Translations under genes and position numbers: made by a program
NCBI RefSeq assembly: GCF_024701375.2
Contig: NZ_CP113910.1
Coordinates: forward strand, 5,642,001 to 5,706,000
Direction of reading: 5' to 3'
Source: Streptomyces sp. KMM 9044
GTDB taxonomy: Bacteria > Actinomycetota > Actinomycetes > Streptomycetales > Streptomycetaceae
Length of the DNA stretch: 64,000 nt
The notes under the pieces: model-generated
Seen by the model: the letters and a program-made list of their open reading frames with translations, nothing else
Told to the model about the DNA's origin: nothing
The model's database searches: none
Shown here: positions 1 to 64,000 of the stretch, one piece after another
Layout: each line of letters begins with the position of its first letter
Position numbering within the stretch: position 1 is the first letter of the stretch

Positions 1-1
1 T

Positions 2-637
2 CTCGGGGGGGCGGTCGGCGACGACTCCGGCGCCGTGCGCGCCAACCGTGAACTGACCGCGAAGTCCCTTGGCCTGGACCCGGCCCGGGTGGTCTGGATG
101 AACCAGGTGCACGGGGCCGACACGGTCGTGGTGGACGAGCCGTGGAGCGGAAGTCCCGTCCCCGGGGCCGACGCGGTGGTCACCGCGCGGCAGGGTCTCG
201 CCCTCGCGGTGCTCACCGCCGACTGCGTCCCGGTGCTGCTCGCCGACCCCGTCGCCGGTGTCGTCGCGGCGGCCCACGCGGGCCGGCCCGGACTGGTCGC
301 GGGCGTGGTCCCCGCCGCCGTACGGGCCATGACGGAACTCGGCGCAGATCCGGCCCGGATCGTCGCCCGCACCGGCCCCGCCGTCTGCGGCCGTTGTTAC
401 GAGGTGCCGGAGCGGATGCGTGCCGAGGTGGCCGCCGTCGAGCCGGCGGCGTACGGGGAGACGGGCTGGGGCACACCGGCGGTCGATGTGGCCGGGGGCG
501 TGCACGCCCAGCTCGAACGGCTCGGCGTGGGCGACCGGGAGCAGTCGCCGGTGTGCACGCTGGAGTCGGAAGACCATTTCTCGTACCGGCGGGACCGCAC
601 CACCGGGCGGCTCGCGGGCTATGTGTGGCTGGACTGA
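2..637 (+). CDS. pgeF: PgeF/YfiH purine nucleoside phosphorylase-like (laccase-domain) protein, 5' partial
   Basis: The reading frame is open from the first bases of the window, so the true start lies upstream; an internal GTG at 35 is not taken as the start. The product is the multicopper-oxidase-like (DUF152) fold with conserved segments NQVHGADT, TADCVPVL, AAHAGRPGL, GPAVCGRCYEV and CTLESEDHFSYRRDR, which carry the metal-binding His/Cys residues. E. coli YfiH/PgeF removes misincorporated amino acids from peptidoglycan precursors, and relatives have purine nucleoside phosphorylase activity. It lies 6 bp ahead of yggS in the ftsZ-downstream cluster, which supports a cell-wall role. The family call is firm; the exact substrate is inferred. 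Confidence 0.9.
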   Translation, partial: LGGAVGDDSGAVRANRELTAKSLGLDPARVVWMNQVHGADTVVVDEPWSGSPVPGADAVVTARQGLALAVLTADCVPVLLADPVAGVVAAAHAGRPGLVAGVVPAAVRAMTELGADPARIVARTGPAVCGRCYEVPERMRAEVAAVEPAAYGETGWGTPAVDVAGGVHAQLERLGVGDREQSPVCTLESEDHFSYRRDRTTGRLAGYVWLD

Positions 638-643
638 TGGGGC

Positions 644-1375
644 ATGACGGACCGTAAGGGCGAACTCGCCGCGAATCTCGCGGATGTGGAGGAACGGATC
701 GCCGCCGCATGCGCGGCCGCCGGGCGCGGGCGCGAGGAGGTGACACTGATCGTGGTCACCAAGACCTTCCCCGCGAGCGATGTGCGGATCCTGTCGGAGC
801 TCGGTGTGCGGCACGTCGCCGAGAACCGTGATCAGGACGCCGCCCCGAAAGCCGCCGCATGTGCGGGCCTGCCCCTTGAATGGCACTTTGTCGGGCAACT
901 TCAAACCAACAAGGTGCGTTCTGTGGTCGGTTACGCCGATTTCGTGCAGTCCGTCGACCGTTCCCGACTGGTCACGGCGCTCTCGAAGGAGGCCGTGCGC
1001 ACCGGGCGCGAACTCGGCTGCCTCATCCAGGTCGCGCTCGACGCCGATGGGCCCGCGGCGGGAGGGGGGCGGGGTGAGCGCGGCGGCGTGGCGCCGGGCG
1101 GCATCGCGGAGCTGGCCGATCTCGTCGCCGGGGCCGAAGGGCTGCGGCTGGACGGGCTGATGACCGTCGCCCCGCTCACCGGGGAGTACGCGGGGCGGCA
1201 ACGGGCCGCGTTCGAGCGCTTGATGGATTTGTCGACCGACCTGCGCGTGGCCCGTCCTGCTGCGAACATGGTCTCCGCGGGGATGAGTGCGGATCTCGAA
1301 CAGGCTGTTGCGGCCGGAGCGACACATGTGCGCGTCGGCAGTGCGGTACTCGGAGTCCGCTCCAGGCTCGGGTAA
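644..1375 (+). CDS. YggS/PLPBP-family pyridoxal-phosphate-binding protein
   Basis: A 243-residue protein of the YggS/PROSC family, which buffers pyridoxal 5'-phosphate and influences amino-acid homeostasis without known catalysis. Lys40 in LIVVTKTFP is the expected PLP Schiff-base lysine. The conserved [14 protein letters not shown] and the [29 protein letters not shown]-terminal phosphate-binding region (here given in pieces: [17 protein letters not shown]) follow in order. A Gly/Arg-rich stretch near residue 140 is longer than in proteobacterial homologues. The gene starts 6 bp after the pgeF stop, so the two are probably co-transcribed. Confidence 0.93.
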
Positions 1376-1503
1376 CGTCGCCAGGAAGTCGGACCACAGT
1401 AGAAAATATGGTCATTGCCGCTGATCGGCGGATTGAGGACCTTGTGGATCGCGGGCACTTGGCGGTCGTCAGCGGATCCACCACAGAGCGGAGGGCACGG
1501 AGA

Positions 1504-2154
1504 ATGGCCGGCGCGATGCGCAAGATGGCGGTCTACCTCGGCCTCGTGGAGGACGATGGGTACGACGGCCGCGGATTTGACCCAGACGACGACTTCGAAC
1601 CCGAACTCGACCCGGAGTCCGAGCGGGACCACCGACGGCACGAGCCGTCGCACCAGTCGCACAGCGCACACGGGGCACATCAGCCCCAAAGGGACGAAGG
1701 GGTGCGAATCGCCCAGTCGTCCCCGTCTCGTGAACCGGTCGCCCGGTCTGCTTCGCTTCCCGCTGAATCGGCACGCCCAGCGCGCATCGCGCCCGTGGCA
1801 TCCATCACACAAGAACGCGCCAGCCTGGAGAAGAACGCACCGGTGATCATGCCCAAGGTCGTGTCGGAACGAGAGCCTTACCGGATCACCACACTTCACC
1901 CGCGGACCTACAACGAGGCCCGTACCATCGGGGAACACTTCCGCGAAGGCACTCCGGTGATCATGAATTTGACCGAGATGGACGACACGGACGCCAAGCG
2001 ACTTGTCGACTTTGCGGCCGGTTTGGTGTTTGGTCTTCACGGCAGTATCGAGCGGGTGACGCAGAAGGTCTTCCTCCTGTCTCCTGCTAACGTCGATGTC
2101 ACGGCGGAGGACAAGGCCCGTATCGCAGAGGGCGGGTTCTTCAACCAGAGCTGA
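1504..2154 (+). CDS. sepF: SepF cell-division protein
   Basis: SepF is a cytoplasmic protein that anchors and bundles FtsZ. The 216-residue product begins [18 protein letters not shown], the usual amphipathic membrane-targeting helix. It is followed by an acidic then His/Pro-rich linker (about 18–105) and the SepF domain (about 120–212, including [11 protein letters not shown] and [24 protein letters not shown]). I chose the ATG at 1504 because it places the membrane helix at the N-terminus; an in-frame ATG at 1408 would add 32 residues. It sits between yggS and yggT in the conserved division cluster. Confidence 0.92.
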
Positions 2155-2204
2155 GACGCAGGACCGGACAGAAGCAGGACACAGGGGAGAGGGACAAACA
2201 GACC

Positions 2205-2495
2205 ATGAGCGTGTTCGCGCAGGTGATCTACATCGCGCTGATGGTGTTCCTCATCGTGCTCATCTTCCGTCTGGTCATGGACTACGTCTTCCAGTTCGCC
2301 CGCTCGTGGCAACCCGGCAAGGTGATGGTGGTCGTCCTGGAGGCCACCTACACTGTCACCGATCCACCGCTGAAGCTTCTGCGGCGGTTTATCCCGCCGC
2401 TGCGTCTCGGGGGCGTGGCGCTCGATCTGTCCTTCTTCGTACTGATGATCATTGTCTACATCCTGATCTCCCTCGTGGGCAGTGCGCTGAGGTGA
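2205..2495 (+). CDS. YggT-family small membrane protein
   Basis: A 96-residue integral membrane protein with two strongly hydrophobic segments (about 3–24 and 74–94) separated by the conserved YggT loop containing DPPLKLLRRFIPPLRLGGVALDLS, quoted here as DPPLKLLRRFIPP and LDLSFF. The family is typical of this division cluster and has been linked to membrane/ion homeostasis; no enzymatic role is known. A purine-rich GGGGAGAGGGA lies about 12 bp before the ATG. It is flanked by sepF and divIVA, probably in one transcript. Confidence 0.9.
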   Translation: MSVFAQVIYIALMVFLIVLIFRLVMDYVFQFARSWQPGKVMVVVLEATYTVTDPPLKLLRRFIPPLRLGGVALDLSFFVLMIIVYILISLVGSALR

Positions 2496-2547
2496 CTGTG
2501 GACGACATGGGCCTGCCGACTGCCGATGACTACGTTGAGGTGAAGAG

Positions 2548-3801
2548 ATGCCGTTGACCCCCGAGGACGTGCGGAACAAGCAGTTCACAACCGTCCGCCT
2601 CCGAGAAGGCTATGACGAGGACGAGGTCGATGCCTTCCTTGATGAGGTCGAAGCCGAACTGACGCGCCTGCTCCGCGAGAACGAGGACCTGCGCGCCAAA
2701 CTGGCCGCGGCCACGCGCGCTGCTGCCCAGAACCAGCAGAACATGCGCAAGCCTCCGGACCAGCAGGACCAGCAGCAACAGCAGCAACAGCAACAGGGGC
2801 CGCCCCAGGGCATGCCCCAGCAGGGCATGCGAGGCCCCGGCGGTCCGGTGCCCGCCGGCATATCGGGCCCGCCGCAGCAGCAGATGGGTGGCCCCATGGG
2901 TGGTCCGCCCCAGCTGCCGAGCGGTGCGCCGCAGCTGCCCGCCGGCCCCGGCGGTCAGGGGGGTCCGCAGGGCCCCGGCCCGATGGGCCAGGGCCCCGGC
3001 TCCATGGGTCAGGGCGGCTCCATGGGTCAGGGCGGCTCCATGGGGCAGGGCGGCCCGATGGGTCAGGGTGGCCCGATGGGCCAGGGCGGCCCGATGCAGG
3101 GCCAGATGCAGGGGCAGATGGGCCACGGTGGCCCGATGGGTGGCCCCGGCGGCCCCATGGGTGGCCCTCCCGGCCTTCCCGGACAGCAGGGCGGCCCCGG
3201 CGGAGACAGCGCGGCCCGCGTGCTCTCGCTGGCCCAGCAGACCGCCGACCAGGCGATCGCCGAGGCCCGTTCCGAAGCCAACAAGATCGTCGGCGAGGCA
3301 CGTTCGCGTGCCGAGGGTCTCGAGCGGGACGCCCGCTCCAAGGCGGACGCCCTGGAGCGGGACGCGCAGGAGAAGCACCGCGTCGCGATGGGCTCCCTGG
3401 AGTCCGCCCGCGCCACGCTGGAGCGCAAGGTCGAGGACCTGCGCGGCTTCGAGCGCGAGTACCGTACGCGGCTGAAGTCCTACCTGGAGTCGCAGCTGCG
3501 TCAGCTGGAGACCCAGGCGGACGACTCGCTCGCCCCACCTCGTCAGCCCGCCGCCCCGTCGCTGCCGCCGTCCCCGGCGCCTTCCATGGCTCCGGCCGGT
3601 GCCGGTGCGCCGTCCTACGGCGGCAACCAGCAGCTGGGCGGCGGCCCCGGCCAGTCCGGCCCGTCGTACGGGGGTGGCCAGCAGCAGATGCAGCCGGCGA
3701 TGACCCAGCCCATGGCGCCGGTGCGCCCGCAGGGGCCGTCGCCGATGGGTCAGGCGCCCTCGCCCATGCGCGGGTTCCTGATCGACGAGGACGACAACTG
3801 A
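2548..3801 (+). CDS. divIVA: DivIVA polar growth protein
   Basis: DivIVA marks curved membrane and drives hyphal tip growth in Streptomyces. The N-terminal domain ([22 protein letters not shown]) is the conserved membrane-binding crossed-loop region. It is followed by a short coiled coil (about 28–65), a very long Gln/Gly/Met/Pro-rich linker (about 66–225, with a QQQQ run and MGQGG repeats), and a long coiled coil (about 226–325, starting [19 protein letters not shown]). The C-terminus is Pro/Gln-rich and ends FLIDEDDN. At 417 residues it is the long streptomycete type. RBS GAGG precedes the ATG. Confidence 0.95.
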
Positions 3802-3850
3802 CGGCCTGATGGCCATGAGTACGGCGTAGCGGCCGACAGCGTTCAGGCGG

Positions 3851-3876
3851 GGCCCCGGGTTCTGGAACCCGGGGCC
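3851..3876 (+). terminator. Hairpin terminator after divIVA
   Basis: Perfect 12-bp inverted repeat (3851–3862 with 3865–3876), very GC-rich, about 50 bp after the divIVA stop. It has no long T-run, as is usual in Streptomyces. Confidence 0.7.
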
Positions 3877-3958
3877 TCGCCCTTGTGCTACGCGCGTTCG
3901 GCCCCTTTGCGGTGGTTGTTCGAGGTGCGGGGCGGCTGTCCGTAGGACGCAACACCGA

Positions 3959-4000
3959 AGGGCCCGGGCCGCCGCATCGTTCTCGGCGGACCCGGGCCCT
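3959..4000 (-). terminator. Hairpin terminator after ileS
   Basis: Inverted repeat with arms 3959–3974 and 3984–4000 (one bulged base), about 60 bp beyond the ileS stop. divIVA and ileS converge here, so each has its own hairpin. Confidence 0.65.
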
Positions 4001-4060
4001 CCGGCGTACCGGGTGGTGCGGGACGCGCTGGGCGCGCCGGTGTGAACCACCCGCCGGGCC

Positions 4061-7000
4061 TCACGCCTTGCGGAGGCGGAAGGTCAGGGACAGGCCCTCG
4101 TCGGTGAACGGCTGCCCGTAGGCGCCGTCCGCCTCGTCCTGGGCGCCGTGCTCATTCACGAAGGCCGTGGCCAGGACCTCGTCCGAGATCAGGCCGGAGT
4201 GTTCGGCCAGGGCCGCGACCGTGGCGTCGTCCGTCGCCGTCCAGCGCAGGGCGATCCGGTCGGCCACGTCGAGGCCGCTGTTCTTGCGGGCTTCCTGGAT
4301 CAGCCGGATCGCGTCCCGGGCCAGGCCGGCACGGCGCAGCTCCTCGGTGATCTCCAGGTCCAGGGCGACCGTGGCACCGGCGTCGGACGCCACCGACCAG
4401 CCCTCGCGCGGGGTCTCCGTGATGATCACCTCGTCCGGGGCGAGAGTGATCGTCTCACCGTCGACCTCCACCGAGGCGGTGCCCTCGCGCAGCGCCAGGG
4501 ACAGCGCGGCGGCGTCCGCGTCCGCGACGGCCTTGGCGACGTCCTGGACGCGCTTGCCGAACCGCTTTCCCAGGGCACGGAAGTTGGCCTTGGCCGTCGT
4601 GTCCACCAGCGAGCCGCCCACCTCGGACAGGGACGCCAGGGACTCGACGTTCAGCTCCTCGGTGATCTGTGTGTGCAGTTCGGGGTGGAGGGCGCCGAAG
4701 CCGCTCGCCGCGATCAGGGCGCGCTTGAGGGGCTGGCGGGTCTTGACGCCCGACTCCGCGCGGGTGGCCCGCCCCAGCTCCACCAGGCGGCGCACCAGCA
4801 CCATCTGCTTCGACAGCTCCGGGTCGATCAGCGTCAGGTCGGCCTCGGGCCAGGAGGACAGGTGGACCGACTCCGGAGCGTCTGGGGTGACCGGCACGAC
4901 CAGGTCCTGCCAGACCCGCTCGGTGATGAACGGGGTCAGCGGGGCCATCAGCCCGGTGACCGTCTCGACGACCTCGTGCAGGGTGCGCAGCGCGGCCTTG
5001 TCGCCCTGCCAGAAGCGGCGCCGGGACCGGCGCACGTACCAGTTGGACAGGTCGTCGACGAAGGCGGACAGCAGCTTGCCGGCGCGCTGGGTGTCGTAGC
5101 TGTCCAGCGCCCGGGTCACCTGGTCGGTGAGCGCGTGCAGTTCGGAGAGCAGCCAGCGGTCCAGCAGCGGGCGGTCGGCGGGTGCCGGATCGGCCTCGGA
5201 CGGTGCCCAGCCGGACGTACGCGCGTACAGAGCCTGGAAGGCTACGGTGTTCCAGTAGGTCAGGAGCGTCTTGCGGACGACCTCCTGGATGGTGCCGTGA
5301 CCCACCCTGCGGGCCGCCCACGGGGAACCGCCGGCCGCCATGAACCAGCGGACCGCGTCCGCGCCGTGCTGGTCCATCAGCGGGACCGGGTCCAGGGTGT
5401 TGCCCAGGTGCTTGGACATTTTGCGGCCGTCCTCGGCGAGGATGTGGCCGAGGCAGACGACGTTCTCGTACGAGGACTTGTCGAAGACCAGGGTGCCGAC
5501 CGCCATCAGCGTGTAGAACCAGCCGCGGGTCTGGTCGATGGCCTCGCAGATGAACTGCGCCGGGTAACGGCTCTCGAACAGTTCCTTGTTCTTGTGCGGG
5601 TAGCCCCACTGCGCGAACGGCATCGAACCCGAGTCGTACCAGGCGTCGATGACCTCCGGCGCGCGCGTGGCCGTCCTCCCGCAGCCGTCCTGCGGGCAGG
5701 CGAAGGTGACCTCGTCGATGAACGGGCGGTGCGGGTCGAGGTCCGACTGGTCGGTGCCGGTGAGTCCGGTCAGCTCGGCGAGCGAGCCGACACAGGTGAG
5801 GTGGTCGTCCTCGCAGCGCCAGATCGGCAGCGGGGTGCCCCAGTAGCGGTTGCGGGACAGCGCCCAGTCGATGTTGTTGTTCAGCCAGTCGCCGTACCGG
5901 CCGTGCTTGACCGAGTCCGGGAACCAGTTGGTGCCCTCGTTCTCCTCGAGCAGGCGGTCCTTGACGGCCGTGGTGCGGATGTACCAGGAGGGCTGCGCGT
6001 AGTAGAGCAGCGCGGTGTGGCAGCGCCAGCAGTGCGGGTAGCTGTGCTCGTAGGGGGTGTGCTTGAACAGCAGGCCGCGGGCCGCCAGGTCCTCGGTCAG
6101 CCTCTCGTCCGCCTTCTTGAAGAAGACGCCGCCGACCATCGGGACGCCCTCCTCGAAGGTGCCGTCCGGGCGGACCGGGTTCACCACCGGCAGGCCGTAG
6201 GAGCGGCAGACCCTGAGGTCGTCCTCACCGAAGGCGGGGGACTGGTGGACCAGGCCCGTACCGTCCTCGGTGGTGACGTAGTCGGCGTTGACCACGTAGT
6301 GCGCCGGCTCCGGGAACTCCACGAACCCGAAGGGCCGCTGGTAGGTCCAGCGCTCCATCTCGGCGCCGGTGAAGGACGCGCCGGTGGTCTTCCAGCCCTC
6401 GCCGAGGGACCTGGCGACCAGTGGCTCGGCGACGACGAGCCGCTCCTCGCCGTTCGTCGCGACGACGTAGGTGACCTCGGGGTGCGTGGCGACGGCGGTG
6501 TTGGACACCAGCGTCCACGGCGTGGTCGTCCACACCAGGAGCGCGGCCTCGCCGGCCAGGGGGCCGGAGGTGAGCGGGAAGCGGACGTAGACGGACGGGT
6601 CGACGACCGTCTCGTAGCCCTGTGCCAGCTCGTGGTCGGACAGGCCGGTGCCGCAACGGGGGCACCAGGGGGCGACGCGGTGGTCCTGGACCAGCAGGTC
6701 CTTGTCGAAGATCTCCTTCAGGGACCACCAGACGGACTCGATGTACTCCGGGTCCATCGTGCGGTACGGGTCCTGGAGGTCGGCCCAGTACCCCATGCGG
6801 GTCGTGAGCTCCTCGAAGGCGTCGGTGTGGCGGGTCACCGACTCGCGGCACCTGGCGTTGAACTCGGCGATGCCGTACGCCTCGATGTCCTGCTTGCCGG
6901 AGAAACCGAGTTCCTTCTCCACCGCCAGCTCCACCGGGAGGCCGTGGCAGTCCCAGCCGGCCTTGCGGCCCACGTGGTAGCCGCGCATGGTGCGGAAGCG

Positions 7001-7219
7001 GGGGAAGACGTCCTTGAAGACGCGCGCCTCGATGTGGTGGGCGCCCGGCATGCCGTTGGCGGTGGGCGGGCCCTCGTAGAACACCCATTCGGGTCGACCC
7101 TCGGACTGCTCCAGGCTCTTGGCGAAGATCTTCTGTTCCTGCCAGAAGCCGAGCACCGCGTGCTCGAGAGCGGGCAGGTCGACCTGGGCGGGCACCTGTC
7201 GGTATGTCGGTGTTGTCAT
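4061..7219 (-). CDS. ileS: Isoleucyl-tRNA synthetase
   Basis: Charges tRNA-Ile with isoleucine in the cytoplasm. The 1,052-residue length and sequence fit the long, eukaryote-like (type 2) class I IleRS. The HIGH-equivalent signature lies in PTANGMPGAHH near residue 55, the CP1 editing region is in the middle, and KMSKH is near residue 600 (EDGRKMSKHLGNT), followed by the anticodon-binding domain. Type 2 enzymes are generally less sensitive to mupirocin; that is family knowledge and not shown here. It starts at the ATG whose complement is 7217–7219, with GGAGGAAG just upstream, and is controlled by the T-box leader at 7229–7440. Confidence 0.97.
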   Translation of the reverse strand: MTTPTYRQVPAQVDLPALEHAVLGFWQEQKIFAKSLEQSEGRPEWVFYEGPPTANGMPGAHHIEARVFKDVFPRFRTMRGYHVGRKAGWDCHGLPVELAVEKELGFSGKQDIEAYGIAEFNARCRESVTRHTDAFEELTTRMGYWADLQDPYRTMDPEYIESVWWSLKEIFDKDLLVQDHRVAPWCPRCGTGLSDHELAQGYETVVDPSVYVRFPLTSGPLAGEAALLVWTTTPWTLVSNTAVATHPEVTYVVATNGEERLVVAEPLVARSLGEGWKTTGASFTGAEMERWTYQRPFGFVEFPEPAHYVVNADYVTTEDGTGLVHQSPAFGEDDLRVCRSYGLPVVNPVRPDGTFEEGVPMVGGVFFKKADERLTEDLAARGLLFKHTPYEHSYPHCWRCHTALLYYAQPSWYIRTTAVKDRLLEENEGTNWFPDSVKHGRYGDWLNNNIDWALSRNRYWGTPLPIWRCEDDHLTCVGSLAELTGLTGTDQSDLDPHRPFIDEVTFACPQDGCGRTATRAPEVIDAWYDSGSMPFAQWGYPHKNKELFESRYPAQFICEAIDQTRGWFYTLMAVGTLVFDKSSYENVVCLGHILAEDGRKMSKHLGNTLDPVPLMDQHGADAVRWFMAAGGSPWAARRVGHGTIQEVVRKTLLTYWNTVAFQALYARTSGWAPSEADPAPADRPLLDRWLLSELHALTDQVTRALDSYDTQRAGKLLSAFVDDLSNWYVRRSRRRFWQGDKAALRTLHEVVETVTGLMAPLTPFITERVWQDLVVPVTPDAPESVHLSSWPEADLTLIDPELSKQMVLVRRLVELGRATRAESGVKTRQPLKRALIAASGFGALHPELHTQITEELNVESLASLSEVGGSLVDTTAKANFRALGKRFGKRVQDVAKAVADADAAALSLALREGTASVEVDGETITLAPDEVIITETPREGWSVASDAGATVALDLEITEELRRAGLARDAIRLIQEARKNSGLDVADRIALRWTATDDATVAALAEHSGLISDEVLATAFVNEHGAQDEADGAYGQPFTDEGLSLTFRLRKA

Positions 7220-7228
7220 CAGCGGGCT

Positions 7229-7440
7229 TCCTCCGGCGGACTTGCTGCCTTCCGTCCGGAGGGACGAGAGCCGTGTCGATCCCTGCGCCGCTGTCGGCGC
7301 GCTCCCGCGGTACCACCCTCCTTGGCCCCCGGTGCGTCGTGTGCGCCGGTCGGCCCCCTCATTGGGGTCGCGATGCCGGTTCTACTCGACGCTGCTGTGG
7401 GCTGCGGCTTTCCTCCGGCGGCTCCGGGGTGATCTTCGCG
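7229..7440 (-). ncRNA. T-box riboswitch in the ileS leader
   Basis: On the minus strand the leader carries the T-box sequence AGGGTGGTACCGCGGG (within 7301–7323), which pairs with the acceptor end of uncharged tRNA. An Ile codon AUC (7433–7431, followed by A) is well placed as the specifier. The 3' part contains complementary CCUCC and GGAGG segments immediately before the ileS start. This fits the actinobacterial ileS class, in which tRNA binding frees the ribosome-binding site instead of preventing termination. Uncharged tRNA-Ile is therefore expected to raise ileS translation. The 5' end of the RNA is not defined. Confidence 0.87.
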
Positions 7441-7866
7441 TCGCGCTCGCCCCCGGGCTCACACCGTCCCCGGGTCGCTCTGGGCTGCGTACGCCGCTAC
7501 TCGTCCCCATCCACGCTTTTCGCTCCGCCCAGTGTACGGCGCGCGGCGGACAGCGGCCGACCGGTTGTTCCGGGGGCGGCGGGTGGAGGGCCCGGGCGGG
7601 GCACGGCGGGGTCCGCGCGCATGCCGTACGAGTCGTGCATGGCCTGACATGCCACCGAATGGCACAGTACGGGTGTTCGGATTCTGCGACGTCCGACTTG
7701 GTGGCATACCCGGCGGGGAGCTGGGCACAACGCATGAAGGTCCGCCGCGCGGCGTCCGCGCGGCGGGCGATCGGGCGGTGCGCCCCGTTGCCGCGGGACC
7801 CGAGTCGATTTATCGTCCCAGCACGGTTGCGTGCAAGATCACAGCATGTGAAAAGGGGCCCCGGCC
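7441..7866. other. Divergent promoter region, ileS leader / TraR-DksA gene
   Basis: About 425 bp between the T-box leader and the plus-strand ATG at 7867. I see no credible coding frame in it. It should hold the ileS promoter (minus strand, upstream of 7440) and the promoter for the 7867 gene; AAAAGGGG just before 7867 is a plausible ribosome-binding site. Confidence 0.4.
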
Positions 7867-8784
7867 ATGGTGGCGAAGAAGACCGCCGTACAGCAGTCGG
7901 CGTCCGGCACGGCCGCGTCCGCCGAGGAGTCCCGAAAGGGCACGAGGGCGACGGCGAAGGCGCGGACCGGGAAGAACACGGCGGGGAAGACGGGGAAGGC
8001 GGCCACGAAGCAGTCGGCCGGGAAGGCCGGATCGGCGAAGGCCGCGGCGGGGAAGGCCGGGGCCGGGAAAGCGAAGGCAGGGAAGGCCGCGGCGGCGAAG
8101 CCGGCCGGCGGGGCGTCCGCGGCCCGGAAGGGCGCCTCCGAAGCCTCCGCGGGCAGGAACCCCCGGCGGACGGCGGACGCCGCGCGCAAGGGCGGCACGG
8201 ACACAGGCACCACCAGGACCAGCGGGGGCACACAGGACACGGCCGTGCATGGCACGGCCACTGACGCGGGTGCGGCCGAGGCCGTGACGCAGACGGGAGC
8301 GACGACGGTGGGTGCTAAGAAGACTCCTGGAACGGCGACGGCGGCGAAGACCGCCGTGCCCAAGGCGCGGATCGCGGCAGTGGAGCCCGGCGACCTCGCG
8401 GTGCGGCCGGGCGAGGAGCCCTGGACACCGGAAGAGGTCGAGGGCGCGCGGGCCGAACTGACGGCCGAGGTGCTGCGGCTGCGCGAGGAGATCACCTCGT
8501 CCGAACGGTCGCTGGCCGGCCTGATGCGGGACTCCGGTGACGGGGCGGGCGACGACCAGGCCGACACCGGCACGAAGAACATCACGCGTGAGCACGAACT
8601 GGCGCTCGCCGCCAACGCGCGCGAGATGCTCACCCAGTACGAGCGCGCCCTGCAGCGGCTGGACGCCGGTACCTACGGCCTGTGCGAGAACTGCGGCAAT
8701 CCGATCGGCAAGGCCAGGATGCAGGCCTTCCCCCGGGCCACGCTGTGCGTCGAGTGCAAGCAGAAGCAGGAGCGCCGGTACTGA
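7867..8784 (+). CDS. DksA/TraR-type zinc-finger protein with a Lys/Ala-rich histone-H1-like N-terminus
   Basis: A 305-residue protein in two parts. Residues 1–165 are low-complexity and rich in Lys, Ala and Gly (AKKTA, GKAGAGKAKAGKAA), resembling histone H1 or HupS-like tails. Residues about 185–305 form a DksA/TraR module: a helical region (EEVEGARAELTAEVLRLREE), then a C4 zinc finger with CENC and CVEC in the last 30 residues. DksA-type proteins act on RNA polymerase; the basic tail suggests nucleic-acid contact. It lies upstream of lspA with an 88-bp gap. The domain call is firm; function is inferred. Confidence 0.82.
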   Translation: MVAKKTAVQQSASGTAASAEESRKGTRATAKARTGKNTAGKTGKAATKQSAGKAGSAKAAAGKAGAGKAKAGKAAAAKPAGGASAARKGASEASAGRNPRRTADAARKGGTDTGTTRTSGGTQDTAVHGTATDAGAAEAVTQTGATTVGAKKTPGTATAAKTAVPKARIAAVEPGDLAVRPGEEPWTPEEVEGARAELTAEVLRLREEITSSERSLAGLMRDSGDGAGDDQADTGTKNITREHELALAANAREMLTQYERALQRLDAGTYGLCENCGNPIGKARMQAFPRATLCVECKQKQERRY

Positions 8785-8872
8785 GCGCCGCCGTACGTGG
8801 CCTGAGCACGAGGGACGCACGGGGGGTGTCGTACCCTCGTCCTCAGTCAGGTACCTAGGTTGAGGGACTCAC

Positions 8873-9505
8873 GTGGCAGAGGCGGAGCGCATCATCGGTA
8901 CGCCGGAAACTCCGGACGCGGACCGGGACGAGCAGGACCGGGACGGGCGGGACCGGACCGGGCTCGAGGGGGCCGATGCCCAGGGCGCGGAGACGGAGCC
9001 GGCGGCCGGGGCACCCCGCGGCAAGCGGCGCGTGGCCGTGCTGTTCGCCGTCGCCGTCGTCGCCTACGCCCTCGACCTGGTCAGCAAGATGATCGTGGTC
9101 GCCAAGCTGGAGCACCACGAGCCCATCGAGATCGTCGGGGACTGGCTGAGGTTCGAGGCGATCCGCAACGCGGGCGCGGCGTTCGGCTTCGGGGAAGCCT
9201 TCACCGTGATCTTCACGCTGATCGCGACGGTGGTGATCGTGGTGATCATCCGGCTGGCCCGCAAGCTGTACAGCCTGCCCTGGGCGATCGCGTTGGGCCT
9301 GCTGCTCGGCGGTGCCCTCGGCAACCTCACGGACAGGATCTTCCGCTCCCCGGGGGTCTTCCAGGGCGCGGTCGTCGACTTCATCGCGCCCAAGCACTTC
9401 GCCGTCTTCAACCTGGCGGATTCGGCGATCGTCTGCGGCGGCATCCTGATCGTCCTGCTGTCCTTCCGGGGCCTCGACCCGGACGGGACCGTCCACAAGG
9501 ACTGA
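8873..9505 (+). CDS. lspA: Lipoprotein signal peptidase (signal peptidase II)
   Basis: Inner-membrane aspartyl protease that removes the signal peptide from diacylated prolipoproteins. The 210-residue product has a hydrophilic acidic N-terminal extension (about 1–45) and then four membrane segments. Signature motifs are [17 protein letters not shown] (first catalytic Asp) and FNLADSAIV (second catalytic Asp). The start is the GTG at 8873; the extension beyond the usual ~165 residues is common in Streptomyces. It acts after Lgt, whose gene is also in this window at 56132. The next gene starts 55 bp downstream. Confidence 0.96.
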
Positions 9506-9560
9506 GCAGGCCCGGGAGCGCGCGTACGGAGTTGCCGGACCGGTCCGGCATACTCGACGG

Positions 9561-10505
9561 GTGAGCACGATTCCCGAGATCCGGACCCTGCCCGTACCCG
9601 ACGGACTGGAGGGCGAGCGCGTCGACGCCGCCATCTCCCGCATGTTCGGCTTCTCCCGGACCAAGGCGGCCGAACTCGCCACCGCGGGGAAGGTCATGGT
9701 CGACGGGTCGGTGGTCGGCAAGTCGGAGCGGGTGAGCGGGGGCGCCTGGCTCGAGGTGGAGATGCCGCAGGCGCCCGCCCCGGTACGGGTGGTCGCCGAG
9801 CTCGTCGAGGGCATGGAGATCGTGTACGACGACGACGACGTGGTCGTGATCGCCAAGCCGGTCGGCGTCGCCGCCCACCCCTCGCCGGGCTGGACCGGAC
9901 CGACCGTGATCGGCGGTCTCGCCGCCGCCGGGTACCGCATCTCGACCTCCGGCGCCGCCGAGCGTCAGGGCATCGTGCACCGCCTCGACGTCGGCACCTC
10001 CGGTCTCATGGTGGTCGCCAAGTCGGAGTACGCGTACACGTCGCTGAAGCGCCAGTTCAAGGAGCGCACGGTCGACAAGCGTTACCACACCCTGGTCCAG
10101 GGCCACCCCGACCCGACCAGCGGCACCATCGACGCCCCCATCGGGCGGCATCCGAACCACGACTACAAGTGGGCGGTCACCGCCGAGGGCAAGCCTTCCG
10201 TCACGCACTACGACCTCGTCGAGGCCTTCCGCGCCGCCTCGCTCCTCGACGTCAAACTGGAGACCGGCCGCACCCACCAGATCCGCGTCCACATGGCCGC
10301 CCACCGGCACCCCTGCGTCGGCGACCTGACCTACGGTGCAGACCCCACGCTCGCCAAGCGGCTCGGTCTCACCCGCCAGTGGCTGCACGCCGTACGGCTC
10401 GGCTTCGAGCACCCCGGCGACGGCCTGTGGGCGGAGTTCACCAGCGACTACCCCGAGGACCTGCGCCAGGCGCTCGACCTGGTCCGGGAGGAGACCTACG
10501 CGTGA
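9561..10505 (+). CDS. RluA/RluD-family RNA pseudouridine synthase
   Basis: A 314-residue enzyme converting uridines to pseudouridine in RNA, most likely 23S rRNA. An S4 RNA-binding domain (about 15–75, [19 protein letters not shown]) precedes the synthase domain. The catalytic Asp is in [18 protein letters not shown] near residue 143. The lspA–rluD pairing is widespread in bacteria. GTG start at 9561; the stop overlaps the GTG of the next gene (GTGA). Confidence 0.93.
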
Positions 10506-10969
10506 GCACCCCGTACGTGGTCCGCGAGGCGGTGGGAACCGACGACCTTCGGGCGTGCTTCGCGGTGCGCAAGGAGGTCTTCGTCGCCGAGCAGAAAGTG
10601 CCCGAGGACCTGGAGCACGACGCGTACGACGCCGGCGCCGTGCATGTGCTCGCGGCCGGTCAGGACGGCTCGGCGCTCGGCACCGGACGGCTGCTGCACG
10701 GAGGGGCCGCCGCGGCGAAGACCGGCGATGACGCGTCGGTCGGGTCCCTCGGGCGGCTCGCGGTGATGCGTCGGGCGCGAGGGCTCGGCGTCGGGGCCGC
10801 CCTGGTGCGGGGCATCGAGGAGGCGGCCCGCACCCGCGGTCTCACCGCCGTCGACCTGCACGCGCAGACCCACGCCCTGGGGTTCTACGAGCGGCTGGGG
10901 TATGGGGCGTACGGACCGGAGTTCCCGGACGCGGGGATGCCGCACCGGGCCATGCGGCGCGCTCTGTGA
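10502..10969 (+). CDS. GNAT-family N-acetyltransferase
   Basis: A 155-residue GNAT enzyme. The [23 protein letters not shown] start (here [16 protein letters not shown]), the acetyl-CoA-binding loop [13 protein letters not shown] and the C-terminal [15 protein letters not shown] are typical of the ElaA/YjcF-like subgroup. The substrate is unknown. The GTG at 10502 overlaps the preceding stop, so it is translationally coupled to the pseudouridine synthase gene. Confidence 0.88.
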
Positions 10970-10999
10970 CCGGCGGGTCTCCGTAGCCGGACGCGTTCC

Positions 11000-11233
11000 G
11001 TGGCCGGGCACACCTTCTGGGACATCGTCGGCACACTCCTCACCGGCGTCGGGTTCGGACGCGGCGGTCTCGAACTGCACAACGCGGTCACGGCCGCGTC
11101 CGGCCACTGGGGCGGACTGCCCGGCTGGTCGGCGGCGGCCGTGGGCGTGGTCGTCCTGGTCCGGCTGCTGCCCGCGACCTGGCTCACCCGGCGGCTCACG
11201 CCCCGCGGGACACCGGCGAGGACATCCCGCTGA
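11000..11233 (+). CDS. Small membrane protein, possibly frameshifted
   Basis: A 77-residue frame from GTG 11000 with two hydrophobic segments (about 7–20 and 42–60). Homologues are not recognised. Near residue 70 the frame ends TPRGTPARTSR and stops, while the +1-shifted frame reads GEDIPLSRLESVVLRRLD and stops at 11286, which looks more protein-like. One lost G in the GGG at about 11205–11212 would join them into a protein of about 95 residues. The gene is plausible but weakly supported. Confidence 0.4.
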   Translation: MAGHTFWDIVGTLLTGVGFGRGGLELHNAVTAASGHWGGLPGWSAAAVGVVVLVRLLPATWLTRRLTPRGTPARTSR

Positions 11234-11327
11234 GCCGGCTCGAGAGCGTGGTGCTGCGCCGGCTCGATGTGCGCGGTCTGCGGTGAGTTCGCGTGGCGAT
11301 GCGGCGTTCTGTTCGTAAGGTCGGGGC

Positions 11328-12074
11328 ATGACGCGGAACGTGGTGATCAGCGGAGGTGGTACGGGCATCGGGCTGGAGGCGGCACGGGTGTTCGCCGCCG
11401 CCGGGGACCGGGTGCTGTTGCTAGGGCGCCGCGGGGAGGTCCTGGAGCGGGCCGGGGCCGAGGTGCGCGGGGCCGAGGTGTACGCCGCGGACCTTGCCGA
11501 TCCGGTCGCCGTGCGGGGCGTCGCCGACTACGTCGGCCGGGAGTTGGGGGCCGTCGACGTGCTGATCCACAGCGCCGGGGGTAACGGTCTCCTCGAACGC
11601 CAGGCCGGGGCGGACGACCCGCTCGAGGCCCTCGCCCGCCACTGGACGGTCAACTTCCGGCTCAACCTGCTCACCGCCGTCCTGCTCACGGAGGCACTGA
11701 GGGACCGGCTCGCCGAGCCCGGCGGGCGGGTGCTGTTTCTCAGTTCCATCGCCGCCTACCGGGGCTCCGGGCAGGTCGCTTACGCGGCGGCCAAGGCCGG
11801 ACTGCATCCGTACGGCCATGACCTCGCCCGGAAGCTGGGGCCGCACGGCATCACGGTGAACGTGGTCGCGCCCGGCTACATCGAGGACACCGCGTTCTTC
11901 GGCGACGGCATCGACGGGGAGCGGCGGGCGGAGCTCGTCGCCGAGACCGCCGACGGGCGGGCCGGGACGCCCGGGGACGTGGCCGCCACTCTGCACTGGC
12001 TGGCCTCCCCGGGCGCCGCACACATCACCTCGCAGATCATCCAGGTCAACGGCGGCGCCGAACGCGGCCACTGA
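11328..12074 (+). CDS. Short-chain dehydrogenase/reductase
   Basis: A 248-residue classical SDR. The cofactor motif is GGGTGIGLEA (TGxxxGxG) at about 9–18, NAG is replaced by SAGGNG, and the catalytic Ser and YAAAKAG (YxxxK) are present. The C-terminus has the usual IQVNGGAERG. Overall it resembles 3-oxoacyl-ACP reductase-type SDRs, but the substrate cannot be deduced. It converges with the MscS gene, with only 7 bp between stops. Confidence 0.9.
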   Translation: MTRNVVISGGGTGIGLEAARVFAAAGDRVLLLGRRGEVLERAGAEVRGAEVYAADLADPVAVRGVADYVGRELGAVDVLIHSAGGNGLLERQAGADDPLEALARHWTVNFRLNLLTAVLLTEALRDRLAEPGGRVLFLSSIAAYRGSGQVAYAAAKAGLHPYGHDLARKLGPHGITVNVVAPGYIEDTAFFGDGIDGERRAELVAETADGRAGTPGDVAATLHWLASPGAAHITSQIIQVNGGAERGH

Positions 12075-12081
12075 GACGCCG

Positions 12082-13257
12082 TCAGTACTCCTGTGTCGCG
12101 TCCTGAGTGCTGTGGGCGGCCGATTCGCCGTCCGGAGGGCCGGAGGGACCGGGCAGGCCGGGGGGACGGATGATGCCGGCGGCACCGCCGGGGGAGCGGT
12201 GGCTCTTGTCGGGGACCGGCGCCGCATCGGCCGGGGCGGTGCTGACCCGGGGCAGGGCGTAGGGGTGCTGCTCGGCCAGCCAGCGGATCATCTGCTCGCG
12301 GACCTCCACCTGTACCGTCCAGATGTCGCTCGCGTCCTTGGCCGTCACGAGGGCCCGCACGTGCATGCTGCTGGGCGTGGTGTCCGTGACGGTCAGGTTG
12401 TAGGCGCGGCCGTCCCAGGCCGGGCACTCGCGCAGGATGTCGCGCAGCCGCTCGCGCATCGCGTCCAGCGGGGCCCGGTGGTCGAGGTGCCAGTGGACCG
12501 TGCCGGTCATCTGAGGGCTGTCCCGGGACCAGTTCTCGAACGGCTTGGACGTGAAGTACGACACCGGCATGGTGATCCGGCGCTCGTCCCACGTGTTCAC
12601 GGTGAGGAAGGTCAGGGTGATCTCCTCGACCGTGCCCCACTCGCCGTCCACCACGACCGTGTCACCGATGCGCACCATGTCACCGAAGGCGATCTGCAGC
12701 CCGGCGAAGAGGTTGCTGAGCGTGGACTGGGCGGCGACACCGGCGACGATGCCGAGAATACCCGCCGAGGCCAGCAGCGAGGCACCGGCCGCGCGCATGG
12801 CGGGGAAGGTCAGCAGCATCGCGGCCATCGCCACCACTCCGACGATCGCCGAGACGACCCGCCGGATCAACGTCACCTGGGTGCGCACCCGGCGGACCCT
12901 GGCCGGGTCGCGCTCCCGGTGCACGTTGGCGTACCGGGTGTACGAGGTCTCGACGACGGCCGCCGCGATCCGGATCACCAGCCAGGCGACCGACCCGATC
13001 AGCACCAGTGTCAGCACCCGCTCGACGGTGGCCCGGCTGCCTTCGAACAGCTTCGCCTCGCTGAACGAACCTCTCAGCAGGGCCGCGCAGACGAGCAGCT
13101 GGTAGGGGATGCGGCCGCGCCGGAGCAGCCCCCACATGGGGGTCTCGGGGTGCCGGACGTCGGCCTTGCGCAGCAGTCGGTCGGTGGCGTAGCCGAGCAC
13201 CAGGGTGAGCACGACCGAGCCGCCGAACACGATCAAGGGGCGGAGCACGTCTTCCAT
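12082..13257 (-). CDS. MscS-type mechanosensitive ion channel
   Basis: A 391-residue membrane protein with several N-terminal membrane segments. The pore-lining helix is about 150–180 (ASLLASAGILGIVAGVAAQSTLSN in pieces: AGILGIVAGVAAQ, STLSNLFAGLQ), followed by the MscS beta domain (DTVVVDGEWGTVEEITLTFL). A Pro/Gly-rich tail ends the protein. Such channels release solutes on hypo-osmotic shock. I start it at the ATG ending at 13257 (MEDVLRPLIVFGG), where the first membrane segment begins; the open frame extends 28 codons further upstream without good features. Confidence 0.9.
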   Translation of the reverse strand: MEDVLRPLIVFGGSVVLTLVLGYATDRLLRKADVRHPETPMWGLLRRGRIPYQLLVCAALLRGSFSEAKLFEGSRATVERVLTLVLIGSVAWLVIRIAAAVVETSYTRYANVHRERDPARVRRVRTQVTLIRRVVSAIVGVVAMAAMLLTFPAMRAAGASLLASAGILGIVAGVAAQSTLSNLFAGLQIAFGDMVRIGDTVVVDGEWGTVEEITLTFLTVNTWDERRITMPVSYFTSKPFENWSRDSPQMTGTVHWHLDHRAPLDAMRERLRDILRECPAWDGRAYNLTVTDTTPSSMHVRALVTAKDASDIWTVQVEVREQMIRWLAEQHPYALPRVSTAPADAAPVPDKSHRSPGGAAGIIRPPGLPGPSGPPDGESAAHSTQDATQEY

Positions 13258-13367
13258 GTCCCCGAACCTAACCGGCCTCGGGCGGAGTGAACATGTGACA
13301 TCCGCTGCGTCGTGGGTACGGACCGTGCCGCGGTCCGGCACACCGGCTGGCGTACCCGGCTGGCACC

Positions 13368-13894
13368 ATGGGCGTCATGAACATCATGCTGTTTCACTCG
13401 ACCTACGGCCCGCGGCCCGCGGTGTCCGCGGCCGCGGACCGGCTGCGCGGCGCCGGGCACGAGGTGGGGACGCCCGACCTCTTCGGGGGCCGTACGTTCG
13501 ACACGGTCGAGGAGGGCATGGCTCACCAGGAGTCCATCGGCAGGGACGAGTTGCTGAGGCGGGCCGTGCTCGCCGCCGCACCCTGCTCGGAGCGGGGGCT
13601 GGTGTACGCCGGGTTCTCCTTCGGTGCCTCCGTCGCCCAGACACTGGCGCTCGGAGACGGCAGGGCGCGCGGGCTGCTGCTCCTGCACGGCACCTCGGAC
13701 ATCGCGGCGAACGCGACGGTGGACGGCCTGCCGGTGCAGCTCCACGTCGCCGAGCCGGACCCGTTCGAGACCGACGACTGGCTGAGCGCCTGGTATCTGC
13801 AGATGGGCCGCGCCGGAGCCGACGTCGAGGTGTACCGGTACGCGGGGGCAGGCCACCTCTACACCGACCCCGACCTGCCGGACCACGACGAGGA
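13368..13894 (+). pseudogene. Dienelactone-hydrolase-family gene, 5' part (interrupted by the Tn3 element)
   Basis: N-terminal 175 codons of an alpha/beta hydrolase of the DLH/YghX-like type: MNIMLFHSTYGPRPAV start, GFSFGASVAQTLALG nucleophile-elbow-like segment, and GAGHLYTDPDLPDHDEE near the end. The transposon inserts after base 13894, so translation now runs into the left terminal repeat and stops at 13943. Joining 13894 to 22060 restores a continuous frame of about 195 residues ending TLEND. The gene was intact before insertion. The nucleophile position reads FGAS and not GCxxG, so the catalytic residue is uncertain. Confidence 0.88.
13890..13894. repeat. 5-bp target-site duplication GAGGA (left copy)
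   Basis: GAGGA directly abuts the left terminal repeat and is repeated at 22055–22059 outside the right end. Five-base duplications are the hallmark of Tn3-family transposition. Confidence 0.92.
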
Positions 13895-13932
13895 GGCCCT
13901 GTTCTCCCGAAGCTGCCACGAAGTGACAAGTA
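13895..13932 (+). repeat. Left terminal inverted repeat of the Tn3-family element
   Basis: Starts GGCCCTGTTCTCCCGAAGCT and continues to AAGTA at 13932. The first 32 bases are identical to the reverse complement of the right end, base 33 differs (C versus A), and five more bases match. The length of 38 bp is standard for Tn3 elements. Confidence 0.94.
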
Positions 13933-14044
13933 GCTCTCTGTAGCGGGTCTGGGGTCTGCTTGTCAGAGTTTTGGATCTTCTGGGCTCATCGAGCGCCGTG
14001 CTGAGCGAGGTTGGTCCGGTCATGACGACCGGAAGGAGCCCGGG

Positions 14045-16998
14045 GTGCGGCAGGAGTGGGAGCCGGAGGACCTGATCGAGGTCTGGACGCTGCTGGAGGA
14101 GGACCAGGAAAGGCTGCGGAACAAGTCGGGGGCGAACAGGTTGGGGTTCGCGCTGTTGCTGAAGTTCTTCGAGGTGGAGGCCCGGTTCCCGGAGGACGCC
14201 GGGGAGATCCCGGTGCCGGCGGTGTCGTACGTCGCCCAGCAGGTGAAGGTGGCGGCGGATGAGTGGGTCGCGTACGACTGGTCGGGGCGGGCGATCAAAC
14301 GGCACCGGACGGAGATCCGGGCCGCGTTCGGCTTCCGTGAGTGCACCAAGGAGGACCAGGCCCAGCTCGCGGAGTGGCTGGCGGTCGAGCTGTGCGGGGT
14401 GGAGCTGAACCGGGACCGGCTCGCGGAGGCGGTGGTGGCCCGGTGCCGCAACGACCGGCTGGAGCCGCCGACGACCGGGCGTATCGCCCGGTTGGTGGGC
14501 TCGGCGGTCAGCACCTTCGAGGAGCGGTTCTGCGCGGCCACGGTGGGCCGGCTGTCGGCGGCGACCCGCTCGCGGCTGGACGACCTGATCGCCGAGGACG
14601 CCGGCACGGACGAGAGCGCGGGCAGTGGGGGCACGTTCTTCACCGAGCTGAAGGCGGACCCGGGTGCGTTGGGGCTGGACAGCCTGCTGGCGGAGGTGAA
14701 CAAGCTCCAGCGGGTGCGCGGGCTTCAGCTGCCACCGGAGCTGTTCGGGGACGTGTCGGAGAAGCTGGTGGCGGCCTGGAGGGCGCGGGCGGCGAAGGAG
14801 TACCCCTCGGACCTGCGGGCGGCGGCCGGGCCGGTGCGGTACGCGCTGCTGTCGACGCTGTGCCATGTGCGGGAGACGGAGATCACCGACTCGCTGGTGG
14901 AACTGTTCATCCAGCTCGTGCAGAAGATCAACACGCGGGCGGAGAAGAAGGTAGAGGGCGAGTTCAACAAGGAGTTGAAGCGGGTCCGCGGCAAGGAGGG
15001 CATCCTGCTGCGGCTGGCGGAGGCGGCGGTCGCGGAGCCGGGCGGCACGGTCCGCAAGGTGATCTATCCGGTGGCCGGTGAGTCCACCTCGAAGGCCCTG
15101 GCGGCGGAGGCCGCGGCGAACGAGGCTCGTTACCGGGCCCGGGTGCGGACGGTGCTGCGCTCGTCGTACTCGGGCCACTGGCGGCGGATGCTCTCGCCTC
15201 TGCTGAACGCGCTGGAGCTGAAGTGCAACAACACCGCCTACCGGCCGGTGATGGACGCGATCGACCTGCTCAAGCGGTACCTGGATCAGCCCATCGCCAA
15301 GGAGGGCGCGTTCTTCGACGAGGAGGAGAAGATCCCACTCGCGGGGGGTGGTGCGCGAGGAGTGGCGCAAGGCGGTCGTGGACGAGCGCGGCCGGGTCGA
15401 GCGCATCCCGTACGAGCTGTGCGTGCTCGTGGCGCTGCGGGACGCCCTGCGGCGCCGGGAGATCTGGGTGCCGGTGGCGGAACCCGGAGGACGATCTGCC
15501 GCCGGACTTCGAGGACCACCGCGATGTGCACTACGACGCGATCCGCCAGCCGCAGGACCCGCAGAAGTTCATCGATGCCCTTCAGAAGCGGCTGCGCGAG
15601 GCCCTGACCCGCTTCGACACGGCGCTGGAGCTGGGCACCACGGGTGGGGTGGACATCGTCAAGCGGCACGGCGAGCCGTGGATCAAGGTCTCGCCGCTGG
15701 GCAAGCAGGAGGAGCCGGAGAACCTCGTCGCCCTGAAGGCGGAGATCGAGCGCCGCTGGGGCACCATCGACCTGACCGACATCCTCAAGGAAGCCGAGTT
15801 CGCCACCGGCTTCACGTCCGAGTTCACCTCGGTCGCCACGCGGGAGGCGGTCCCGAAGGCGGTGTTGCGGCGCCGGCTGCTGCTGGTGCTGTTCGCGCTG
15901 GGGACGAACATGGGCATCAAGCGGGTCGCGGTCACCGGCAAGCACGGCGAGAGCGAGGCCGTCCTGCGCCGGGTACGGCACCTGTTCGTCAACCGGACCA
16001 ACATGCGCGCGGCGCTGGTGCGGCTGGTCAACGCCACCTTCGCCGCCCGCGATGCCGCGTGGTGGGGCGAGGGCACCGCCTGCGCGAGCGACTCCAAGAA
16101 GTTCGGCTCCCGGTCCTCGAACTTCATGACCGAGTGGCACCAGCGGTACCGCGGGCCCGGCGTGATGATCTACTGGCACGTCGAGAAGAAGTCGCTGTGC
16201 GTCTACAGCCAGCTCAAGTCCTGCTCGGCCTCTGAGGTCGCCGCGATGATCGAGGGTGTGCTGCGGCACTGCACGGACGTGGAGATCGACCGGCATTACA
16301 CCGACACGCACGGCGCCTCCATCGTCGGGTTCGCCTTCGCCCACATGCTCGGCTTCAACCTGCTGCCCAGGCTGAAGAACGTCGGCTCGGCGCGGCTGTA
16401 CCGGCTGGCGGCCGGGGAGGACGAGAAGTGGCCGCACCTGGCGCCGGTGTTGTCGACCAAGACGATCGACTGGGACCTGATCCGCCAGCAGTACGACCAG
16501 ATCGTGAAGTACACCACCGCCCTGCGCCTGGGCACCGCGGAGGCTGAGCAGGTCCTGCGGCGTTTCACCCGCGGCGGCCCGAAGCACCCGACGTACCGGG
16601 CGATCGAGGAACTTGGGCGTGCGGTGCGTACGGCGTTCATCTGCGACTACCTCGCCGACGCGGACCTGCGGCGCGAGATCAACGACGGGCTCCAGGTCGT
16701 GGAGAACTGGAACTCCGCCAACCACGACCTGTTCTACGGCAAGGACGGCGACCTGACCGGCTCCGACAAGGAGAGCCAGGAGGTCTCCATGCTCGCCCTG
16801 CACCTGCTCCAGTCGGCGTTGGTGCACGTCAACACCCTGCTCCTCCAGGACATCCTGAGTGAGGAGAAGTGGCAGAAGCGGCTTACCGACGCCGACCGGC
16901 GGGCTCTGTCCCCGCTGTTCTGGACCCACGTGAACCCTTACGGCCGGTTCGAGCTGGACATGAACTCCCACCTCGCCCTTGCCGCCATCGTCATCTAG
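14045..16998 (+). pseudogene. tnpA: Tn3-family transposase TnpA, two frame breaks
   Basis: From GTG 14045 (AAGGAG upstream) the protein matches a TnpA N-terminal DUF4158-type domain (ANRLGFALLLKFFEVEARF) and DNA-binding region. The DDE domain follows in another frame: Asp codon 16090 (ASDSKKF), Asp 16303 (HYTDTHGAS) and Glu 16702 ([10 protein letters not shown]). The reading frame moves +1 at the six-G run 15343–15348 (IPLAG then VVREEWRKA). It moves +1 again near 15470–15482, where the usual residues between EIWV and RWRNPEDDL are missing, as in an 8–11-nt deletion. Repaired, it would be about 985 residues, normal for the family. All three catalytic residues survive. Confidence 0.92.
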
Positions 16999-17195
16999 GG
17001 GGTGGCACCTCTTTCCGCTGCTCAGGTGGCTGATCAAGGGTGCAGGCAAGTTCGGCAAGTACGACTTGTCATGCCCGAGCAACGTGGTTCGGCCGAACCA
17101 CGTCAGGGCCCCTGTTCGAACGTTCGGTCACCTGCAAAATCCTCCACGTCGACCGCACCCCCGTCCTCAACTGACCGCAATGAGGCACCCCAGAA

Positions 17196-17247
17196 CCAGC
17201 CGTAGGGCCGCCCCCGCAGATCACTGCGGGGGCGGCCCTACGGCTGG
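17196..17247. repeat. Perfect 24-bp inverted repeat inside the transposon
   Basis: Arms 17196–17219 and 17224–17247 are perfect complements with a 4-nt loop (ATCA). It lies 197 bp after tnpA and ends 46 bp before the SUKH gene start. It could terminate tnpA transcription or be a DNA-level cruciform site. Thirteen bases of an arm (CAGCCGTAGGGCC) recur at 20556–20568 ahead of the nuclease gene. Confidence 0.85.
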
Positions 17248-17293
17248 CATCCTGGCAGACAGCATCCAACGACCCAGAGGGGGAAACGGAACC

Positions 17294-18217
17294 TTGACCG
17301 TGACCGTGGACATACCCGACCACATACGCGACCTCTGTGCCCACCTCGGAGACGGTGTCCCATACGCGGTCAAGGTCCTCGCTCGGCAACTGGCCGACGA
17401 CCCCCGTCTGGGCAAGCGCACCGGCAGGCTCGGCCTGTACGCTGCGACGATCGACGGCGACACCTTCGATGACTGCCCGCCCCTGACCGTGCGCTACGCC
17501 TACGGCCCGCCCCTGATGGCGGAGGGGCAGCTCCAGATCCGTGACGTCGAAGCCACCGGACCGCTCCCCGCCACCAGCGATACCGACGACGGCCAGGCCC
17601 CCGATCCGCGCCTGGAGCAGATCGCCGTACGGCAGGTGACCGGGGCGTGGCAGCGAATTACCTCATGGCTTGAGCAGAACGCGCCGGCCTCGCACGAGGC
17701 GCTGCTGCCCGCCGCGGCCGAGCAGGACATCGACGCCCTGGTGCAGCAGCTGGGCGTGCGTGTGCCGGTGGAACTGCGGGCGCTGTGGCTGCTGTGCGCC
17801 GGCAACCAGGACATCCCGGATGCCGGCTTCTTCCCCGATCACGGGTGGGCGTTGATGCCGTTGGACTCGGTTTGTGCGGTCTACCGGCGGCAGTCGCGCT
17901 GGCAGCAGGACCACGACAATGAGGAGTCGTGGATGTGGAAGCCGTCCTGGATCCCGTTCTGCTCGTGGTCGGTGACCGACACCAGCTATGGCCTGTTCGT
18001 CGACGCGGAGACGGGCGAGGTTGGGCACTGGGACGACACGGCCGTGCGCACCGTCGAGGACAATTCGCTGACGATGCTGCTGGAGGAGATCGCCGACAAG
18101 CTGGAGAATCCGCAGCTGGCCACCGGATACCGCCCCGGTCTGGTCGGGGAAAGGCTGGTGTGGGGTCCGCCGGTCGCGGCGGACGAGGCCGCCCTGTGGC
18201 GGCCGTTCACTGGCTGA
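17294..18217 (+). CDS. SUKH (SMI1/KNR4) family protein, transposon cargo
   Basis: A 307-residue cytoplasmic protein without signal peptide. Residues about 1–85 form a module of unknown function containing DDCPPLTVRYAYGPP. Residues about 115–285 match a SMI1/KNR4 (SUKH) fold: an ALLPAAAEQDIDALVQQLG helix, PVELRALWLLCAGNQD, FFPDHGWALMPLDSV, WIPFCSWSVTDTSYGLFVDAETGEVG (quoted in part). SUKH proteins often act as immunity proteins against bacterial toxins, especially nucleases. TTG 17294 is chosen because GAGGGGG lies 10 bp upstream; in-frame GTGs follow at 17300 and 17306. It converges with the nuclease gene at 18285. Family call good; immunity role inferred. Confidence 0.72.
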   Translation: MTVTVDIPDHIRDLCAHLGDGVPYAVKVLARQLADDPRLGKRTGRLGLYAATIDGDTFDDCPPLTVRYAYGPPLMAEGQLQIRDVEATGPLPATSDTDDGQAPDPRLEQIAVRQVTGAWQRITSWLEQNAPASHEALLPAAAEQDIDALVQQLGVRVPVELRALWLLCAGNQDIPDAGFFPDHGWALMPLDSVCAVYRRQSRWQQDHDNEESWMWKPSWIPFCSWSVTDTSYGLFVDAETGEVGHWDDTAVRTVEDNSLTMLLEEIADKLENPQLATGYRPGLVGERLVWGPPVAADEAALWRPFTG

Positions 18218-18224
18218 CGCGAGA

Positions 18225-18260
18225 GAAGGGGCGGACAGGCAGTTGCCTGTCCGCCCCTTC
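18225..18260. terminator. Bidirectional hairpin terminator between the SUKH and nuclease genes
   Basis: Perfect 17-bp inverted repeat (18225–18241 with 18244–18260) with a minimal loop, lying between two convergent stops (18217 and 18285). It should end transcription from both sides. Confidence 0.8.
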
Positions 18261-18284
18261 GTGCTTCCTGGGGTCAGGTGGTGC

Positions 18285-20402
18285 TTACACCTTGCGCCAG
18301 GTGCAGGTCACCGCCACGCCCGAGCAGTGGTTGAACCCCGGGGTGTCGATGAAGAATCCGTCCCCGTCGGTCAGCCGCCAGACCGACGGTTGGAGCTTGT
18401 GGAATGCGCCCTGGTTCTGCGCCGAGTCGATCGCCGCCCGGCCGCAGCGCTCCGTACCTGTCGGGCCGTTGGTCGCGACGCGGGTGTCCGCGAGAAGACC
18501 GAACGACGTCGACCCGTCACCGACCCCGTTGAACACCCAGTCGGTGTACAACTGGGCGCACTGGTTGCCGCTGGTGACCTGGTTGACCCCGCCAGGGAAC
18601 CCGCCGGACTCGTGCGTGGACGCGGGCGCGTACTCGTCGCAGCCGGTGGTGCCGACGATGCTGTCCGCAGGGTGCTTGGTCCACGTGCTGGGGCACACCA
18701 CCTTGCGGCTGTCGTCCGAGGACCAGGGCGCCCCCGTGGACGGGTTCTTCACCGTGGTGTCCGGACCCAGGTAGTGCACCAGACTGTCCCATTTCTTGGA
18801 GCCGGCATGGTCGGGCATCCGCTCCTGCATCAGCCAGTAGTAGCCACCCGCCGCCGGGTAGAGGTTGGTGTCCAGGGTGAACGTCGGCTTGAAGAACGGC
18901 AGCACGCAGCCTGGGGTGACCGCGCCGCGGGTGATGTCGTCGCACCGCGGGGCGAGTTCCCGCACGGAGGCGACACCGCTGGTGCCGAAGTCTGCCGTCG
19001 CGTCGACGGAGTTGCTGGCGTCGACGGTCGCGGTGATCGACCAGTCCAGATCGATCTGCTCCTTGCCGGTGCCGAGCCAGCGGGTCACCACGGTGCCCCA
19101 CATGCTGCGGTAGTCCTGGAGCGGGTCGTAGTCCCAGTGCGCGCCGTTGACGGGGTTGGCGCCGTCGTCGGTCCACTGGATCGGCGCCACGTCGCACGCC
19201 GAGCACGACGAGTCGATGTCCCACCGCATCGTGACGCCTTCCAGTGCGGGGTCGATGTAGGTGGGGGCGATCACGAGCTGCTGGTCGAACTCGGCGAAGT
19301 CGCTGCCGGATTCGGTCTTGTTGCGGTAGGTCTTCATCCGCTGCTCGAACAGGAACGTGCCCCTACCGATGGCCGGCTTCTGCGGGTCGGAGTCGAAGAA
19401 CCACAGCTCGCCCTCACCCAGAGTTTTCAGGCAGGCTTCGGTGCGGTTCATGTAGTCCAGGCCCTCGGCGGCGTTGGTGCACCAGTCGACCAGGTCGACC
19501 GCATCGTTACCGCCCGGCGTCGACATGATCCCCGCCGACTCGGCCGACTTGGCGGTGAACGTCTGCTTGGTCTCCCGGGTCTTTCCGGACTTCGGCGGAG
19601 CCTGCACGGACTTGGCCTTGTCCCGTTTGACCATGCGGAAGCACACCGTGCGGTCAGCCTTGTCCTGCTTGGAGCAGTCGTCCTTGTCGAAGTCCGCCAG
19701 CGTCGGCGACGGCTGTTCCGTGGCCGTGGCCGTGGCCGTGGCCGTGGACGTCGCGGTGGCGGAGCCGTCCGGGTCGGTGCGGGTGAACTCCACCGTGGTC
19801 TGTGCGGTCGAGTCGATTCCCGAGGTGGACTGTGCGACGGGGAACGTCACGTAGGGCTCGATGCGGAACTTCGCCCATGGGGACCAGGTGTTTTCGTACA
19901 GGCTGCCGTCGTAGGCGTTGGTGTGCACCAGGTAGGTGGTGCGCGGCTTCAGCCGGCCGTAGTCGACCTTGACCGACGCCGTGCTGCCGGACGCCACATA
20001 CGGGGACACCAGCACCCCGTACGAGTTGGCGTCGGTCAGCTTGACCTTGGTGCCCGGCGTGCCGTCGGCGTTGGCCGTCCACACTTCGAATGTCAGGGTC
20101 GACTTTTCCCCGTCGGCGTCGGTGACGGTGTTGCGCAGCACGACCTCGGGGGCGACGACCCGCCATGTGTCGCCGGACTTGGTGAACTTCGGGCCGGCGG
20201 ACGGGTTACTTCCCGACACCGGACGCGACCCTGCCGTGATGGACATCTCCGCTTCCGGTCCGTGGACCTTCGGCGGCGCGGCCAGCGGACCAGGCCCCTT
20301 CGGTGAACCGGCGGCGGAAGCCGTTCCCGCCCCGGCCAGAACAGCAAGAACGGCGCCAGCTGCCATGCAGCGCAGCGCCGCCGTTATACGTGTGCGTCTC
20401 AA
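18285..20402 (-). CDS. Secreted protein with C-terminal NucA/NucB-like DNase domain, transposon cargo
   Basis: A 705-residue protein exported by the Sec route: MRRTRITAALRCMAAGAVLAV is followed by ASA-A at about residue 30. Residues about 80–195 look like a fibronectin/carbohydrate-module fold (WRVVAPEVVLRNTV to WSPWAKFRIEPYV), then a Thr/Ala (ATATATAT) linker. The C-terminal ~130 residues match actinobacterial NucA/NucB DNases: VVCPSTW, GCDEYAPASTHESGG (about 585), SAQNQGAF and RLTDGDGFFID. NucB-type enzymes degrade extracellular DNA. The start is TTG 20402 with GGAGG 4 bp upstream. Domain assignment is from motifs only. Confidence 0.68.
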   Translation of the reverse strand: MRRTRITAALRCMAAGAVLAVLAGAGTASAAGSPKGPGPLAAPPKVHGPEAEMSITAGSRPVSGSNPSAGPKFTKSGDTWRVVAPEVVLRNTVTDADGEKSTLTFEVWTANADGTPGTKVKLTDANSYGVLVSPYVASGSTASVKVDYGRLKPRTTYLVHTNAYDGSLYENTWSPWAKFRIEPYVTFPVAQSTSGIDSTAQTTVEFTRTDPDGSATATSTATATATATEQPSPTLADFDKDDCSKQDKADRTVCFRMVKRDKAKSVQAPPKSGKTRETKQTFTAKSAESAGIMSTPGGNDAVDLVDWCTNAAEGLDYMNRTEACLKTLGEGELWFFDSDPQKPAIGRGTFLFEQRMKTYRNKTESGSDFAEFDQQLVIAPTYIDPALEGVTMRWDIDSSCSACDVAPIQWTDDGANPVNGAHWDYDPLQDYRSMWGTVVTRWLGTGKEQIDLDWSITATVDASNSVDATADFGTSGVASVRELAPRCDDITRGAVTPGCVLPFFKPTFTLDTNLYPAAGGYYWLMQERMPDHAGSKKWDSLVHYLGPDTTVKNPSTGAPWSSDDSRKVVCPSTWTKHPADSIVGTTGCDEYAPASTHESGGFPGGVNQVTSGNQCAQLYTDWVFNGVGDGSTSFGLLADTRVATNGPTGTERCGRAAIDSAQNQGAFHKLQPSVWRLTDGDGFFIDTPGFNHCSGVAVTCTWRKV

Positions 20403-21006
20403 CGATCCTCCGCTAAGGGCGCGAATGTTCGACGCAACCCCATCACGCGCAACTCCCGTAGGACAGAGGGAAGATCGCCATTCTGAGCGCGCGACGCTCG
20501 TACGGTCGGCCCCGCCGCCATCCTCGGATGGACTGTCGCGGCGGCACCCCGGAAGCAGCCGTAGGGCCCCGCAGCAATCTGACCTTGTTGGCTAATTCCT
20601 TCGGGCCTCGGCGACCCGGCGGCGGACAGTAGCTGGCCCGCGTCTGGCGGGAGGGCGCGATGGCGTGGGACGCGGTTTGGCGCGGGCTGTGGTCGGTCAA
20701 GCGCGGCGCTACCCCAACCAGCGCTCGGCGGCCCGCATGACGCCGACGTCGACGCGCGGCTCCTCGTTGCGGAGCTGGAACAGATGACGGCGACACCGTC
20801 GTCCGCCCCGTGGTGATCCACCCCGCCCGCGAGCAAGGGCCAGAGCTCCACACGCCGTCACGCTCACAAGCGGTCCTTTGTGAAAGCAAGATCATTTACA
20901 GACCGGGAAGACCCTCCGGAACCCGGATCGGTTCTCAGAACCCGTTCTCACTCAAAAGAAGGCCCGACCCCCTTCTGAGACTTGCATTGTGCGAAAATCC
21001 GGTCCC
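20403..21006. other. Non-coding interval between the nuclease and resolvase genes
   Basis: About 600 bp with divergent genes on either side, so it must hold the nuclease promoter (minus) and the resolvase promoter (plus). I find no convincing gene. It contains the 13-nt copy of the 17196 inverted-repeat arm (20556–20568) and, at its right end, clustered small inverted repeats typical of a resolution site. Confidence 0.45.
20930..20976. promoter_or_regulatory. Candidate resolution (res) site
   Basis: Two short palindromes, GGTTCTCAGAACC (20930–20942) and AGAAGG…CCTTCT (20957–20962 with 20971–20976), with TTCTCA/TTCTGA repeated three times, sit just upstream of the resolvase gene. Tn3 res sites are arrays of such imperfect dyads beside tnpR. 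The assignment rests on position and symmetry only. Confidence 0.45.
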
Positions 21007-22014
21007 ATGACGGCCCCTCAGCAGCCTTCGCCAACCGGCCGGTCGGACGCGGACGACGTTGACCAGCACGCATGTCCGAAGTGTGACGCGCAGCCCGGCT
21101 CGCCGTGCCGCTCGCGCGGCGGCGCGGTCGCCTCCGCCTACCACACACGCCGCTTCACCCTGGTGCCCCGGCTGAAGAAGGCGCTGCGGGTGCCCACCCC
21201 GGCCGACCGCGGACCTGGCCGGCCGTGGCGGCCGGGCACCCCGCCGCCGTCGCCGATCGACCCGGACCTGCCGAGCGCGGACATCCGCATCGGCTACGCC
21301 CGCTGCTCGACCCTCGGGCAGGAACTCGACTCCCAGCTCGACGCCCTCAGCAAGCACGGCATCCCGAGGGGCAAGATCTTCAGCGAGAAGATCAGCACCC
21401 GCATCCATGTACGGCCCAAGTTCGAGGAGGCGCTGCGGACCGCGCGGGAGGTCAAGGCGCACGCCCCGCACTGCCGGGTCATCTTCACCGTGTACGAGAT
21501 GAAGCGCCTCGGCCGCGACGCCGCCGAGCTCACCGCGCTCGCCGACCACCTCACCGCCCACGGCCTCATCCTGGAGATGCTCGCCGGACCCCTGCCTGGC
21601 ATCTACGACCCCACCGGCCCGGGCAAGCTGCTGTTCGCGTTTTTCGCCGCGATGGCGGAGACCGAGCGGGAGAACATCCGGGAGTCCACACTCGAAGGGC
21701 TCGATACCGCGGCCCGCAAGGGCAAGCACGGCGGCCGGCCCCCGGTCATCACCGACGACATGCTCCACACCGTGCTCCGGCGCCGGGCGAACGGTGAGTC
21801 CGTCGAGCAGATCCAGCCCGACCTGATCATTCCCACCGGCAAGCGCAAGGGCCAGAGCCCGTCCGTCGCCAGCATCTACCGGGCGCTCGCCGAACACGCC
21901 AAACGCGGGTCGTATCCCGAAGCCGTCGAGGAGGCTCACGCCGACTTCACCGCCCTCACCGGCAACGAAGTCCCTGAACCCCGCGCAGAAACCAAGGCCC
22001 TAACGACACGCTGA
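21007..22014 (+). CDS. tnpR: Serine resolvase TnpR with N-terminal zinc-finger domain
   Basis: A 335-residue serine recombinase that should resolve transposon cointegrates. An N-terminal CPKCDAQPGSPC motif (Cys23, Cys26, Cys34, with a His in SAYHTRR) forms a small zinc-finger-like domain. The resolvase catalytic domain begins IRIGYARCSTLGQELDSQ with nucleophilic Ser about 101, and has the E-helix AAMAETERENIRESTLEGL. A C-terminal helix-turn-helix (PPVITDDMLHTVLRRRANGE) follows. It is longer than classical Tn3 TnpR (~185 residues). The ATG at 21007 is chosen; a GTG at 20989 is in frame. It ends 3 bp before the right inverted repeat. Confidence 0.92.
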   Translation: MTAPQQPSPTGRSDADDVDQHACPKCDAQPGSPCRSRGGAVASAYHTRRFTLVPRLKKALRVPTPADRGPGRPWRPGTPPPSPIDPDLPSADIRIGYARCSTLGQELDSQLDALSKHGIPRGKIFSEKISTRIHVRPKFEEALRTAREVKAHAPHCRVIFTVYEMKRLGRDAAELTALADHLTAHGLILEMLAGPLPGIYDPTGPGKLLFAFFAAMAETERENIRESTLEGLDTAARKGKHGGRPPVITDDMLHTVLRRRANGESVEQIQPDLIIPTGKRKGQSPSVASIYRALAEHAKRGSYPEAVEEAHADFTALTGNEVPEPRAETKALTTR

Positions 22015-22016
22015 GT

Positions 22017-22054
22017 TACTTTTCACTTCGTGGCAGCTTCGGGAGAACAGGGCC
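22017..22054 (-). repeat. Right terminal inverted repeat of the Tn3-family element
   Basis: Reverse complement of 13895–13932 with one mismatch; its outer end is at 22054. Confidence 0.94.
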
Positions 22055-22059
22055 GAGGA
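22055..22059. repeat. 5-bp target-site duplication GAGGA (right copy)
   Basis: Matches 13890–13894 and directly follows the right terminal repeat. Confidence 0.92.
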
Positions 22060-22120
22060 GGCCGCCGAGGCCACCTGGCGGGTGGCGCTCGGCTTCCTCG
22101 AGACGCTGGAGAACGACTGA
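22060..22120 (+). pseudogene. Dienelactone-hydrolase-family gene, 3' part
   Basis: The last 20 codons of the interrupted hydrolase (reading EAAEATWRVALGFLETLEND then TGA at 22118–22120) in frame with base 13894 when the transposon and one GAGGA are removed. It has no start of its own. Confidence 0.88.
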
Positions 22121-22139
22121 CGACGACAACCGCGCGGGG

Positions 22140-23852
22140 TCAGACCGGGCTGTCGGCGCGCTCGATCTGCTGGGTGCCGTCGAGCGTCCGGTAGGAGCGG
22201 GCCCACCTGGACGTGGCGGCCGGGTCGGTGCGGCTGGAGACCACGTAGTAGTCCATCTGCGCCCGCGTGGACGTGATGTCCAGCACGCCGTAGCCGTGGC
22301 GGTCGGTGTCGACCCACCGGACGTGCCGGTTGGTGGCCTTGATCAGGGGGGAGGCGAGCGTGGTGACGGTGCCCTCGGGGACCTCGACGGCGTCGTCCAG
22401 GTTGTCCGAGGTGACCGAGGTCACGACGAACTCGGCGGCCGCCGAGCCGGAAACCGGGTACGTGCCCGCGTTCACCGGCACGTCGTTGGCCCACGCCATG
22501 TGGATGTCGCCGGTGAGGAAGACCGTGTTGCGGATCGCGTTCGTCCGCAGATGGGCGAGGAGCTCCCGGCGGTCGTCGGTGTAGCCGTCCCACTGGTCGG
22601 TGTTGAGGGCGAGGCCCTCCTGCGGCAGACCGAGCAGCTTGGCGACCGGTTTCAGCAGACTGGCGGGGAGTGCGCCGAGCGCGAGCGGCGAGATCATCAC
22701 CGAGGTGCCGACCAGCCGCCAGGTGGTGTCGGACGCCGACAGCCCCGACTTCAGCCAGTCGAGCTGGGCGCGGCCGGTGAGCGTACGGTCCGGGTCGTCG
22801 ACGCCGCCGTCGCCCACGGAGACCTGTCGGGAGCGGAAGGAACGCAGGTCCAGCAGCGAGAGGTCGGCGAGCCTGCCGAAGCGCAGTCGCCGGTAGGTGG
22901 TGCCGGCGACCGCGGGACGTACCGGCATCCACTCGAAGTAGGCGCGCTTGGCGGCGGCCTGACGCGCGGCCCAGGCGCCCTCCTCGCCCTCGGTGTGGTT
23001 CTCGGCGCCGCCGGACCAGGTGTCGTTGGCGATCTCGTGGTCGTCCCAGATCGCGATGACCGGCGCCTTGGCGTGCAGCGCCTGGAGATCGGGGTCGGTC
23101 TTGTACGTCGCGTGCCGGAGGCGGTAGTCGGTGAGGGAGACGATCTCGTGGGCGGGCGCGTGCGTGCGGACGGCCCTGCCGCGCGTGCCGTACTCGCCGG
23201 AGGCGTACTCGTAGATGTAGTCGCCGAGGTGCAGCCAGGCGTCGAGGTCGCCGCGGGCCGCGAGGTGGCGGTACGCCGAGAAGTGCCCGGCCTCGTAGTT
23301 GGAGCAGGAGACCACACCGAAGCGCAGACCGCCCACGGCGGCGTCGGCGGCCGGGGCGGTGCGGGTGCGGCCGACGGGGGAGCCGGCGGTGCCTGCGGAG
23401 AAGCGGAACCAGTAGTCGGTGGCCGGCGCGAGGCCGCGGACGTCCGCCTTGACGGTGTGGTCGGTGGCCGCGGTGGCGCGGACCGAGCCCTTCGCGACGA
23501 CGGTGGTGAACGCCCTGTCCAGGGCGACGGTCCAGGTGACCTCGGTGTCGGGGCCGAGTCCCGAGCCGGGTATCGCCTCCGCTGTCGGCGTCACGCGGGT
23601 CCACAGCAGGACGCCGTCCGGCAGCGGGTCGCCGGAGGCCACACCGTGCAGGAAGACGGGGGCCGCGGCGGTGACGGCGCGGGCGGGCAGCGCGGCGGTG
23701 AGCGGTGCGGCGAGGACCGCGCTCGCGGCGGCCGCCCTGACGAGCGACCGGCGGCGGGGGGACAGGACGCCGGGGTCCGTGGTGGCGGGGGCAGGGGTGG
23801 CGCCGGCCGGGGCGGGCGCGGTGCTCTCGGATGATCTGCGTCGAGTGGTCAC
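22140..23852 (-). CDS. phoD: PhoD-family alkaline phosphatase/phosphodiesterase
   Basis: A 570-residue exported enzyme. The long N-region contains a twin-arginine signal ([21 protein letters not shown], about 31–51) ending ALPARA, so export is expected by Tat. The body has the PhoD metallophosphatase order: [52 protein letters not shown] and [10 protein letters not shown], giving the Fe/Ca-coordinating Asp, Asn and His residues. PhoD hydrolyses phosphodiesters to scavenge phosphate and is PhoP-controlled in Streptomyces. GTG start. It lies just beyond the right end of the transposon. Confidence 0.94.
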
Positions 23853-23882
23853 AGCCGATCAGGTTACTGACCGGTACATGCC

Positions 23883-23916
23883 AGAGCGGGCGAACTCGCC
23901 AAAGTTCGCCCGCTCT
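23883..23916 (-). terminator. Hairpin between the DsbA-like gene and phoD
   Basis: Perfect 13-bp inverted repeat (23883–23895 with 23904–23916) after the stop of the upstream minus-strand gene (23976) and before the phoD start. It probably terminates the former; the GTTCGCCC arm also resembles a PHO-box half-site, so a regulatory role for phoD is possible. Confidence 0.6.
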
Positions 23917-23975
23917 TCAGCGTGCGGTCGGCCGACCGCGATCGAAATCCGGCCGCACGCCCCCGGATCCGGGGG

Positions 23976-24788
23976 TCAGGCCTCGAGCGCCTTGTCGATC
24001 GCGGCGGTGAACTCGGCGACCGTCATCGGCGCGTTCTGCCCGTCGGACCCGGTGAGCTTCTCGCCGTCCATCCTGAGCGTGGGGGTGCCCTGGACGCCGC
24101 TGCTGTCGAACTTGTCGGACATCTCCAGCGCCCACCTGTCGTAGGTGCCCTCCTCCACGGCCGTCTGGAACTCCTTGTTTCCCTTCAGCTCCTCGACGGA
24201 GTTCGCCACCTCGATCAGGTAGGAGTCGTCCTTGAACTTGTCCTCGCTCTCCTCGGGGTGGTACTCGGCCGAGTACAGCGCGGACTTGTAGTGGAGGAAC
24301 GCCTCGGGACTGACGTCCAGCGCGGCGCCCAGGGCGCTCAGGGCGTTCCTGGAGCCCTCACCGGTCAGGTTGCGGTCGAGGAACGAGGCACCGATGAACT
24401 GGACCTTGTACTTGCCGTCCGCGACGTCCTTGTCGATCGTCCCGCCGACGGTCTGCTCGAACGAGGCGCAGATCGGGCAGCGCGGGTCCTCGTACAGCTC
24501 CAGGGTCTTCTTCGCGGTGTCCTCGCCGATGACGACGGTGGTGCCGTTCTCACCGCTGGTGTTGGCCGGCTTGACGAGCTTCGCGTCGGCGGCGGCCTCC
24601 CATGCGCCGGGCTGGTTGGCCTGGACGACGGCGTAGCCGATGCCGGCGGCTATCGCGAGGACGCCGACGACCGAACCGGCGACGATCAGCTGACGCCTGA
24701 CCTTGGCCTTCTTGGCCTCGCGCTCGCGCTCGACGCGCAGACGCTCACGGGCCGCCGTCTTCGCCGCCTGGGTGTTCCGCTTGCTCAT
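23976..24788 (-). CDS. Membrane-anchored DsbA-like thioredoxin-fold protein
   Basis: A 270-residue protein with a charged cytoplasmic N-terminus (KRNTQAAKTAARERLRVERE), one membrane helix (about 33–53) and an extracellular thioredoxin_4/DsbA domain with active site DPRCPICASFE (CPIC) and cis-Pro in GTPTLRM. It should make or isomerise disulfides in exported proteins. The ATG is at 24786–24788. A paralogue with the same layout is at 55274. Confidence 0.9.
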   Translation of the reverse strand: MSKRNTQAAKTAARERLRVEREREAKKAKVRRQLIVAGSVVGVLAIAAGIGYAVVQANQPGAWEAAADAKLVKPANTSGENGTTVVIGEDTAKKTLELYEDPRCPICASFEQTVGGTIDKDVADGKYKVQFIGASFLDRNLTGEGSRNALSALGAALDVSPEAFLHYKSALYSAEYHPEESEDKFKDDSYLIEVANSVEELKGNKEFQTAVEEGTYDRWALEMSDKFDSSGVQGTPTLRMDGEKLTGSDGQNAPMTVAEFTAAIDKALEA

Positions 24789-24885
24789 GGTGATGCTCTC
24801 CACTGGGGACGCGCACAGTGTGTGCGGGATAGGTAGGGGACTACGGGTGCTCGGCACGGAGCCGACGCCGGAGGGCCGAGCCGTC

Positions 24886-25590
24886 TCAGGCGAGGGCGGT
24901 GGAGCACGGCGGTCCACGCCGTCCCAGGAAGTACACGAGGATCCGGTCCACGGCCGTGGTGGTCCGGTGGTCCGGGCGGGCCGGCCGGCGAACCTTCGGT
25001 GCGCGGCGCACGGTGACCGCGGCGACCACCAGCCGCAGGGGCCGGACCACTGTCGAGGCTGTCGCCGTCACCGCGCCCAGCAGTTGGGCCAGCGCCCGCT
25101 CGCCGCGGTGCAGCCAGGCGGCGGCAGACAGCCCGACGCCGATGTGCGCGCCGAGCAGCAGCCACGCGGTGGCCGGGTCGGCCTGGGCGAGCACCCCGGC
25201 GAACCGGTCGCCCCCGTGGGCCGCGGTACCGGCCACCTGCGTCAGCGGGGTGCCCACGCCGTCACCGCACAGCACGTCGAAGCCGACCGAACGCAGCGGG
25301 CCCGCGACGGGGCCGCCCATCCGGCCGTAACAGACGTGCTGGCCGGTGGTGAAGACGGTGTCGGCGGCCAGCTCCAGGGGGATCAGCAGGGCGGCGATCC
25401 GCCCGAAGGAACGCTGCCGGCCCGCGAGCGCGTACGCCAGGCCGAACACGGCGACGCCGATCACCGTCACCGTGCTCAACGGCAGGGGAGCCCCGGACAG
25501 CAGCACGTGCGACGCGGTGCTGAGGGCCACGACCACGGTCGTGAACAGCGCCGCGCGTACCGCTCTGAGCGGGGCTCCGGATATGTCCAT
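24886..25590 (-). CDS. Integral membrane protein of unknown function
   Basis: A 234-residue protein with four or five hydrophobic segments (about 10–30, 38–56, 62–80, 140–160 and 168–190) and a basic C-terminal tail rich in Arg. Two Cys (HVCYGRM and VLCGDG) lie in the longest loop. No family motif is recognised. It lies between the DsbA-like and DUF2252 genes on the same strand, with about 100 bp on each side. Probably a conserved Streptomyces membrane protein. Confidence 0.75.
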   Translation of the reverse strand: MDISGAPLRAVRAALFTTVVVALSTASHVLLSGAPLPLSTVTVIGVAVFGLAYALAGRQRSFGRIAALLIPLELAADTVFTTGQHVCYGRMGGPVAGPLRSVGFDVLCGDGVGTPLTQVAGTAAHGGDRFAGVLAQADPATAWLLLGAHIGVGLSAAAWLHRGERALAQLLGAVTATASTVVRPLRLVVAAVTVRRAPKVRRPARPDHRTTTAVDRILVYFLGRRGPPCSTALA

Positions 25591-25703
25591 GGTGGGACCG
25601 AGTCTGTCATGCGCTCCGGTAAGGGATCCCTAAAGGGCTCCGGTTGGCGGAAACTGCCCGGCCGGGGCAGCCCCGGCCGGGAGGAGGGAGGGCAGCCCCG
25701 GGA

Positions 25704-27053
25704 TCACAGGCCCGGGATCCTGCCGTTGCGGAACAGGTCCAGGAAGATCTGGTGGTCCTCGCGCGCACGGGCGCCGTAGCTGTGGGCGAAGTCGGCGAGC
25801 AGCGGCTCGAGCCCGTCCTCGTCGGCCGCGATCGCCGCGTCGATGGCCCGCTCGGTGGAGAACGGCACCAGGGACTCGCCGGAGGTGTCGTCCGCCGCCG
25901 CGTGCATCGTGGCCGTGGCCCGGCCGAGGTCGGCGACGACCTGGGCGATCTCGTCGGACTCGTCGATGTCGCCCCAGTCGAGGTCCACCGCGTACGGCGA
26001 GACCTCCGCGACCAGCTGCCCCGCGCCGTCCAGCTCGGTCCAGCCCAGCCACGGGTCGGCGTGCGCCTGCAGGGCGCGCTGGGAGATCACCGTGCGGTGG
26101 CCCTCGTGCTGGAAGTAGTCCCGGATCGCCGGGTCGGTGAGGTGCCGCGAGACGGCCGGGTGCTGCGCCTGCTTGATGTAGATCACCACATCGTTCTCCA
26201 GGGCGTCACTGTGCCCCTCCAGCAGGATGTTGTACGACGGCAGTCCGGCCGATCCGATGCCGATGCCCCGGCGGCCCACGACGTCCTTCACCCGGTAGGA
26301 GTCCGGGCGGGCCAGCGAGGCGTCCGGCAGCGTCTCCAGGTAGCCGTCGAAGGCGGCGAGGACCTTGTAGCGGGTGGCGGCGTCGAGCTCGACCGCACCG
26401 CCGCCGGAGGCGAAGCGGCGCTCGAAGTCACGGATGACGGTCATCGAGTCCAGCAGCCCGAACCGGGTCAGCGAGCGGGCGTCGCGCAGCGCGTCGAGCA
26501 GCGGGCCCTGCGCGGTGTCCAGCGTGAAGGGCGGCACCTCGTCGCTCTTCACGCCGGTCGCCAGCGCGTGGATCCGCTCCCGGTACGCGGCCGTGTAGAT
26601 CCGCACCAGCTCGGTGATCTGCCCGTCGCTGAGCGCCTTCGCGTAGCCGATCAGCGCCATGGAGGCGGCGAAGCGCTTGAGGTCCCAGGTGAAGGGGCCG
26701 ACGTAGGCCTCGTCGAAGTCGTTGACGTTGAAGACCAGACGGCCGTTGGAGTCCATGTACGTGCCGAAGTTCTCCGCGTGCAGATCGCCGTGGATCCACA
26801 CCCGGGACGTCCGTTCGTCCAGGTAGGGGCCGCTGTACGTCCTCCCACCGCCCCGCCCGGCGTTCTCGGCGTCCAGATCGTGGTAGAAGAGGCACGCCGT
26901 GCCCCGGTAGAACGCGAACGCCGAGGCCGCCATCTTCCGGAACTTCACGCGGAAGGCGGCAGGATCGGCGGCCAGGAGCTCGCCGAAGGCGGTGTCGAGG
27001 ACGGCGAGGATCTCCTCGCCGCGGTGCTCGTCGTCGAGCTGCGGGACCGACAT
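25704..27053 (-). CDS. DUF2252 family protein (kinase-like fold)
   Basis: A 449-residue cytoplasmic protein. The strongly conserved VWIHGDLHAENFGTYMD (catalytic-loop-like HGDLHxxN) and NVNDFDEAYVGPFTWDLKR (DFD) resemble aminoglycoside phosphotransferase and protein-kinase-like folds, as in DUF2252. Phosphotransfer is likely from the fold, but no substrate is known. It is divergent from dnaE; the 215-bp gap carries both promoters. Confidence 0.88.
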   Translation of the reverse strand: MSVPQLDDEHRGEEILAVLDTAFGELLAADPAAFRVKFRKMAASAFAFYRGTACLFYHDLDAENAGRGGGRTYSGPYLDERTSRVWIHGDLHAENFGTYMDSNGRLVFNVNDFDEAYVGPFTWDLKRFAASMALIGYAKALSDGQITELVRIYTAAYRERIHALATGVKSDEVPPFTLDTAQGPLLDALRDARSLTRFGLLDSMTVIRDFERRFASGGGAVELDAATRYKVLAAFDGYLETLPDASLARPDSYRVKDVVGRRGIGIGSAGLPSYNILLEGHSDALENDVVIYIKQAQHPAVSRHLTDPAIRDYFQHEGHRTVISQRALQAHADPWLGWTELDGAGQLVAEVSPYAVDLDWGDIDESDEIAQVVADLGRATATMHAAADDTSGESLVPFSTERAIDAAIAADEDGLEPLLADFAHSYGARAREDHQIFLDLFRNGRIPGL

Positions 27054-27268
27054 CGCTGGGTGCCTCCTGGTACGGGATGTTCCGGGGACGGCTGATCCGT
27101 CCCCCGTCCAACGCGCGACGCGTCACGGGAGTGCCCGCGCCACAGGCCCGAAGGTACGTCCGGGAGCCCTCGGGTGTCAGTGCCGGGGCATAGACTTCGA
27201 CGCTGTCCCCGGACTGTCGGCAGGCGGTCCGAAACCCGTCGCCGAGAGTTCTCCCTGGAGGCCGAACC

Positions 27269-30200
27269 GTGTCGAAGACGCCGTTCACGCACCTGCACGT
27301 CCACACCCAGTACTCGCTGCTGGACGGTGCCGCGCGGCTCAAGGACATGTTCAACGCCTGCAACGAGATGGGCATGAGCCACATCGCCATGTCCGACCAC
27401 GGGAACCTGCACGGCGCGTACGACTTCTTCCACAGCGCGCAGAAGGCGGGCGTCACCCCGATCATCGGGATCGAGGCCTATGTCGCGCCCGAGTCGCGGC
27501 GGACCAAGCGCAAGATCCAGTGGGGTCAGCCGCACCAGAAGCGGGACGACGTCTCCGGTTCCGGCGGTTACACCCACAAGACGATCTGGGCGGTCGACCG
27601 CACGGGCCTGCACAACCTCTTCCGGCTCTCCTCCGACGCGTACGCCGAGGGCTGGCTGCAGAAGTGGCCGCGGATGGACAAGGAGACCATCGCCAAGTGG
27701 TCCACCGGACTGGTCGCCTCCACCGGCTGCCCCTCCGGCGAGGTCCAGACCCGGCTGCGCCTCGGCCACTTCGACGAGGCGCTCAAGGCGGCCTCCGACT
27801 ACCGGGACATCTTCGGCAAGGACCGGTACTTCCTCGAGCTGATGGACCACGGCATCGAGATCGAGCACCGGGTCCGCGACGGCCTGCTGGAGATCGGCAA
27901 GAAGCTCGGCATCCCGCCCCTGGTCACCAACGACTCGCACTACACGTACGCGAACGAGGCGACCGCGCACGACGCGCTGCTGTGCATCCAGACCGGCAAG
28001 AACCTCTCCGACCCCGACCGTTTCCGGTTCGACGGCACCGGCTACTACCTCAAGTCAACCGACGAGATGTACGCCATCGACTCCTCCGACGCCTGGCAGC
28101 AGGGCTGCGCCAACACCAGGCTGATCGCCGAGATGGTCGACACCACGGGCATGTTCGAGAAGCGCGACCTGATGCCCAAGTTCGACATCCCGGAGGGCTA
28201 CACCGAGGTCACCTGGTTCCGCGCGGAGACGATGCGCGGCATGGAGCGCCGTTTCCCCGGCGGCATCCCCGAGGACCGCATGAAGCAGGTCGAGTACGAG
28301 ATGGACACCATCATCTCGATGGGCTTCCCCGGGTACTTCCTCGTCGTCGCCGACTTCATCATGTGGGCCAAGAAGCAGGGCATCGCCGTCGGCCCCGGCC
28401 GCGGCTCCGCGGCCGGCTCGATCGTCGCGTACGCGATGGGCATCACCGACCTGGACCCGATCCCGCACGGTCTGATCTTCGAGCGGTTCCTCAACCCCGA
28501 GCGCGTCTCCATGCCCGACGTCGACATCGACTTCGACGAGCGCAGGCGCGTCGAGGTGATCCGGTACGTGACGGAGAAGTACGGCGCCGACAAGGTCGCC
28601 ATGATCGGCACCTACGGCAAGATCAAGGCCAAGAACGCCATCAAGGACTCCGCACGCGTGCTGGGCTACCCGTACGCCATGGGCGACCGGCTCACCAAGG
28701 CCATGCCCGCCGACGTCCTCGGCAAGGGCATCGACCTCGACGGCATCACCAACCCCTCGCACCCGCGCTACAACGAGGCCGGCGAGATCCGCGCGATGTA
28801 CGAGAACGAGCCGGACGTGAAGAAGGTCATCGACACCGCCAAGGGCGTCGAGGGCCTCGTGAGGCAGATGGGCGTGCACGCGGCCGGCGTGATCATGTCC
28901 AGCGAACCCATCGTCGACCACGCCCCGATCTGGGTGCGGCACACCGACGGCGTGACCATCACGCAGTGGGACTATCCCCAGTGCGAGTCGCTCGGCCTCC
29001 TGAAGATGGACTTCCTGGGCCTGCGCAACCTCACGATCATGGACGACGCCATCAAGATGGTGAAGGCCAACAAGGGCATCGACCTGGAGATGCTCGCCCT
29101 CCCGCTGGACGACCCCAAGACCTTCGAACTGCTCTGCCGGGGCGACACCCTCGGTGTCTTCCAGTTCGACGGCGGCCCGATGCGCTCTCTGCTCCGCCAG
29201 ATGCAGCCCGACAACTTCGAGGACATCTCCGCCGTCTCGGCCCTCTACCGGCCGGGCCCGATGGGCATGAACTCGCACATCAACTACGCGGAGCGCAAGA
29301 ACGGCCGCCAGGAGATCACCCCGATCCACAAGGAACTGGAGGAGCCGCTCCAGGAGGTGCTGTCGGTCACCTACGGCCTGATCGTCTACCAGGAGCAGGT
29401 GCAGAAGGCCGCGCAGATCATCGCCGGCTACTCGCTCGGCGAGGCCGACATCCTGCGCCGCGTGATGGGCAAGAAGAAGCCCGAGGAACTGGCGAAGAAC
29501 TTCGTCCTCTTCAAGGAGGGCGCCCGCAAGAACGGCTACAGCGACGAGGCGATCCAGGCCCTGTGGGACGTGCTGGTCCCCTTCGCCGGCTACGCGTTCA
29601 ACAAGGCCCACTCCGCCGCGTACGGACTCGTGTCGTACTGGACCGGGTACCTGAAGGCGAACTACCCGGCCGAGTACATGGCCGCGCTGCTCACCTCGGT
29701 CAAGGACGACAAGGACAAGTCGGCCGTCTACCTCAACGAGTGCCGCCGCATGGGCATCAAGGTGCTCCCGCCGAACGTCAACGAGTCCGAGTCGAACTTC
29801 GCCGCACAGGGCGACGACGTGATCCTCTTCGGCCTGTCCGCGGTCCGCAACGTCGGCACCAACGTCGTCGAGTCGATCATCAGGTCCCGCAAGGCCAAGG
29901 GGAAGTACGCCTCCTTCCCGGACTACCTCGACAAGGTCGAGGCCGTCGTCTGCAACAAGCGCACCACGGAGTCGCTGATCAAGGCGGGCGCCTTCGACTC
30001 CATGGGGCACACCCGCAAGGGCCTCACCGCCCAGTACGAGCCGATGATCGACAACGTGGTCGCGGTCAAGCGCAAGGAGGCCGAGGGACAGTTCGACCTC
30101 TTCGGCGGCATGGGGGAGCAGGAGACCACCGAGCCCGGCTTCGGCCTCGACGTCACCTTCGCCGACGACGAGTGGGACAAGACCTACCTGCTCGCACAGG

Positions 30201-30808
30201 AACGGGAGATGCTCGGGCTCTATGTCTCCGACCACCCGCTGTTCGGGCTGGAGCACGTCCTGTCCGACAAGGCCGACGCGGGCATCTCCCAGCTCACCGG
30301 CGGCGACTTCGGCGACGGCGCGGTCGTCACCATCGGCGGCATCATTTCCGGCCTCCAGCGCAAGATGACCAAGCAGGGCAACGCCTGGGCGATCGCGACC
30401 GTGGAGGACCTCGCCGGTTCCCTCGAGTGCATGTTCTTCCCCGCGACCTATCAGCTCGTCTCGACCCAACTCGTCGAGGACGCCGTGGTGTTCGTCAAGG
30501 GACGGCTCGACAAGCGCGAGGACGTGCCGCGCCTGGTCGCCATGGAACTCCAGGTGCCCGACCTGTCCAACGCGGGCACCAACGCGCCCGTCGTGCTCAC
30601 CATCCCGGCGACCAGGGTCACCCCGCCGATGGTCAGCCGCCTCGGCGAGATCCTCGGCCACCACAAGGGCGACAGCGAGGTCCGTATCAAGCTCCAGGGG
30701 CCCACGAGGACGACGGTGCTGCGTCTGGACCGCCACCGGGTGAAGCCGGACCCCGCCCTGTTCGGCGACCTGAAGGTCCTCCTCGGCCCGTCCTGCCTGG
30801 CGGGCTAG
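27269..30808 (+). CDS. dnaE: DNA polymerase III alpha subunit
   Basis: The main replicative polymerase, 1,179 residues, GTG start with CTGGAGG upstream. It begins with a PHP domain (FTHLHVHTQYSLLDGAARLKD). The palm carries PDVDIDFDERRR (about 417–428, metal-binding Asp residues) with GPGRGSAAGS before it. Finger and thumb sequences (YRPGPMGMNSHI, GKKKPEELAKNF) follow, then a helix-hairpin-helix and an OB-fold (VTIGGIISGLQRKMTKQGNAWA). This is the DnaE1-type organisation of actinobacteria. A terminator follows. Confidence 0.98.
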   Translation: MSKTPFTHLHVHTQYSLLDGAARLKDMFNACNEMGMSHIAMSDHGNLHGAYDFFHSAQKAGVTPIIGIEAYVAPESRRTKRKIQWGQPHQKRDDVSGSGGYTHKTIWAVDRTGLHNLFRLSSDAYAEGWLQKWPRMDKETIAKWSTGLVASTGCPSGEVQTRLRLGHFDEALKAASDYRDIFGKDRYFLELMDHGIEIEHRVRDGLLEIGKKLGIPPLVTNDSHYTYANEATAHDALLCIQTGKNLSDPDRFRFDGTGYYLKSTDEMYAIDSSDAWQQGCANTRLIAEMVDTTGMFEKRDLMPKFDIPEGYTEVTWFRAETMRGMERRFPGGIPEDRMKQVEYEMDTIISMGFPGYFLVVADFIMWAKKQGIAVGPGRGSAAGSIVAYAMGITDLDPIPHGLIFERFLNPERVSMPDVDIDFDERRRVEVIRYVTEKYGADKVAMIGTYGKIKAKNAIKDSARVLGYPYAMGDRLTKAMPADVLGKGIDLDGITNPSHPRYNEAGEIRAMYENEPDVKKVIDTAKGVEGLVRQMGVHAAGVIMSSEPIVDHAPIWVRHTDGVTITQWDYPQCESLGLLKMDFLGLRNLTIMDDAIKMVKANKGIDLEMLALPLDDPKTFELLCRGDTLGVFQFDGGPMRSLLRQMQPDNFEDISAVSALYRPGPMGMNSHINYAERKNGRQEITPIHKELEEPLQEVLSVTYGLIVYQEQVQKAAQIIAGYSLGEADILRRVMGKKKPEELAKNFVLFKEGARKNGYSDEAIQALWDVLVPFAGYAFNKAHSAAYGLVSYWTGYLKANYPAEYMAALLTSVKDDKDKSAVYLNECRRMGIKVLPPNVNESESNFAAQGDDVILFGLSAVRNVGTNVVESIIRSRKAKGKYASFPDYLDKVEAVVCNKRTTESLIKAGAFDSMGHTRKGLTAQYEPMIDNVVAVKRKEAEGQFDLFGGMGEQETTEPGFGLDVTFADDEWDKTYLLAQEREMLGLYVSDHPLFGLEHVLSDKADAGISQLTGGDFGDGAVVTIGGIISGLQRKMTKQGNAWAIATVEDLAGSLECMFFPATYQLVSTQLVEDAVVFVKGRLDKREDVPRLVAMELQVPDLSNAGTNAPVVLTIPATRVTPPMVSRLGEILGHHKGDSEVRIKLQGPTRTTVLRLDRHRVKPDPALFGDLKVLLGPSCLAG

Positions 30809-30887
30809 TGAACCTGTCCTGCCCGGCGGGCCGGGGCGGGCCGGGGCGGGCGGCCGATGCGGACAGGGCCGACGGGACCGACGGCCA

Positions 30888-30921
30888 AGAGGGGTGTGCC
30901 CGGTGACGGGCGCACCCCTCT
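30888..30921. terminator. Hairpin terminator after dnaE
   Basis: 15-bp inverted repeat with one G·U-type mismatch (30888–30902 with 30907–30921), between dnaE and the convergent small gene at 30963. Confidence 0.75.
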
Positions 30922-30962
30922 GCGTGTGCCGTGCGGTGACTCAAGAGCCCGCCGCGCGGGCG

Positions 30963-31127
30963 TCAGTTGTGGCCGAAACGCTTTTCCCTGCCCTTGCGGG
31001 CAACGTCTCCGGGAGTGATCTGCGGGCCGTACTGCTCGGTCTGCGGCTCGGCGGAGGGATGCTGCACCGTCTGCTGGGCGCGTCCGGGCTGCGGCTGCTT
31101 CCGTTCACGGTTCTTGTTCTTGGCCAT
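30963..31127 (-). CDS. Small basic conserved protein (54 aa)
   Basis: A 54-codon gene on the minus strand: starts MAKNKNRERKQPQPGRAQQT and ends KGREKRFGHN, very hydrophilic and basic. AGGAGG lies six bases before the ATG (31125–31127), one of the best ribosome-binding sites in the window, which supports it as real. No known domain; the composition suggests an RNA- or DNA-associated or unstructured protein. It converges with dnaE. Confidence 0.75.
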   Translation of the reverse strand: MAKNKNRERKQPQPGRAQQTVQHPSAEPQTEQYGPQITPGDVARKGREKRFGHN

Positions 31128-31396
31128 GGTGATGCCTCCTGTGGGGATGTAGGGCCCCTGGTCCGGATCCTGCCGGGCTCGCAGGACCTGATCCGGGCCA
31201 GGGATCCCGGGGCCAGGACCGGGATCAGACTCGCATGGCGGAACATTTGCCGCATGTCAGACAATTACCGTGTGTGACAGGGTGGGTCGGCGGAGAAAGT
31301 GTGGAAACGCCACGCCGAAGATCGAGTTCGGGCCGTCAACCCCGGCGCGGTCGGGCAGACTCGAAGCAAGCCCGAAGCAAACCTCCCGGAAAGAGG

Positions 31397-32620
31397 GTGG
31401 AACGCGTGGACCGCTGCATCGTCCTGGTGGACGCCGGGTATCTGCTGGGGGCCGCCGCCAGTCTCCTCGCCGGGGAGCCCTCGCGGTCCCGGATCACCGT
31501 CGATCACGCCGCTCTCATCCAAGGGCTGCGCGAGCGCGCCGAGTCCGACACGGGCCGGCCTCTGCTGCGCATCTACTGGTTCGACGGGGCCCCCGACCGG
31601 GTGCCGCAGCCCGAACACCGCCGGCTGCGGGTGATGCCCAGGGTCACCGTCCGGCTGGGCGCTCTCACCCGCAGTGACGGGCGCTGGGCGCAGAAGGGCG
31701 TCGACGCCGCCATGCACGCCGAGTTGACCGAGCTGGCCCGCAACCGCGCCTGCTCCGACATCGTCCTGGTCACCGGCGACGGCGATCTGCTGCCCGGCAT
31801 GATGGCCGCGAAGGAGCACGGCGTCGCCGTCCACCTGTGGGCCGTCCAGGCCGCCGACGGCGACTACAACCAGTCCGAGGACCTGGTCGCCGAGGCCGAC
31901 GAACGCCGGGTGCTGGACCGTGCCTGGATCACCAAGGCGGTGCGGGCCAAGGACTACTCCGGTGGGTGTGCCCCGCCTCCCCCGGCCCGTCCCGAGATCG
32001 CCGCCATCCTCTCCGCCCCCCTGCCGGAGTCCGCGCACGCCCCGGAGGAGGAGCCGGACACGCACGAGCCGCCGCACCCGGCCGGTACCGGGCACAACGG
32101 CACCGGCGACCGTGCCCCCGCCGCCAGGGGTGTACCCACCCCCAAGGATCTGGCGGCCCTGCGCGGCCCCGGTGCCCCCCACCCCCACCCCCACCAGGCG
32201 CAGTCCGCCACCCTGCGCTGGTCCTCCGACAAGGGCTGGGTCGACCGGCCCGTCGTCGAGCCCCCCGAAGCCGCCTCGATGCCGACGCTCGCCCAGCTGA
32301 CCACGGCGGAGCAGCGGTGGGCCGACCGGGAGGAGGACATCACCACGGTCGGCGGGGACCCCTTCGAGGTGGGGCAGGTCTTCGCCCGCCGCTGGGTGGA
32401 GCGGCTGGGGGAGCCGAGCGGCGTCCAGGAGCTGTCCGGCATGTACCCCCGCATCCCGCACCGCGTCGACGGCGAACTGCTGCGCTACGCCGCCCGCTTC
32501 GGCCTGCTCGCCCACAAGGACGACCAGATCGACGAACGCGACCGGTACGCCATCCGTGCGGGCTTCTGGCGCGAGGTGGACGTACGTACGGGGACGGAGC
32601 GCACCCCGGCCGGGGAGTGA
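31397..32620 (+). CDS. NYN-domain (LabA/DUF88-type) putative ribonuclease
   Basis: A 407-residue protein. The N-terminal NYN/PIN-like domain (about 1–160) has the expected acidic residues in IVLVDAGYLLGA, KGVDAAMHAELTELA and IVLVTGDGDLLPG. A Pro/His-rich linker (about 190–285) leads to a C-terminal helical domain (DPFEVGQVFARRW to AIRAGFWREV). NYN proteins are usually metal-dependent RNases. Start GTG 31397 (VERVDRC) or GTG 31406; the latter is better spaced from AAGAGG. The open frame also extends back to 31235 without clear homology. Confidence 0.85.
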   Translation: MERVDRCIVLVDAGYLLGAAASLLAGEPSRSRITVDHAALIQGLRERAESDTGRPLLRIYWFDGAPDRVPQPEHRRLRVMPRVTVRLGALTRSDGRWAQKGVDAAMHAELTELARNRACSDIVLVTGDGDLLPGMMAAKEHGVAVHLWAVQAADGDYNQSEDLVAEADERRVLDRAWITKAVRAKDYSGGCAPPPPARPEIAAILSAPLPESAHAPEEEPDTHEPPHPAGTGHNGTGDRAPAARGVPTPKDLAALRGPGAPHPHPHQAQSATLRWSSDKGWVDRPVVEPPEAASMPTLAQLTTAEQRWADREEDITTVGGDPFEVGQVFARRWVERLGEPSGVQELSGMYPRIPHRVDGELLRYAARFGLLAHKDDQIDERDRYAIRAGFWREVDVRTGTERTPAGE

Positions 32621-32733
32621 CCCGGTACCCGGGCCGGTGCCTTGCGGCGGGTTCGTCGTCCTACCGGGGGATTTGGGGCGGCCGGTCGACCCGGGAGCGA
32701 AGCGGGGGCGCGGACCCCGTAGTCTCGTCCCTT

Positions 32734-33753
32734 GTGAGCACGCGCGCGGTACAGACATTCCGGCACGATGGTGACATCGTGTGCGCGGTGCGCGGGCTGA
32801 CCAAGACCTATCCGGCGGCCCGCGGGCGCCGCGGCGCGCCGGCGATCCCCGAGGTCCGGGCCACCGACGACGTCGCCCTCGACGTCCGGCGCGGAGAGAT
32901 CTTCGGACTGCTCGGGCCGAACGGTGCCGGCAAGTCCACCCTCGTCCGCCAGATCACCGGGCTGATGCGGCCCGACCGCGGCAGCGTCCGGATCCTCGGC
33001 CACGACATCGTGCGCCACCCCGAGCGGGCCGCGCGGATCCTCGCCTACCTCGGGCAGGAGTCCACCGCCCTCGACGAGCTGACCGTGTCCCTCGCCGTCG
33101 AGACCACCGCGCGGCTGCGCGGTCTCGACGGGAAACGGGCGTGCGCGGAGCGCGACGACGTCCTCGACGAACTCGGGCTCACCCCGATCGCCGCGCGCCC
33201 GCTCAAGAAGCTGTCCGGCGGCCAGCGCCGGCTGGCCTGCTTCGCCGCCTCGCTGGTCGGCGAGCGGCCCCTGCTGGTGCTGGACGAACCCACCGCAGGC
33301 ATGGACCCGGTGGCGCGGCGTGCGGTATGGGCCGCCGTCGACCGGCGCCGGGCCGAGCAGGGCGCCACCGTGCTGCTGGTCACCCACAACGTCATCGAGG
33401 CCGAAACCGTCCTCGACCGGGTCGCCGTGCTCGACCGGGGCCGGGTGATCGCCTGCGACAGCCCGTCCGGACTGAAGGAGCAGGTCGCGGGCGAGGTCCG
33501 GGTCGACCTGGTGTGGCGCGAGGCGGCCCCGCTGCACGTGCCGGAGGTCGCCGCACTCCAGGACCGCGCCGTCGAGGCCGGCCGCCGCTGGACGCTGCGG
33601 CTCGGACCGGAGGAGGCCCGTACCGTCGTCGCCACCGTCACCGGCGGCGCCGCCTTCGCCGCCCTGGACGACTTCACGCTCACCACGCCCACTCTGGAGG
33701 ACGTGTACCTGGCACTGGGCGGTGCCGTGCTGCAGGGGCTGGTGAAGGCGTGA
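32734..33753 (+). CDS. ABC transporter ATP-binding protein
   Basis: A 339-residue ATPase of the drug/daunorubicin-type exporter class. Walker A GPNGAGKST, Q-loop LGQEST, signature LSGGQRR, Walker B LLVLDEPTAGMDP and H-loop TVLLVTHN are all intact. A C-terminal ~90-residue extension (from EVRVDLVWREAAPLHV) is typical of this class. GTG start at 32734. Its TGA overlaps a GTG in the permease frame, so the two form one operon. Confidence 0.94.
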   Translation: MSTRAVQTFRHDGDIVCAVRGLTKTYPAARGRRGAPAIPEVRATDDVALDVRRGEIFGLLGPNGAGKSTLVRQITGLMRPDRGSVRILGHDIVRHPERAARILAYLGQESTALDELTVSLAVETTARLRGLDGKRACAERDDVLDELGLTPIAARPLKKLSGGQRRLACFAASLVGERPLLVLDEPTAGMDPVARRAVWAAVDRRRAEQGATVLLVTHNVIEAETVLDRVAVLDRGRVIACDSPSGLKEQVAGEVRVDLVWREAAPLHVPEVAALQDRAVEAGRRWTLRLGPEEARTVVATVTGGAAFAALDDFTLTTPTLEDVYLALGGAVLQGLVKA

Positions 33754-33854
33754 GCGGCGGGTCCCTGAGTACACAGGGCGCCGTGTCCGTACGGAACAGG
33801 ACGACTGCCGGAGTGGATCCGGGCGAACCTCCGAGCGAAGGGGAGCAGCGCGAC

Positions 33855-34676
33855 GTGAGTGGCGTACCCGCCGATGTCCTGCCGGGCGCCATCCTGGCCG
33901 GGAAGGAGACCGTGCCCACACCGGCCGTGCTCGGGCCCCGGGCGCGGCTGTGGCCGTCGCTGGCGGCCGTGTACCGGGCCCAGCTCTCCCGGGCGCGGGT
34001 GGCGCGGATCCCGCTGCTGTTCGTGGCGACCTTCCAGTCCGTCGGGATCATGGTCCTGATGCGCGGGGTCGTGGACGGCGGCTCCGAGGCGCGGGCGGTG
34101 GTGGCCGGGTCGGCCGTCCTGGTCGTCGCCTTCGTGGCGCTCAACCTCCTCGCGCAGTACTTCGGACAGCTGCGCGCCAGCGGCGGACTCGACCACTACG
34201 CGACGCTGCCGGTGCCGCCGGCCGCGGTGGTGCTGGGCGCGGCCGGCGCCTACGCCTCGTTCACCGTGCCGGGGACCGTGGTGACGGCGGCCTTCGGGTG
34301 CGTGCTGTTCGGACTGCCGATGGCGCATCTGTGGGTGCTGGTCGCGGTGATCCCGCTCTCGGGCGCCGCACTCGCCGGGCTGGGGGCCACCCTGGGACTG
34401 CTCGCGCCACGGCCCGAGTTCGCCACGCTGCTCGGCCAGCTGGGCATGTCGGCGGCGCTGCTGCTGGGTGTGCTGCCGGCGGAGCGGCTGCCGGAGGCGG
34501 TGCGGGTGGTCCGGGACCTGCTGCCGTCGACGTACGGTGTCGAGGCCCTCGCGCGGACCTTCGCGCCGCATCCCGACTGGACGCTGGTCCTCGGCGACCT
34601 CGCCGTGTGCGGGGCGGTCGGCGTGCTCTCACTGGCCGTGGCGACCTGGGCGTACCGCAGGGCCGCCGTCCGCTGA
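33855..34676 (+). CDS. ABC-2 type transporter permease
   Basis: A 273-residue permease with six hydrophobic segments (RIPLLFVATFQSVGIMVL, AVLVVAFVALNLLA, AVVLGAAGAYASF, HLWVLVAVIPLSGA, GQLGMSAALLLGVLP, DLAVCGAVGVLSLAVA). Together with the preceding ATPase it makes a homodimeric-type exporter with unknown cargo. GTG 33855 follows AAGGGGAG; GTG 33750, overlapping the ATPase stop, would add a 35-residue hydrophilic leader and cannot be excluded. Confidence 0.85.
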   Translation: MSGVPADVLPGAILAGKETVPTPAVLGPRARLWPSLAAVYRAQLSRARVARIPLLFVATFQSVGIMVLMRGVVDGGSEARAVVAGSAVLVVAFVALNLLAQYFGQLRASGGLDHYATLPVPPAAVVLGAAGAYASFTVPGTVVTAAFGCVLFGLPMAHLWVLVAVIPLSGAALAGLGATLGLLAPRPEFATLLGQLGMSAALLLGVLPAERLPEAVRVVRDLLPSTYGVEALARTFAPHPDWTLVLGDLAVCGAVGVLSLAVATWAYRRAAVR

Positions 34677-34715
34677 CCTGCCGCTGACCTGTCGGTGACC
34701 TGTCGGTGACCTGTC
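34672..34715. repeat. Four 11-bp direct repeats (G(C/G)TGACCTG(C/T)C)
   Basis: Units at 34672, 34683, 34694 and 34705, spaced exactly 11 bp, overlapping the permease stop and about 40 bp before the next gene. On the minus strand each unit reads GGTCA(C/G)CG…, similar to the 11-bp direct-repeat units of Streptomyces PHO boxes. Confidence 0.7.
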
Positions 34716-34755
34716 CGGTGCCACACCGCACAGCCGGGCCTGGCACGATGTCAGG

Positions 34756-35502
34756 GTGAGCGCACCCCTGACCCCACCACCGCCTCCGCACGAACACTCC
34801 CCGCACGGCGGGTGGCAGTCGCCGTCCGCCGAGCAGAGGGCCGCATCCGCAGACGGAGCCGCCCCGGACGACGCGGCCACCGGGCACGGCGACCGGGCGG
34901 AGTGGTACGGCTGGTACGAACAGGACGGCCCCGGCATGAGGACGGAACTGCGTGAGGCCGCCGTCGTCACCGTGGCGACGGCGCTCGGCGGGGTGCTGCT
35001 CGGGGTGCTGTGGTGGTGGCTGGCGCCGCGCGTCCCGCTGGTGGGCGACGTCGAGGGCGACAACTGGGTCGTCTACCTCAAGGACACCGAGGGCGAGCAG
35101 GCCATCGGCGTGGACGGGACGTTCGCACTGCTCGCGCTGGCCTTCGGCGCGGTGAGCGCGCTCGCCGTGTTCCTCGTACGCCGGAGCGGGGGAGTGCCGC
35201 TGGTGGTGGCGCTCGGGGCCGGCGGGCTGCTCGGTTCGCTGCTCGCGTGGCGGCTCGGGGTGTGGCTCGGGCCCGCGCAGGACGTCGTCGCCCACGCGAG
35301 GGACGTGGGCAAGGGCGTGACGTTCGACGCGCCGCTGAAGCTGAGCGCCAAGGGAGCACTGCTGGCCTGGCCGTTCGCCGGGCTGGTCGTCCACCTGGGC
35401 CTGACCGCGCTGTTCGGTCCCCGCGACCCCGACCCCGACCCCTATCCGCCGGCCGACCCGTACGTCCCACAGCCGCCGCACGACGAATTCCCGAAGGCGT
35501 AG
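34756..35502 (+). CDS. DUF2567-like membrane protein
   Basis: A 248-residue protein with a hydrophilic Pro-rich N-terminus (about 1–60) and four membrane segments (VVTVATALGGVLLGVLWWWLA, FALLALAFGAVSALAVFLV, PLVVALGAGGLLGSLLAW, ALLAWPFAGLVVHLGLTALF; each under 22 residues). The DUF2567-type arrangement with a large loop after the first helix (GDVEGDNWVVYLKDTEGEQA) is recognisable. No function is known. GTG start 34756. It ends in a shared terminator. Confidence 0.75.
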   Translation: MSAPLTPPPPPHEHSPHGGWQSPSAEQRAASADGAAPDDAATGHGDRAEWYGWYEQDGPGMRTELREAAVVTVATALGGVLLGVLWWWLAPRVPLVGDVEGDNWVVYLKDTEGEQAIGVDGTFALLALAFGAVSALAVFLVRRSGGVPLVVALGAGGLLGSLLAWRLGVWLGPAQDVVAHARDVGKGVTFDAPLKLSAKGALLAWPFAGLVVHLGLTALFGPRDPDPDPYPPADPYVPQPPHDEFPKA

Positions 35503-35525
35503 GGCCTGCCCGGCGGACAGGCCCT
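35501..35525. terminator. Bidirectional hairpin between 35502 and the bL37-like gene
   Basis: 8-bp arms 35501–35508 and 35518–35525, beginning in the stop codon of the plus-strand gene and facing the minus-strand gene that ends at 35552. Confidence 0.55.
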
Positions 35526-35551
35526 GCGACCCGGTCGGTCCGGTGGCGGTG

Positions 35552-35626
35552 TCAGGCCGGGCGCCCGCGGTGGTTGGCCCGGCTCTTCCTGGTACGCCAC
35601 TTGCGTTTGCGGGTTCTCTTCGACAT
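35552..35626 (-). CDS. Tiny basic protein, probable 50S ribosomal protein bL37
   Basis: A 24-codon gene: MSKRTRKRKWRTRKSRANHR followed by GRPA. It is more than half Arg/Lys and ends in an ANHxxRP-type motif. This pattern matches the very small bL37 protein found in mycobacterial ribosomes and encoded widely in actinobacteria. GAAGAGG lies just before the ATG. It is far below the usual annotation length and easily missed. The assignment is by remembered family pattern, not a search. Confidence 0.6.
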   Translation of the reverse strand: MSKRTRKRKWRTRKSRANHRGRPA

Positions 35627-36162
35627 GCCTCTTCTGATCAACCGAAGAAGCGGGGCCCGTCTAGGTTCTGTCTGGAGTTTCCCGTCGTCGCCCGAAGGGC
35701 GGCCCTGCGGTGTCTGGTGCGGTGCCTCGGTGTGCGGCCGGATCGCCCTCGTACGGAACGTACCCGGGTGATGCGGCCGTGCGGCGAGGTGCCGTACCGG
35801 ACACCGCACGGCAGACGGGAAACTCCCGACAGGGCCTGGGGGGCGTCAGCCGCTGCCGGGGAGTGTGCACGAGGGTGGTTTGACTCGATCGTGTGGTGGT
35901 CGGCTTGCGGCGTTGTGGGCCGTCCGGGCCGGCGTGATCGCGCGATCCGGGACGCCAGGTGTGGCGCCGGTGGAGCAGGGCCTCCCCGTCGCCTCCGGCC
36001 ACACGAATACGGACCACGCACGGGAGGCACCTCGCCGCCCCGGGGCCGAGTACGCAGAGGGCCCGGGGCACCTCCCACGCCCTTGAGGCCGTGCGGGAGC
36101 GTCCGAGGCCGTTCGGGGCGTGCGGCTGAGCAGACTCACTCCTGCTCGGTCCGGAGGAACGC
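35627..36162. other. 536-bp interval with no recognisable gene
   Basis: Several short overlapping frames on both strands lack family motifs, good ribosome-binding sites or consistent codon bias. It must contain the promoter of the bL37-like gene (minus). No tRNA-like cloverleaf was found by eye. Confidence 0.4.
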
Positions 36163-36666
36163 TCAGGTACGCCCGATCGGGGCGAGTACCGCTGAGGTCA
36201 GCCCGGCCAGGTCGGTGGGGGAGAGCTCGACCTCCAGGCCGCGGCGGCCCGCCGACACGCAGATCGTCTCGTGCAGACCGGCCGAGTCGTCCAGCACCGT
36301 ACGCAGCTTCCTGCGCTGGCCGAGAGGTGAGATGCCGCCTCGAACGTAGCCCGTGGTGCGTTCCGCGAGGGAGGGGTCGGCCATCGCGGCCCGTTTGCCG
36401 CCGACCGCCGCCGCCAGGCCTTTCAGGTCCAGCAGGCCCGCCACCGGGACCACCGCCACCGTCAGCGCGCCGTCGACGTCCGCCACCAGCGTCTTGAAGA
36501 CCCGGTCGGGGGAGACGCCCATCGCCTCGGCCGCCTCCTCTCCGTAGGACGGGTGGGAGGGGTCGTGGTCGTAGGAGTGGACCGTGAACCGCACCCCGGC
36601 CGCGGTGAGGGCCACCGTCGCGGGCGTGCCGCCCGACTGCTGCTGTTTCTTCGGCTTTCTCGCCAT
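36163..36666 (-). CDS. YbaK/EbsC-family Cys-tRNA(Pro)/aminoacyl-tRNA deacylase
   Basis: A 167-residue single-domain trans-editing enzyme. The conserved DPSHPSYGEEAAEAMGV, VFKTLVADVDG (catalytic Lys in the FKT motif), GGKRAAMADP, YVRGGISPLGQRRKL and VSAGRRGLEVEL are present in order. It hydrolyses mischarged tRNA, typically Cys-tRNA-Pro. A basic MARKPKKQQQ start precedes the domain. Cytoplasmic. The next gene upstream is 81 bp away on the same strand. Confidence 0.93.
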   Translation of the reverse strand: MARKPKKQQQSGGTPATVALTAAGVRFTVHSYDHDPSHPSYGEEAAEAMGVSPDRVFKTLVADVDGALTVAVVPVAGLLDLKGLAAAVGGKRAAMADPSLAERTTGYVRGGISPLGQRRKLRTVLDDSAGLHETICVSAGRRGLEVELSPTDLAGLTSAVLAPIGRT

Positions 36667-36747
36667 CCCGGCCCTGTTCCCGCCTCTGCGCTCGGTCCTG
36701 TTTCTGTCCGGTTCCCGTCCCGCTTCGGAGAGCCGTACGGCCGTACG

Positions 36748-37488
36748 TCAGTTGAGGTGCGTCGGCCCTCGGGTCAGCTCCGCCGCCGGCAGTGACGGCA
36801 GGTTACGGATGATGGCCGTCTCCGTGCGAAGGAGTTTCAGCTCGTCGCGGAGCCGGGACGCCGTGTCCGGTGCCTGGAGCAGACGCTGCTTCGTCGGCGT
36901 GTCGAGCATCATCGCGGCGGCGACCAGGTAGGACACGACCCCCGGCTCGTCCGGCAGTTCCGCGCCGGTCGCCAGCGACCGCTCCCGCGCTCCCGCCAGC
37001 CGCTTCTGGTACTGGCGGAAGGCCCGCAGCACCCCTTCGGCGAGCGCCCCCGCCTCTTCGCCGGGCGCCTCGGGCACCGGCTCCAGCTCTGCCGTCAGGA
37101 ACGGCCCGGAGGCGTCGACCGACAGCAGCCGTGCCCGCGTCGTCCCGGTCGCCAGCACCTCGAAGGTGCCGTCGGTCCGCTCCCGGATCGTCGCCGCGTC
37201 GGCCACGCAGCCCACCTTGTGGAAGGACCGGAGCGGGTCGGTGCCGAAGCCCGCCGCGGGACCCCGCTCGGGCACGGCCGTCGGGTCCGGCAGGCCGGGG
37301 ACGCTCGGGGCGACCTCGTGGCCGTCGCGGATCGTCACGACGGCGAACCGGCGCGGCCCGTCCTCCGGTTTCCTCAGGAGCTCGCGCATCATGGCGCGAT
37401 AACGCTCCTCGAAGACGTTCAGCGGAAGTACGAGCCCGGGGAACAGCACCGAGTTCAGGGGGAAGAGCGGGAGCCGGGCGGTGGTCAC
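36748..37488 (-). CDS. LON N-terminal (PUA-like) substrate-binding domain protein
   Basis: A 246-residue protein consisting of the Lon substrate-binding domain without ATPase or protease. It opens RLPLFPLNSVLFPGLVLPLNVFEERYRAM (quoted as LPLFPLNSVLFPG and LNVFEERYR), with GCVADAATI and a helical C-terminal half. Stand-alone LON-domain proteins are common in actinobacteria; their role is unknown, and adaptor-like binding is plausible. Confidence 0.9.
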   Translation of the reverse strand: MTTARLPLFPLNSVLFPGLVLPLNVFEERYRAMMRELLRKPEDGPRRFAVVTIRDGHEVAPSVPGLPDPTAVPERGPAAGFGTDPLRSFHKVGCVADAATIRERTDGTFEVLATGTTRARLLSVDASGPFLTAELEPVPEAPGEEAGALAEGVLRAFRQYQKRLAGARERSLATGAELPDEPGVVSYLVAAAMMLDTPTKQRLLQAPDTASRLRDELKLLRTETAIIRNLPSLPAAELTRGPTHLN

Positions 37489-37499
37489 GACGCAAAAGC

Positions 37500-38414
37500 C
37501 TAATGGTCGCCGAACCGGGCCCGACCGCCCCGTTCACTCCGTGGATGCCGGGGCCCCGCGGGAGGGGCCCCCGCGGGGCCGGCGGCCACCGCCTCGGACA
37601 GGCCCCGGCGCACCTCCAGGAACCGGCCGAGGGGATCCTCCGCTTCCCGGTCCCAGGGCGTGGAGGTGGCGTACGGGCCGGTGAGCCGCAACTGCTCCAG
37701 GGCGTCCGGCCCGCGCTCCAGGCGCAGCAGGACGTATGCCAGCAGGTTGCGCAGGCCGGCCGGGGGTGGGCTGCCGGAAGCCGGGCGGACAGGGCCAGAG
37801 CGGGGTCGGCCGCCGCCGTCGGTGAGATACCCGAAGGCCGCCTGCAGCGGCAGGGCCTGCGTGAGCGAGCCGTCCGGCGCGTCCTGCGCGGCCTGGTCGG
37901 CGAAGTCGAAGCGCACGAGGTGCGCACCCTGCCAGGAGGACGACAGACAGCGCAGCGCCGCCCCGTGGCAGCCGTAGTGGTGCGGGGCCCGGCGAACCGC
38001 GGCCTCCCACAGCTCCTGGAAGTACCGGTGCCCGGCACGGGTGCCGCGGGCGTGGTCCAGGGCGAGCCGCCACGGCACCGGGTCGCGGTGGTCGGCCCGC
38101 GCGGCGGCCGTGATCAACGGGCTCACCTCGCGCAGCAGTTCGGCACGCACCGGTGAGTCCCAGGCGCGGTGCACCGACCGCTGGGCGTCCACGAGCAGTC
38201 CGTCGGGGTTGTACGGGTCGCGGGCGCGCCAGGTGTCCAGCCATTCGGGGCGCGAGCGGGCGAAGACGGCCAGCTTGCGCACGTACCGGTCGCGGTGCTC
38301 CCACGCCCCGCGGTGCCGGGTGGCGGAGAGCAGGCCGACGGCGGGCGCGGGGTCGCCGCCCGCGGCTCCGACCAGGACCGGACCCAGCACCTCGTCGGGG
38401 GCGTCGAGCAGCAC
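37500..38414 (-). CDS. Conserved hypothetical protein, possibly disturbed at the N-terminus
   Basis: A 304-residue soluble, alpha-helical, Trp/Arg/Ala-rich protein (DRYVRKLAVFARSRPEWLDTW, PVPWRLALDHARGTRAGH, YVLLRLERGPDALEQLRL), suggestive of helical repeats. GTG 38414 is the first start in frame. The same frame is open and protein-like further upstream (VHPRVPGARKREERRAPPDP) but has no start, while an ATG at 38521 opens a different frame (MALLHAST). A small frameshift near 38500 would link them and add about 36 residues. Function unknown. Confidence 0.6.
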   Translation of the reverse strand: MLLDAPDEVLGPVLVGAAGGDPAPAVGLLSATRHRGAWEHRDRYVRKLAVFARSRPEWLDTWRARDPYNPDGLLVDAQRSVHRAWDSPVRAELLREVSPLITAAARADHRDPVPWRLALDHARGTRAGHRYFQELWEAAVRRAPHHYGCHGAALRCLSSSWQGAHLVRFDFADQAAQDAPDGSLTQALPLQAAFGYLTDGGGRPRSGPVRPASGSPPPAGLRNLLAYVLLRLERGPDALEQLRLTGPYATSTPWDREAEDPLGRFLEVRRGLSEAVAAGPAGAPPAGPRHPRSERGGRARFGDH

Positions 38415-38907
38415 CTCGGCGTCCGCGGCAGCACGCGGGGGCGACGGGTCGGGTGGTGCCCGTCTTTCCTCGCGTTTCCTCGCGCCCGGGACGCGCGGGT
38501 GGACGCGTGCAGCAGAGCCATGGTGTCAACCCTTGAAAGACCGCAGGTCACAGCGACGCCAGACCCTTCATGGAAGTTACCGGAGGTCGTACGTCATCCG
38601 GTCACGTCCGGGTAAAAGGAAGCGGGCCTTCCGGAGTGGTCAGGGGCCGGCCACAGCCGGTCGAACGGCTGGGCGGAGACCCGGCAGAGGTCGGCAGAGG
38701 CCGGCCGGGACGCGGGCGAGGGTGCGGCCGGAGGCCGGGGATCCGGCCGAGGGCCGGGTTCGGTGGTGTGTCGGGCGCGGGGATCGGCCGGGGGCCGGTT
38801 GCGGGCCGGCCGAGGTGGCTGTGAGGCGGGTGGGGGCCGGGATGTGGCCGGGGCCGGCCGTGTCGCCTGTCGGGGCCGTGGAACCGGGCAGGGGTCCGGC
38901 GGGTCCG
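38415..38907. other. Long GC-rich interval with GGCCGG-type repeats
   Basis: About 490 bp between two minus-strand genes. The part nearest 38414 may encode the N-terminus of that gene (see its entry). The stretch 38640–38890 is an irregular run of GGCCGG, GGCCGGG and GGCCGTG words without credible coding features. Confidence 0.45.
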
Positions 38908-40485
38908 TCAGCCGCGGCGCAGGGCCCGGGTCGCCCCCGCCGCCACGGTCGTGGCGAGGATCCAGCCGAGCAGGATGAAGGCGGTCGCCAGCCACTGCCA
39001 GCCGCCGCGCAGCTGCCAGAACCCCGCCTGGCCCAGGTCGATCACCGGCAGCAGCAGGTCCAGGGCGAAGAGGGAGGGGTTCCACGCAGGATGCTCGCCG
39101 CTCTTGATCGGTGGGTGGCGCGTGTGCGCGAACGCCAGCGAACCGCCCGCCCACAGCACCGCCATCCACACCGCGGCCCGCCCCGGCCGGTAGCCGTAGG
39201 CGACCGTCCAGTCCTGCGCGTAGCCCCACAGCTTGGCCGCCAGGGGCAGGCTCTCGCGGCGGTGGCGCTGCTTGGCCAGCAGCACCTCGCGGGCCGCCTC
39301 CTCCTCGCCGCCTGCCCGCAGTACGGCGGCCAGCCGCTCATACGGCTCCGGGGTGTACTCGGCGCTCGCCGCGGCCACCCACCCCAGCCGCCGGGCCAGC
39401 GGGAACGGCCCGCGCGGCACGAGGTTCTCGTAGGCGAAGCCGCCCATGTGCAGCCGGCCGGGGCCCGGCCAGCTGTCCGCCCGGTCCATCAGGTTGACCA
39501 CCCGCGCCCCCGACAGCGTCACTCTCCCACGGGCCGGCCGCTCTCCGAGGAACCGCAGTTCCGGCGTCTGTATTCGGCGCAGCGACAACTCCTGATCGTC
39601 GGTCAGGGTGAACCGGGCCCGCTCGAAGTCGACCGCGTCCCCGAACCGCCCGTCGTCCAGCCGAACCCCGCCCTGGCACTCGAACCGCTGGATCCGTGTC
39701 CCGCGCGCCGGTGTCATTCCGCTGCGCGCCTGCGCGCCGACCCCGGCCGGCGTCAGGTACAGCGACCGCTCGACTGTCAGCTGCGGTGCGTTCAGCGCGA
39801 ACCGGGCGGACGGGTTCACCAGCCGGGCCCCGCGCAGATTCACCGAGACGCCTATCGTCGCGCCGCGCAAGCTCAGCTCGCCGTGCGACTCCAGCAGTTC
39901 GGCCTGGAGGTCCTGGCCGACGGTCATGCCGTCCGCGGCGATCGACCGGCCGCTGCGGTCGCGGTGCACGACCGCCTGGTTGAGCAGCAGATCCGTACCG
40001 ATCCGGGCGTCGGTCAGCCGTATGCCCCCCAGGAAACGGCAGCGCGGCAGATGCAGGTCGCCCTCGGTCTGCAGCCGGGCCGCCTCCAGCCGCAGCACCG
40101 AGCAGTCCACCATCCGCACCGTCGTGAAGCGGGTCTCCGGCACCAGCACGTCCCGCTCGAAGCGGCAGTCGCGCATCTCCACGTACGGCGCCACCGTGCC
40201 ACCCGCGAGGTCCAGCGCACCGCTGATCAGTACCCCGACCAGCTTCAGCGAGGACACCCGGCCGGCCAGGGCCGGCGGGCCGTCCAGCAGGAGCCAGCAC
40301 ACGATGCGGGCCCGGACCGTCCGCTCGGGCCCCCACGGATGCCCCCCGTGCGGATCGTCGACGACGGCGTTCCCGCTGCTCAGGTCGTACACGCTGCCGT
40401 TACGGAAGGCTTGCCACATACCGGCCTCCGTCGCCGTCAGGTTGTCCGGGACCTCGCCGGCGCGTCGTCCTTCCTCCTCGGTCAC
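38908..40485 (-). CDS. Membrane-anchored beta-helix-like protein
   Basis: A 525-residue protein. Residues about 60–330 are repetitive short beta-strand-rich segments (LKLVGVLISGALDLAGG, VEMRDCRFERDVLVPE, LHLPRCRFLGGIRLTDARI, LSLRGATIGVSVNLRGARL), the pattern of a right-handed beta-helix or pentapeptide-like fold. A linker with AKQRHRRESLPLAAKLWG leads to two membrane segments (AVWMAVLWAGGSLAFA and ATAFILLGWILATTVAAG). No enzymatic motif is seen; earlier 'oxidoreductase' names for such proteins are not supported here. Divergent from the his operon. Confidence 0.75.
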   Translation of the reverse strand: MTEEEGRRAGEVPDNLTATEAGMWQAFRNGSVYDLSSGNAVVDDPHGGHPWGPERTVRARIVCWLLLDGPPALAGRVSSLKLVGVLISGALDLAGGTVAPYVEMRDCRFERDVLVPETRFTTVRMVDCSVLRLEAARLQTEGDLHLPRCRFLGGIRLTDARIGTDLLLNQAVVHRDRSGRSIAADGMTVGQDLQAELLESHGELSLRGATIGVSVNLRGARLVNPSARFALNAPQLTVERSLYLTPAGVGAQARSGMTPARGTRIQRFECQGGVRLDDGRFGDAVDFERARFTLTDDQELSLRRIQTPELRFLGERPARGRVTLSGARVVNLMDRADSWPGPGRLHMGGFAYENLVPRGPFPLARRLGWVAAASAEYTPEPYERLAAVLRAGGEEEAAREVLLAKQRHRRESLPLAAKLWGYAQDWTVAYGYRPGRAAVWMAVLWAGGSLAFAHTRHPPIKSGEHPAWNPSLFALDLLLPVIDLGQAGFWQLRGGWQWLATAFILLGWILATTVAAGATRALRRG

Positions 40486-40550
40486 GGCTCTCCCCTCCCT
40501 CCCCAGCTACGCGTGGGTTCGTCATTTCGTACAACTCGTATGCGTACAAC

Positions 40551-40573
40551 GGTTCATGCCCGCTGGGTGAACC
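40551..40573. promoter_or_regulatory. Inverted repeat in the hisD upstream region
   Basis: GGTTCA (40551–40556) and TGAACC (40568–40573) with an 11-bp spacer lie in the 208-bp divergent region before hisD. CGTACAAC also occurs twice just upstream (about 40528 and 40543). Possible operator; no regulator is identified. Confidence 0.4.
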
Positions 40574-40693
40574 ATCGAACACAGAAAGTAAGAAAGCTCT
40601 TCCTCGTGTGCACAGTGGGTCACCGAGGGGGCCGCGTATCAGCCATTGGAACGCCCGCACGGAGCCCGACGCGAGTCTGAGAGAATTGAGCAC

Positions 40694-42181
40694 GTGATCT
40701 CCCGAATCGATCTGCGCGGCGACGCCCTCCCCGAGGGTCCCGCCCTGCGCGACCTGCTGCCCCGAGCCGACTTCGACGTCGCGGCCGCCCTCGAGAAGGT
40801 GCGGCCCCTCTGCGAGGACGTGCACCATCGGGGCGACGCGGCGCTGATCGACCTCGCCGAGCGGTTCGACGGCGTGCGTCTGGAATCCGTCCGGGTCCCG
40901 GCCCGGGCACTCACCGACGCGCTGGAGCGACTGGACCCGGCCGTCCGCGCGGCTCTGGAGGAGTCCATCCGCCGCGCCCGGCTCGTGCACCGCGCGCAGC
41001 GCCGTGAGTCCCACACCACCCAGGTCGTGCCCGGAGGCACCGTCACCGAGAAGTGGGTGCCGGTCGACCGGGTGGGCCTGTACGCGCCCGGCGGGCGCTC
41101 CGTCTACCCGTCCTCCGTGATCATGAACGCGGTCCCGGCCCAGGAGGCCGGCGTCGAGTCGGTCGCGCTCGCCTCGCCGCCCCAGAAGGAGTTCGGCGGG
41201 CTGCCGCACCCGACGATCCTCGCCGCGTGCGCCCTGCTCGGCGTCGACGAGGTGTACGCCGCGGGCGGCGCCACCGCCGTCGCCATGTTCGCGTACGGCA
41301 CCGAGTCCTGCCCGCCCGCCACCATGGTCACCGGCCCCGGCAACATCTGGGTCGCCGCCGCGAAGCGCTACTTCACTGGCCGCATCGGCATCGACGCCGA
41401 GGCGGGACCGACCGAGATCGCGATCCTCGCCGACGACACGGCCGACCCGGTGCACGTCGCCTCCGACCTGATCAGCCAGGCCGAACACGACCCGTTGGCC
41501 GCTGCCGTCCTCGTCACCGACTCCGCCACTCTCGCGGACGCCGTGGAGAAGGAACTGGTCCCCCAGGTCGCCGCCGCCCGGCACGTCGAGGACCGGATCG
41601 CCCCCGCCCTCGCCGGCCGCCAGTCCGCGATCGTCCTGGTCGACGGCCTCGACGAGGGCCTGCGTGTGGTCGACGCCTACGGTGCCGAGCACCTGGAGAT
41701 CCAGACCGCCGACGCCGCCGCGCTCGCCGACCGGGTCCGCAACGCCGGCGCGGTCTTCGTCGGCCCCTGGTCCCCGGTCTCCCTGGGCGACTACGCGGCC
41801 GGCTCCAACCACGTCCTGCCCACCGGCGGCTGCGCCTGCCACTCCTCGGGTCTGTCCGTCCAGTCCTTCCTGCGCGGCATCCACATCGTCGACTACACCG
41901 AGGACGCGCTGGCCGACGTCGCGCACCACGTGGTCACGCTCGCCGAGGCGGAAGACCTGCCCGCGCACGGCGCGGCGATCAAGGTCCGTTTCGCCGGAGG
42001 CGAACAGGGCGAGTACCGCGCCGGAGGCGAACAGGGCGAGTACCGCGCCGGAGGTGAACAGGGCGAGTACCGCGCCGGAGGTGAACAGGGCGAGTACCGC
42101 GCCGGAGGTGAACAGGGCGAGTACCGCGCCGGAGGTGAACAGGGCGAGCACAGTGGCGGGAAGGTACCCGAGAGCAAGTGA
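40694..42181 (+). CDS. hisD: Histidinol dehydrogenase with repeat tail
   Basis: Catalyses the last two steps of histidine synthesis (histidinol to histidine, zinc and NAD dependent). The GTG at 40694 (VISRIDLRG) is taken; an ATG at 40646 would add 16 unlikely residues. Signatures include [19 protein letters not shown] ([10 protein letters not shown]), [22 protein letters not shown] and [12 protein letters not shown], with metal-binding Gln/His. The normal protein ends near residue 433 (AIKVRF). Here six copies of a 9-residue repeat (AGGEQGEYR) follow, giving 495 residues against the usual ~440. Its stop overlaps the hisC GTG. Confidence 0.96.
41993..42154 (+). repeat. Six tandem 27-bp repeats inside hisD
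   Basis: Units begin at 41993, 42020, 42047, 42074, 42101 and 42128, each encoding AGGEQGEYR (the last AGGEQGEHS). Copies 1–2 have GGC and copies 3–6 have GGT at the third codon; otherwise the first five are identical, indicating recent expansion. Confidence 0.97.
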
Positions 42182-43344
42182 ACGCCATCAACGCCACCGA
42201 CCCCACGGGCGTCACCGTCGACGACCTCCCCGTACGCGACGAGCTGCGCGGCAAGTCCCCCTACGGCGCGCCCCAGCTCGACGTCCCCGTCCGGCTGAAC
42301 ACCAACGAGAACCCCTACCCGCTGCCCGAACCGCTGGTCGAGCGGATCACCGAGCGGGTCCGGGAGGCCGCCCGCCACCTCAACCGCTACCCCGACCGGG
42401 ACGCGGTCGAGCTGCGCACCGGACTGGCCGCCTACCTGACGAAGACCGGCGGACACCCCGTCGGCGTGGAGAACGTCTGGGCCGCCAACGGTTCCAACGA
42501 GGTCATCCAGCAGCTGCTGCAGGCCTTCGGCGGCCCCGGCCGCACCGCGATCGGTTTCGAGCCCTCGTACTCGATGCACGGACTCATCGCGCGCGGCACC
42601 GGCACCGGCTGGGTCTCCGGTCCCCGGGGCGAGGACTTCACCATCGACCTGCCCGCCGCCGGGAAGGCGATCGCCGAGCACCGACCGGACGTCGTCTTCG
42701 TCACCACCCCCAACAACCCCACCGGCACCGCGGTCCCCGCCGAGACCGTCCGCGCCCTGTACGAGGCCGCGCAGGCGGCGAGGCCGTCGATGGTGGTCGT
42801 GGACGAGGCGTACGTCGAGTTCAGCCACGGCGACTCGCTGCTGCCGCTGATCGAGGGCCGCCCGAACCTCGTCGTCTCCCGTACCATGTCGAAGGCGTTC
42901 GGCGCGGCGGGCCTGCGCCTCGGCTACCTCGCCGCGCACCCCGCCGTCGTGGACGCCGTGCAACTCGTCCGTCTGCCCTACCACCTGTCCGCCGTCACCC
43001 AGGCGACCGCGCTGGCCGCCCTGGAACACGCGGACACGCTGCTGAAGTACGTCGAACAGCTGAAGCGGGAGCGGGACCGCCTGGTCACCGAACTGCGCGC
43101 CCTCGGCTTCGAGGTGACCGAGTCCGACGCGAACTTCGTCCAGTTCGGCACGTTCGCGGACGCCCACGTGGTCTGGCGGAAGATCCTCGACCGGGGCGTC
43201 CTGGTCCGGGACAACGGCGTACCGGGATGGCTGCGGGTCTCCGCGGGTACCCCGGCCGAGAACGACGCGTTCCTCGACGCGGTCGGTGAACTGGTCAGCT
43301 ACGTGGGGGCCGCCCCCACACCCCCGAAGGAGCAGAGCGCATGA
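42178..43344 (+). CDS. hisC: Histidinol-phosphate aminotransferase
   Basis: PLP enzyme converting imidazole-acetol phosphate to histidinol phosphate; 388 residues, fold type [13 protein letters not shown] near the start, [19 protein letters not shown] and the PLP lysine in [18 protein letters not shown] are present. It starts at GTG 42178 inside the hisD stop (GTGA), and its own TGA overlaps the hisB ATG, showing translational coupling through hisDCB. Confidence 0.97.
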
Positions 43345-43934
43345 GCCGCGTAGGACGCGTCCAGCGGACCACGAAGGAGACGTCGGTCCTCGTCGAGATC
43401 GACCTCGACGGCACGGGCAAGACGGAGATCTCCACCGGGGTCGGCTTCTACGACCACATGCTCGACCAGCTCGGCCGGCACGGTCTGTTCGACCTGACCG
43501 TGAAGACCGAGGGCGACCTGCACATCGACTCGCACCACACCATCGAGGACACCGCCCTGGCCCTCGGCGCCGCCTTCAAGCAGGCCCTCGGCGACAAGGT
43601 GGGCATCTACCGCTTCGGCAACTGCACGGTCCCGCTGGACGAGTCCCTCGCCCAGGTCACCGTCGACCTGTCCGGCCGCCCCTACCTCGTGCACACCGAG
43701 CCCGAGAAGACGGCACCGATGATCGGCGAGTACGACACCACGATGACCCGGCACATCCTGGAGTCCTTCGTCGCCCAGGCCCAGGTCGCGCTGCACGTGC
43801 ACGTGCCGTACGGGCGCAACGCGCACCACATCGTCGAGTGCCAGTTCAAGGCCCTCGCCCGAGCCCTGCGGTACGCGTCCGAGCGTGACCCGCGCGCGGC
43901 GGGCATCCTGCCCTCCACGAAGGGCGCCCTGTAA
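43341..43934 (+). CDS. hisB: Imidazoleglycerol-phosphate dehydratase
   Basis: Monofunctional IGPD of 197 residues, forming Mn-dependent 24-mers; step six of histidine synthesis. The two metal-binding motifs [14 protein letters not shown] and [19 protein letters not shown] (DxHHxxED and xxHHxxE) and [16 protein letters not shown] are intact. It starts at ATG 43341, overlapping hisC by four bases. Confidence 0.97.
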
Positions 43935-43936
43935 GC

Positions 43937-44095
43937 ATGAACGGCCTGTCCACCGCACTGATCGTCGTCGGCCTGTTCTTCGCCGGCGGCGTCGTCTCGT
44001 TCACCAAGCAGAAGATGCCCAAGGGCGTGACCGCGGTGCTCGCCGTCGGCGCCGTGCTGTGCCTGACCGCGGGCGTCCTGCGGCTGGAGGTGTGA
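43937..44095 (+). CDS. 52-residue membrane protein in the his operon
   Basis: A short gene of two hydrophobic helices: [20 protein letters not shown] (about 4–20) and [18 protein letters not shown] (about 31–48) joined by a basic turn (TKQKMPKG). It starts two bases after the hisB stop and ends next to the hisH start, so it must be co-translated with the operon. No known role in histidine synthesis; it could be a regulator or simply a passenger. Confidence 0.78.
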
Positions 44096-44097
44096 CC

Positions 44098-44739
44098 GTG
44101 AGCACCACCAAACGGGTCGTGGTCTTCGACTACGGCTTCGGCAACGTCCGCTCCGCCGAGCGCGCCCTCGCCCGCGCGGGCGCCGACGTGGAGATCACCC
44201 GCGACTTCGACACCGCCATGAACGCCGACGGGCTGCTGGTCCCCGGCGTCGGCGCCTTCGCCGCCTGCATGAAGGGTCTCAAGGAGGCGCGCGGCGACTG
44301 GATCATCGGCCGTCGGCTGTCCGGCGGCCGGCCCGTCATGGGCATCTGCGTCGGCATGCAGATCCTGTTCGCCCGCGGCATCGAGCACGGCGTCGAGACC
44401 GAGGGCATGGACGAATGGCCCGGCACGGTCTCCCCGCTCCAGGCCGACGTCGTGCCCCACATGGGCTGGAACACCGTGGACGTGGCGGCCGGCTCCGAGC
44501 TCTTCGCCGGCCTGGACGCGGACGCCCGCTTCTACTTCGTGCACTCCTACGCCGTCCACGACTGGACCCTCCAGGTGGACAACCCGGTGATGCGGGCACC
44601 CAAGGTCACCTGGTCCACCCACGGCGAACCGTTCGTCGCCGCCGTGGAGAACGGCGCCCTGTGGGCGACACAGTTCCACCCCGAGAAGTCCGGCGACGCC
44701 GGAGCCCAGCTCCTCACCAACTGGATCGGAACCCTGTAG
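44098..44739 (+). CDS. hisH: Imidazole glycerol phosphate synthase, glutaminase subunit
   Basis: Class I glutamine amidotransferase that supplies ammonia to HisF; 213 residues. [17 protein letters not shown] opens the fold, the nucleophile Cys is in [14 protein letters not shown], and the His/Glu pair is in [15 protein letters not shown] 44098 is chosen because GGAGG lies 7 bp upstream; GTG 44092 is also in frame. priA begins 4 bp after its stop. Confidence 0.97.
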
Positions 44740-44743
44740 CGAC

Positions 44744-45469
44744 ATGGCCAAGCTCGAACTCCTCCCCGCCGTCGACGTCCGCGACGGCCAGGCCGTCCGC
44801 CTCGTGCACGGCGAGTCCGGCACCGAGACCTCCTACGGCTCCCCCCTCCAGGCCGCGCTCGCCTGGCAGCGCTCGGGCGCCCAGTGGCTGCACCTGGTCG
44901 ACCTGGACGCCGCGTTCGGCACCGGCGACAACCGCGCGCTGATCGCCGAGGTCACCGGCGCCATGGACATCAAGGTGGAACTGTCCGGCGGCATCCGTGA
45001 CGACGCCGCCCTCGCCGCCGCCCTCGCCACCGGCTGCACCCGCGTCAACCTCGGCACCGCCGCCCTGGAGACCCCCGGGTGGGTCGCCGAGGTCATCGCC
45101 GAGCACGGCGACAGGATCGCCGTCGGCCTCGACGTGCGCGGCACCACGCTGCGCGGCCGCGGCTGGACGCGTGACGGCGGCGACCTCTACGAGACGCTGG
45201 AGCGCCTCGACAAGGAGGGCTGCGCCCGCTACGTCGTCACCGACATCGCCAAGGACGGCACCCTCCAGGGCCCCAACCTGGAGCTCCTGAAGAACGTCTG
45301 CACCGCCACCGACCGTCCCGTCGTCGCCTCCGGCGGCGTGTCGTCGCTCGACGACCTGCGGGCCATCGCCGAGCTCGTCCCGCTCGGCGTCGAGGGCTCC
45401 ATCGTCGGCAAGGCCCTGTACGCGAAGGCCTTCACCCTGGAAGAGGCTCTGGAGGCTGTGTCCCGATGA
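44744..45469 (+). CDS. priA: PriA bifunctional HisA/TrpF isomerase
   Basis: A (beta-alpha)8 barrel of 241 residues that isomerises both ProFAR (histidine) and phosphoribosylanthranilate (tryptophan) in actinobacteria, which lack a separate trp[22 protein letters not shown] carries the first catalytic Asp, [10 protein letters not shown] and [13 protein letters not shown] (second Asp) follow, and [11 protein letters not shown] forms the phosphate site. No trpF is seen among the trp genes of this window, consistent with the dual role. Its stop overlaps the ridA start. Confidence 0.95.
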
Positions 45470-45870
45470 CGTCCGAAGCCGTACGGCGCGTACGGGGCGA
45501 CAGCCCCTGGGACGAGGCCTTCGGGTCCGCGCGCGCCGTGGCGGCGGGCGACCGCGTCCTGGTGGCCGCCGCCACCGCGTTCAACGGTGATGTGCTGTAC
45601 GGGGAGGGCGACCCGTACGAACAGGCCAAGGCGGCCTTCGGCAGTGCCCTGGAGGCGATCGCCGAGTTCGGGCTCGGCGCCGACTCCGTGATCCGCACGC
45701 GCGTGTACCTCGCGCACTCGCGGGACATCGACGCGGCGGGACGCGCCCACAAGGAACTGTTCGACACGGTGCGCCCGGTCACGACCCTCCTGGTGGTGGG
45801 GGGCTTCATGGACTCGCGCGTACTGGTGTCGGTGGAAGTCGAAGCATTCAGAGGAGCCGTGATCTCATGA
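45466..45870 (+). CDS. RidA/YjgF-family protein
   Basis: A 134-residue member of the RidA superfamily, which hydrolyses reactive enamine/imine intermediates. GVYRF-type features such as [25 protein letters not shown] and the C-terminal [12 protein letters not shown] are present; the active-site Arg of RidA proper appears to be the Arg in IRTRVY. It is embedded between priA and hisF, overlapping both by four bases, so it is made with the pathway enzymes. Function is inferred from the family. Confidence 0.88.
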
Positions 45871-46625
45871 CCCTGGCGGTCCGAGTCATCCCCTGCCTGG
45901 ACGTGGACAACGGCCGGGTCGTCAAGGGCGTCAACTTCCAGAACCTGCGTGACGCGGGCGACCCCGTCGAGATGGCCAAGGTGTACGACACCGAGGGCGC
46001 CGACGAGCTGACGTTCCTGGACATCACCGCCTCGTCGGGCAACCGCGAGACGACCTACGACGTGGTGCGCCGCACCGCCGAGCAGGTGTTCATTCCCCTG
46101 ACCGTGGGCGGCGGCGTCCGCACCACCGAGGACGTGGACAAACTGCTGCGGGCGGGCGCCGACAAGGTCGGCGTCAACACCGCCGCGATCGCCCGCCCGG
46201 ACCTCATCCGGGAGATCGCCGAGCGTTTCGGCCGCCAGGTCCTCGTCCTGTCGGTCGACGCACGCCGCACCGAGTCCGGCGACTCCTTCGAGGTCACCAC
46301 GCACGGCGGGCGCCGGGGCACCGGCATCGACGCCGTCGAGTGGGCCCACCGGGCCGCCGAACTGGGCGCGGGCGAGATCCTGCTCAACTCCATGGACGCG
46401 GACGGCACCAGGGACGGCTACGACCTGGACATGATCGCCGCCGTCCGCAAACACGTCACCGTCCCGGTGATCGCCTCGGGCGGCGCGGGCCGGCTCACCG
46501 ACTTCCCGCCCGCCGTCGCCGCGGGTGCCGGCGCGGTCCTGGCCGCCTCTGTCTTCCACTTCGGCGACCTGCGCATCGGCCAGGTCAAGCAGACCCTGCG
46601 GGAAGCGGGCCACCCGATGCGCTGA
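45867..46625 (+). CDS. hisF: Imidazole glycerol phosphate synthase, cyclase subunit
   Basis: Barrel enzyme of 252 residues which, with HisH, makes IGP and [24 protein letters not shown] contains the catalytic Asp (CLDV), [11 protein letters not shown] and [15 protein letters not shown] (second Asp) follow, and [13 protein letters not shown] forms the phosphate site. ATG 45867 overlaps the ridA stop. It is the last gene of the run; the next gene is on the opposite strand 19 bp away. Confidence 0.97.
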
Positions 46626-46644
46626 CGCCCGCCGTCCGGCCCGC

Positions 46645-47046
46645 TCAGTCCTCCTTGGACTGGGCGAGCCGGACCAGATTGCCCACCGTGTCGTCCAGTA
46701 CGGCGGTGAGCACCGGGCCCTGGTCCTGCGGCTCCTGGACGAAGGCCACGCCCTCGCCGCGCAGCCGCTCGTACTCCGCGCGGAGGTCCGTCACCGAGAA
46801 CACGATGACGGACAGTCCCGCCTCCCGGACCGCTCTGCGGTACGGCTCCGCGATGGGACCCTGCCCCGGTTCCAGCAGCAGCTCCAGATCCCGCTGTGCC
46901 CCCTCGCCCGCCCCGACCGTGACGAGCGGGGTGCCGTCGTCCAGGTCCGTTCGGGTGCGGGTCTCGAAGCCGAGGACACCGGTGTAGAACGCGTGCGCCT
47001 TGGCCACGTCATCGACGTACACGCTGGTCATGGCGACCTTGATCAT
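46645..47046 (-). CDS. VOC (glyoxalase/bleomycin resistance) family protein
   Basis: A 133-residue single vicinal-oxygen-chelate domain pair: VAMTSVYVDDVAKAHAFYTGVLGFET at the start and FVQEPQDQGPVLTAVLDDTVGNLVRL at the end (each quoted in part: DVAKAHAFYTGVLGF; DDTVGNLVRL). Such proteins bind metals and diverse small molecules; the substrate is unknown. Confidence 0.9.
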   Translation of the reverse strand: MIKVAMTSVYVDDVAKAHAFYTGVLGFETRTRTDLDDGTPLVTVGAGEGAQRDLELLLEPGQGPIAEPYRRAVREAGLSVIVFSVTDLRAEYERLRGEGVAFVQEPQDQGPVLTAVLDDTVGNLVRLAQSKED

Positions 47047-47098
47047 GGGGATTCTTCTTCCGGTCTTGCGCGCTGGACGGCCCCCGGATCGTTCGGAT

Positions 47099-47734
47099 TC
47101 AGATGCCGAGCTGCTTGGACGCGTTCAGTTTCTCGATCGCGTCCGCGTCGCCCACCAGTTCGACCTCGGCCACCTCGCGCCGCCCGTAGACGAACAGCAG
47201 CAGCTCCGACGGCTCACCGGTCACCGTGACCACCGGTGTGCCGCGGTGGGCCACCGCCGTCCGGCCGTCCGGGCGGCGCAGCACCAGGCCCGTGGGCGCG
47301 CCACGGACCACCATCCGGGCGGTCTGCTCCAGCCGCGACCACAGGGTGTCCTGGAACACCGGGTCGAGCTCACGCGGCGTCCAGTCGGGCCGCGCGCGGC
47401 GCACGTCCTCCGTGTGGACGTAGAACTCGACGACGTTCGACAACTCGTCGATCTGCTTGAGGTTGAAGGGCGAGAAGCGCGGCGGGCCGCTACGGAGGAG
47501 CTGGACCAGCTCCTCGTACGGCTTGGCGGTGAACTCCGCCGTCACCCGCTCCAGACGCTGGGCGAGCTGCTTGACCAGGATCCCGCCGGCGGCGTCCGGG
47601 CGGCGCTCGCGCACCACCACGTGGGCGGCGAGGTCGCGGGTGCGCCAGCCCTCGCACAGAGTGGGCGCGTCCGGGCCCGTGGTCTCCAGCAGATCGGCCA
47701 GGAGAAGTCGTTCACGCTTGGCATGGGTCGACAT
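47099..47734 (-). CDS. TIGR03085-type DinB-like metal-binding protein
   Basis: A 211-residue actinobacterial protein related to the mycothiol-dependent maleylpyruvate isomerase N-terminal domain (DinB-like four-helix bundle). [23 protein letters not shown] carries the first metal His, and [16 protein letters not shown] supplies the HTED His. The C-terminal part ([16 protein letters not shown]) resembles an SCP2-like segment. Probably a thiol- or metal-dependent enzyme of unknown substrate. It lies divergent from hisI. Confidence 0.83.
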
Positions 47735-47883
47735 ACAGCCAGCCTACGGCGACCAGCCCGCTCCGCACACCCGTCGCCCGGCCACCCCTCGACGCGGCGC
47801 GTACGCGCCCCGTCCCCTGCCGCGCCTTTCCAACCGGTGGACGGCAACCGGGCACCGTCCTCCCGCGCGGCACAATGGCTTCC

Positions 47884-48291
47884 ATGACCAGCACGTCCCG
47901 GCCCAGCCGCCTCGCCCCCGAGATCGCCGCACGGCTCAAGCGCAGCCCCGACGGCCTCCTGCCCGCCATCGCCCAGCAGTACGACACCCACGAGGTGCTG
48001 ATGCTGGGCTGGATGGACGACGAGGCGCTGCACCGCACCCTGACCACCGGCCGCTGCACCTACTGGTCGCGCAGCCGCCGGGAGTACTGGGTCAAGGGCG
48101 ACACCTCCGGGCACGTCCAGCACGTGAAGTCCGTCGCCCTCGACTGCGACGCCGACACCGTCCTCGTCCAGGTCGACCAGGCGGGCGCCGCCTGCCACAC
48201 CGGCGCCCGCACCTGCTTCGACGCCGACGTGCTGCTCACGGACACCCCCGCGGACCGCGTCGGCCGCGGCGCGCACACCCCCGGTCAGTAA
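47884..48291 (+). CDS. hisI: Phosphoribosyl-AMP cyclohydrolase
   Basis: Opens the adenine ring of PR-AMP in histidine synthesis; 135 residues. Zn/Mg ligands and motifs: [45 protein letters not shown] and [13 protein letters not shown] 47884 is chosen because the homology starts there; ATG 47875 is three codons upstream. trpE begins 11 bp after its stop, so a His gene and a Trp gene appear co-transcribed. Confidence 0.95.
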
Positions 48292-48302
48292 GGTCTGCCG
48301 CC

Positions 48303-49826
48303 ATGGACCTCGAGACGTTCCGCAAGCTCGCCACCGACCGCCGGGTCATCCCGGTCACCCGCAAACTGCTCGCCGACGGCGACACCCCGGTCGCGCTCTA
48401 CCGCAAGCTCGCCGCGGACCGCCCCGGCACCTTCCTCCTGGAGTCCGCCGATGGGGGGACCGCCCACGCGTTCGGCAGTGGGGGAGGGCGCTCCTGGTCC
48501 CGCTACTCCTTCGTCGGCGTCCGCAGCGCCGCCACCCTCACCGAGCAGGGCGGACAGGCGCACTGGAAGGGCACCCCGCCCGTCGGCGTACCGGTGGGCG
48601 GCGACCCGCTCGCCGCACTGCGCGCCACCCTCGATGCCCTGCACACCCCGCGTGACCTCGCCCACGACCTCGGCCTGCCGCCCTTCACCGGCGGCATGGT
48701 CGGCTACCTCGGCTACGACATCGTGCGCCGACTCGAGAACATCGGCCCCGGCGAGCGGGACGACCTGCGGCTGCCCGAGCTGACCATGCTGCTCACCAGT
48801 GACCTCGCCGTGATGGACCACTGGGAGGGCTCCGTCTGGTTGATCGCCAACGCGATCAACCACAACGACCTGGAGACCGGCGTCGACGAGGCCCACGCCG
48901 ACGCCGTGGCCCGGCTGGACGCCATGGAGGCCGATCTCTCCCGCGCGGTGGCCCAGCCCCCGGCCGTCCTGCCGCCCTCCGAACTCCCCGACCACACCGC
49001 CCTGTGGGGCGGACCCGACTTCCGGGCCGCCGTCGAGGACATCAAGGAACGCATCCGCGCGGGAGAGGCCTTCCAGGTCGTCCCCTCCCAGCGGTTCGAG
49101 ACCCCCTGCACGGCGAGCGCCCTGGACGTCTACCGGGTGCTGCGGGCCACCAACCCGTCGCCCTACATGTACCTGTTCCGCTTCGACGCGTTCGACGTCG
49201 TCGGATCGTCCCCCGAAGCACTCGTGAAGGTCGACGACGGACAGGCGATGGTCCACCCCATCGCCGGCACCCGGCCGCGCGGCGCCACCCCGCAGGAGGA
49301 CCAGGCCCTCGCAGAGGAACTACTCGCGGACCCCAAGGAGCGCGCCGAGCACCTCATGCTCGTCGACCTGGGACGCAACGACCTCGGGCGGGTCTGCGAG
49401 CCCGGCTCCGTCGAGGTCGTCGACTTCATGTCCGTCGAGCGGTACTCGCACGTCATGCACATCGTCTCGACGGTCACCGGCCGGGTCACGCCCGGCCGGT
49501 CCGCCTTCGATGTGCTCGCCGCCTGCTTCCCGGCCGGCACCCTCTCCGGCGCCCCCAAGCCCCGTGCCATGCAGATCATCGACGAACTCGAGCCGTCCCG
49601 GCGCGGGCTGTACGGCGGCTGTGTCGGTTACCTGGACTTCGCCGGGGACTCCGACACGGCCATCGCGATCCGCACCGCGCTGCTGCGCGACGGCACCGCG
49701 TACGTCCAGGCAGGCGCCGGAATCGTCGCCGACTCCGACCCCGTCGCCGAGGACACCGAGTGCCGCAACAAGGCGGCCGCCGTGCTGCGCGCCGTCCACA
49801 CGGCGAACCGGCTGGGCACGGTGTGA
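48303..49826 (+). CDS. trpE: Anthranilate synthase component I
   Basis: Converts chorismate to anthranilate, the first step to tryptophan; 507 residues. The N-terminal regulatory half includes LLESADGG…RSWSRYSF. The chorismate-binding half has PIAGTRPRGATPQED, LMLVDLGRNDLGRV, AGTLSGAPKPRAMQIIDELE (quoted as GTLSGAPKPRAM) and QAGAGIVADSDP. About a dozen residues (GGTAHAFGSGGG, encoded around 48450–48490) are inserted in the allosteric-domain segment and look like a Streptomyces palindromic repeat translated in frame. Confidence 0.97.
   Translation: MDLETFRKLATDRRVIPVTRKLLADGDTPVALYRKLAADRPGTFLLESADGGTAHAFGSGGGRSWSRYSFVGVRSAATLTEQGGQAHWKGTPPVGVPVGGDPLAALRATLDALHTPRDLAHDLGLPPFTGGMVGYLGYDIVRRLENIGPGERDDLRLPELTMLLTSDLAVMDHWEGSVWLIANAINHNDLETGVDEAHADAVARLDAMEADLSRAVAQPPAVLPPSELPDHTALWGGPDFRAAVEDIKERIRAGEAFQVVPSQRFETPCTASALDVYRVLRATNPSPYMYLFRFDAFDVVGSSPEALVKVDDGQAMVHPIAGTRPRGATPQEDQALAEELLADPKERAEHLMLVDLGRNDLGRVCEPGSVEVVDFMSVERYSHVMHIVSTVTGRVTPGRSAFDVLAACFPAGTLSGAPKPRAMQIIDELEPSRRGLYGGCVGYLDFAGDSDTAIAIRTALLRDGTAYVQAGAGIVADSDPVAEDTECRNKAAAVLRAVHTANRLGTV
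48450..48490. repeat. Palindromic repeat-like insertion in trpE
   Basis: The G-rich segment GGGGGGACCGCCCACGCGTT followed by CGGCAGTGGGGGAG has the look of the short intergenic repeats abundant in Streptomyces genomes, but here it lies in frame inside trpE. Confidence 0.5.
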
Positions 49827-49950
49827 CCCGCGTGCCCGGGGAGGTGCCGCACACACCGGGCGCCGTGCACCGGGCGCGACGCGTCCGGAGCCGTGTGAGA
49901 TACGACCGGGACGGGCCCCGGGTGACCGTTCGCGCGCGGTTCACGCGATA

Positions 49951-50592
49951 GTGGAGTACGTGACTGCTGCTCCTCATCCCCGTTCCGAGGCCGCCGGCCC
50001 CGCCCGGACCGGCCGCCTCAGCCTCGCCGTCGCCCTGCTCTGCGGTGCCCTGGGCGCCACCGTGGTCCTGCTCGCCACCCGGCAGCAGTGGTCCGAGGGC
50101 ACCGCGACCGTGGCCGGCGGCTCCTTCCCCCTGACCGCGAGCGGCAGCGACGTCACCGGCGTCCCCGCCGCCCTCGCCGTGGTGGGCCTGGCCGCGCTCG
50201 TCGCCGTCTTCGCCGTCCGGCGGGCCGGCCGGTTCGCCGTCGCCGCGGTGCTCGCCCTGTCCGGAGCGGGCACCGCCGTGGCCGCCCTGCTCGGTGCCTC
50301 CGACAGCTCCGCGCTCGACGACAAGGCCGCCGAGGTCTCCGGCGACACGTCGGCCGCCGTGGGGGCCCTCGGCCACACGGCCTGGCCCTACGTCGCGGCC
50401 GCAGGCGGCCTGCTGATCCTGGTGGCCGGCGTGCTCGCCCTGCACTACGGCAGGCTGTGGCCCGCAATGTCCGGCCGTTACGAGCGCGCCGCCGCCCCGC
50501 GGCCACGCGGTACGGCCGCCGTCGGTGATCCCGACCGTCCGGAGGAACTGTGGAAGGCCCTCGACCGAGGCGAGGACCCCACCGGAGCCTGA
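49951..50592 (+). CDS. TIGR02234-type Trp-associated membrane protein
   Basis: A 213-residue protein with four membrane segments (LAVALLCGALGATVVLLA, AALAVVGLAALVAVFAV, FAVAAVLALSGAGTAVAALL, YVAAAGGLLILVAGVLAL). The conserved WYxx-type QQWSEGTATV after helix 1 is characteristic of the family found beside trpE/trpC in actinobacteria. Function unknown; the constant neighbourhood suggests a link to tryptophan metabolism. GTG 49951 or 49960 may start it. Confidence 0.87.
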   Translation: MEYVTAAPHPRSEAAGPARTGRLSLAVALLCGALGATVVLLATRQQWSEGTATVAGGSFPLTASGSDVTGVPAALAVVGLAALVAVFAVRRAGRFAVAAVLALSGAGTAVAALLGASDSSALDDKAAEVSGDTSAAVGALGHTAWPYVAAAGGLLILVAGVLALHYGRLWPAMSGRYERAAAPRPRGTAAVGDPDRPEELWKALDRGEDPTGA

Positions 50593-50743
50593 ACCACCGG
50601 ACCGCCGTCTCCCCTCCGCCGAGCGGCAGGCCAGGGGCGTTCACCGCGCGGAGGAGCACCCCCGATCACCGCACGCGCGCGCGTGCGGGACAATCGATCC
50701 GAGCGTCCTGCTCAGACACGTACACAGCACTGAGGAGCAAGCA

Positions 50744-50995
50744 ATGGCGGGCAGCAGCCACGGTCACACCCCGGCCGCCTGGACCGGTGTCATCATCTCG
50801 TTCATCGGTTTCTGCGTCGCGAGCATGTTCATGGTGATGAACTCGCCGGTGGGATTCTGGGCCGGCATGGTCGTCGTGCTGCTCGGCGGTGTCGCCGGAG
50901 GCATCATGAAGAAGATGGGCATGGGCCAGCAGCAGCACGTCCACCCCGTCAACCCGCCCTCCGCCGACCGCGAGCCGGTGCGCGCCGAAAGCTGA
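50744..50995 (+). CDS. HGxxPAAW-motif small membrane protein
   Basis: An 83-residue protein with the HGHTPAAW signature at residues 6–13, two membrane helices (WTGVIISFIGFCVASMFMVM and FWAGMVVVLLGGVAGGIM) and a Met/Gln/His-rich end. GAGGAG sits 8 bp before the ATG. It is a standard member of the actinobacterial trp neighbourhood; its role is unknown. Confidence 0.9.
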   Translation: MAGSSHGHTPAAWTGVIISFIGFCVASMFMVMNSPVGFWAGMVVVLLGGVAGGIMKKMGMGQQQHVHPVNPPSADREPVRAES

Positions 50996-51081
50996 ACACC
51001 CGAAGCACTCCCGGGCGGGGGCGGTCGGCACACGGGTGCCGCAACCGCCCCTGACGCGTGTGCGCGGGGCACAATGCCCGT

Positions 51082-51504
51082 GTGAACGCCGTCAGCGCCA
51101 GCGTCCTCCGCGCCGCCGCCCGTCTGGCGCTCCCCGTAGGAGCGCTCGCCGCCGTCGCCGGAGCCTTCGCCTACGTCGGGGCGGTGGACCCCAACGAGCC
51201 CGGGCACTACTCCGCCTGCCCGCTGCTGCGCCTCACCGGCCTGTACTGCCCCGGCTGCGGCGGACTGCGCAGCGCGCACGCCGTCGCCCACGGAGACCTC
51301 CCGGCCGCCCTCCAGGCCAACGCGCCCGCCGTTCTCGGCTACGCGGCCTTCGCCGTCCTCTGGGCCGTGTGGGTTTTCCGCGCGGCGCGCGGAAAACCCA
51401 CACGCATCGACCCCACACCGGTGTTCCTGTGGTCCCTGGGGGCGTTCGTGCTGGTCTTCACGGTTGTCCGGAACCTGCCGTTCGGTGGCTGGCTACATCC
51501 TTGA
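51082..51504 (+). CDS. DUF2752 membrane protein
   Basis: A 140-residue protein with three membrane segments. The defining DUF2752 motif is CPLLRLTGLYCPGCGGLRSAHAVAHG (Cys residues in CPxL and CPGCG; quoted in part as LYCPGCGGLRSAH). The Cys cluster could bind a metal. GTG 51082. Between the HGxxPAAW gene and trpC; function unknown. Confidence 0.9.
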   Translation: MNAVSASVLRAAARLALPVGALAAVAGAFAYVGAVDPNEPGHYSACPLLRLTGLYCPGCGGLRSAHAVAHGDLPAALQANAPAVLGYAAFAVLWAVWVFRAARGKPTRIDPTPVFLWSLGAFVLVFTVVRNLPFGGWLHP

Positions 51505-51685
51505 TCAACGGGTGAACGTCCAGGTAGGGGGACCGGCGTCAACCGGATGTGAGGCGTACCCCCTGCTGCGGATACCATCGCAGTGACCACCGGTTCCGTC
51601 CGGCGACCCGCCCGTCAGGACGGGGAACGCCCCGAGGACGGAAACGAACGCACTGAAGACGGACCGTCTGGAAGGGGGCCCTCGC

Positions 51686-52495
51686 GTGAGTGTGCTCGAC
51701 GAGATCATCGACGGAGTCCGTGCCGACCTCGCGGAGCGGCAGACACGGGTCGGCCTCGACGAGCTCAAGGAACGCGCGGCGAAGGCTCCCGCGGCCAAGG
51801 ACGGCGTGGCCGCCCTGCGCGGCGAGGGCGTCAAGGTGATCTGTGAGGTCAAGCGCTCCAGCCCGTCCAAGGGTGCGCTCGCCGCGATCGCCGACCCGGC
51901 CGGACTCGCCGCCGACTACGAGGCGGGCGGCGCGGCCGTCATCTCCGTCCTCACCGAGCAGCGCCGCTTCGGCGGCTCGCTCGCCGACCTGGAGGCGGTC
52001 CGCGCGCGGGTGGACATCCCCGTCCTGCGCAAGGACTTCATCGTCACCTCGTACCAGCTCTGGGAGGCACGGGCGCACGGTGCCGACCTCGTCCTGCTCA
52101 TCGTCGCCGCCCTCGAGCAGCCCGCCCTCGAATCGCTGATCGAGCGCGCCGAGTCCATCGGACTCACCCCGCTCGTCGAGGTGCACGACGAGGACGAGGT
52201 CGAGCGCGCGGTCGACGCCGGCGCCAGAATCATCGGGGTCAACGCGCGCGACCTCAAGACCCTCGAGGTCGACCGCGGCACCTTCGAGCGGATCGCCCCC
52301 GAGATCCCCGGCCACCTCGTCAAGGTCGCCGAGTCCGGCGTCCGCGGCCCGCACGATCTCATCGCCTACGCCAACGCCGGCGCCGACGCCGTCCTGGTCG
52401 GCGAGTCCCTGGTCACCGGCCGCGACCCGAAGACCGCGGTCGCCGACCTGGTGGCGGCCGGCGAACACCCGGCACTGCGCCACGGGCGCGGCTGA
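51686..52495 (+). CDS. trpC: Indole-3-glycerol phosphate synthase
   Basis: Closes the indole ring; (beta-alpha)8 barrel of 269 residues. [13 protein letters not shown] (catalytic Lys), [17 protein letters not shown] (Lys), [24 protein letters not shown] and [11 protein letters not shown] are intact. GTG start with GGAAGGGGG upstream. A palindromic repeat separates it from trpM. Confidence 0.97.
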
Positions 52496-52618
52496 CCCCG
52501 GCCAGGCCCTGTCGCCATACTCCCGCCCGCCTTGCGACGGGATGCGTACTCCCGCCGCACCGGGCCCCGGCCCGAGTACGTCCAGTACCAGGACCGGGGC
52601 CCGGCACACCGAGAGCAC

Positions 52619-52655
52619 GCTCCCCCAAGCTCTCGGCTTCGCTCGAGCGGGGACC
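52619..52655. repeat. Short Streptomyces-type palindromic repeat
   Basis: GCTCCCCCAAGCTCTCGGCT with TCGCTCGAGCGGGG following can fold back on itself. I recognise this as the common intergenic repeat of Streptomyces; here it lies between trpC and trpM. Confidence 0.6.
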
Positions 52656-52743
52656 CATCGGCAGGGGGACCACCATGACGCCGCCAGACCCGCCCTCCGG
52701 GCGGACGACGCGAACGTGACGACAGGGCCTAAGCTTGGCACCG

Positions 52744-52995
52744 ATGACCCTCCCGATCACCCTGGCGACCAGGGACCCGTACGCGCGGCTCGCCCGCGGC
52801 TGTCGTCCGCGCGGCTGCCGGGCCCCCGCACGCCGCGTGCACGGCCGCCGGGTGCGCTACGTCATCGGTGACGAACCCGGCCAGGTCAACGGCATGCGAT
52901 GGCAGCACCCCGCCCGCAGGGGCGGGGAGCCGTGCCCGAACACGCGGCTCCACCGCGCGGACACGACCGGCCACGTCCGGCCCACAGCGGCCTGA
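52744..52995 (+). CDS. trpM: TrpM-like small basic protein
   Basis: An 83-residue Arg/Cys-rich protein immediately upstream of trpB. Its position and character match S. coelicolor trpM, a small protein reported to modulate tryptophan synthesis and development. Two CRPRGC/GEPCPN Cys segments and GDEPGQVNGMRWQHPARR are visible. ATG 52744 is the first good start; a later ATG at 52894 would give a much shorter protein. Mechanism unknown, and gene identity is by context. Confidence 0.65.
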   Translation: MTLPITLATRDPYARLARGCRPRGCRAPARRVHGRRVRYVIGDEPGQVNGMRWQHPARRGGEPCPNTRLHRADTTGHVRPTAA

Positions 52996-53052
52996 CCACC
53001 CCCGCCCCCACGGCGACCAGTGCCCGAACACCACTCACCGTGAGGATCACGC

Positions 53053-54335
<1,283 letters not shown>

Positions 54336-54339
<4 letters not shown>

Positions 54340-55154
54340 GCGGGAACGTGAAGCTGCTGGACGACACCCTCGCCGCGGCGAGGTCCGAGGGCCGGGCAGC
54401 GCTGATCGCCTACCTTCCGGCCGGGTTCCCGACCGTCGACGGCGGCATCGACGCCGTCAAGGCCGTCATCGACGGCGGCGCCGACGTCGTGGAGGTGGGC
54501 CTGCCGCACAGCGACCCCGTCCTCGACGGGCCCGTCATCCAGACCGCCGACGACATCGCGCTGCGCGGCGGCGTGCGGATCGCCGACGTGCTGCGCACGG
54601 TCCGGGAGGCCCACCGGGCCACCGGGAAGCCGATTCTCGTCATGACGTACTGGAACCCCATCGACCGCTACGGCGTCGAGCGGTTCACCGCCGAACTCGC
54701 CGAGGCGGGCGGCGCCGGCTGCATCCTGCCCGACCTGCCCGTCCAGGAATCGGCACTGTGGCGGGAGCACGCCGCCAAGCACGGGCTCGCCACCGTCTTC
54801 GTCGTCGCGCCCAGCAGCAGGGACGAGCGGCTCGCCGAGATCACCGCGGCGGGCAGCGGCTTCGTCTACGCCGCTTCCCTCATGGGCGTCACCGGCACCC
54901 GTGAGTCGGTCGGAGCGCAGGCCGAGGAACTCGTGTCACGCGCCCGGGCGAGCCGCGCCGACCTGCCGGTGTGCGTCGGGATCGGCGTCTCCGACGCCAC
55001 CCAGGCCGCCGAGGTCGCCCGCTTCGCCGACGGCGTGATCGTCGGATCGGCCTTCGTCAAGCGGTTGCTGGACGCCCCCGACCGGGCCGCGGGCCTCCAG
55101 GCCGTGCGGACACTCGCGGGCGAGCTGGCCGAGGGCGTGCGCGGCCGGACGTGA
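54336..55154 (+). CDS. trpA: Tryptophan synthase alpha subunit
   Basis: Cleaves indole-3-glycerol phosphate and passes indole to TrpB; 272 residues. [38 protein letters not shown] (catalytic Glu and Asp in this region), [15 protein letters not shown] and [29 protein letters not shown] (quoted in part) define the barrel. GTG start overlaps trpB, so the pair is coupled. A hairpin follows. Confidence 0.97.
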
Positions 55155-55231
55155 CGGCGACACGGATACCCAAGCCCCGGCAGAAGTGCGGTAGTTAGTC
55201 ATACGGGTCGCTCGTACGGGTGGACCTGGGG

Positions 55232-55258
55232 CCGGGGAGGCGCGTTGCGCCTCCCCGG
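55232..55258 (+). terminator. Hairpin after trpA
   Basis: Perfect 12-bp inverted repeat (55232–55243 with 55247–55258) and GTT loop, 78 bp after the trpA stop and just before the next gene. Confidence 0.7.
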
Positions 55259-55273
55259 TTCGTTCTGAGGGGT

Positions 55274-56050
55274 GTGAGCGAGAAGAACCGTGAGGGAAAG
55301 CGCACCGCTCGTGAGCGGCTGGCGGTCGAGCGCGAGAAGCAGAAGTCGGCGGACAGGAGGCGCCGCACCCTGACCGTGGGTGCGAGCGTGGTCTGTGTCC
55401 TGGCACTCGCGGCGGTGATCGGTATCGTCGCCGCCAACGCGGGCAAGGACGAGGGCAGCGAGGAGGCAGGCCCGGTGGTGGCGCCCTCGGGGGCGCTGGG
55501 CAAGGACGGCCTGGCCATCCCCGCCGGCAAGGAGAGCGCCCCGTCCACTCTCACCGTGTGGGAGGACTTCCGCTGCCCTGCCTGCAAGTCCTTCGAGCTG
55601 GCGTACCGGCCGACGCTCCACGAACTGACCGGGTCCGGCCAGTTGGAGATCGAGTACCACCTGGTCACGCTCATCGACGGGAACATGGGCGGCACCGGCT
55701 CCCGCAACTCCGCCAACGCGGCGGCCTGCGCCCAGGACGCCGGAAAGTTCACCGAATACCACGACGTGCTGTTCGACAACCAGCCCCCGGAGCCGGACGA
55801 CGCCTTCGCCGACAACGCCAAGCTCATCGAGCTGGCGGGCAAGATCGAAGGCCTCGACACCCCCGCCTTCCGCAGCTGTGTGGAGGACGGCACACACAAC
55901 AGCTGGGTGGCGAAGTCCAACGAGGCCTTCCAGCAGGGCGGCTTCTCCGGCACACCGACCGTCCTGCTCGGAGACAAGAACATCTACCAGGACCGGTCGA
56001 TGACCCCGGCGAAGCTCAAGGAGATGGTGGAGGAGGCCAATCGGCAGTAG
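55274..56050 (+). CDS. Membrane-anchored DsbA-like thioredoxin-fold protein
   Basis: A 258-residue paralogue of the 23976–24788 protein: charged start (SEKNREGKRTARERLAVERE), one membrane helix (about 33–53), then a thioredoxin_4 domain with DFRCPACKSFE (CPAC) and SGTPTVLLG cis-Pro. It probably handles disulfides of exported proteins. GTG 55274 is chosen because the membrane helix then lies near the N-terminus. lgt follows 82 bp downstream. Confidence 0.88.
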   Translation: MSEKNREGKRTARERLAVEREKQKSADRRRRTLTVGASVVCVLALAAVIGIVAANAGKDEGSEEAGPVVAPSGALGKDGLAIPAGKESAPSTLTVWEDFRCPACKSFELAYRPTLHELTGSGQLEIEYHLVTLIDGNMGGTGSRNSANAAACAQDAGKFTEYHDVLFDNQPPEPDDAFADNAKLIELAGKIEGLDTPAFRSCVEDGTHNSWVAKSNEAFQQGGFSGTPTVLLGDKNIYQDRSMTPAKLKEMVEEANRQ

Positions 56051-56131
56051 GGCTGCGCGCCTTCCCGTTATGGACCCGTAGCCGGGCCGCCCACCGTGCG
56101 GTCGGTCCGGCACGGTAGCGTCGACCCTGCC

Positions 56132-57268
56132 ATGGAACTTGCCTACATTCCCAGCCCGTCGAGCGGGGTGCTGTACCTCGGCCCCGTTCCGCTTCGCGGC
56201 TATGCCTTCAGCATCCTCGCCGGTCTCTTCGTCGCCCTCTGGATCGTCGACCGCCGGTGGGTGGCACGTGGCGGCCAGAAGGGCACCGCCTGGGACATCG
56301 CGTTCTGGGCCGTCCCGTTCGGCCTGGTCGGCGGTCGCCTCTACCACGTGATCACCGACTACCAGCTCTACTTCGGTGAGGGCCGGAACCCGGTCGACGC
56401 CTTCAAGATCTGGGAGGGCGGCCTCGGTATCTGGGGCGCCGTCGCGCTGGGCGCGGTGGGCGCCTGGATCGCCTGCCGGCGCCGGGGCATCGCCCTGCCG
56501 CCGTACGCCGACGCTCTGGCCCCCGGTCTGGTGCTGGCACAGGCGATCGGACGCTGGGGCAACTGGTTCAACCAGGAGCTGTACGGGCGGGAGACGGACC
56601 TTCCCTGGGCGCTGCACATCACGTCCACGGACGGCGGTCGGGTACCGGGGCACTACCACCCGACGTTCCTGTACGAGTCGCTGTGGTGCGTGGGTGTCGC
56701 CCTGCTGATCATCTGGGCGGACCGCCGCTTCAAGCTCGGACACGGGCGGGTGTTCGCACTGTACGTCGCCGCGTACTGCGCGGGCCGGTTCTGGATCGAG
56801 TACATGCGCGTCGACGAGGCCCACCAAGTCCTGGGTCTGCGGTTGAACAACTGGACCGCGTTGATCGTGTTCGTGCTCGCGGTCGCGTACTTCGTGGTGT
56901 CGGCGAAGCTGCGCCCGGGACGCGAGACCGTGGTGGAACCGGGCGCGGCAGACGGTTCCGCCGGGGGCGACGAGCCGGAGGCCGTCGGTAAGGCGGGCTC
57001 TCCGGAGGCGGAGCGGGAGAAGGAAGAAGCCGAGCCGAAGAAGCCGGACACCGAGTCCGGGGCGGGCACGGGCCCGAAGGAGGACGGTGGCGACGGCAAG
57101 GCGGCCAAGGACGCCACCGAGCCGGGTGACGCGAAGGACGAGGATGCCGAGGCGGAGACGGCCCAGGCAGATTCCGGGGACAGGGATCCAGCGGACACGG
57201 GCTCCGGGTCTGCGGAGTCCGGGGACGCGCGGTCCAAGGACGGGGCCGGGTCGGCGAAGAAGAGCTGA
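56132..57268 (+). CDS. lgt: Prolipoprotein diacylglyceryl transferase
   Basis: Inner-membrane enzyme that transfers diacylglycerol to the lipobox Cys; 378 residues. Seven membrane segments, the signature GRWGNWFNQELYGRETDLPW, the essential Arg in VGGRLYHVITDY, and YHPTFLYESLW. The first-substrate motif reads WEGGLGIWGA where HGG is common. The last ~95 residues (from GRETVVEPG) are an acidic Ala/Glu/Lys/Gly-rich tail absent from E. coli Lgt. ATG 56132. Confidence 0.95.
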   Translation: MELAYIPSPSSGVLYLGPVPLRGYAFSILAGLFVALWIVDRRWVARGGQKGTAWDIAFWAVPFGLVGGRLYHVITDYQLYFGEGRNPVDAFKIWEGGLGIWGAVALGAVGAWIACRRRGIALPPYADALAPGLVLAQAIGRWGNWFNQELYGRETDLPWALHITSTDGGRVPGHYHPTFLYESLWCVGVALLIIWADRRFKLGHGRVFALYVAAYCAGRFWIEYMRVDEAHQVLGLRLNNWTALIVFVLAVAYFVVSAKLRPGRETVVEPGAADGSAGGDEPEAVGKAGSPEAEREKEEAEPKKPDTESGAGTGPKEDGGDGKAAKDATEPGDAKDEDAEAETAQADSGDRDPADTGSGSAESGDARSKDGAGSAKKS

Positions 57269-57323
57269 CGGTCTGCCCGGTCGGCCGTTCTGCCGCTGAC
57301 CGGCGGCCCGCCGCACAGGTACG

Positions 57324-57364
57324 ACGCCGTGGGGCGCCCGGGCTCTCCGGACGCCCCACGGCGT
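57324..57364. terminator. Bidirectional hairpin between lgt and the CitE-like gene
   Basis: Perfect 13-bp arms (57324–57336 with 57352–57364) between two convergent stops (57268 and 57378). Confidence 0.75.
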
Positions 57365-57377
57365 GTGTGCGGGAGCC

Positions 57378-57812
57378 TCAGACGCGGCGGGCCAGGGAGA
57401 GAACCCGCTGGGCGGCCGTCACCACCGCCGCGTCGACGAAGCGGCCGTCGGACAGCGCCTGGGCGCCCTTCTCGTCGGCCGCCGCCTTGACGACCGCCTC
57501 CGCCCGTTCGATCTCCTCCTCCGTGGGCAGGTAGGCGCGCTCGATGACCGGCAGCTGACGCGGGTGGATGGCGGCGCGGCCCAGAAAGCCCAGGGCGCGA
57601 CCACGGGCGCAGGAGGCGAGGAGACCGTCCAGGTCGCGGGTGTCGGGATGGACGGACTGCGCGGGCGGGGCCAGACCCGCCGCCCGCGCGGCGACGACCA
57701 CGCGGGAGCGGGACCAGTCGAGGCCCGCGTCCTCACGCACGCCCAGGTCGGTCCGCAGGTCCTCCTCACCGATCGAGATGCCGCACATGGTGGGTGGGCC
57801 GGGCCGGGTCAT
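57378..57812 (-). CDS. Half-length CitE/HpcH-type lyase, translationally coupled
   Basis: A 144-residue protein matching only the C-terminal half of CitE-like CoA-ester lyases (normally 270–300 residues). It has the metal-site SIGEEDLRTDLGVRE, WSRSRVVVAARAAGL, DTRDLDGL, GRALGFLGRAAIHPRQLPVI and EIERAEAVV. The N-terminal half with its essential Arg and Glu is absent. The ATG (57810–57812) overlaps the TGA of the upstream gene (ATGA), so it is positioned to be translated. It may be a decayed remnant or a repurposed fragment. Confidence 0.8.
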   Translation of the reverse strand: MTRPGPPTMCGISIGEEDLRTDLGVREDAGLDWSRSRVVVAARAAGLAPPAQSVHPDTRDLDGLLASCARGRALGFLGRAAIHPRQLPVIERAYLPTEEEIERAEAVVKAAADEKGAQALSDGRFVDAAVVTAAQRVLSLARRV

Positions 57813-59236
57813 GGGCGGGAGGCCTCCAGACGGGTCAGACGGGCCAGGGTGTCGAAGCCGACGCCGTTGAAGTCGCTGACGGAGGTGGCCAGCCGGTTCT
57901 TCAGCGGGGCCGTCCAGCGTTCGGGAAGCGCGGCGGGGGAACCGGCGAGCAGGGCGGCGATGCCGCCGGCCGTCGCGCCGTTCGAGTCCGTGTCCCAGCC
58001 GCCGGACACCGCACGGCAGACGGAGCTGGTGAAGTCGCCGTCCGCGTGGGTGAGGGCGGCGGCGATCAGGGCGGTGTTGGGGACGGCGTGCACCCAGTGG
58101 ATACCGGCGTGCAGGGCGTGGAGCCGGTCGACGACGGTGTCGAAGTCGTCGTGCTCGTGCGCCAGCCGGACGGCCTCGCGCACGGCGCGGGCGAGCCGGG
58201 AGCGGGGCGGTACGACGGTGAGGCCGGCGCGCAGGCAGGCGCGGATGTCGGGGGGGCCTGTGCCTGTGCCTGTGCCCGCGGCGGTGGCGATGACGGCCGC
58301 GCCGAACATCGCGGCGTGGACGCCGCCCGCGGTGTGCGTGAGGGTGGCGTCGCGGTGGGCCTGTTCGGCGGCGCCCGCCGGGTCGCCGGGGTTGGTCCAG
58401 CCGTGCACGTCGGCGCGGATCAGGGCGCCGATCCACTCGCGGAACGGATTGCGGTGACGGGCGGTGCGCGGGGGTTCGATGCCGTCGAGGAGGTTGCGGT
58501 AGGCGATGCGCTCGGCCGTGAAGGCGCGGCCCGCGGGGAGTTCGTCCAGCCAGAGCCGGGCCACGTCGGTGGTGGTGAACGCCTTGCCGTACCGCTGGAG
58601 CAGCAGCAGGTTGAGGAGCGGGTAGTCGAGGTCGTCGTCCTCGGGCATCCCGTCGATGTTCTCGGCGAGGGAGGTGGCCGCCGAGCGGCGGTTCCAGGGG
58701 TGGCGCGCGGCCAGCTCCCCGGGGACTCCGCGGGCGGTGAAGTAGCCGTTCAGAGGCCAGTTTCCGGTGGCCCGGGCGAGTTGTCGGATGCCGTCGAGGG
58801 GGAGCTTCTCCACCGGCTTGCCGAGCAGGCAGCCGACGGCACGGCCGAGCCAGGCGGCTTCGAGACGGCCGGTCTCGGGATGCCCGGTCACGAGGTCGGC
58901 TTCGAGCTGGTCAGGGGCGGCCGGGGGAGTGGCGTCGACGGGTGGAGGCCACTGAGGGCACAGGGACTTGATGGCCTCGAGGTCCGTCGGTTCGTCGTCC
59001 GCCAGGCCGCTGGGCAGGTCGGCGAGTTCGTCCAGGAGGTCCCCGGCCAGCAGCCGGAGGTAGCCGGACGCCGGCCGCGGGGAGGCGCCCGCGCGGGGCG
59101 GGGCCGCGGGGCCGCCCGCCGCGTGCCACCGGGCCGCGACGGCGGCGACGGCCGTGGCCGCCCGGCCGTCCTGGGCGGCCTGGCGCAGCTCGTGCCCGAT
59201 CAGGTCCTCCGGCTGGACCCAGGTCAGTCGGAGCAT
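57809..59236 (-). CDS. ADP-ribosylglycohydrolase family protein (paralogue A)
   Basis: A 475-residue protein. A ~125-residue N-terminal helical region precedes the DraG/ARH domain (AAWLGRAVGCLLGKPVEKLP onward). Metal-binding signatures are MPEDDDLDYPLLNL and VSGGWDTDSNGATAGGIAALL (GxDTDSN). The family removes ADP-ribose from proteins or small substrates using two Mg ions. Its start lies 13 bases inside the end of paralogue B and its stop overlaps the CitE-like start. Substrate unknown. Confidence 0.88.
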   Translation of the reverse strand: MLRLTWVQPEDLIGHELRQAAQDGRAATAVAAVAARWHAAGGPAAPPRAGASPRPASGYLRLLAGDLLDELADLPSGLADDEPTDLEAIKSLCPQWPPPVDATPPAAPDQLEADLVTGHPETGRLEAAWLGRAVGCLLGKPVEKLPLDGIRQLARATGNWPLNGYFTARGVPGELAARHPWNRRSAATSLAENIDGMPEDDDLDYPLLNLLLLQRYGKAFTTTDVARLWLDELPAGRAFTAERIAYRNLLDGIEPPRTARHRNPFREWIGALIRADVHGWTNPGDPAGAAEQAHRDATLTHTAGGVHAAMFGAAVIATAAGTGTGTGPPDIRACLRAGLTVVPPRSRLARAVREAVRLAHEHDDFDTVVDRLHALHAGIHWVHAVPNTALIAAALTHADGDFTSSVCRAVSGGWDTDSNGATAGGIAALLAGSPAALPERWTAPLKNRLATSVSDFNGVGFDTLARLTRLEASRP

Positions 59237-60405
59237 CCCGCGCCTCCCAGCTCGGCGAACGCCCTCTCGTGTGCCCCGCGCCGGGACACGTCGCGCGCGA
59301 AGACCTCACGGGCCACCTCCGTCAGCGTGGCCGCGGGTTCCAGGAGGTCGAGACGGCTGGCCTCCGCCACCGTCTTCGCCCAGTCCTCGGGGACCGGCGA
59401 ACCGAGGGCGCCCGTCACGGCGCCGGCCATCGTGGCGATGGAGTCGCAGTCCCGGCCGTAGTTCACCGCGCCCAGCACCGCATGCCGGAAGTCACCACCG
59501 GCCACCACCACCATGCCCAGTGCGACCGGGAGTTCCTCGATCGCGTGCAGCCGCGACGGACGGCGGGCGCCCAGCGAGGGAGAACGGTAGTCGGGGCCCA
59601 CGGTGTCGTACGGGGCCACCGCCTCCCGCAGCGGGCGCAGTGCGGACGCGAAGTCCGTGTGATGGGAAGCCACTTCGCAGACCCGCTCGATCGCCGTCCT
59701 CGTGCCGTCTTTCGCCAGGGACAGGCAGGCCGCGACGACCGAGGCCGGTGTCGCCCCCGGTACGCACGCCGCCGCCACGGCCGCCGCCAGGACGCCCGCC
59801 GCCTCCCGGCCGTACGACGACTGGTGGGCCCCCGCGACATCCAGCGCCTCGGCGTAGGCGCCCGCCGGGTGGGCCGCGTTGACCAGGCCGACCGGGGCCA
59901 TGTACATCGCGGCACCGCAGTTGACGATGTTTCCGACGCCCGCCTCGCGCGGGTCGACATGGCCGTAGTGGATCCGGGCCACCAGCCACTTCTCCGCGAG
60001 GAAGATCCGCTGCAACGGGAGTGCCTCCGCCTGCAGCTCCGGGATCCAGCGCGGGTGCGTCATCAGGTCCGGGACCAGGTGGTCGGCGACGGCGTGGGCG
60101 TCCAGATGGTCCCGGACCCGCGCGTACACCCGGACCAGGGCGTGCGTCATGAGGGTGTCGTCGGTGACGTGGCCGTCGCCCTTGTGATATGGGGCGATGG
60201 GGCGGGCGGTACGCCAGGCGTCGCCGTTCCAGGGGCCGACGACGCCGTGGACACGCCCGCCGTGGCGCTCGGCGATCTGCTCGGGGGAGTACCCCTCCAC
60301 CGGGCCGCCGAGCGCGTCGCCGACGGCAGCGCCCACCAGCGCGCCGGTGATCCGCTCGTCCAGGGAGGCGCCCTGGACCTGCTTTTCCTGCTCTTTGAGC
60401 GTCAT
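59224..60405 (-). CDS. ADP-ribosylglycohydrolase family protein (paralogue B)
   Basis: A 393-residue DraG/ARH protein with the full motif set: RITGALVGAAVGDALGGPVEG, GHVTDDTLMTHALV (TDDT metal ligands) and NYGRDCDSIATMAGAVTGALG (GRDCDS). It ends with a short C-terminal helical extension and CSD. It starts 8 bp after the paralogue C stop on the same strand, continuing the operon. Likely catalytically competent. Confidence 0.9.
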   Translation of the reverse strand: MTLKEQEKQVQGASLDERITGALVGAAVGDALGGPVEGYSPEQIAERHGGRVHGVVGPWNGDAWRTARPIAPYHKGDGHVTDDTLMTHALVRVYARVRDHLDAHAVADHLVPDLMTHPRWIPELQAEALPLQRIFLAEKWLVARIHYGHVDPREAGVGNIVNCGAAMYMAPVGLVNAAHPAGAYAEALDVAGAHQSSYGREAAGVLAAAVAAACVPGATPASVVAACLSLAKDGTRTAIERVCEVASHHTDFASALRPLREAVAPYDTVGPDYRSPSLGARRPSRLHAIEELPVALGMVVVAGGDFRHAVLGAVNYGRDCDSIATMAGAVTGALGSPVPEDWAKTVAEASRLDLLEPAATLTEVAREVFARDVSRRGAHERAFAELGGAGCSD

Positions 60406-60412
60406 GCCCGAA

Positions 60413-61951
60413 TCATCCTCCGGGGGGAGGCGGTTGCGCCGCTTCCAGGAGTCCGGCGAGTTCCACCAGGTCGGTGCCGGTGAGCCGCGGGAGCGTGCAG
60501 CCGGAGAGGGTGCGGCAGCTCTCCCGCCAGGAGTCGGGGATCGCCGCGCCGCCGCCGAGCGCGCCGGTCAGCGCGCCGACGAGGGCGGGCGCCGAGTCCG
60601 CCACCCGGGACAGACAGGCCGCCGCGGGGACCGCCTCCGCGATGCGGCCGTGCGCGGCGGTCGCCAGCGCGAGGGCCACGGGGACGGTCTCGGCGGCGGC
60701 AATGCCGTAGCTGTAGACGTGGTCGACGATCTGGTGCTCCAGGGGCGGTACGAGAGCGAAGACGCCGTCGGCGTCCGCGGCGAGCCGCAGCGCGTGCCGG
60801 GCGTTGCGGCCGATCTCCGTCTCCTCGGGCAACTCGGCGACCGCGGCCGCCACGCATGCCTCCACGCCCGCTCCGGCCAGCGCGAGGGCGACGGCGGCGG
60901 CCATCGCGCGGGCGCCGTGCACGCCGTCGCCGTCCTGGGTGTAGCGGGCGTCGAACTCGGCGAGTGCGGCGGCGCCTTCGGGGTCGCCGGGATGGGCCAC
61001 GGCCAGGACGCAGGCCCGTACACAGGCCGCGTCGTCGAAGTAGTGCGGGTTGTCGTGGCCGGTGGCGGGCGGGCGCAGACCTGCGGCGAGATTGCCGAGC
61101 CCGGCCCGTACGGAGATACGGGCGCGCAGCGGGAGGACGGCCGACTCGATCTCCGGCGCCCGTTGCGCTGCCGCGGCGACCTCGCCGGCCGCGGCGTTCC
61201 ACGTGAGGTCGATGGCGGCCCGGGTACGGCGCTCGCGGCTCAGGTCGCCGAGCGCGCCGTCGTCACCGGCCCGCAGGACCGCCTCGGCGGCGAACACCGC
61301 CCACTCGGCGTCGTCGGAGGGGCCGAGGCGCAGGGGTTCCGAGGGCTGGTTGAGGGCGATGGGCACGGGAAGGGTGGTGGTCGCGTTCCGCTCGGCGAAG
61401 GTGTCCAGCTCCCGGGTGAGGCGCCGGGTCCACTCGGGCATCCGGGCGGCACGGTGCCGTGCGGCGGGCCAGCCGGCGGCGTCTCCGGCGGCGAGGCCGA
61501 GGAGGAGACCTTCGATGCGGGGTGCCTGCGGCGGCGGGGCGAGGGGTGCGGCGCGGGTCCGGCGGGCTGTGGGGGCCTCGGTTTCGCCTTCGGCGCGGTG
61601 CTTTCCACCCGCACCGCCCGTGCGGGGTTCGCGGCCGGGTGCGGGTGGCCCCGGTGGGGCCTGGCCGTCGGTGGCGGCTCCGGGGGAGCCCTCGGGGCGG
61701 GAGGTCTCGGTCGTGCCGGTCGTGCGGGGTTCGCGGTCGGACGGGGGTGGCCCCGGTGGGGCCTGGCCGTCGGTGGCGGCTCCGGGGGAGCCCTCGGGGC
61801 GGGAGGTCTCGGTCGTGCCGGTCGTGCGGGGTTCGCGGTCGGACGGGGGCGGACCTGGCGGGGGGTTCTCGGCGGGGGATGCCGGGGGGTGTTCCGGCGG
61901 TCGGGCCGGTGGTGTCGATGTGGGTACCGTTGCCGGCGGGGAGAGAGTCAT
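60413..61951 (-). CDS. Divergent ADP-ribosylglycohydrolase-like protein with Pro-rich repeats (paralogue C)
   Basis: A 512-residue protein. Residues about 1–130 are Pro/Gly/Arg/Thr-rich and include a 34-residue unit (starting PPGPPPSDREPRTTGTTETS) twice plus a partial third. The ARH-like domain begins IEGLLLGLAAGDAAGWPAA and has SDDAEWAVFAAEAVL. Where other members carry G-R-D-x-D-T/S it reads CLSRVADSAPALVGALTG, so key metal ligands are missing. It may be inactive or have changed chemistry. The ATG overlaps the TGA of paralogue D (ATGA). Confidence 0.8.
   Translation of the reverse strand: MTLSPPATVPTSTPPARPPEHPPASPAENPPPGPPPSDREPRTTGTTETSRPEGSPGAATDGQAPPGPPPSDREPRTTGTTETSRPEGSPGAATDGQAPPGPPAPGREPRTGGAGGKHRAEGETEAPTARRTRAAPLAPPPQAPRIEGLLLGLAAGDAAGWPAARHRAARMPEWTRRLTRELDTFAERNATTTLPVPIALNQPSEPLRLGPSDDAEWAVFAAEAVLRAGDDGALGDLSRERRTRAAIDLTWNAAAGEVAAAAQRAPEIESAVLPLRARISVRAGLGNLAAGLRPPATGHDNPHYFDDAACVRACVLAVAHPGDPEGAAALAEFDARYTQDGDGVHGARAMAAAVALALAGAGVEACVAAAVAELPEETEIGRNARHALRLAADADGVFALVPPLEHQIVDHVYSYGIAAAETVPVALALATAAHGRIAEAVPAAACLSRVADSAPALVGALTGALGGGAAIPDSWRESCRTLSGCTLPRLTGTDLVELAGLLEAAQPPPPGG
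61623..61855 (-). repeat. 102-bp tandem repeat in paralogue C
   Basis: Two near-identical 102-bp units (for example 61651 onward and 61753 onward) plus a partial third encode the Pro-rich repeats near the N-terminus of paralogue C. Confidence 0.85.
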
Positions 61952-62973
61952 GACGGGGTCTCCGTGGTGTTGTCGGCCGCTGTCGGGGTGAGCAGGTCCG
62001 CGATGCCCAGGACGTGGTGGCCCGCCATCGCCGGGAGACAGCTGCCGCGGGCCGGGCCGATGGAGGCCGCCCATGCCTCCGGGATGGCGGCGGCACCCCG
62101 GGTCGCGCCCGCGAGGGCGCCCGCCACGGCCGCCGTGGTGTCCGCATCGCGGCCCATGTTGACGGCCGTCAGCACCGACTGCCCGAAGTCCCCGTCCGCC
62201 GCCGCGTAGGCTCCGAAGGCGAGGGCGACGGCCTCCGGGGCCAGGTCGGTCCAGGGGTAGCCGCCGATCACGACCGCGGAGCGGACCGCGCGTTCGCCCC
62301 AGTGGGCGGCGGTGACGGCGCGGCGCAGGGAACGGGCGGTCCAGGAGTCCTCCGGCACCAGGGCCAGTGCGGTGGCCACGACGGTGACCACCGGCGCTCC
62401 CGTCATCGCCGCCGCCACGCCCGCCGCCACCGCCTGGCCTCCGTAGATGCCCTCTCCGTCGTGACTGACCGAGCCGTCGATCGCCGCCAGCCGGGCCGCC
62501 TCGGCGGGACGGCCGGCCGCGAAGACGCCGTGCGGTGCCGCCCGCATCGCCAGCCCGTCGCTCCAGGCGTGGCGGTGCTGCGCGGAGACCGGGGCGGCCA
62601 GCCCCCGGCGGAGGTTCTCCAGGGTGCCGCGCTCACTGAAGCCGGCCCCGCGGAAGCGCCCCTCGGAGCGGTCCGCGATCCACTCGTGCCAGGCCGCCCC
62701 GACCTGCGCCGGGGTGAGCGCCGCCCCGTGCCGGGCCAGCAGCAGGCCGGAGAGGATCGCGTACTCGGTGTCGTCCGTGCCCGCGGGGTGCTCCGCCACG
62801 TACCCGGTGATGCGGCCCCACCGGGCGCGGATCTCGGACGGTTTCATGTTCTCGGCCGGGGCGCCCAGCGCGTCGCCGACGGCCAGGCCGAGCAGCGCGC
62901 CGCGTGCCCGTTCGCGGTGCCCGAGACAGTCCCCGGGCACCGGGGCCGAGGGCATGCGGGCGGTCGACGTCAT
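61948..62973 (-). CDS. ADP-ribosylglycohydrolase family protein (paralogue D)
   Basis: A 341-residue DraG/ARH protein and the first gene of the operon. Signatures: ARGALLGLAVGDALGAPAENM, AGTDDTEYAILSGLLLARHG (TDDTE), VSHDGEGIYGGQAVAAGVAAA (quoted in part) and VNMGRDADTTAAVAGALAGA (GRDADT), so both metal sites are intact. It should hydrolyse ADP-ribosyl bonds or a related substrate. Its upstream region faces the VIT-type gene. Confidence 0.9.
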   Translation of the reverse strand: MTSTARMPSAPVPGDCLGHRERARGALLGLAVGDALGAPAENMKPSEIRARWGRITGYVAEHPAGTDDTEYAILSGLLLARHGAALTPAQVGAAWHEWIADRSEGRFRGAGFSERGTLENLRRGLAAPVSAQHRHAWSDGLAMRAAPHGVFAAGRPAEAARLAAIDGSVSHDGEGIYGGQAVAAGVAAAMTGAPVVTVVATALALVPEDSWTARSLRRAVTAAHWGERAVRSAVVIGGYPWTDLAPEAVALAFGAYAAADGDFGQSVLTAVNMGRDADTTAAVAGALAGATRGAAAIPEAWAASIGPARGSCLPAMAGHHVLGIADLLTPTAADNTTETPS

Positions 62974-63282
62974 ACGCGGCTCTCCTCTCAGGGGCGCCCC
63001 GAGAGGCGCGAAGCCCTTTACGGAACTGTCCCCGGTGTGATGTCCGACACAGCCCCACAGGCCCCGGTGTCACCCGGTCGACATCTGCGCGGACCTTCCC
63101 GCACGCGAGCGGCGGAATTGGCGAAACCGCAGGTTAGAGCAGCCTTTCCGGGTTGGCGGGAGAGGGTTCGGAGGCATGGATTGGATATAGTCAAAAAATG
63201 GAAACTGTCTAAGTTTGGGCCTGCGTCGGTTGACGCCGTCGTCGGCTTCGCAGGCGCTTTCGCGAACTCCCTGGGGGACGGC
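62974..63282. promoter_or_regulatory. Divergent intergenic region with AT-rich palindrome
   Basis: About 310 bp between the ADP-ribosylglycohydrolase operon and the VIT-type gene. It contains an unusually AT-rich stretch (63180–63216) for this genome. In it AAACT (63202–63206) and AGTTT (63212–63216) form a 5-5-5 palindrome, a candidate operator for the transporter gene. Confidence 0.5.
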
Positions 63283-64000
63283 ATGGCGATCACCGAGACC
63301 GAGGCGACGCTGCACGAGGCGCACCGCGACAACCACACGCACCGCGATGTCAGCGGCGGCTGGCTGCGCCCCGCCGTGTTCGGCGCGACGGACGGCCTGG
63401 TCTCCAGCCTCGCGCCGATGACCGGCGTCGCGGGTGGCTCGGTCGGGCAGCAGACCATCGTCATCACCGGTCTCGCGGGCCTGGCGGCCGGCGCCTTCTC
63501 CACGGCCGCCGGCGAGTACACCTCCGTCGCCTCCCGGCGCGAGCTCGTCGAGGCCGAGCTGGACGTCGAGCACCCCAAGCACCCCAAGCACCCCAAGGGC
63601 GAGGAGGCCGAACTCGCCGCCCTCTACGGGGCCCGGGGCGTCGAGCCGGAACTCGCCGCCGAGGTGGCCCGGCAGCTGTCGCAGGACCCCGGACAGGCGC
63701 TGAAGATCCACGCCCGCGAGGGACTGGGCATCGACCCCGGCGCTGCCCTCGCCCACGGTGGCCGCGGCCTCCGGCTTCGGCGCCTTCGCGCTCGGTGCGC
63801 TGCTCCCCGTCCTGCCGTGCCTGCTCGGCGCGAGTGCCCTGTGGCCCGCCGTACTGGTGGCGCTGCTGGGGCTCTTCCTGTGCGGCGCGATGGTGGCCCG
63901 GGTGACCGCGCGGACCTGGTGGTACAGCGGCCTGCGGCAGCTCGCCCTCGGTGGTGCGGCGGCCGGTGTGACATACGTCCTGGGCACACTGCTCGGAACG
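63283..64000 (+). pseudogene. VIT1/CCC1-family transporter, frame break, 3' end outside the window
   Basis: From ATG 63283 the protein matches VIT-family Fe/Mn transporters: HRDVSGGWLRPAVFGATDGLVSSL, then GLAGLAAGAFSTAAGEYTSVASRREL, a HPK-HPK-HPK run and EVARQLSQDPGQALKIHAREGLGID. Near 63742 the homologous sequence (LPSPTVAAASGFGAFALGAL) continues in another frame: either one extra base or two missing. The shifted frame stays open to the window end with membrane segments and ARTWWYSGLRQLALGG. Either a recent pseudogene or a sequencing error. Confidence 0.85.

Follow-up and report, generated by a model that had tools for sequence, protein, structure and literature searches.

The combination of a secreted nuclease with a cytoplasmic inhibitor is known from barnase and barstar; barnase is an RNase, and that couple differs from the pair described here in this activity and in its folds. 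The pair lies in a window of 64,000 nucleotides (the whole stretch of DNA that was analysed) from a genome of 7.43 Mb, and its two genes have their nearest relatives in Streptomyces. Bacillus NucB and NucA (PF14040, bba-metal DNases) with the inhibitor Nin are alike in predicted fold, in the Asp-Glu...Asn site, in secretion (predicted here) and in the inhibitor gene beside nucA, and Nin inhibited both NucA and NucB in the assays described in the accessible part of PMC5758888. In contrast to NucB and NucA, the window protein has about 50 extra residues between the strand that carries Asp-Glu and the helix that carries Asn, eight cysteines, large N-terminal modules and a PF14040 score below the cut-off, and its partner belongs to SUKH-1 or, elsewhere, to a DUF6461-like family, a distinction from NucA-Nin drawn at the level of family assignment. 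Polymorphic toxins whose immunity proteins are of the SUKH type (Zhang et al. 2012, PMC3482391), as far as the available sections describe them, share with this locus the C-terminal nuclease, the variable N-terminal modules, the SUKH partner and the existence of orphan immunity genes, whereas the window pair is convergent and its nuclease starts with a plain Sec-type sequence (predicted). In these sections the SUKH partners belong to HNH-fold families, among them Tox-NucA with its GH, N, N, E signature, which we read as the Anabaena/Serratia kind and not the Bacillus kind. Streptomyces umbrella toxin particles (PMC11062931, accessible part) are likewise secreted polymorphic toxins, with Imm1 and Imm88 immunity genes downstream; the window effector differs as a single 75-kDa protein, and the two are likened by description only. 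In Pseudomonas, Tde5-Tdi5a/Tdi5b (PMC13392607, accessible part) likewise couples a family of bba-metal DNase toxins with immunity proteins of differing structure, but the toxin is delivered by a T6SS and has two immunity proteins per locus, whereas here SUKH-1 and DUF6461-like proteins usually substitute for each other. Our literature search found no report of a NucA/NucB-SUKH pair in Streptomyces, an earlier mention in the 2011 SUKH paper being possible, and no paper with the word DUF6461.

The pair and its parts have the following window coordinates, with the basis of the assignment in brackets.

17294..18217, + strand: SUKH-1 (SMI1/KNR4) gene, 307 aa, candidate immunity protein (PF09346 match)
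18225..18260, no strand: hairpin between the convergent genes, candidate bidirectional terminator (17-bp arms, folding energy)
18285..20402, - strand: gene of a 705-aa protein, candidate secreted DNase effector (open reading frame; N-terminus by inspection)
19845..20249, - strand: FnIII/Ig-like N-terminal module, residues 52-186 (sequence and fold searches)
18933..19475, - strand: second beta-sandwich (Ig-like) region, about residues 310-490
18288..18950, - strand: NucA/NucB-type domain, residues 485-705
18636..18638, - strand: Asp589, equivalent of NucB Asp93 (alignments)
18633..18635, - strand: Glu590, directly after Asp589 (alignments)
18414..18416, - strand: Asn663, equivalent of NucB Asn117 (alignments)

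The SUKH gene, whose start codon at 17294 agrees with close homologues, encodes an acidic protein (calculated pI 4.4) that matches PF09346 (SMI1_KNR4, SUKH-1) with E 1.9e-11 and 45.1 bits against a cut-off of 25.4. The SUKH-1 domain covers residues 141-264, and the extra N-terminal region is common to longer homologues and absent from shorter ones. The two genes converge with 67 bases between them, and the arms of the hairpin in this gap (18225-18241 and 18244-18260, 17 bp) are 100% complementary, with a minimum free energy of -48.1 kcal/mol (z -5.98; none of 200 shuffles as good). The 705-aa protein begins with RRTR, a hydrophobic stretch and ASA, which by eye resembles a Sec signal peptide, and its FnIII/Ig-like module is common to much longer proteins, at least one of them with RHS repeats. 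A search with the full-length fold matched mostly Ig/FnIII and other beta-rich chains and barely probed the nuclease part; this domain, with its eight cysteines, was therefore folded alone. The predicted model shows the NucA/NucB fold, D, E and N occupying the expected positions, in agreement with profile tests. The sequence-only reading of this stretch had recognised a SUKH-family protein, an adjacent gene with a C-terminal NucA/NucB signature, a Sec-type export start and a shared 17-bp bidirectional terminator, and had named structure prediction as a check. PF09346 above its cut-off confirms the first point; the three quoted motifs are present and the predicted structure agrees with the second, Pfam alone being insufficient; the export start holds as a prediction and the perfect hairpin as a candidate terminator.

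In one family alignment, D and E are conserved in 27 of 27 rows, likewise N, and in a second one the catalytic Asp-Glu and Asn occur in 27 of 28, with one gapped row; the role of Asp93 in NucB itself is taken from the accessible part of PMC5758888. For the essential His53 of NucB, which supports the Asp, no clearly conserved counterpart is seen in the window family; H543, a possible equivalent judged from the alignments, is found in 19/27 and 13/28 rows. PF14040 scores the full protein at 11.6 bits (E 0.41) and the C-terminal domain alone at 14.8 bits, both below the cut-off of 23.8; it matches 12 of the 28 alignment members (best E 0.0098), and four places elsewhere matched by the C-terminal domain exceed its cut-off. 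Because the window protein scores below this cut-off, we describe the nuclease as a putative divergent sister group of PF14040 and not as a Pfam member. Foldseek alone gave a non-significant E of 0.41 for the nuclease domain, a sequence search of the PDB with the nuclease family profile gave no match up to E 10, and one with the piece from L039 gave a single match of E 0.83, taken as chance. The toxin-type domain stands on exchangeable N-terminal modules, as 11 of 54 nuclease genes sit in frames above 1,200 aa, the other architecture having about 700 aa, and one module is common to an RHS-repeat protein. Any part of the query is matched in 46 of 101 genomes (up to 11 candidates scored per genome), many via the N-terminal module alone. 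Frames of 1,600-2,160 aa that carry the same FnIII-like module at the N-terminus occur in pairs in L034 and L041, divergent and less than 1 kb apart, and in L036, where they converge; L034 is found at the beginning of a contig of 8.6 Mb. An asymmetry of broken genes was rejected as evidence: 9 of 54 nuclease genes lack a 560-aa frame, in a count that kept some short-flank loci which the 54-gene partner count swapped for longer stretches, and gene length and draft assemblies could explain it.

Among the 18 loci found through the nuclease in named genomes, 17 have a convergent SUKH relative directly downstream; L017, the only one without, has a nuclease gene divided over different frames. When 54 distinct nuclease genes are considered, the window's own included (matches at E <1e-40; weaker or fragmentary ones excluded), 53 adjoin a candidate immunity gene, putatively cognate: SUKH-1 is convergent in 42, a DUF6461-like protein is convergent in 7 and co-directional in 4, and L017 has none. 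Partners are convergent in 49 cases and co-directional in 4, and lie within 250 bp in 50 (median gap over all partners 72 bp), the other three (L038, L140 and L141) standing at 1.1-1.4 kb. A wider set that includes SUKH-found loci has a downstream partner in 62 of 63 rows and an upstream one in none, as far as the flanks reach; 67 rows were kept (63 at E <1e-40) and 16 dropped (13 duplicates, 3 short flanks), and L011/L023, L012/L083 and L013/L079 are probably each counted twice. The 54-gene count excludes L137 and L139, L143, which gave no match, L059, L061 and G094:C1:7884936, and L069, which came from the SUKH side; the partners of L137 and L139 were missed by the second profiles, yet DUF6461 was found downstream in a later comparison. 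These second SUKH and DUF6461 profiles were built partly from partners of loci then counted, whereas profile A2, earlier and independent, recognised the SUKH proteins of L003-L024 and L028, as far as these loci have one, and also those of L030, L032, L033, L038, L043, L122, L124, L125, L129-L133 and L136. PF09346 is above its cut-off in L030, L032, L038, L043, L122, L124, L136, L138 and L144-L146, below it in L040 and silent in L033. Fourteen of 49 plasmid records, picked by hand, were examined and all 14 hold a partner (9 SUKH, 5 DUF6461-like). Close to the pair, the plasmid loci L128, L135 and L126 contain in addition an Imm1 gene, a barstar-family gene and a NACHT gene, respectively. SUKH genes being sparse (0-9 per genome across 41 genomes), chance is a poor explanation of the pairing. 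Toxin-immunity pairs commonly form a single co-directional operon, which does not define them, and a convergent layout is unusual; the pairs here mostly depart from the one-operon layout, being convergent in 49 of 54 cases.

We dropped the idea that loci without SUKH simply lack immunity, since related proteins stand downstream instead. Indeed, L031, L035, L042 and L044 have no SUKH and mutually related downstream proteins, that of L044 being DUF6461 by Pfam (E 2.5e-11) and the other three being tied to it by similarity, and further DUF6461-like partners are found on plasmids, pSV2 among them. In 11 of 54 cases, then, the place of SUKH-1 is taken by a protein whose sequence is DUF6461-like: PF20062 is above its cut-off in L044, below it in L128 and L134, and silent in L031, L035, L042, L126, L127, L135, L141 and L142, which are assigned by similarity to one another and to L044. 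DUF6461 is also above the cut-off next to two further nucleases (L139, E 1.1e-14; L147, E 1.1e-11). The 101-genome search gave 53 places for PF14040 and 65 for DUF6461; 9 of the 53 are immediately followed by DUF6461 (7 co-directional, 2 convergent; 0.008 expected under even spacing), and 44 have none downstream. One of these nine belongs to the source genome, outside the window (G000:C1:750254-751076), where a PF14040 match in a 466-aa frame is immediately followed by a co-directional DUF6461 match, which gives this genome a second nuclease-partner pair. When ten PF14040 loci were compared (L147-L156), L147 had DUF6461, L151 a SUKH in the same orientation, L155 a divergent one upstream and L156 both families nearby, while six showed neither nearby, so ordinary PF14040 proteins are not uniformly paired with these two families. 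Being found beside NucA/NucB genes, DUF6461 looks like one of several inhibitor families for them. The Streptomyces NucA/NucB genes of L149, L150, L152 and L153 have, at most 70 bp downstream, a gene that matches neither SUKH nor DUF6461; one of these is DUF6924, and more partner families may exist.

A SUKH relative at E 1e-8 or better occurs in 146 of 392 genomes (up to 5 candidates scored per genome). Among 57 SUKH loci, which are all listed places in genomes other than that of the window with E no higher than 6.5e-36, the fetched stretch contains the nuclease in 18 and lacks it in 39, the latter with mixed neighbours; in this set, L066 and L108 have less than 700 bases downstream, the nuclease of L069 adjoins another SUKH than the searched one, and two loci are identical copies at both ends of one contig. 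An orphan SUKH gene with 69% identity to that of the window (L055 and L056, G065:C1) is present some 3 kb in from either end of a contig of 8.5 Mb. The nuclease almost always has a partner and SUKH is often alone, a one-way dependence as in toxin-immunity pairs; because 39 of 57 relatives stand alone, SUKH proteins may have further roles. In 25 pairs selected for having all three parts, SUKH distances correlate at 0.73 with those of the nuclease domain and at 0.56 with those of the N-terminal module, and the partial correlations are 0.57 (reached in none of 2,000 permutations) and -0.015, respectively. SUKH divergence therefore tracks the nuclease end, which the SUKH gene adjoins, so that linkage alone could yield this closer co-divergence.

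Tn3-family elements are recognised by a Tn3 transposase, a resolvase, inverted ends of about 40 bp and a 5-bp duplication. All these hallmarks are present, though with the transposase gene in pieces, in the element at 13895-22054, which contains tnpA, a serine resolvase and the two cargo genes.

13890..13894, no strand: target-site duplication GAGGA, left copy (equal to the right copy; host open reading frame continuous across the empty site)
13895..13936, + strand: left end of the Tn3-family element, terminal inverted repeat of 42 nt (95% complementarity with 22013-22054)
14045..15607, + strand: tnpA N-terminal piece, frame broken (PF13700 E 2.6e-30; NF033527 272.6 bits, profile 1-404)
15484..16998, + strand: tnpA C-terminal DDE piece, other frame (PF01526 E 4.1e-128; NF033527 496.7 bits, profile 473-953)
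20989..22014, + strand: tnpR-type serine resolvase with zinc-binding N-terminus (PF00239 E 3.1e-25; PF24623 E 1.6e-10)
22013..22054, - strand: right terminal inverted repeat of the element (complementarity to the left end)
22055..22059, no strand: target-site duplication GAGGA, right copy (same basis as the left copy)

Once the element and one GAGGA are removed, the host flanks read as a 195-aa open reading frame. The frame of tnpA (14045-16998) changes between about 15290 and 15500, for which decay and sequencing error are both possible, and since the gene is split into pieces in different frames, present-day self-mobility appears doubtful. A Streptomyces plasmid element (NBC_01795) is 90-93% identical in its ends, tnpA and tnpR but carries integrase genes, a quinone reductase, a PadR regulator and a hydrolase, a cargo absent from the window element; such a near-identical backbone with quite different cargo indicates that the Tn3 backbone picks up passengers. 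The 13-mer CAGCCGTAGGGCC occurs three times in the window with at most one mismatch (17197-17209, 17234-17246 and 20556-20568; 0.23 expected), always at the two cargo edges and possibly as a trace of cargo capture, and an inverted repeat of 24 bp without mismatch and with a loop of 4 nt (17196-17247) forms a second strong hairpin between tnpA and the SUKH gene. Transposition was rejected as the reason for the pairing: a scan of 111 loci with a few kb of flank each, aimed at genes and not at whole elements, found tnpA/tnpR relatives, apart from the copies of the window itself, in four loci (L019 and L057, both weak, L073 and L110). In L122 and L131 the annotation shows Tn3 genes close to the pair. 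In L122, a plasmid copy with 79% DNA identity over 17295-20493, a 79% identical tnpA 3' piece stands beside the nuclease end, i.e. on the opposite side from the window. As a module, the pair occurs widely in Streptomyces, with the transposon as only one of its carriers.

We consider that the convergent pair on this Tn3-family element is probably a polymorphic-toxin module, composed of a predicted secreted NucA/NucB-type DNase and of a SUKH-1 protein that would block it inside the producer and its kin. The layout, the hairpin, the element, the near-obligate partner and its exchange for a DUF6461-like one are read directly from the DNA. As suggested by the predicted fold, active site and export, the effector would leave the cell via Sec and fold outside, with eight cysteines in its nuclease domain, and Asp589-Glu590 and Asn663 would hold a metal ion. 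The FnIII-like and Ig-like regions may help it to reach or stay on competing mycelium, after which the nuclease could enter a sensitive cell and cut its DNA. Inside the producer and its kin, SUKH would bind the nuclease and block its activity, making its owner immune to enzyme that re-enters or is not exported. As convergent genes need separate promoters, immunity could be kept when the toxin gene decays. Several observations weigh against this reading: the PF14040 score and the Foldseek match fall short of significance, the His is not clearly conserved, convergence is unusual for toxin and immunity genes, no dedicated system for secretion or entry came to notice, most SUKH relatives are alone, and PF14040 proteins at large often lack both partner families. 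The sequence-only reading had seen here a mobile antagonism or DNA-scavenging module with immunity as cargo, an idea that stands with two amendments, the spread of the module beyond this transposon and the exchange of SUKH-1 at some loci, the evidence leaning towards antagonism over scavenging without settling it. Its transposon carrying both genes is borne out by the ends, the GAGGA copies and the continuous host frame, its present mobility less so; its SUKH partner is the usual one (42 of 54) but gives way to a DUF6461-like protein in 11. The co-occurrence analysis that it called for pairs the nuclease with a partner in 53 of 54 cases and leaves SUKH alone in 39 of 57, as expected for immunity genes, and the orientation that it found unlike classical operons recurs in 49 of 54. 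Its objection that a cytoplasmic SUKH guards only against re-entering nuclease is a fair point that fits the model, where enzyme failing export would be covered as well.

In another reading, of barnase-barstar style and the chief alternative, the DNase would be secreted to act on extracellular DNA (nutrition, biofilm or mycelial turnover) and SUKH would be an intracellular safeguard before or instead of export, with no competitor involved. Bacillus NucB is indeed a secreted DNase, the related NucA gene adjoins the presumed inhibitor gene nin (PMC5758888, accessible part), and the signal-peptide-like start (by eye) is of the same kind, no specialised export system having been noticed in passing, outside any dedicated search. 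We nevertheless judge this reading rather unlikely: polymorphic toxins more typically show such features as two unrelated partner families, backbones of about 700 aa and >1,200 aa, orphan SUKH genes and an N-terminal module in common with an RHS-repeat protein, and the patchy distribution (any query part in 46 of 101 genomes, often the N-terminal module alone) also speaks against it. That the pair is an addiction module stabilising its transposon or plasmid, losers being killed by residual nuclease from kin, would suit its presence on a transposon and on 14 plasmid records examined, but is improbable given the many copies on large chromosomal contigs and the orphan SUKH genes that persist among mixed neighbours. 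Still harder to believe is a chance capture of both genes by one transposon, without any relation between SUKH and nuclease; the 39 of 57 SUKH relatives without nuclease would fit, but gene order already contradicts it, SUKH-1 being convergent downstream of 42 of 54 nuclease genes in many contexts, with a median partner gap of 72 bp and none upstream in 63 rows.

Returning to the polymorphic-toxin module, the pair is small and found in soil strains, and the frequent lone immunity genes would be simply explained by its convergent layout and the hairpin that both genes share. We incline, by a little, to a broader view in which streptomycetes share a portable weapon-and-shield cassette, an overlooked NucA/NucB branch set tail to tail with a shield swappable between SUKH-1 and DUF6461, the latter being an unrecognised nuclease immunity family, and in which Tn3 elements and plasmids spread the cassette. 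If true, a DNase class would be added to the known Streptomyces protein weapons, and DUF6461, a Pfam family of unknown function, would gain a role in nuclease immunity.
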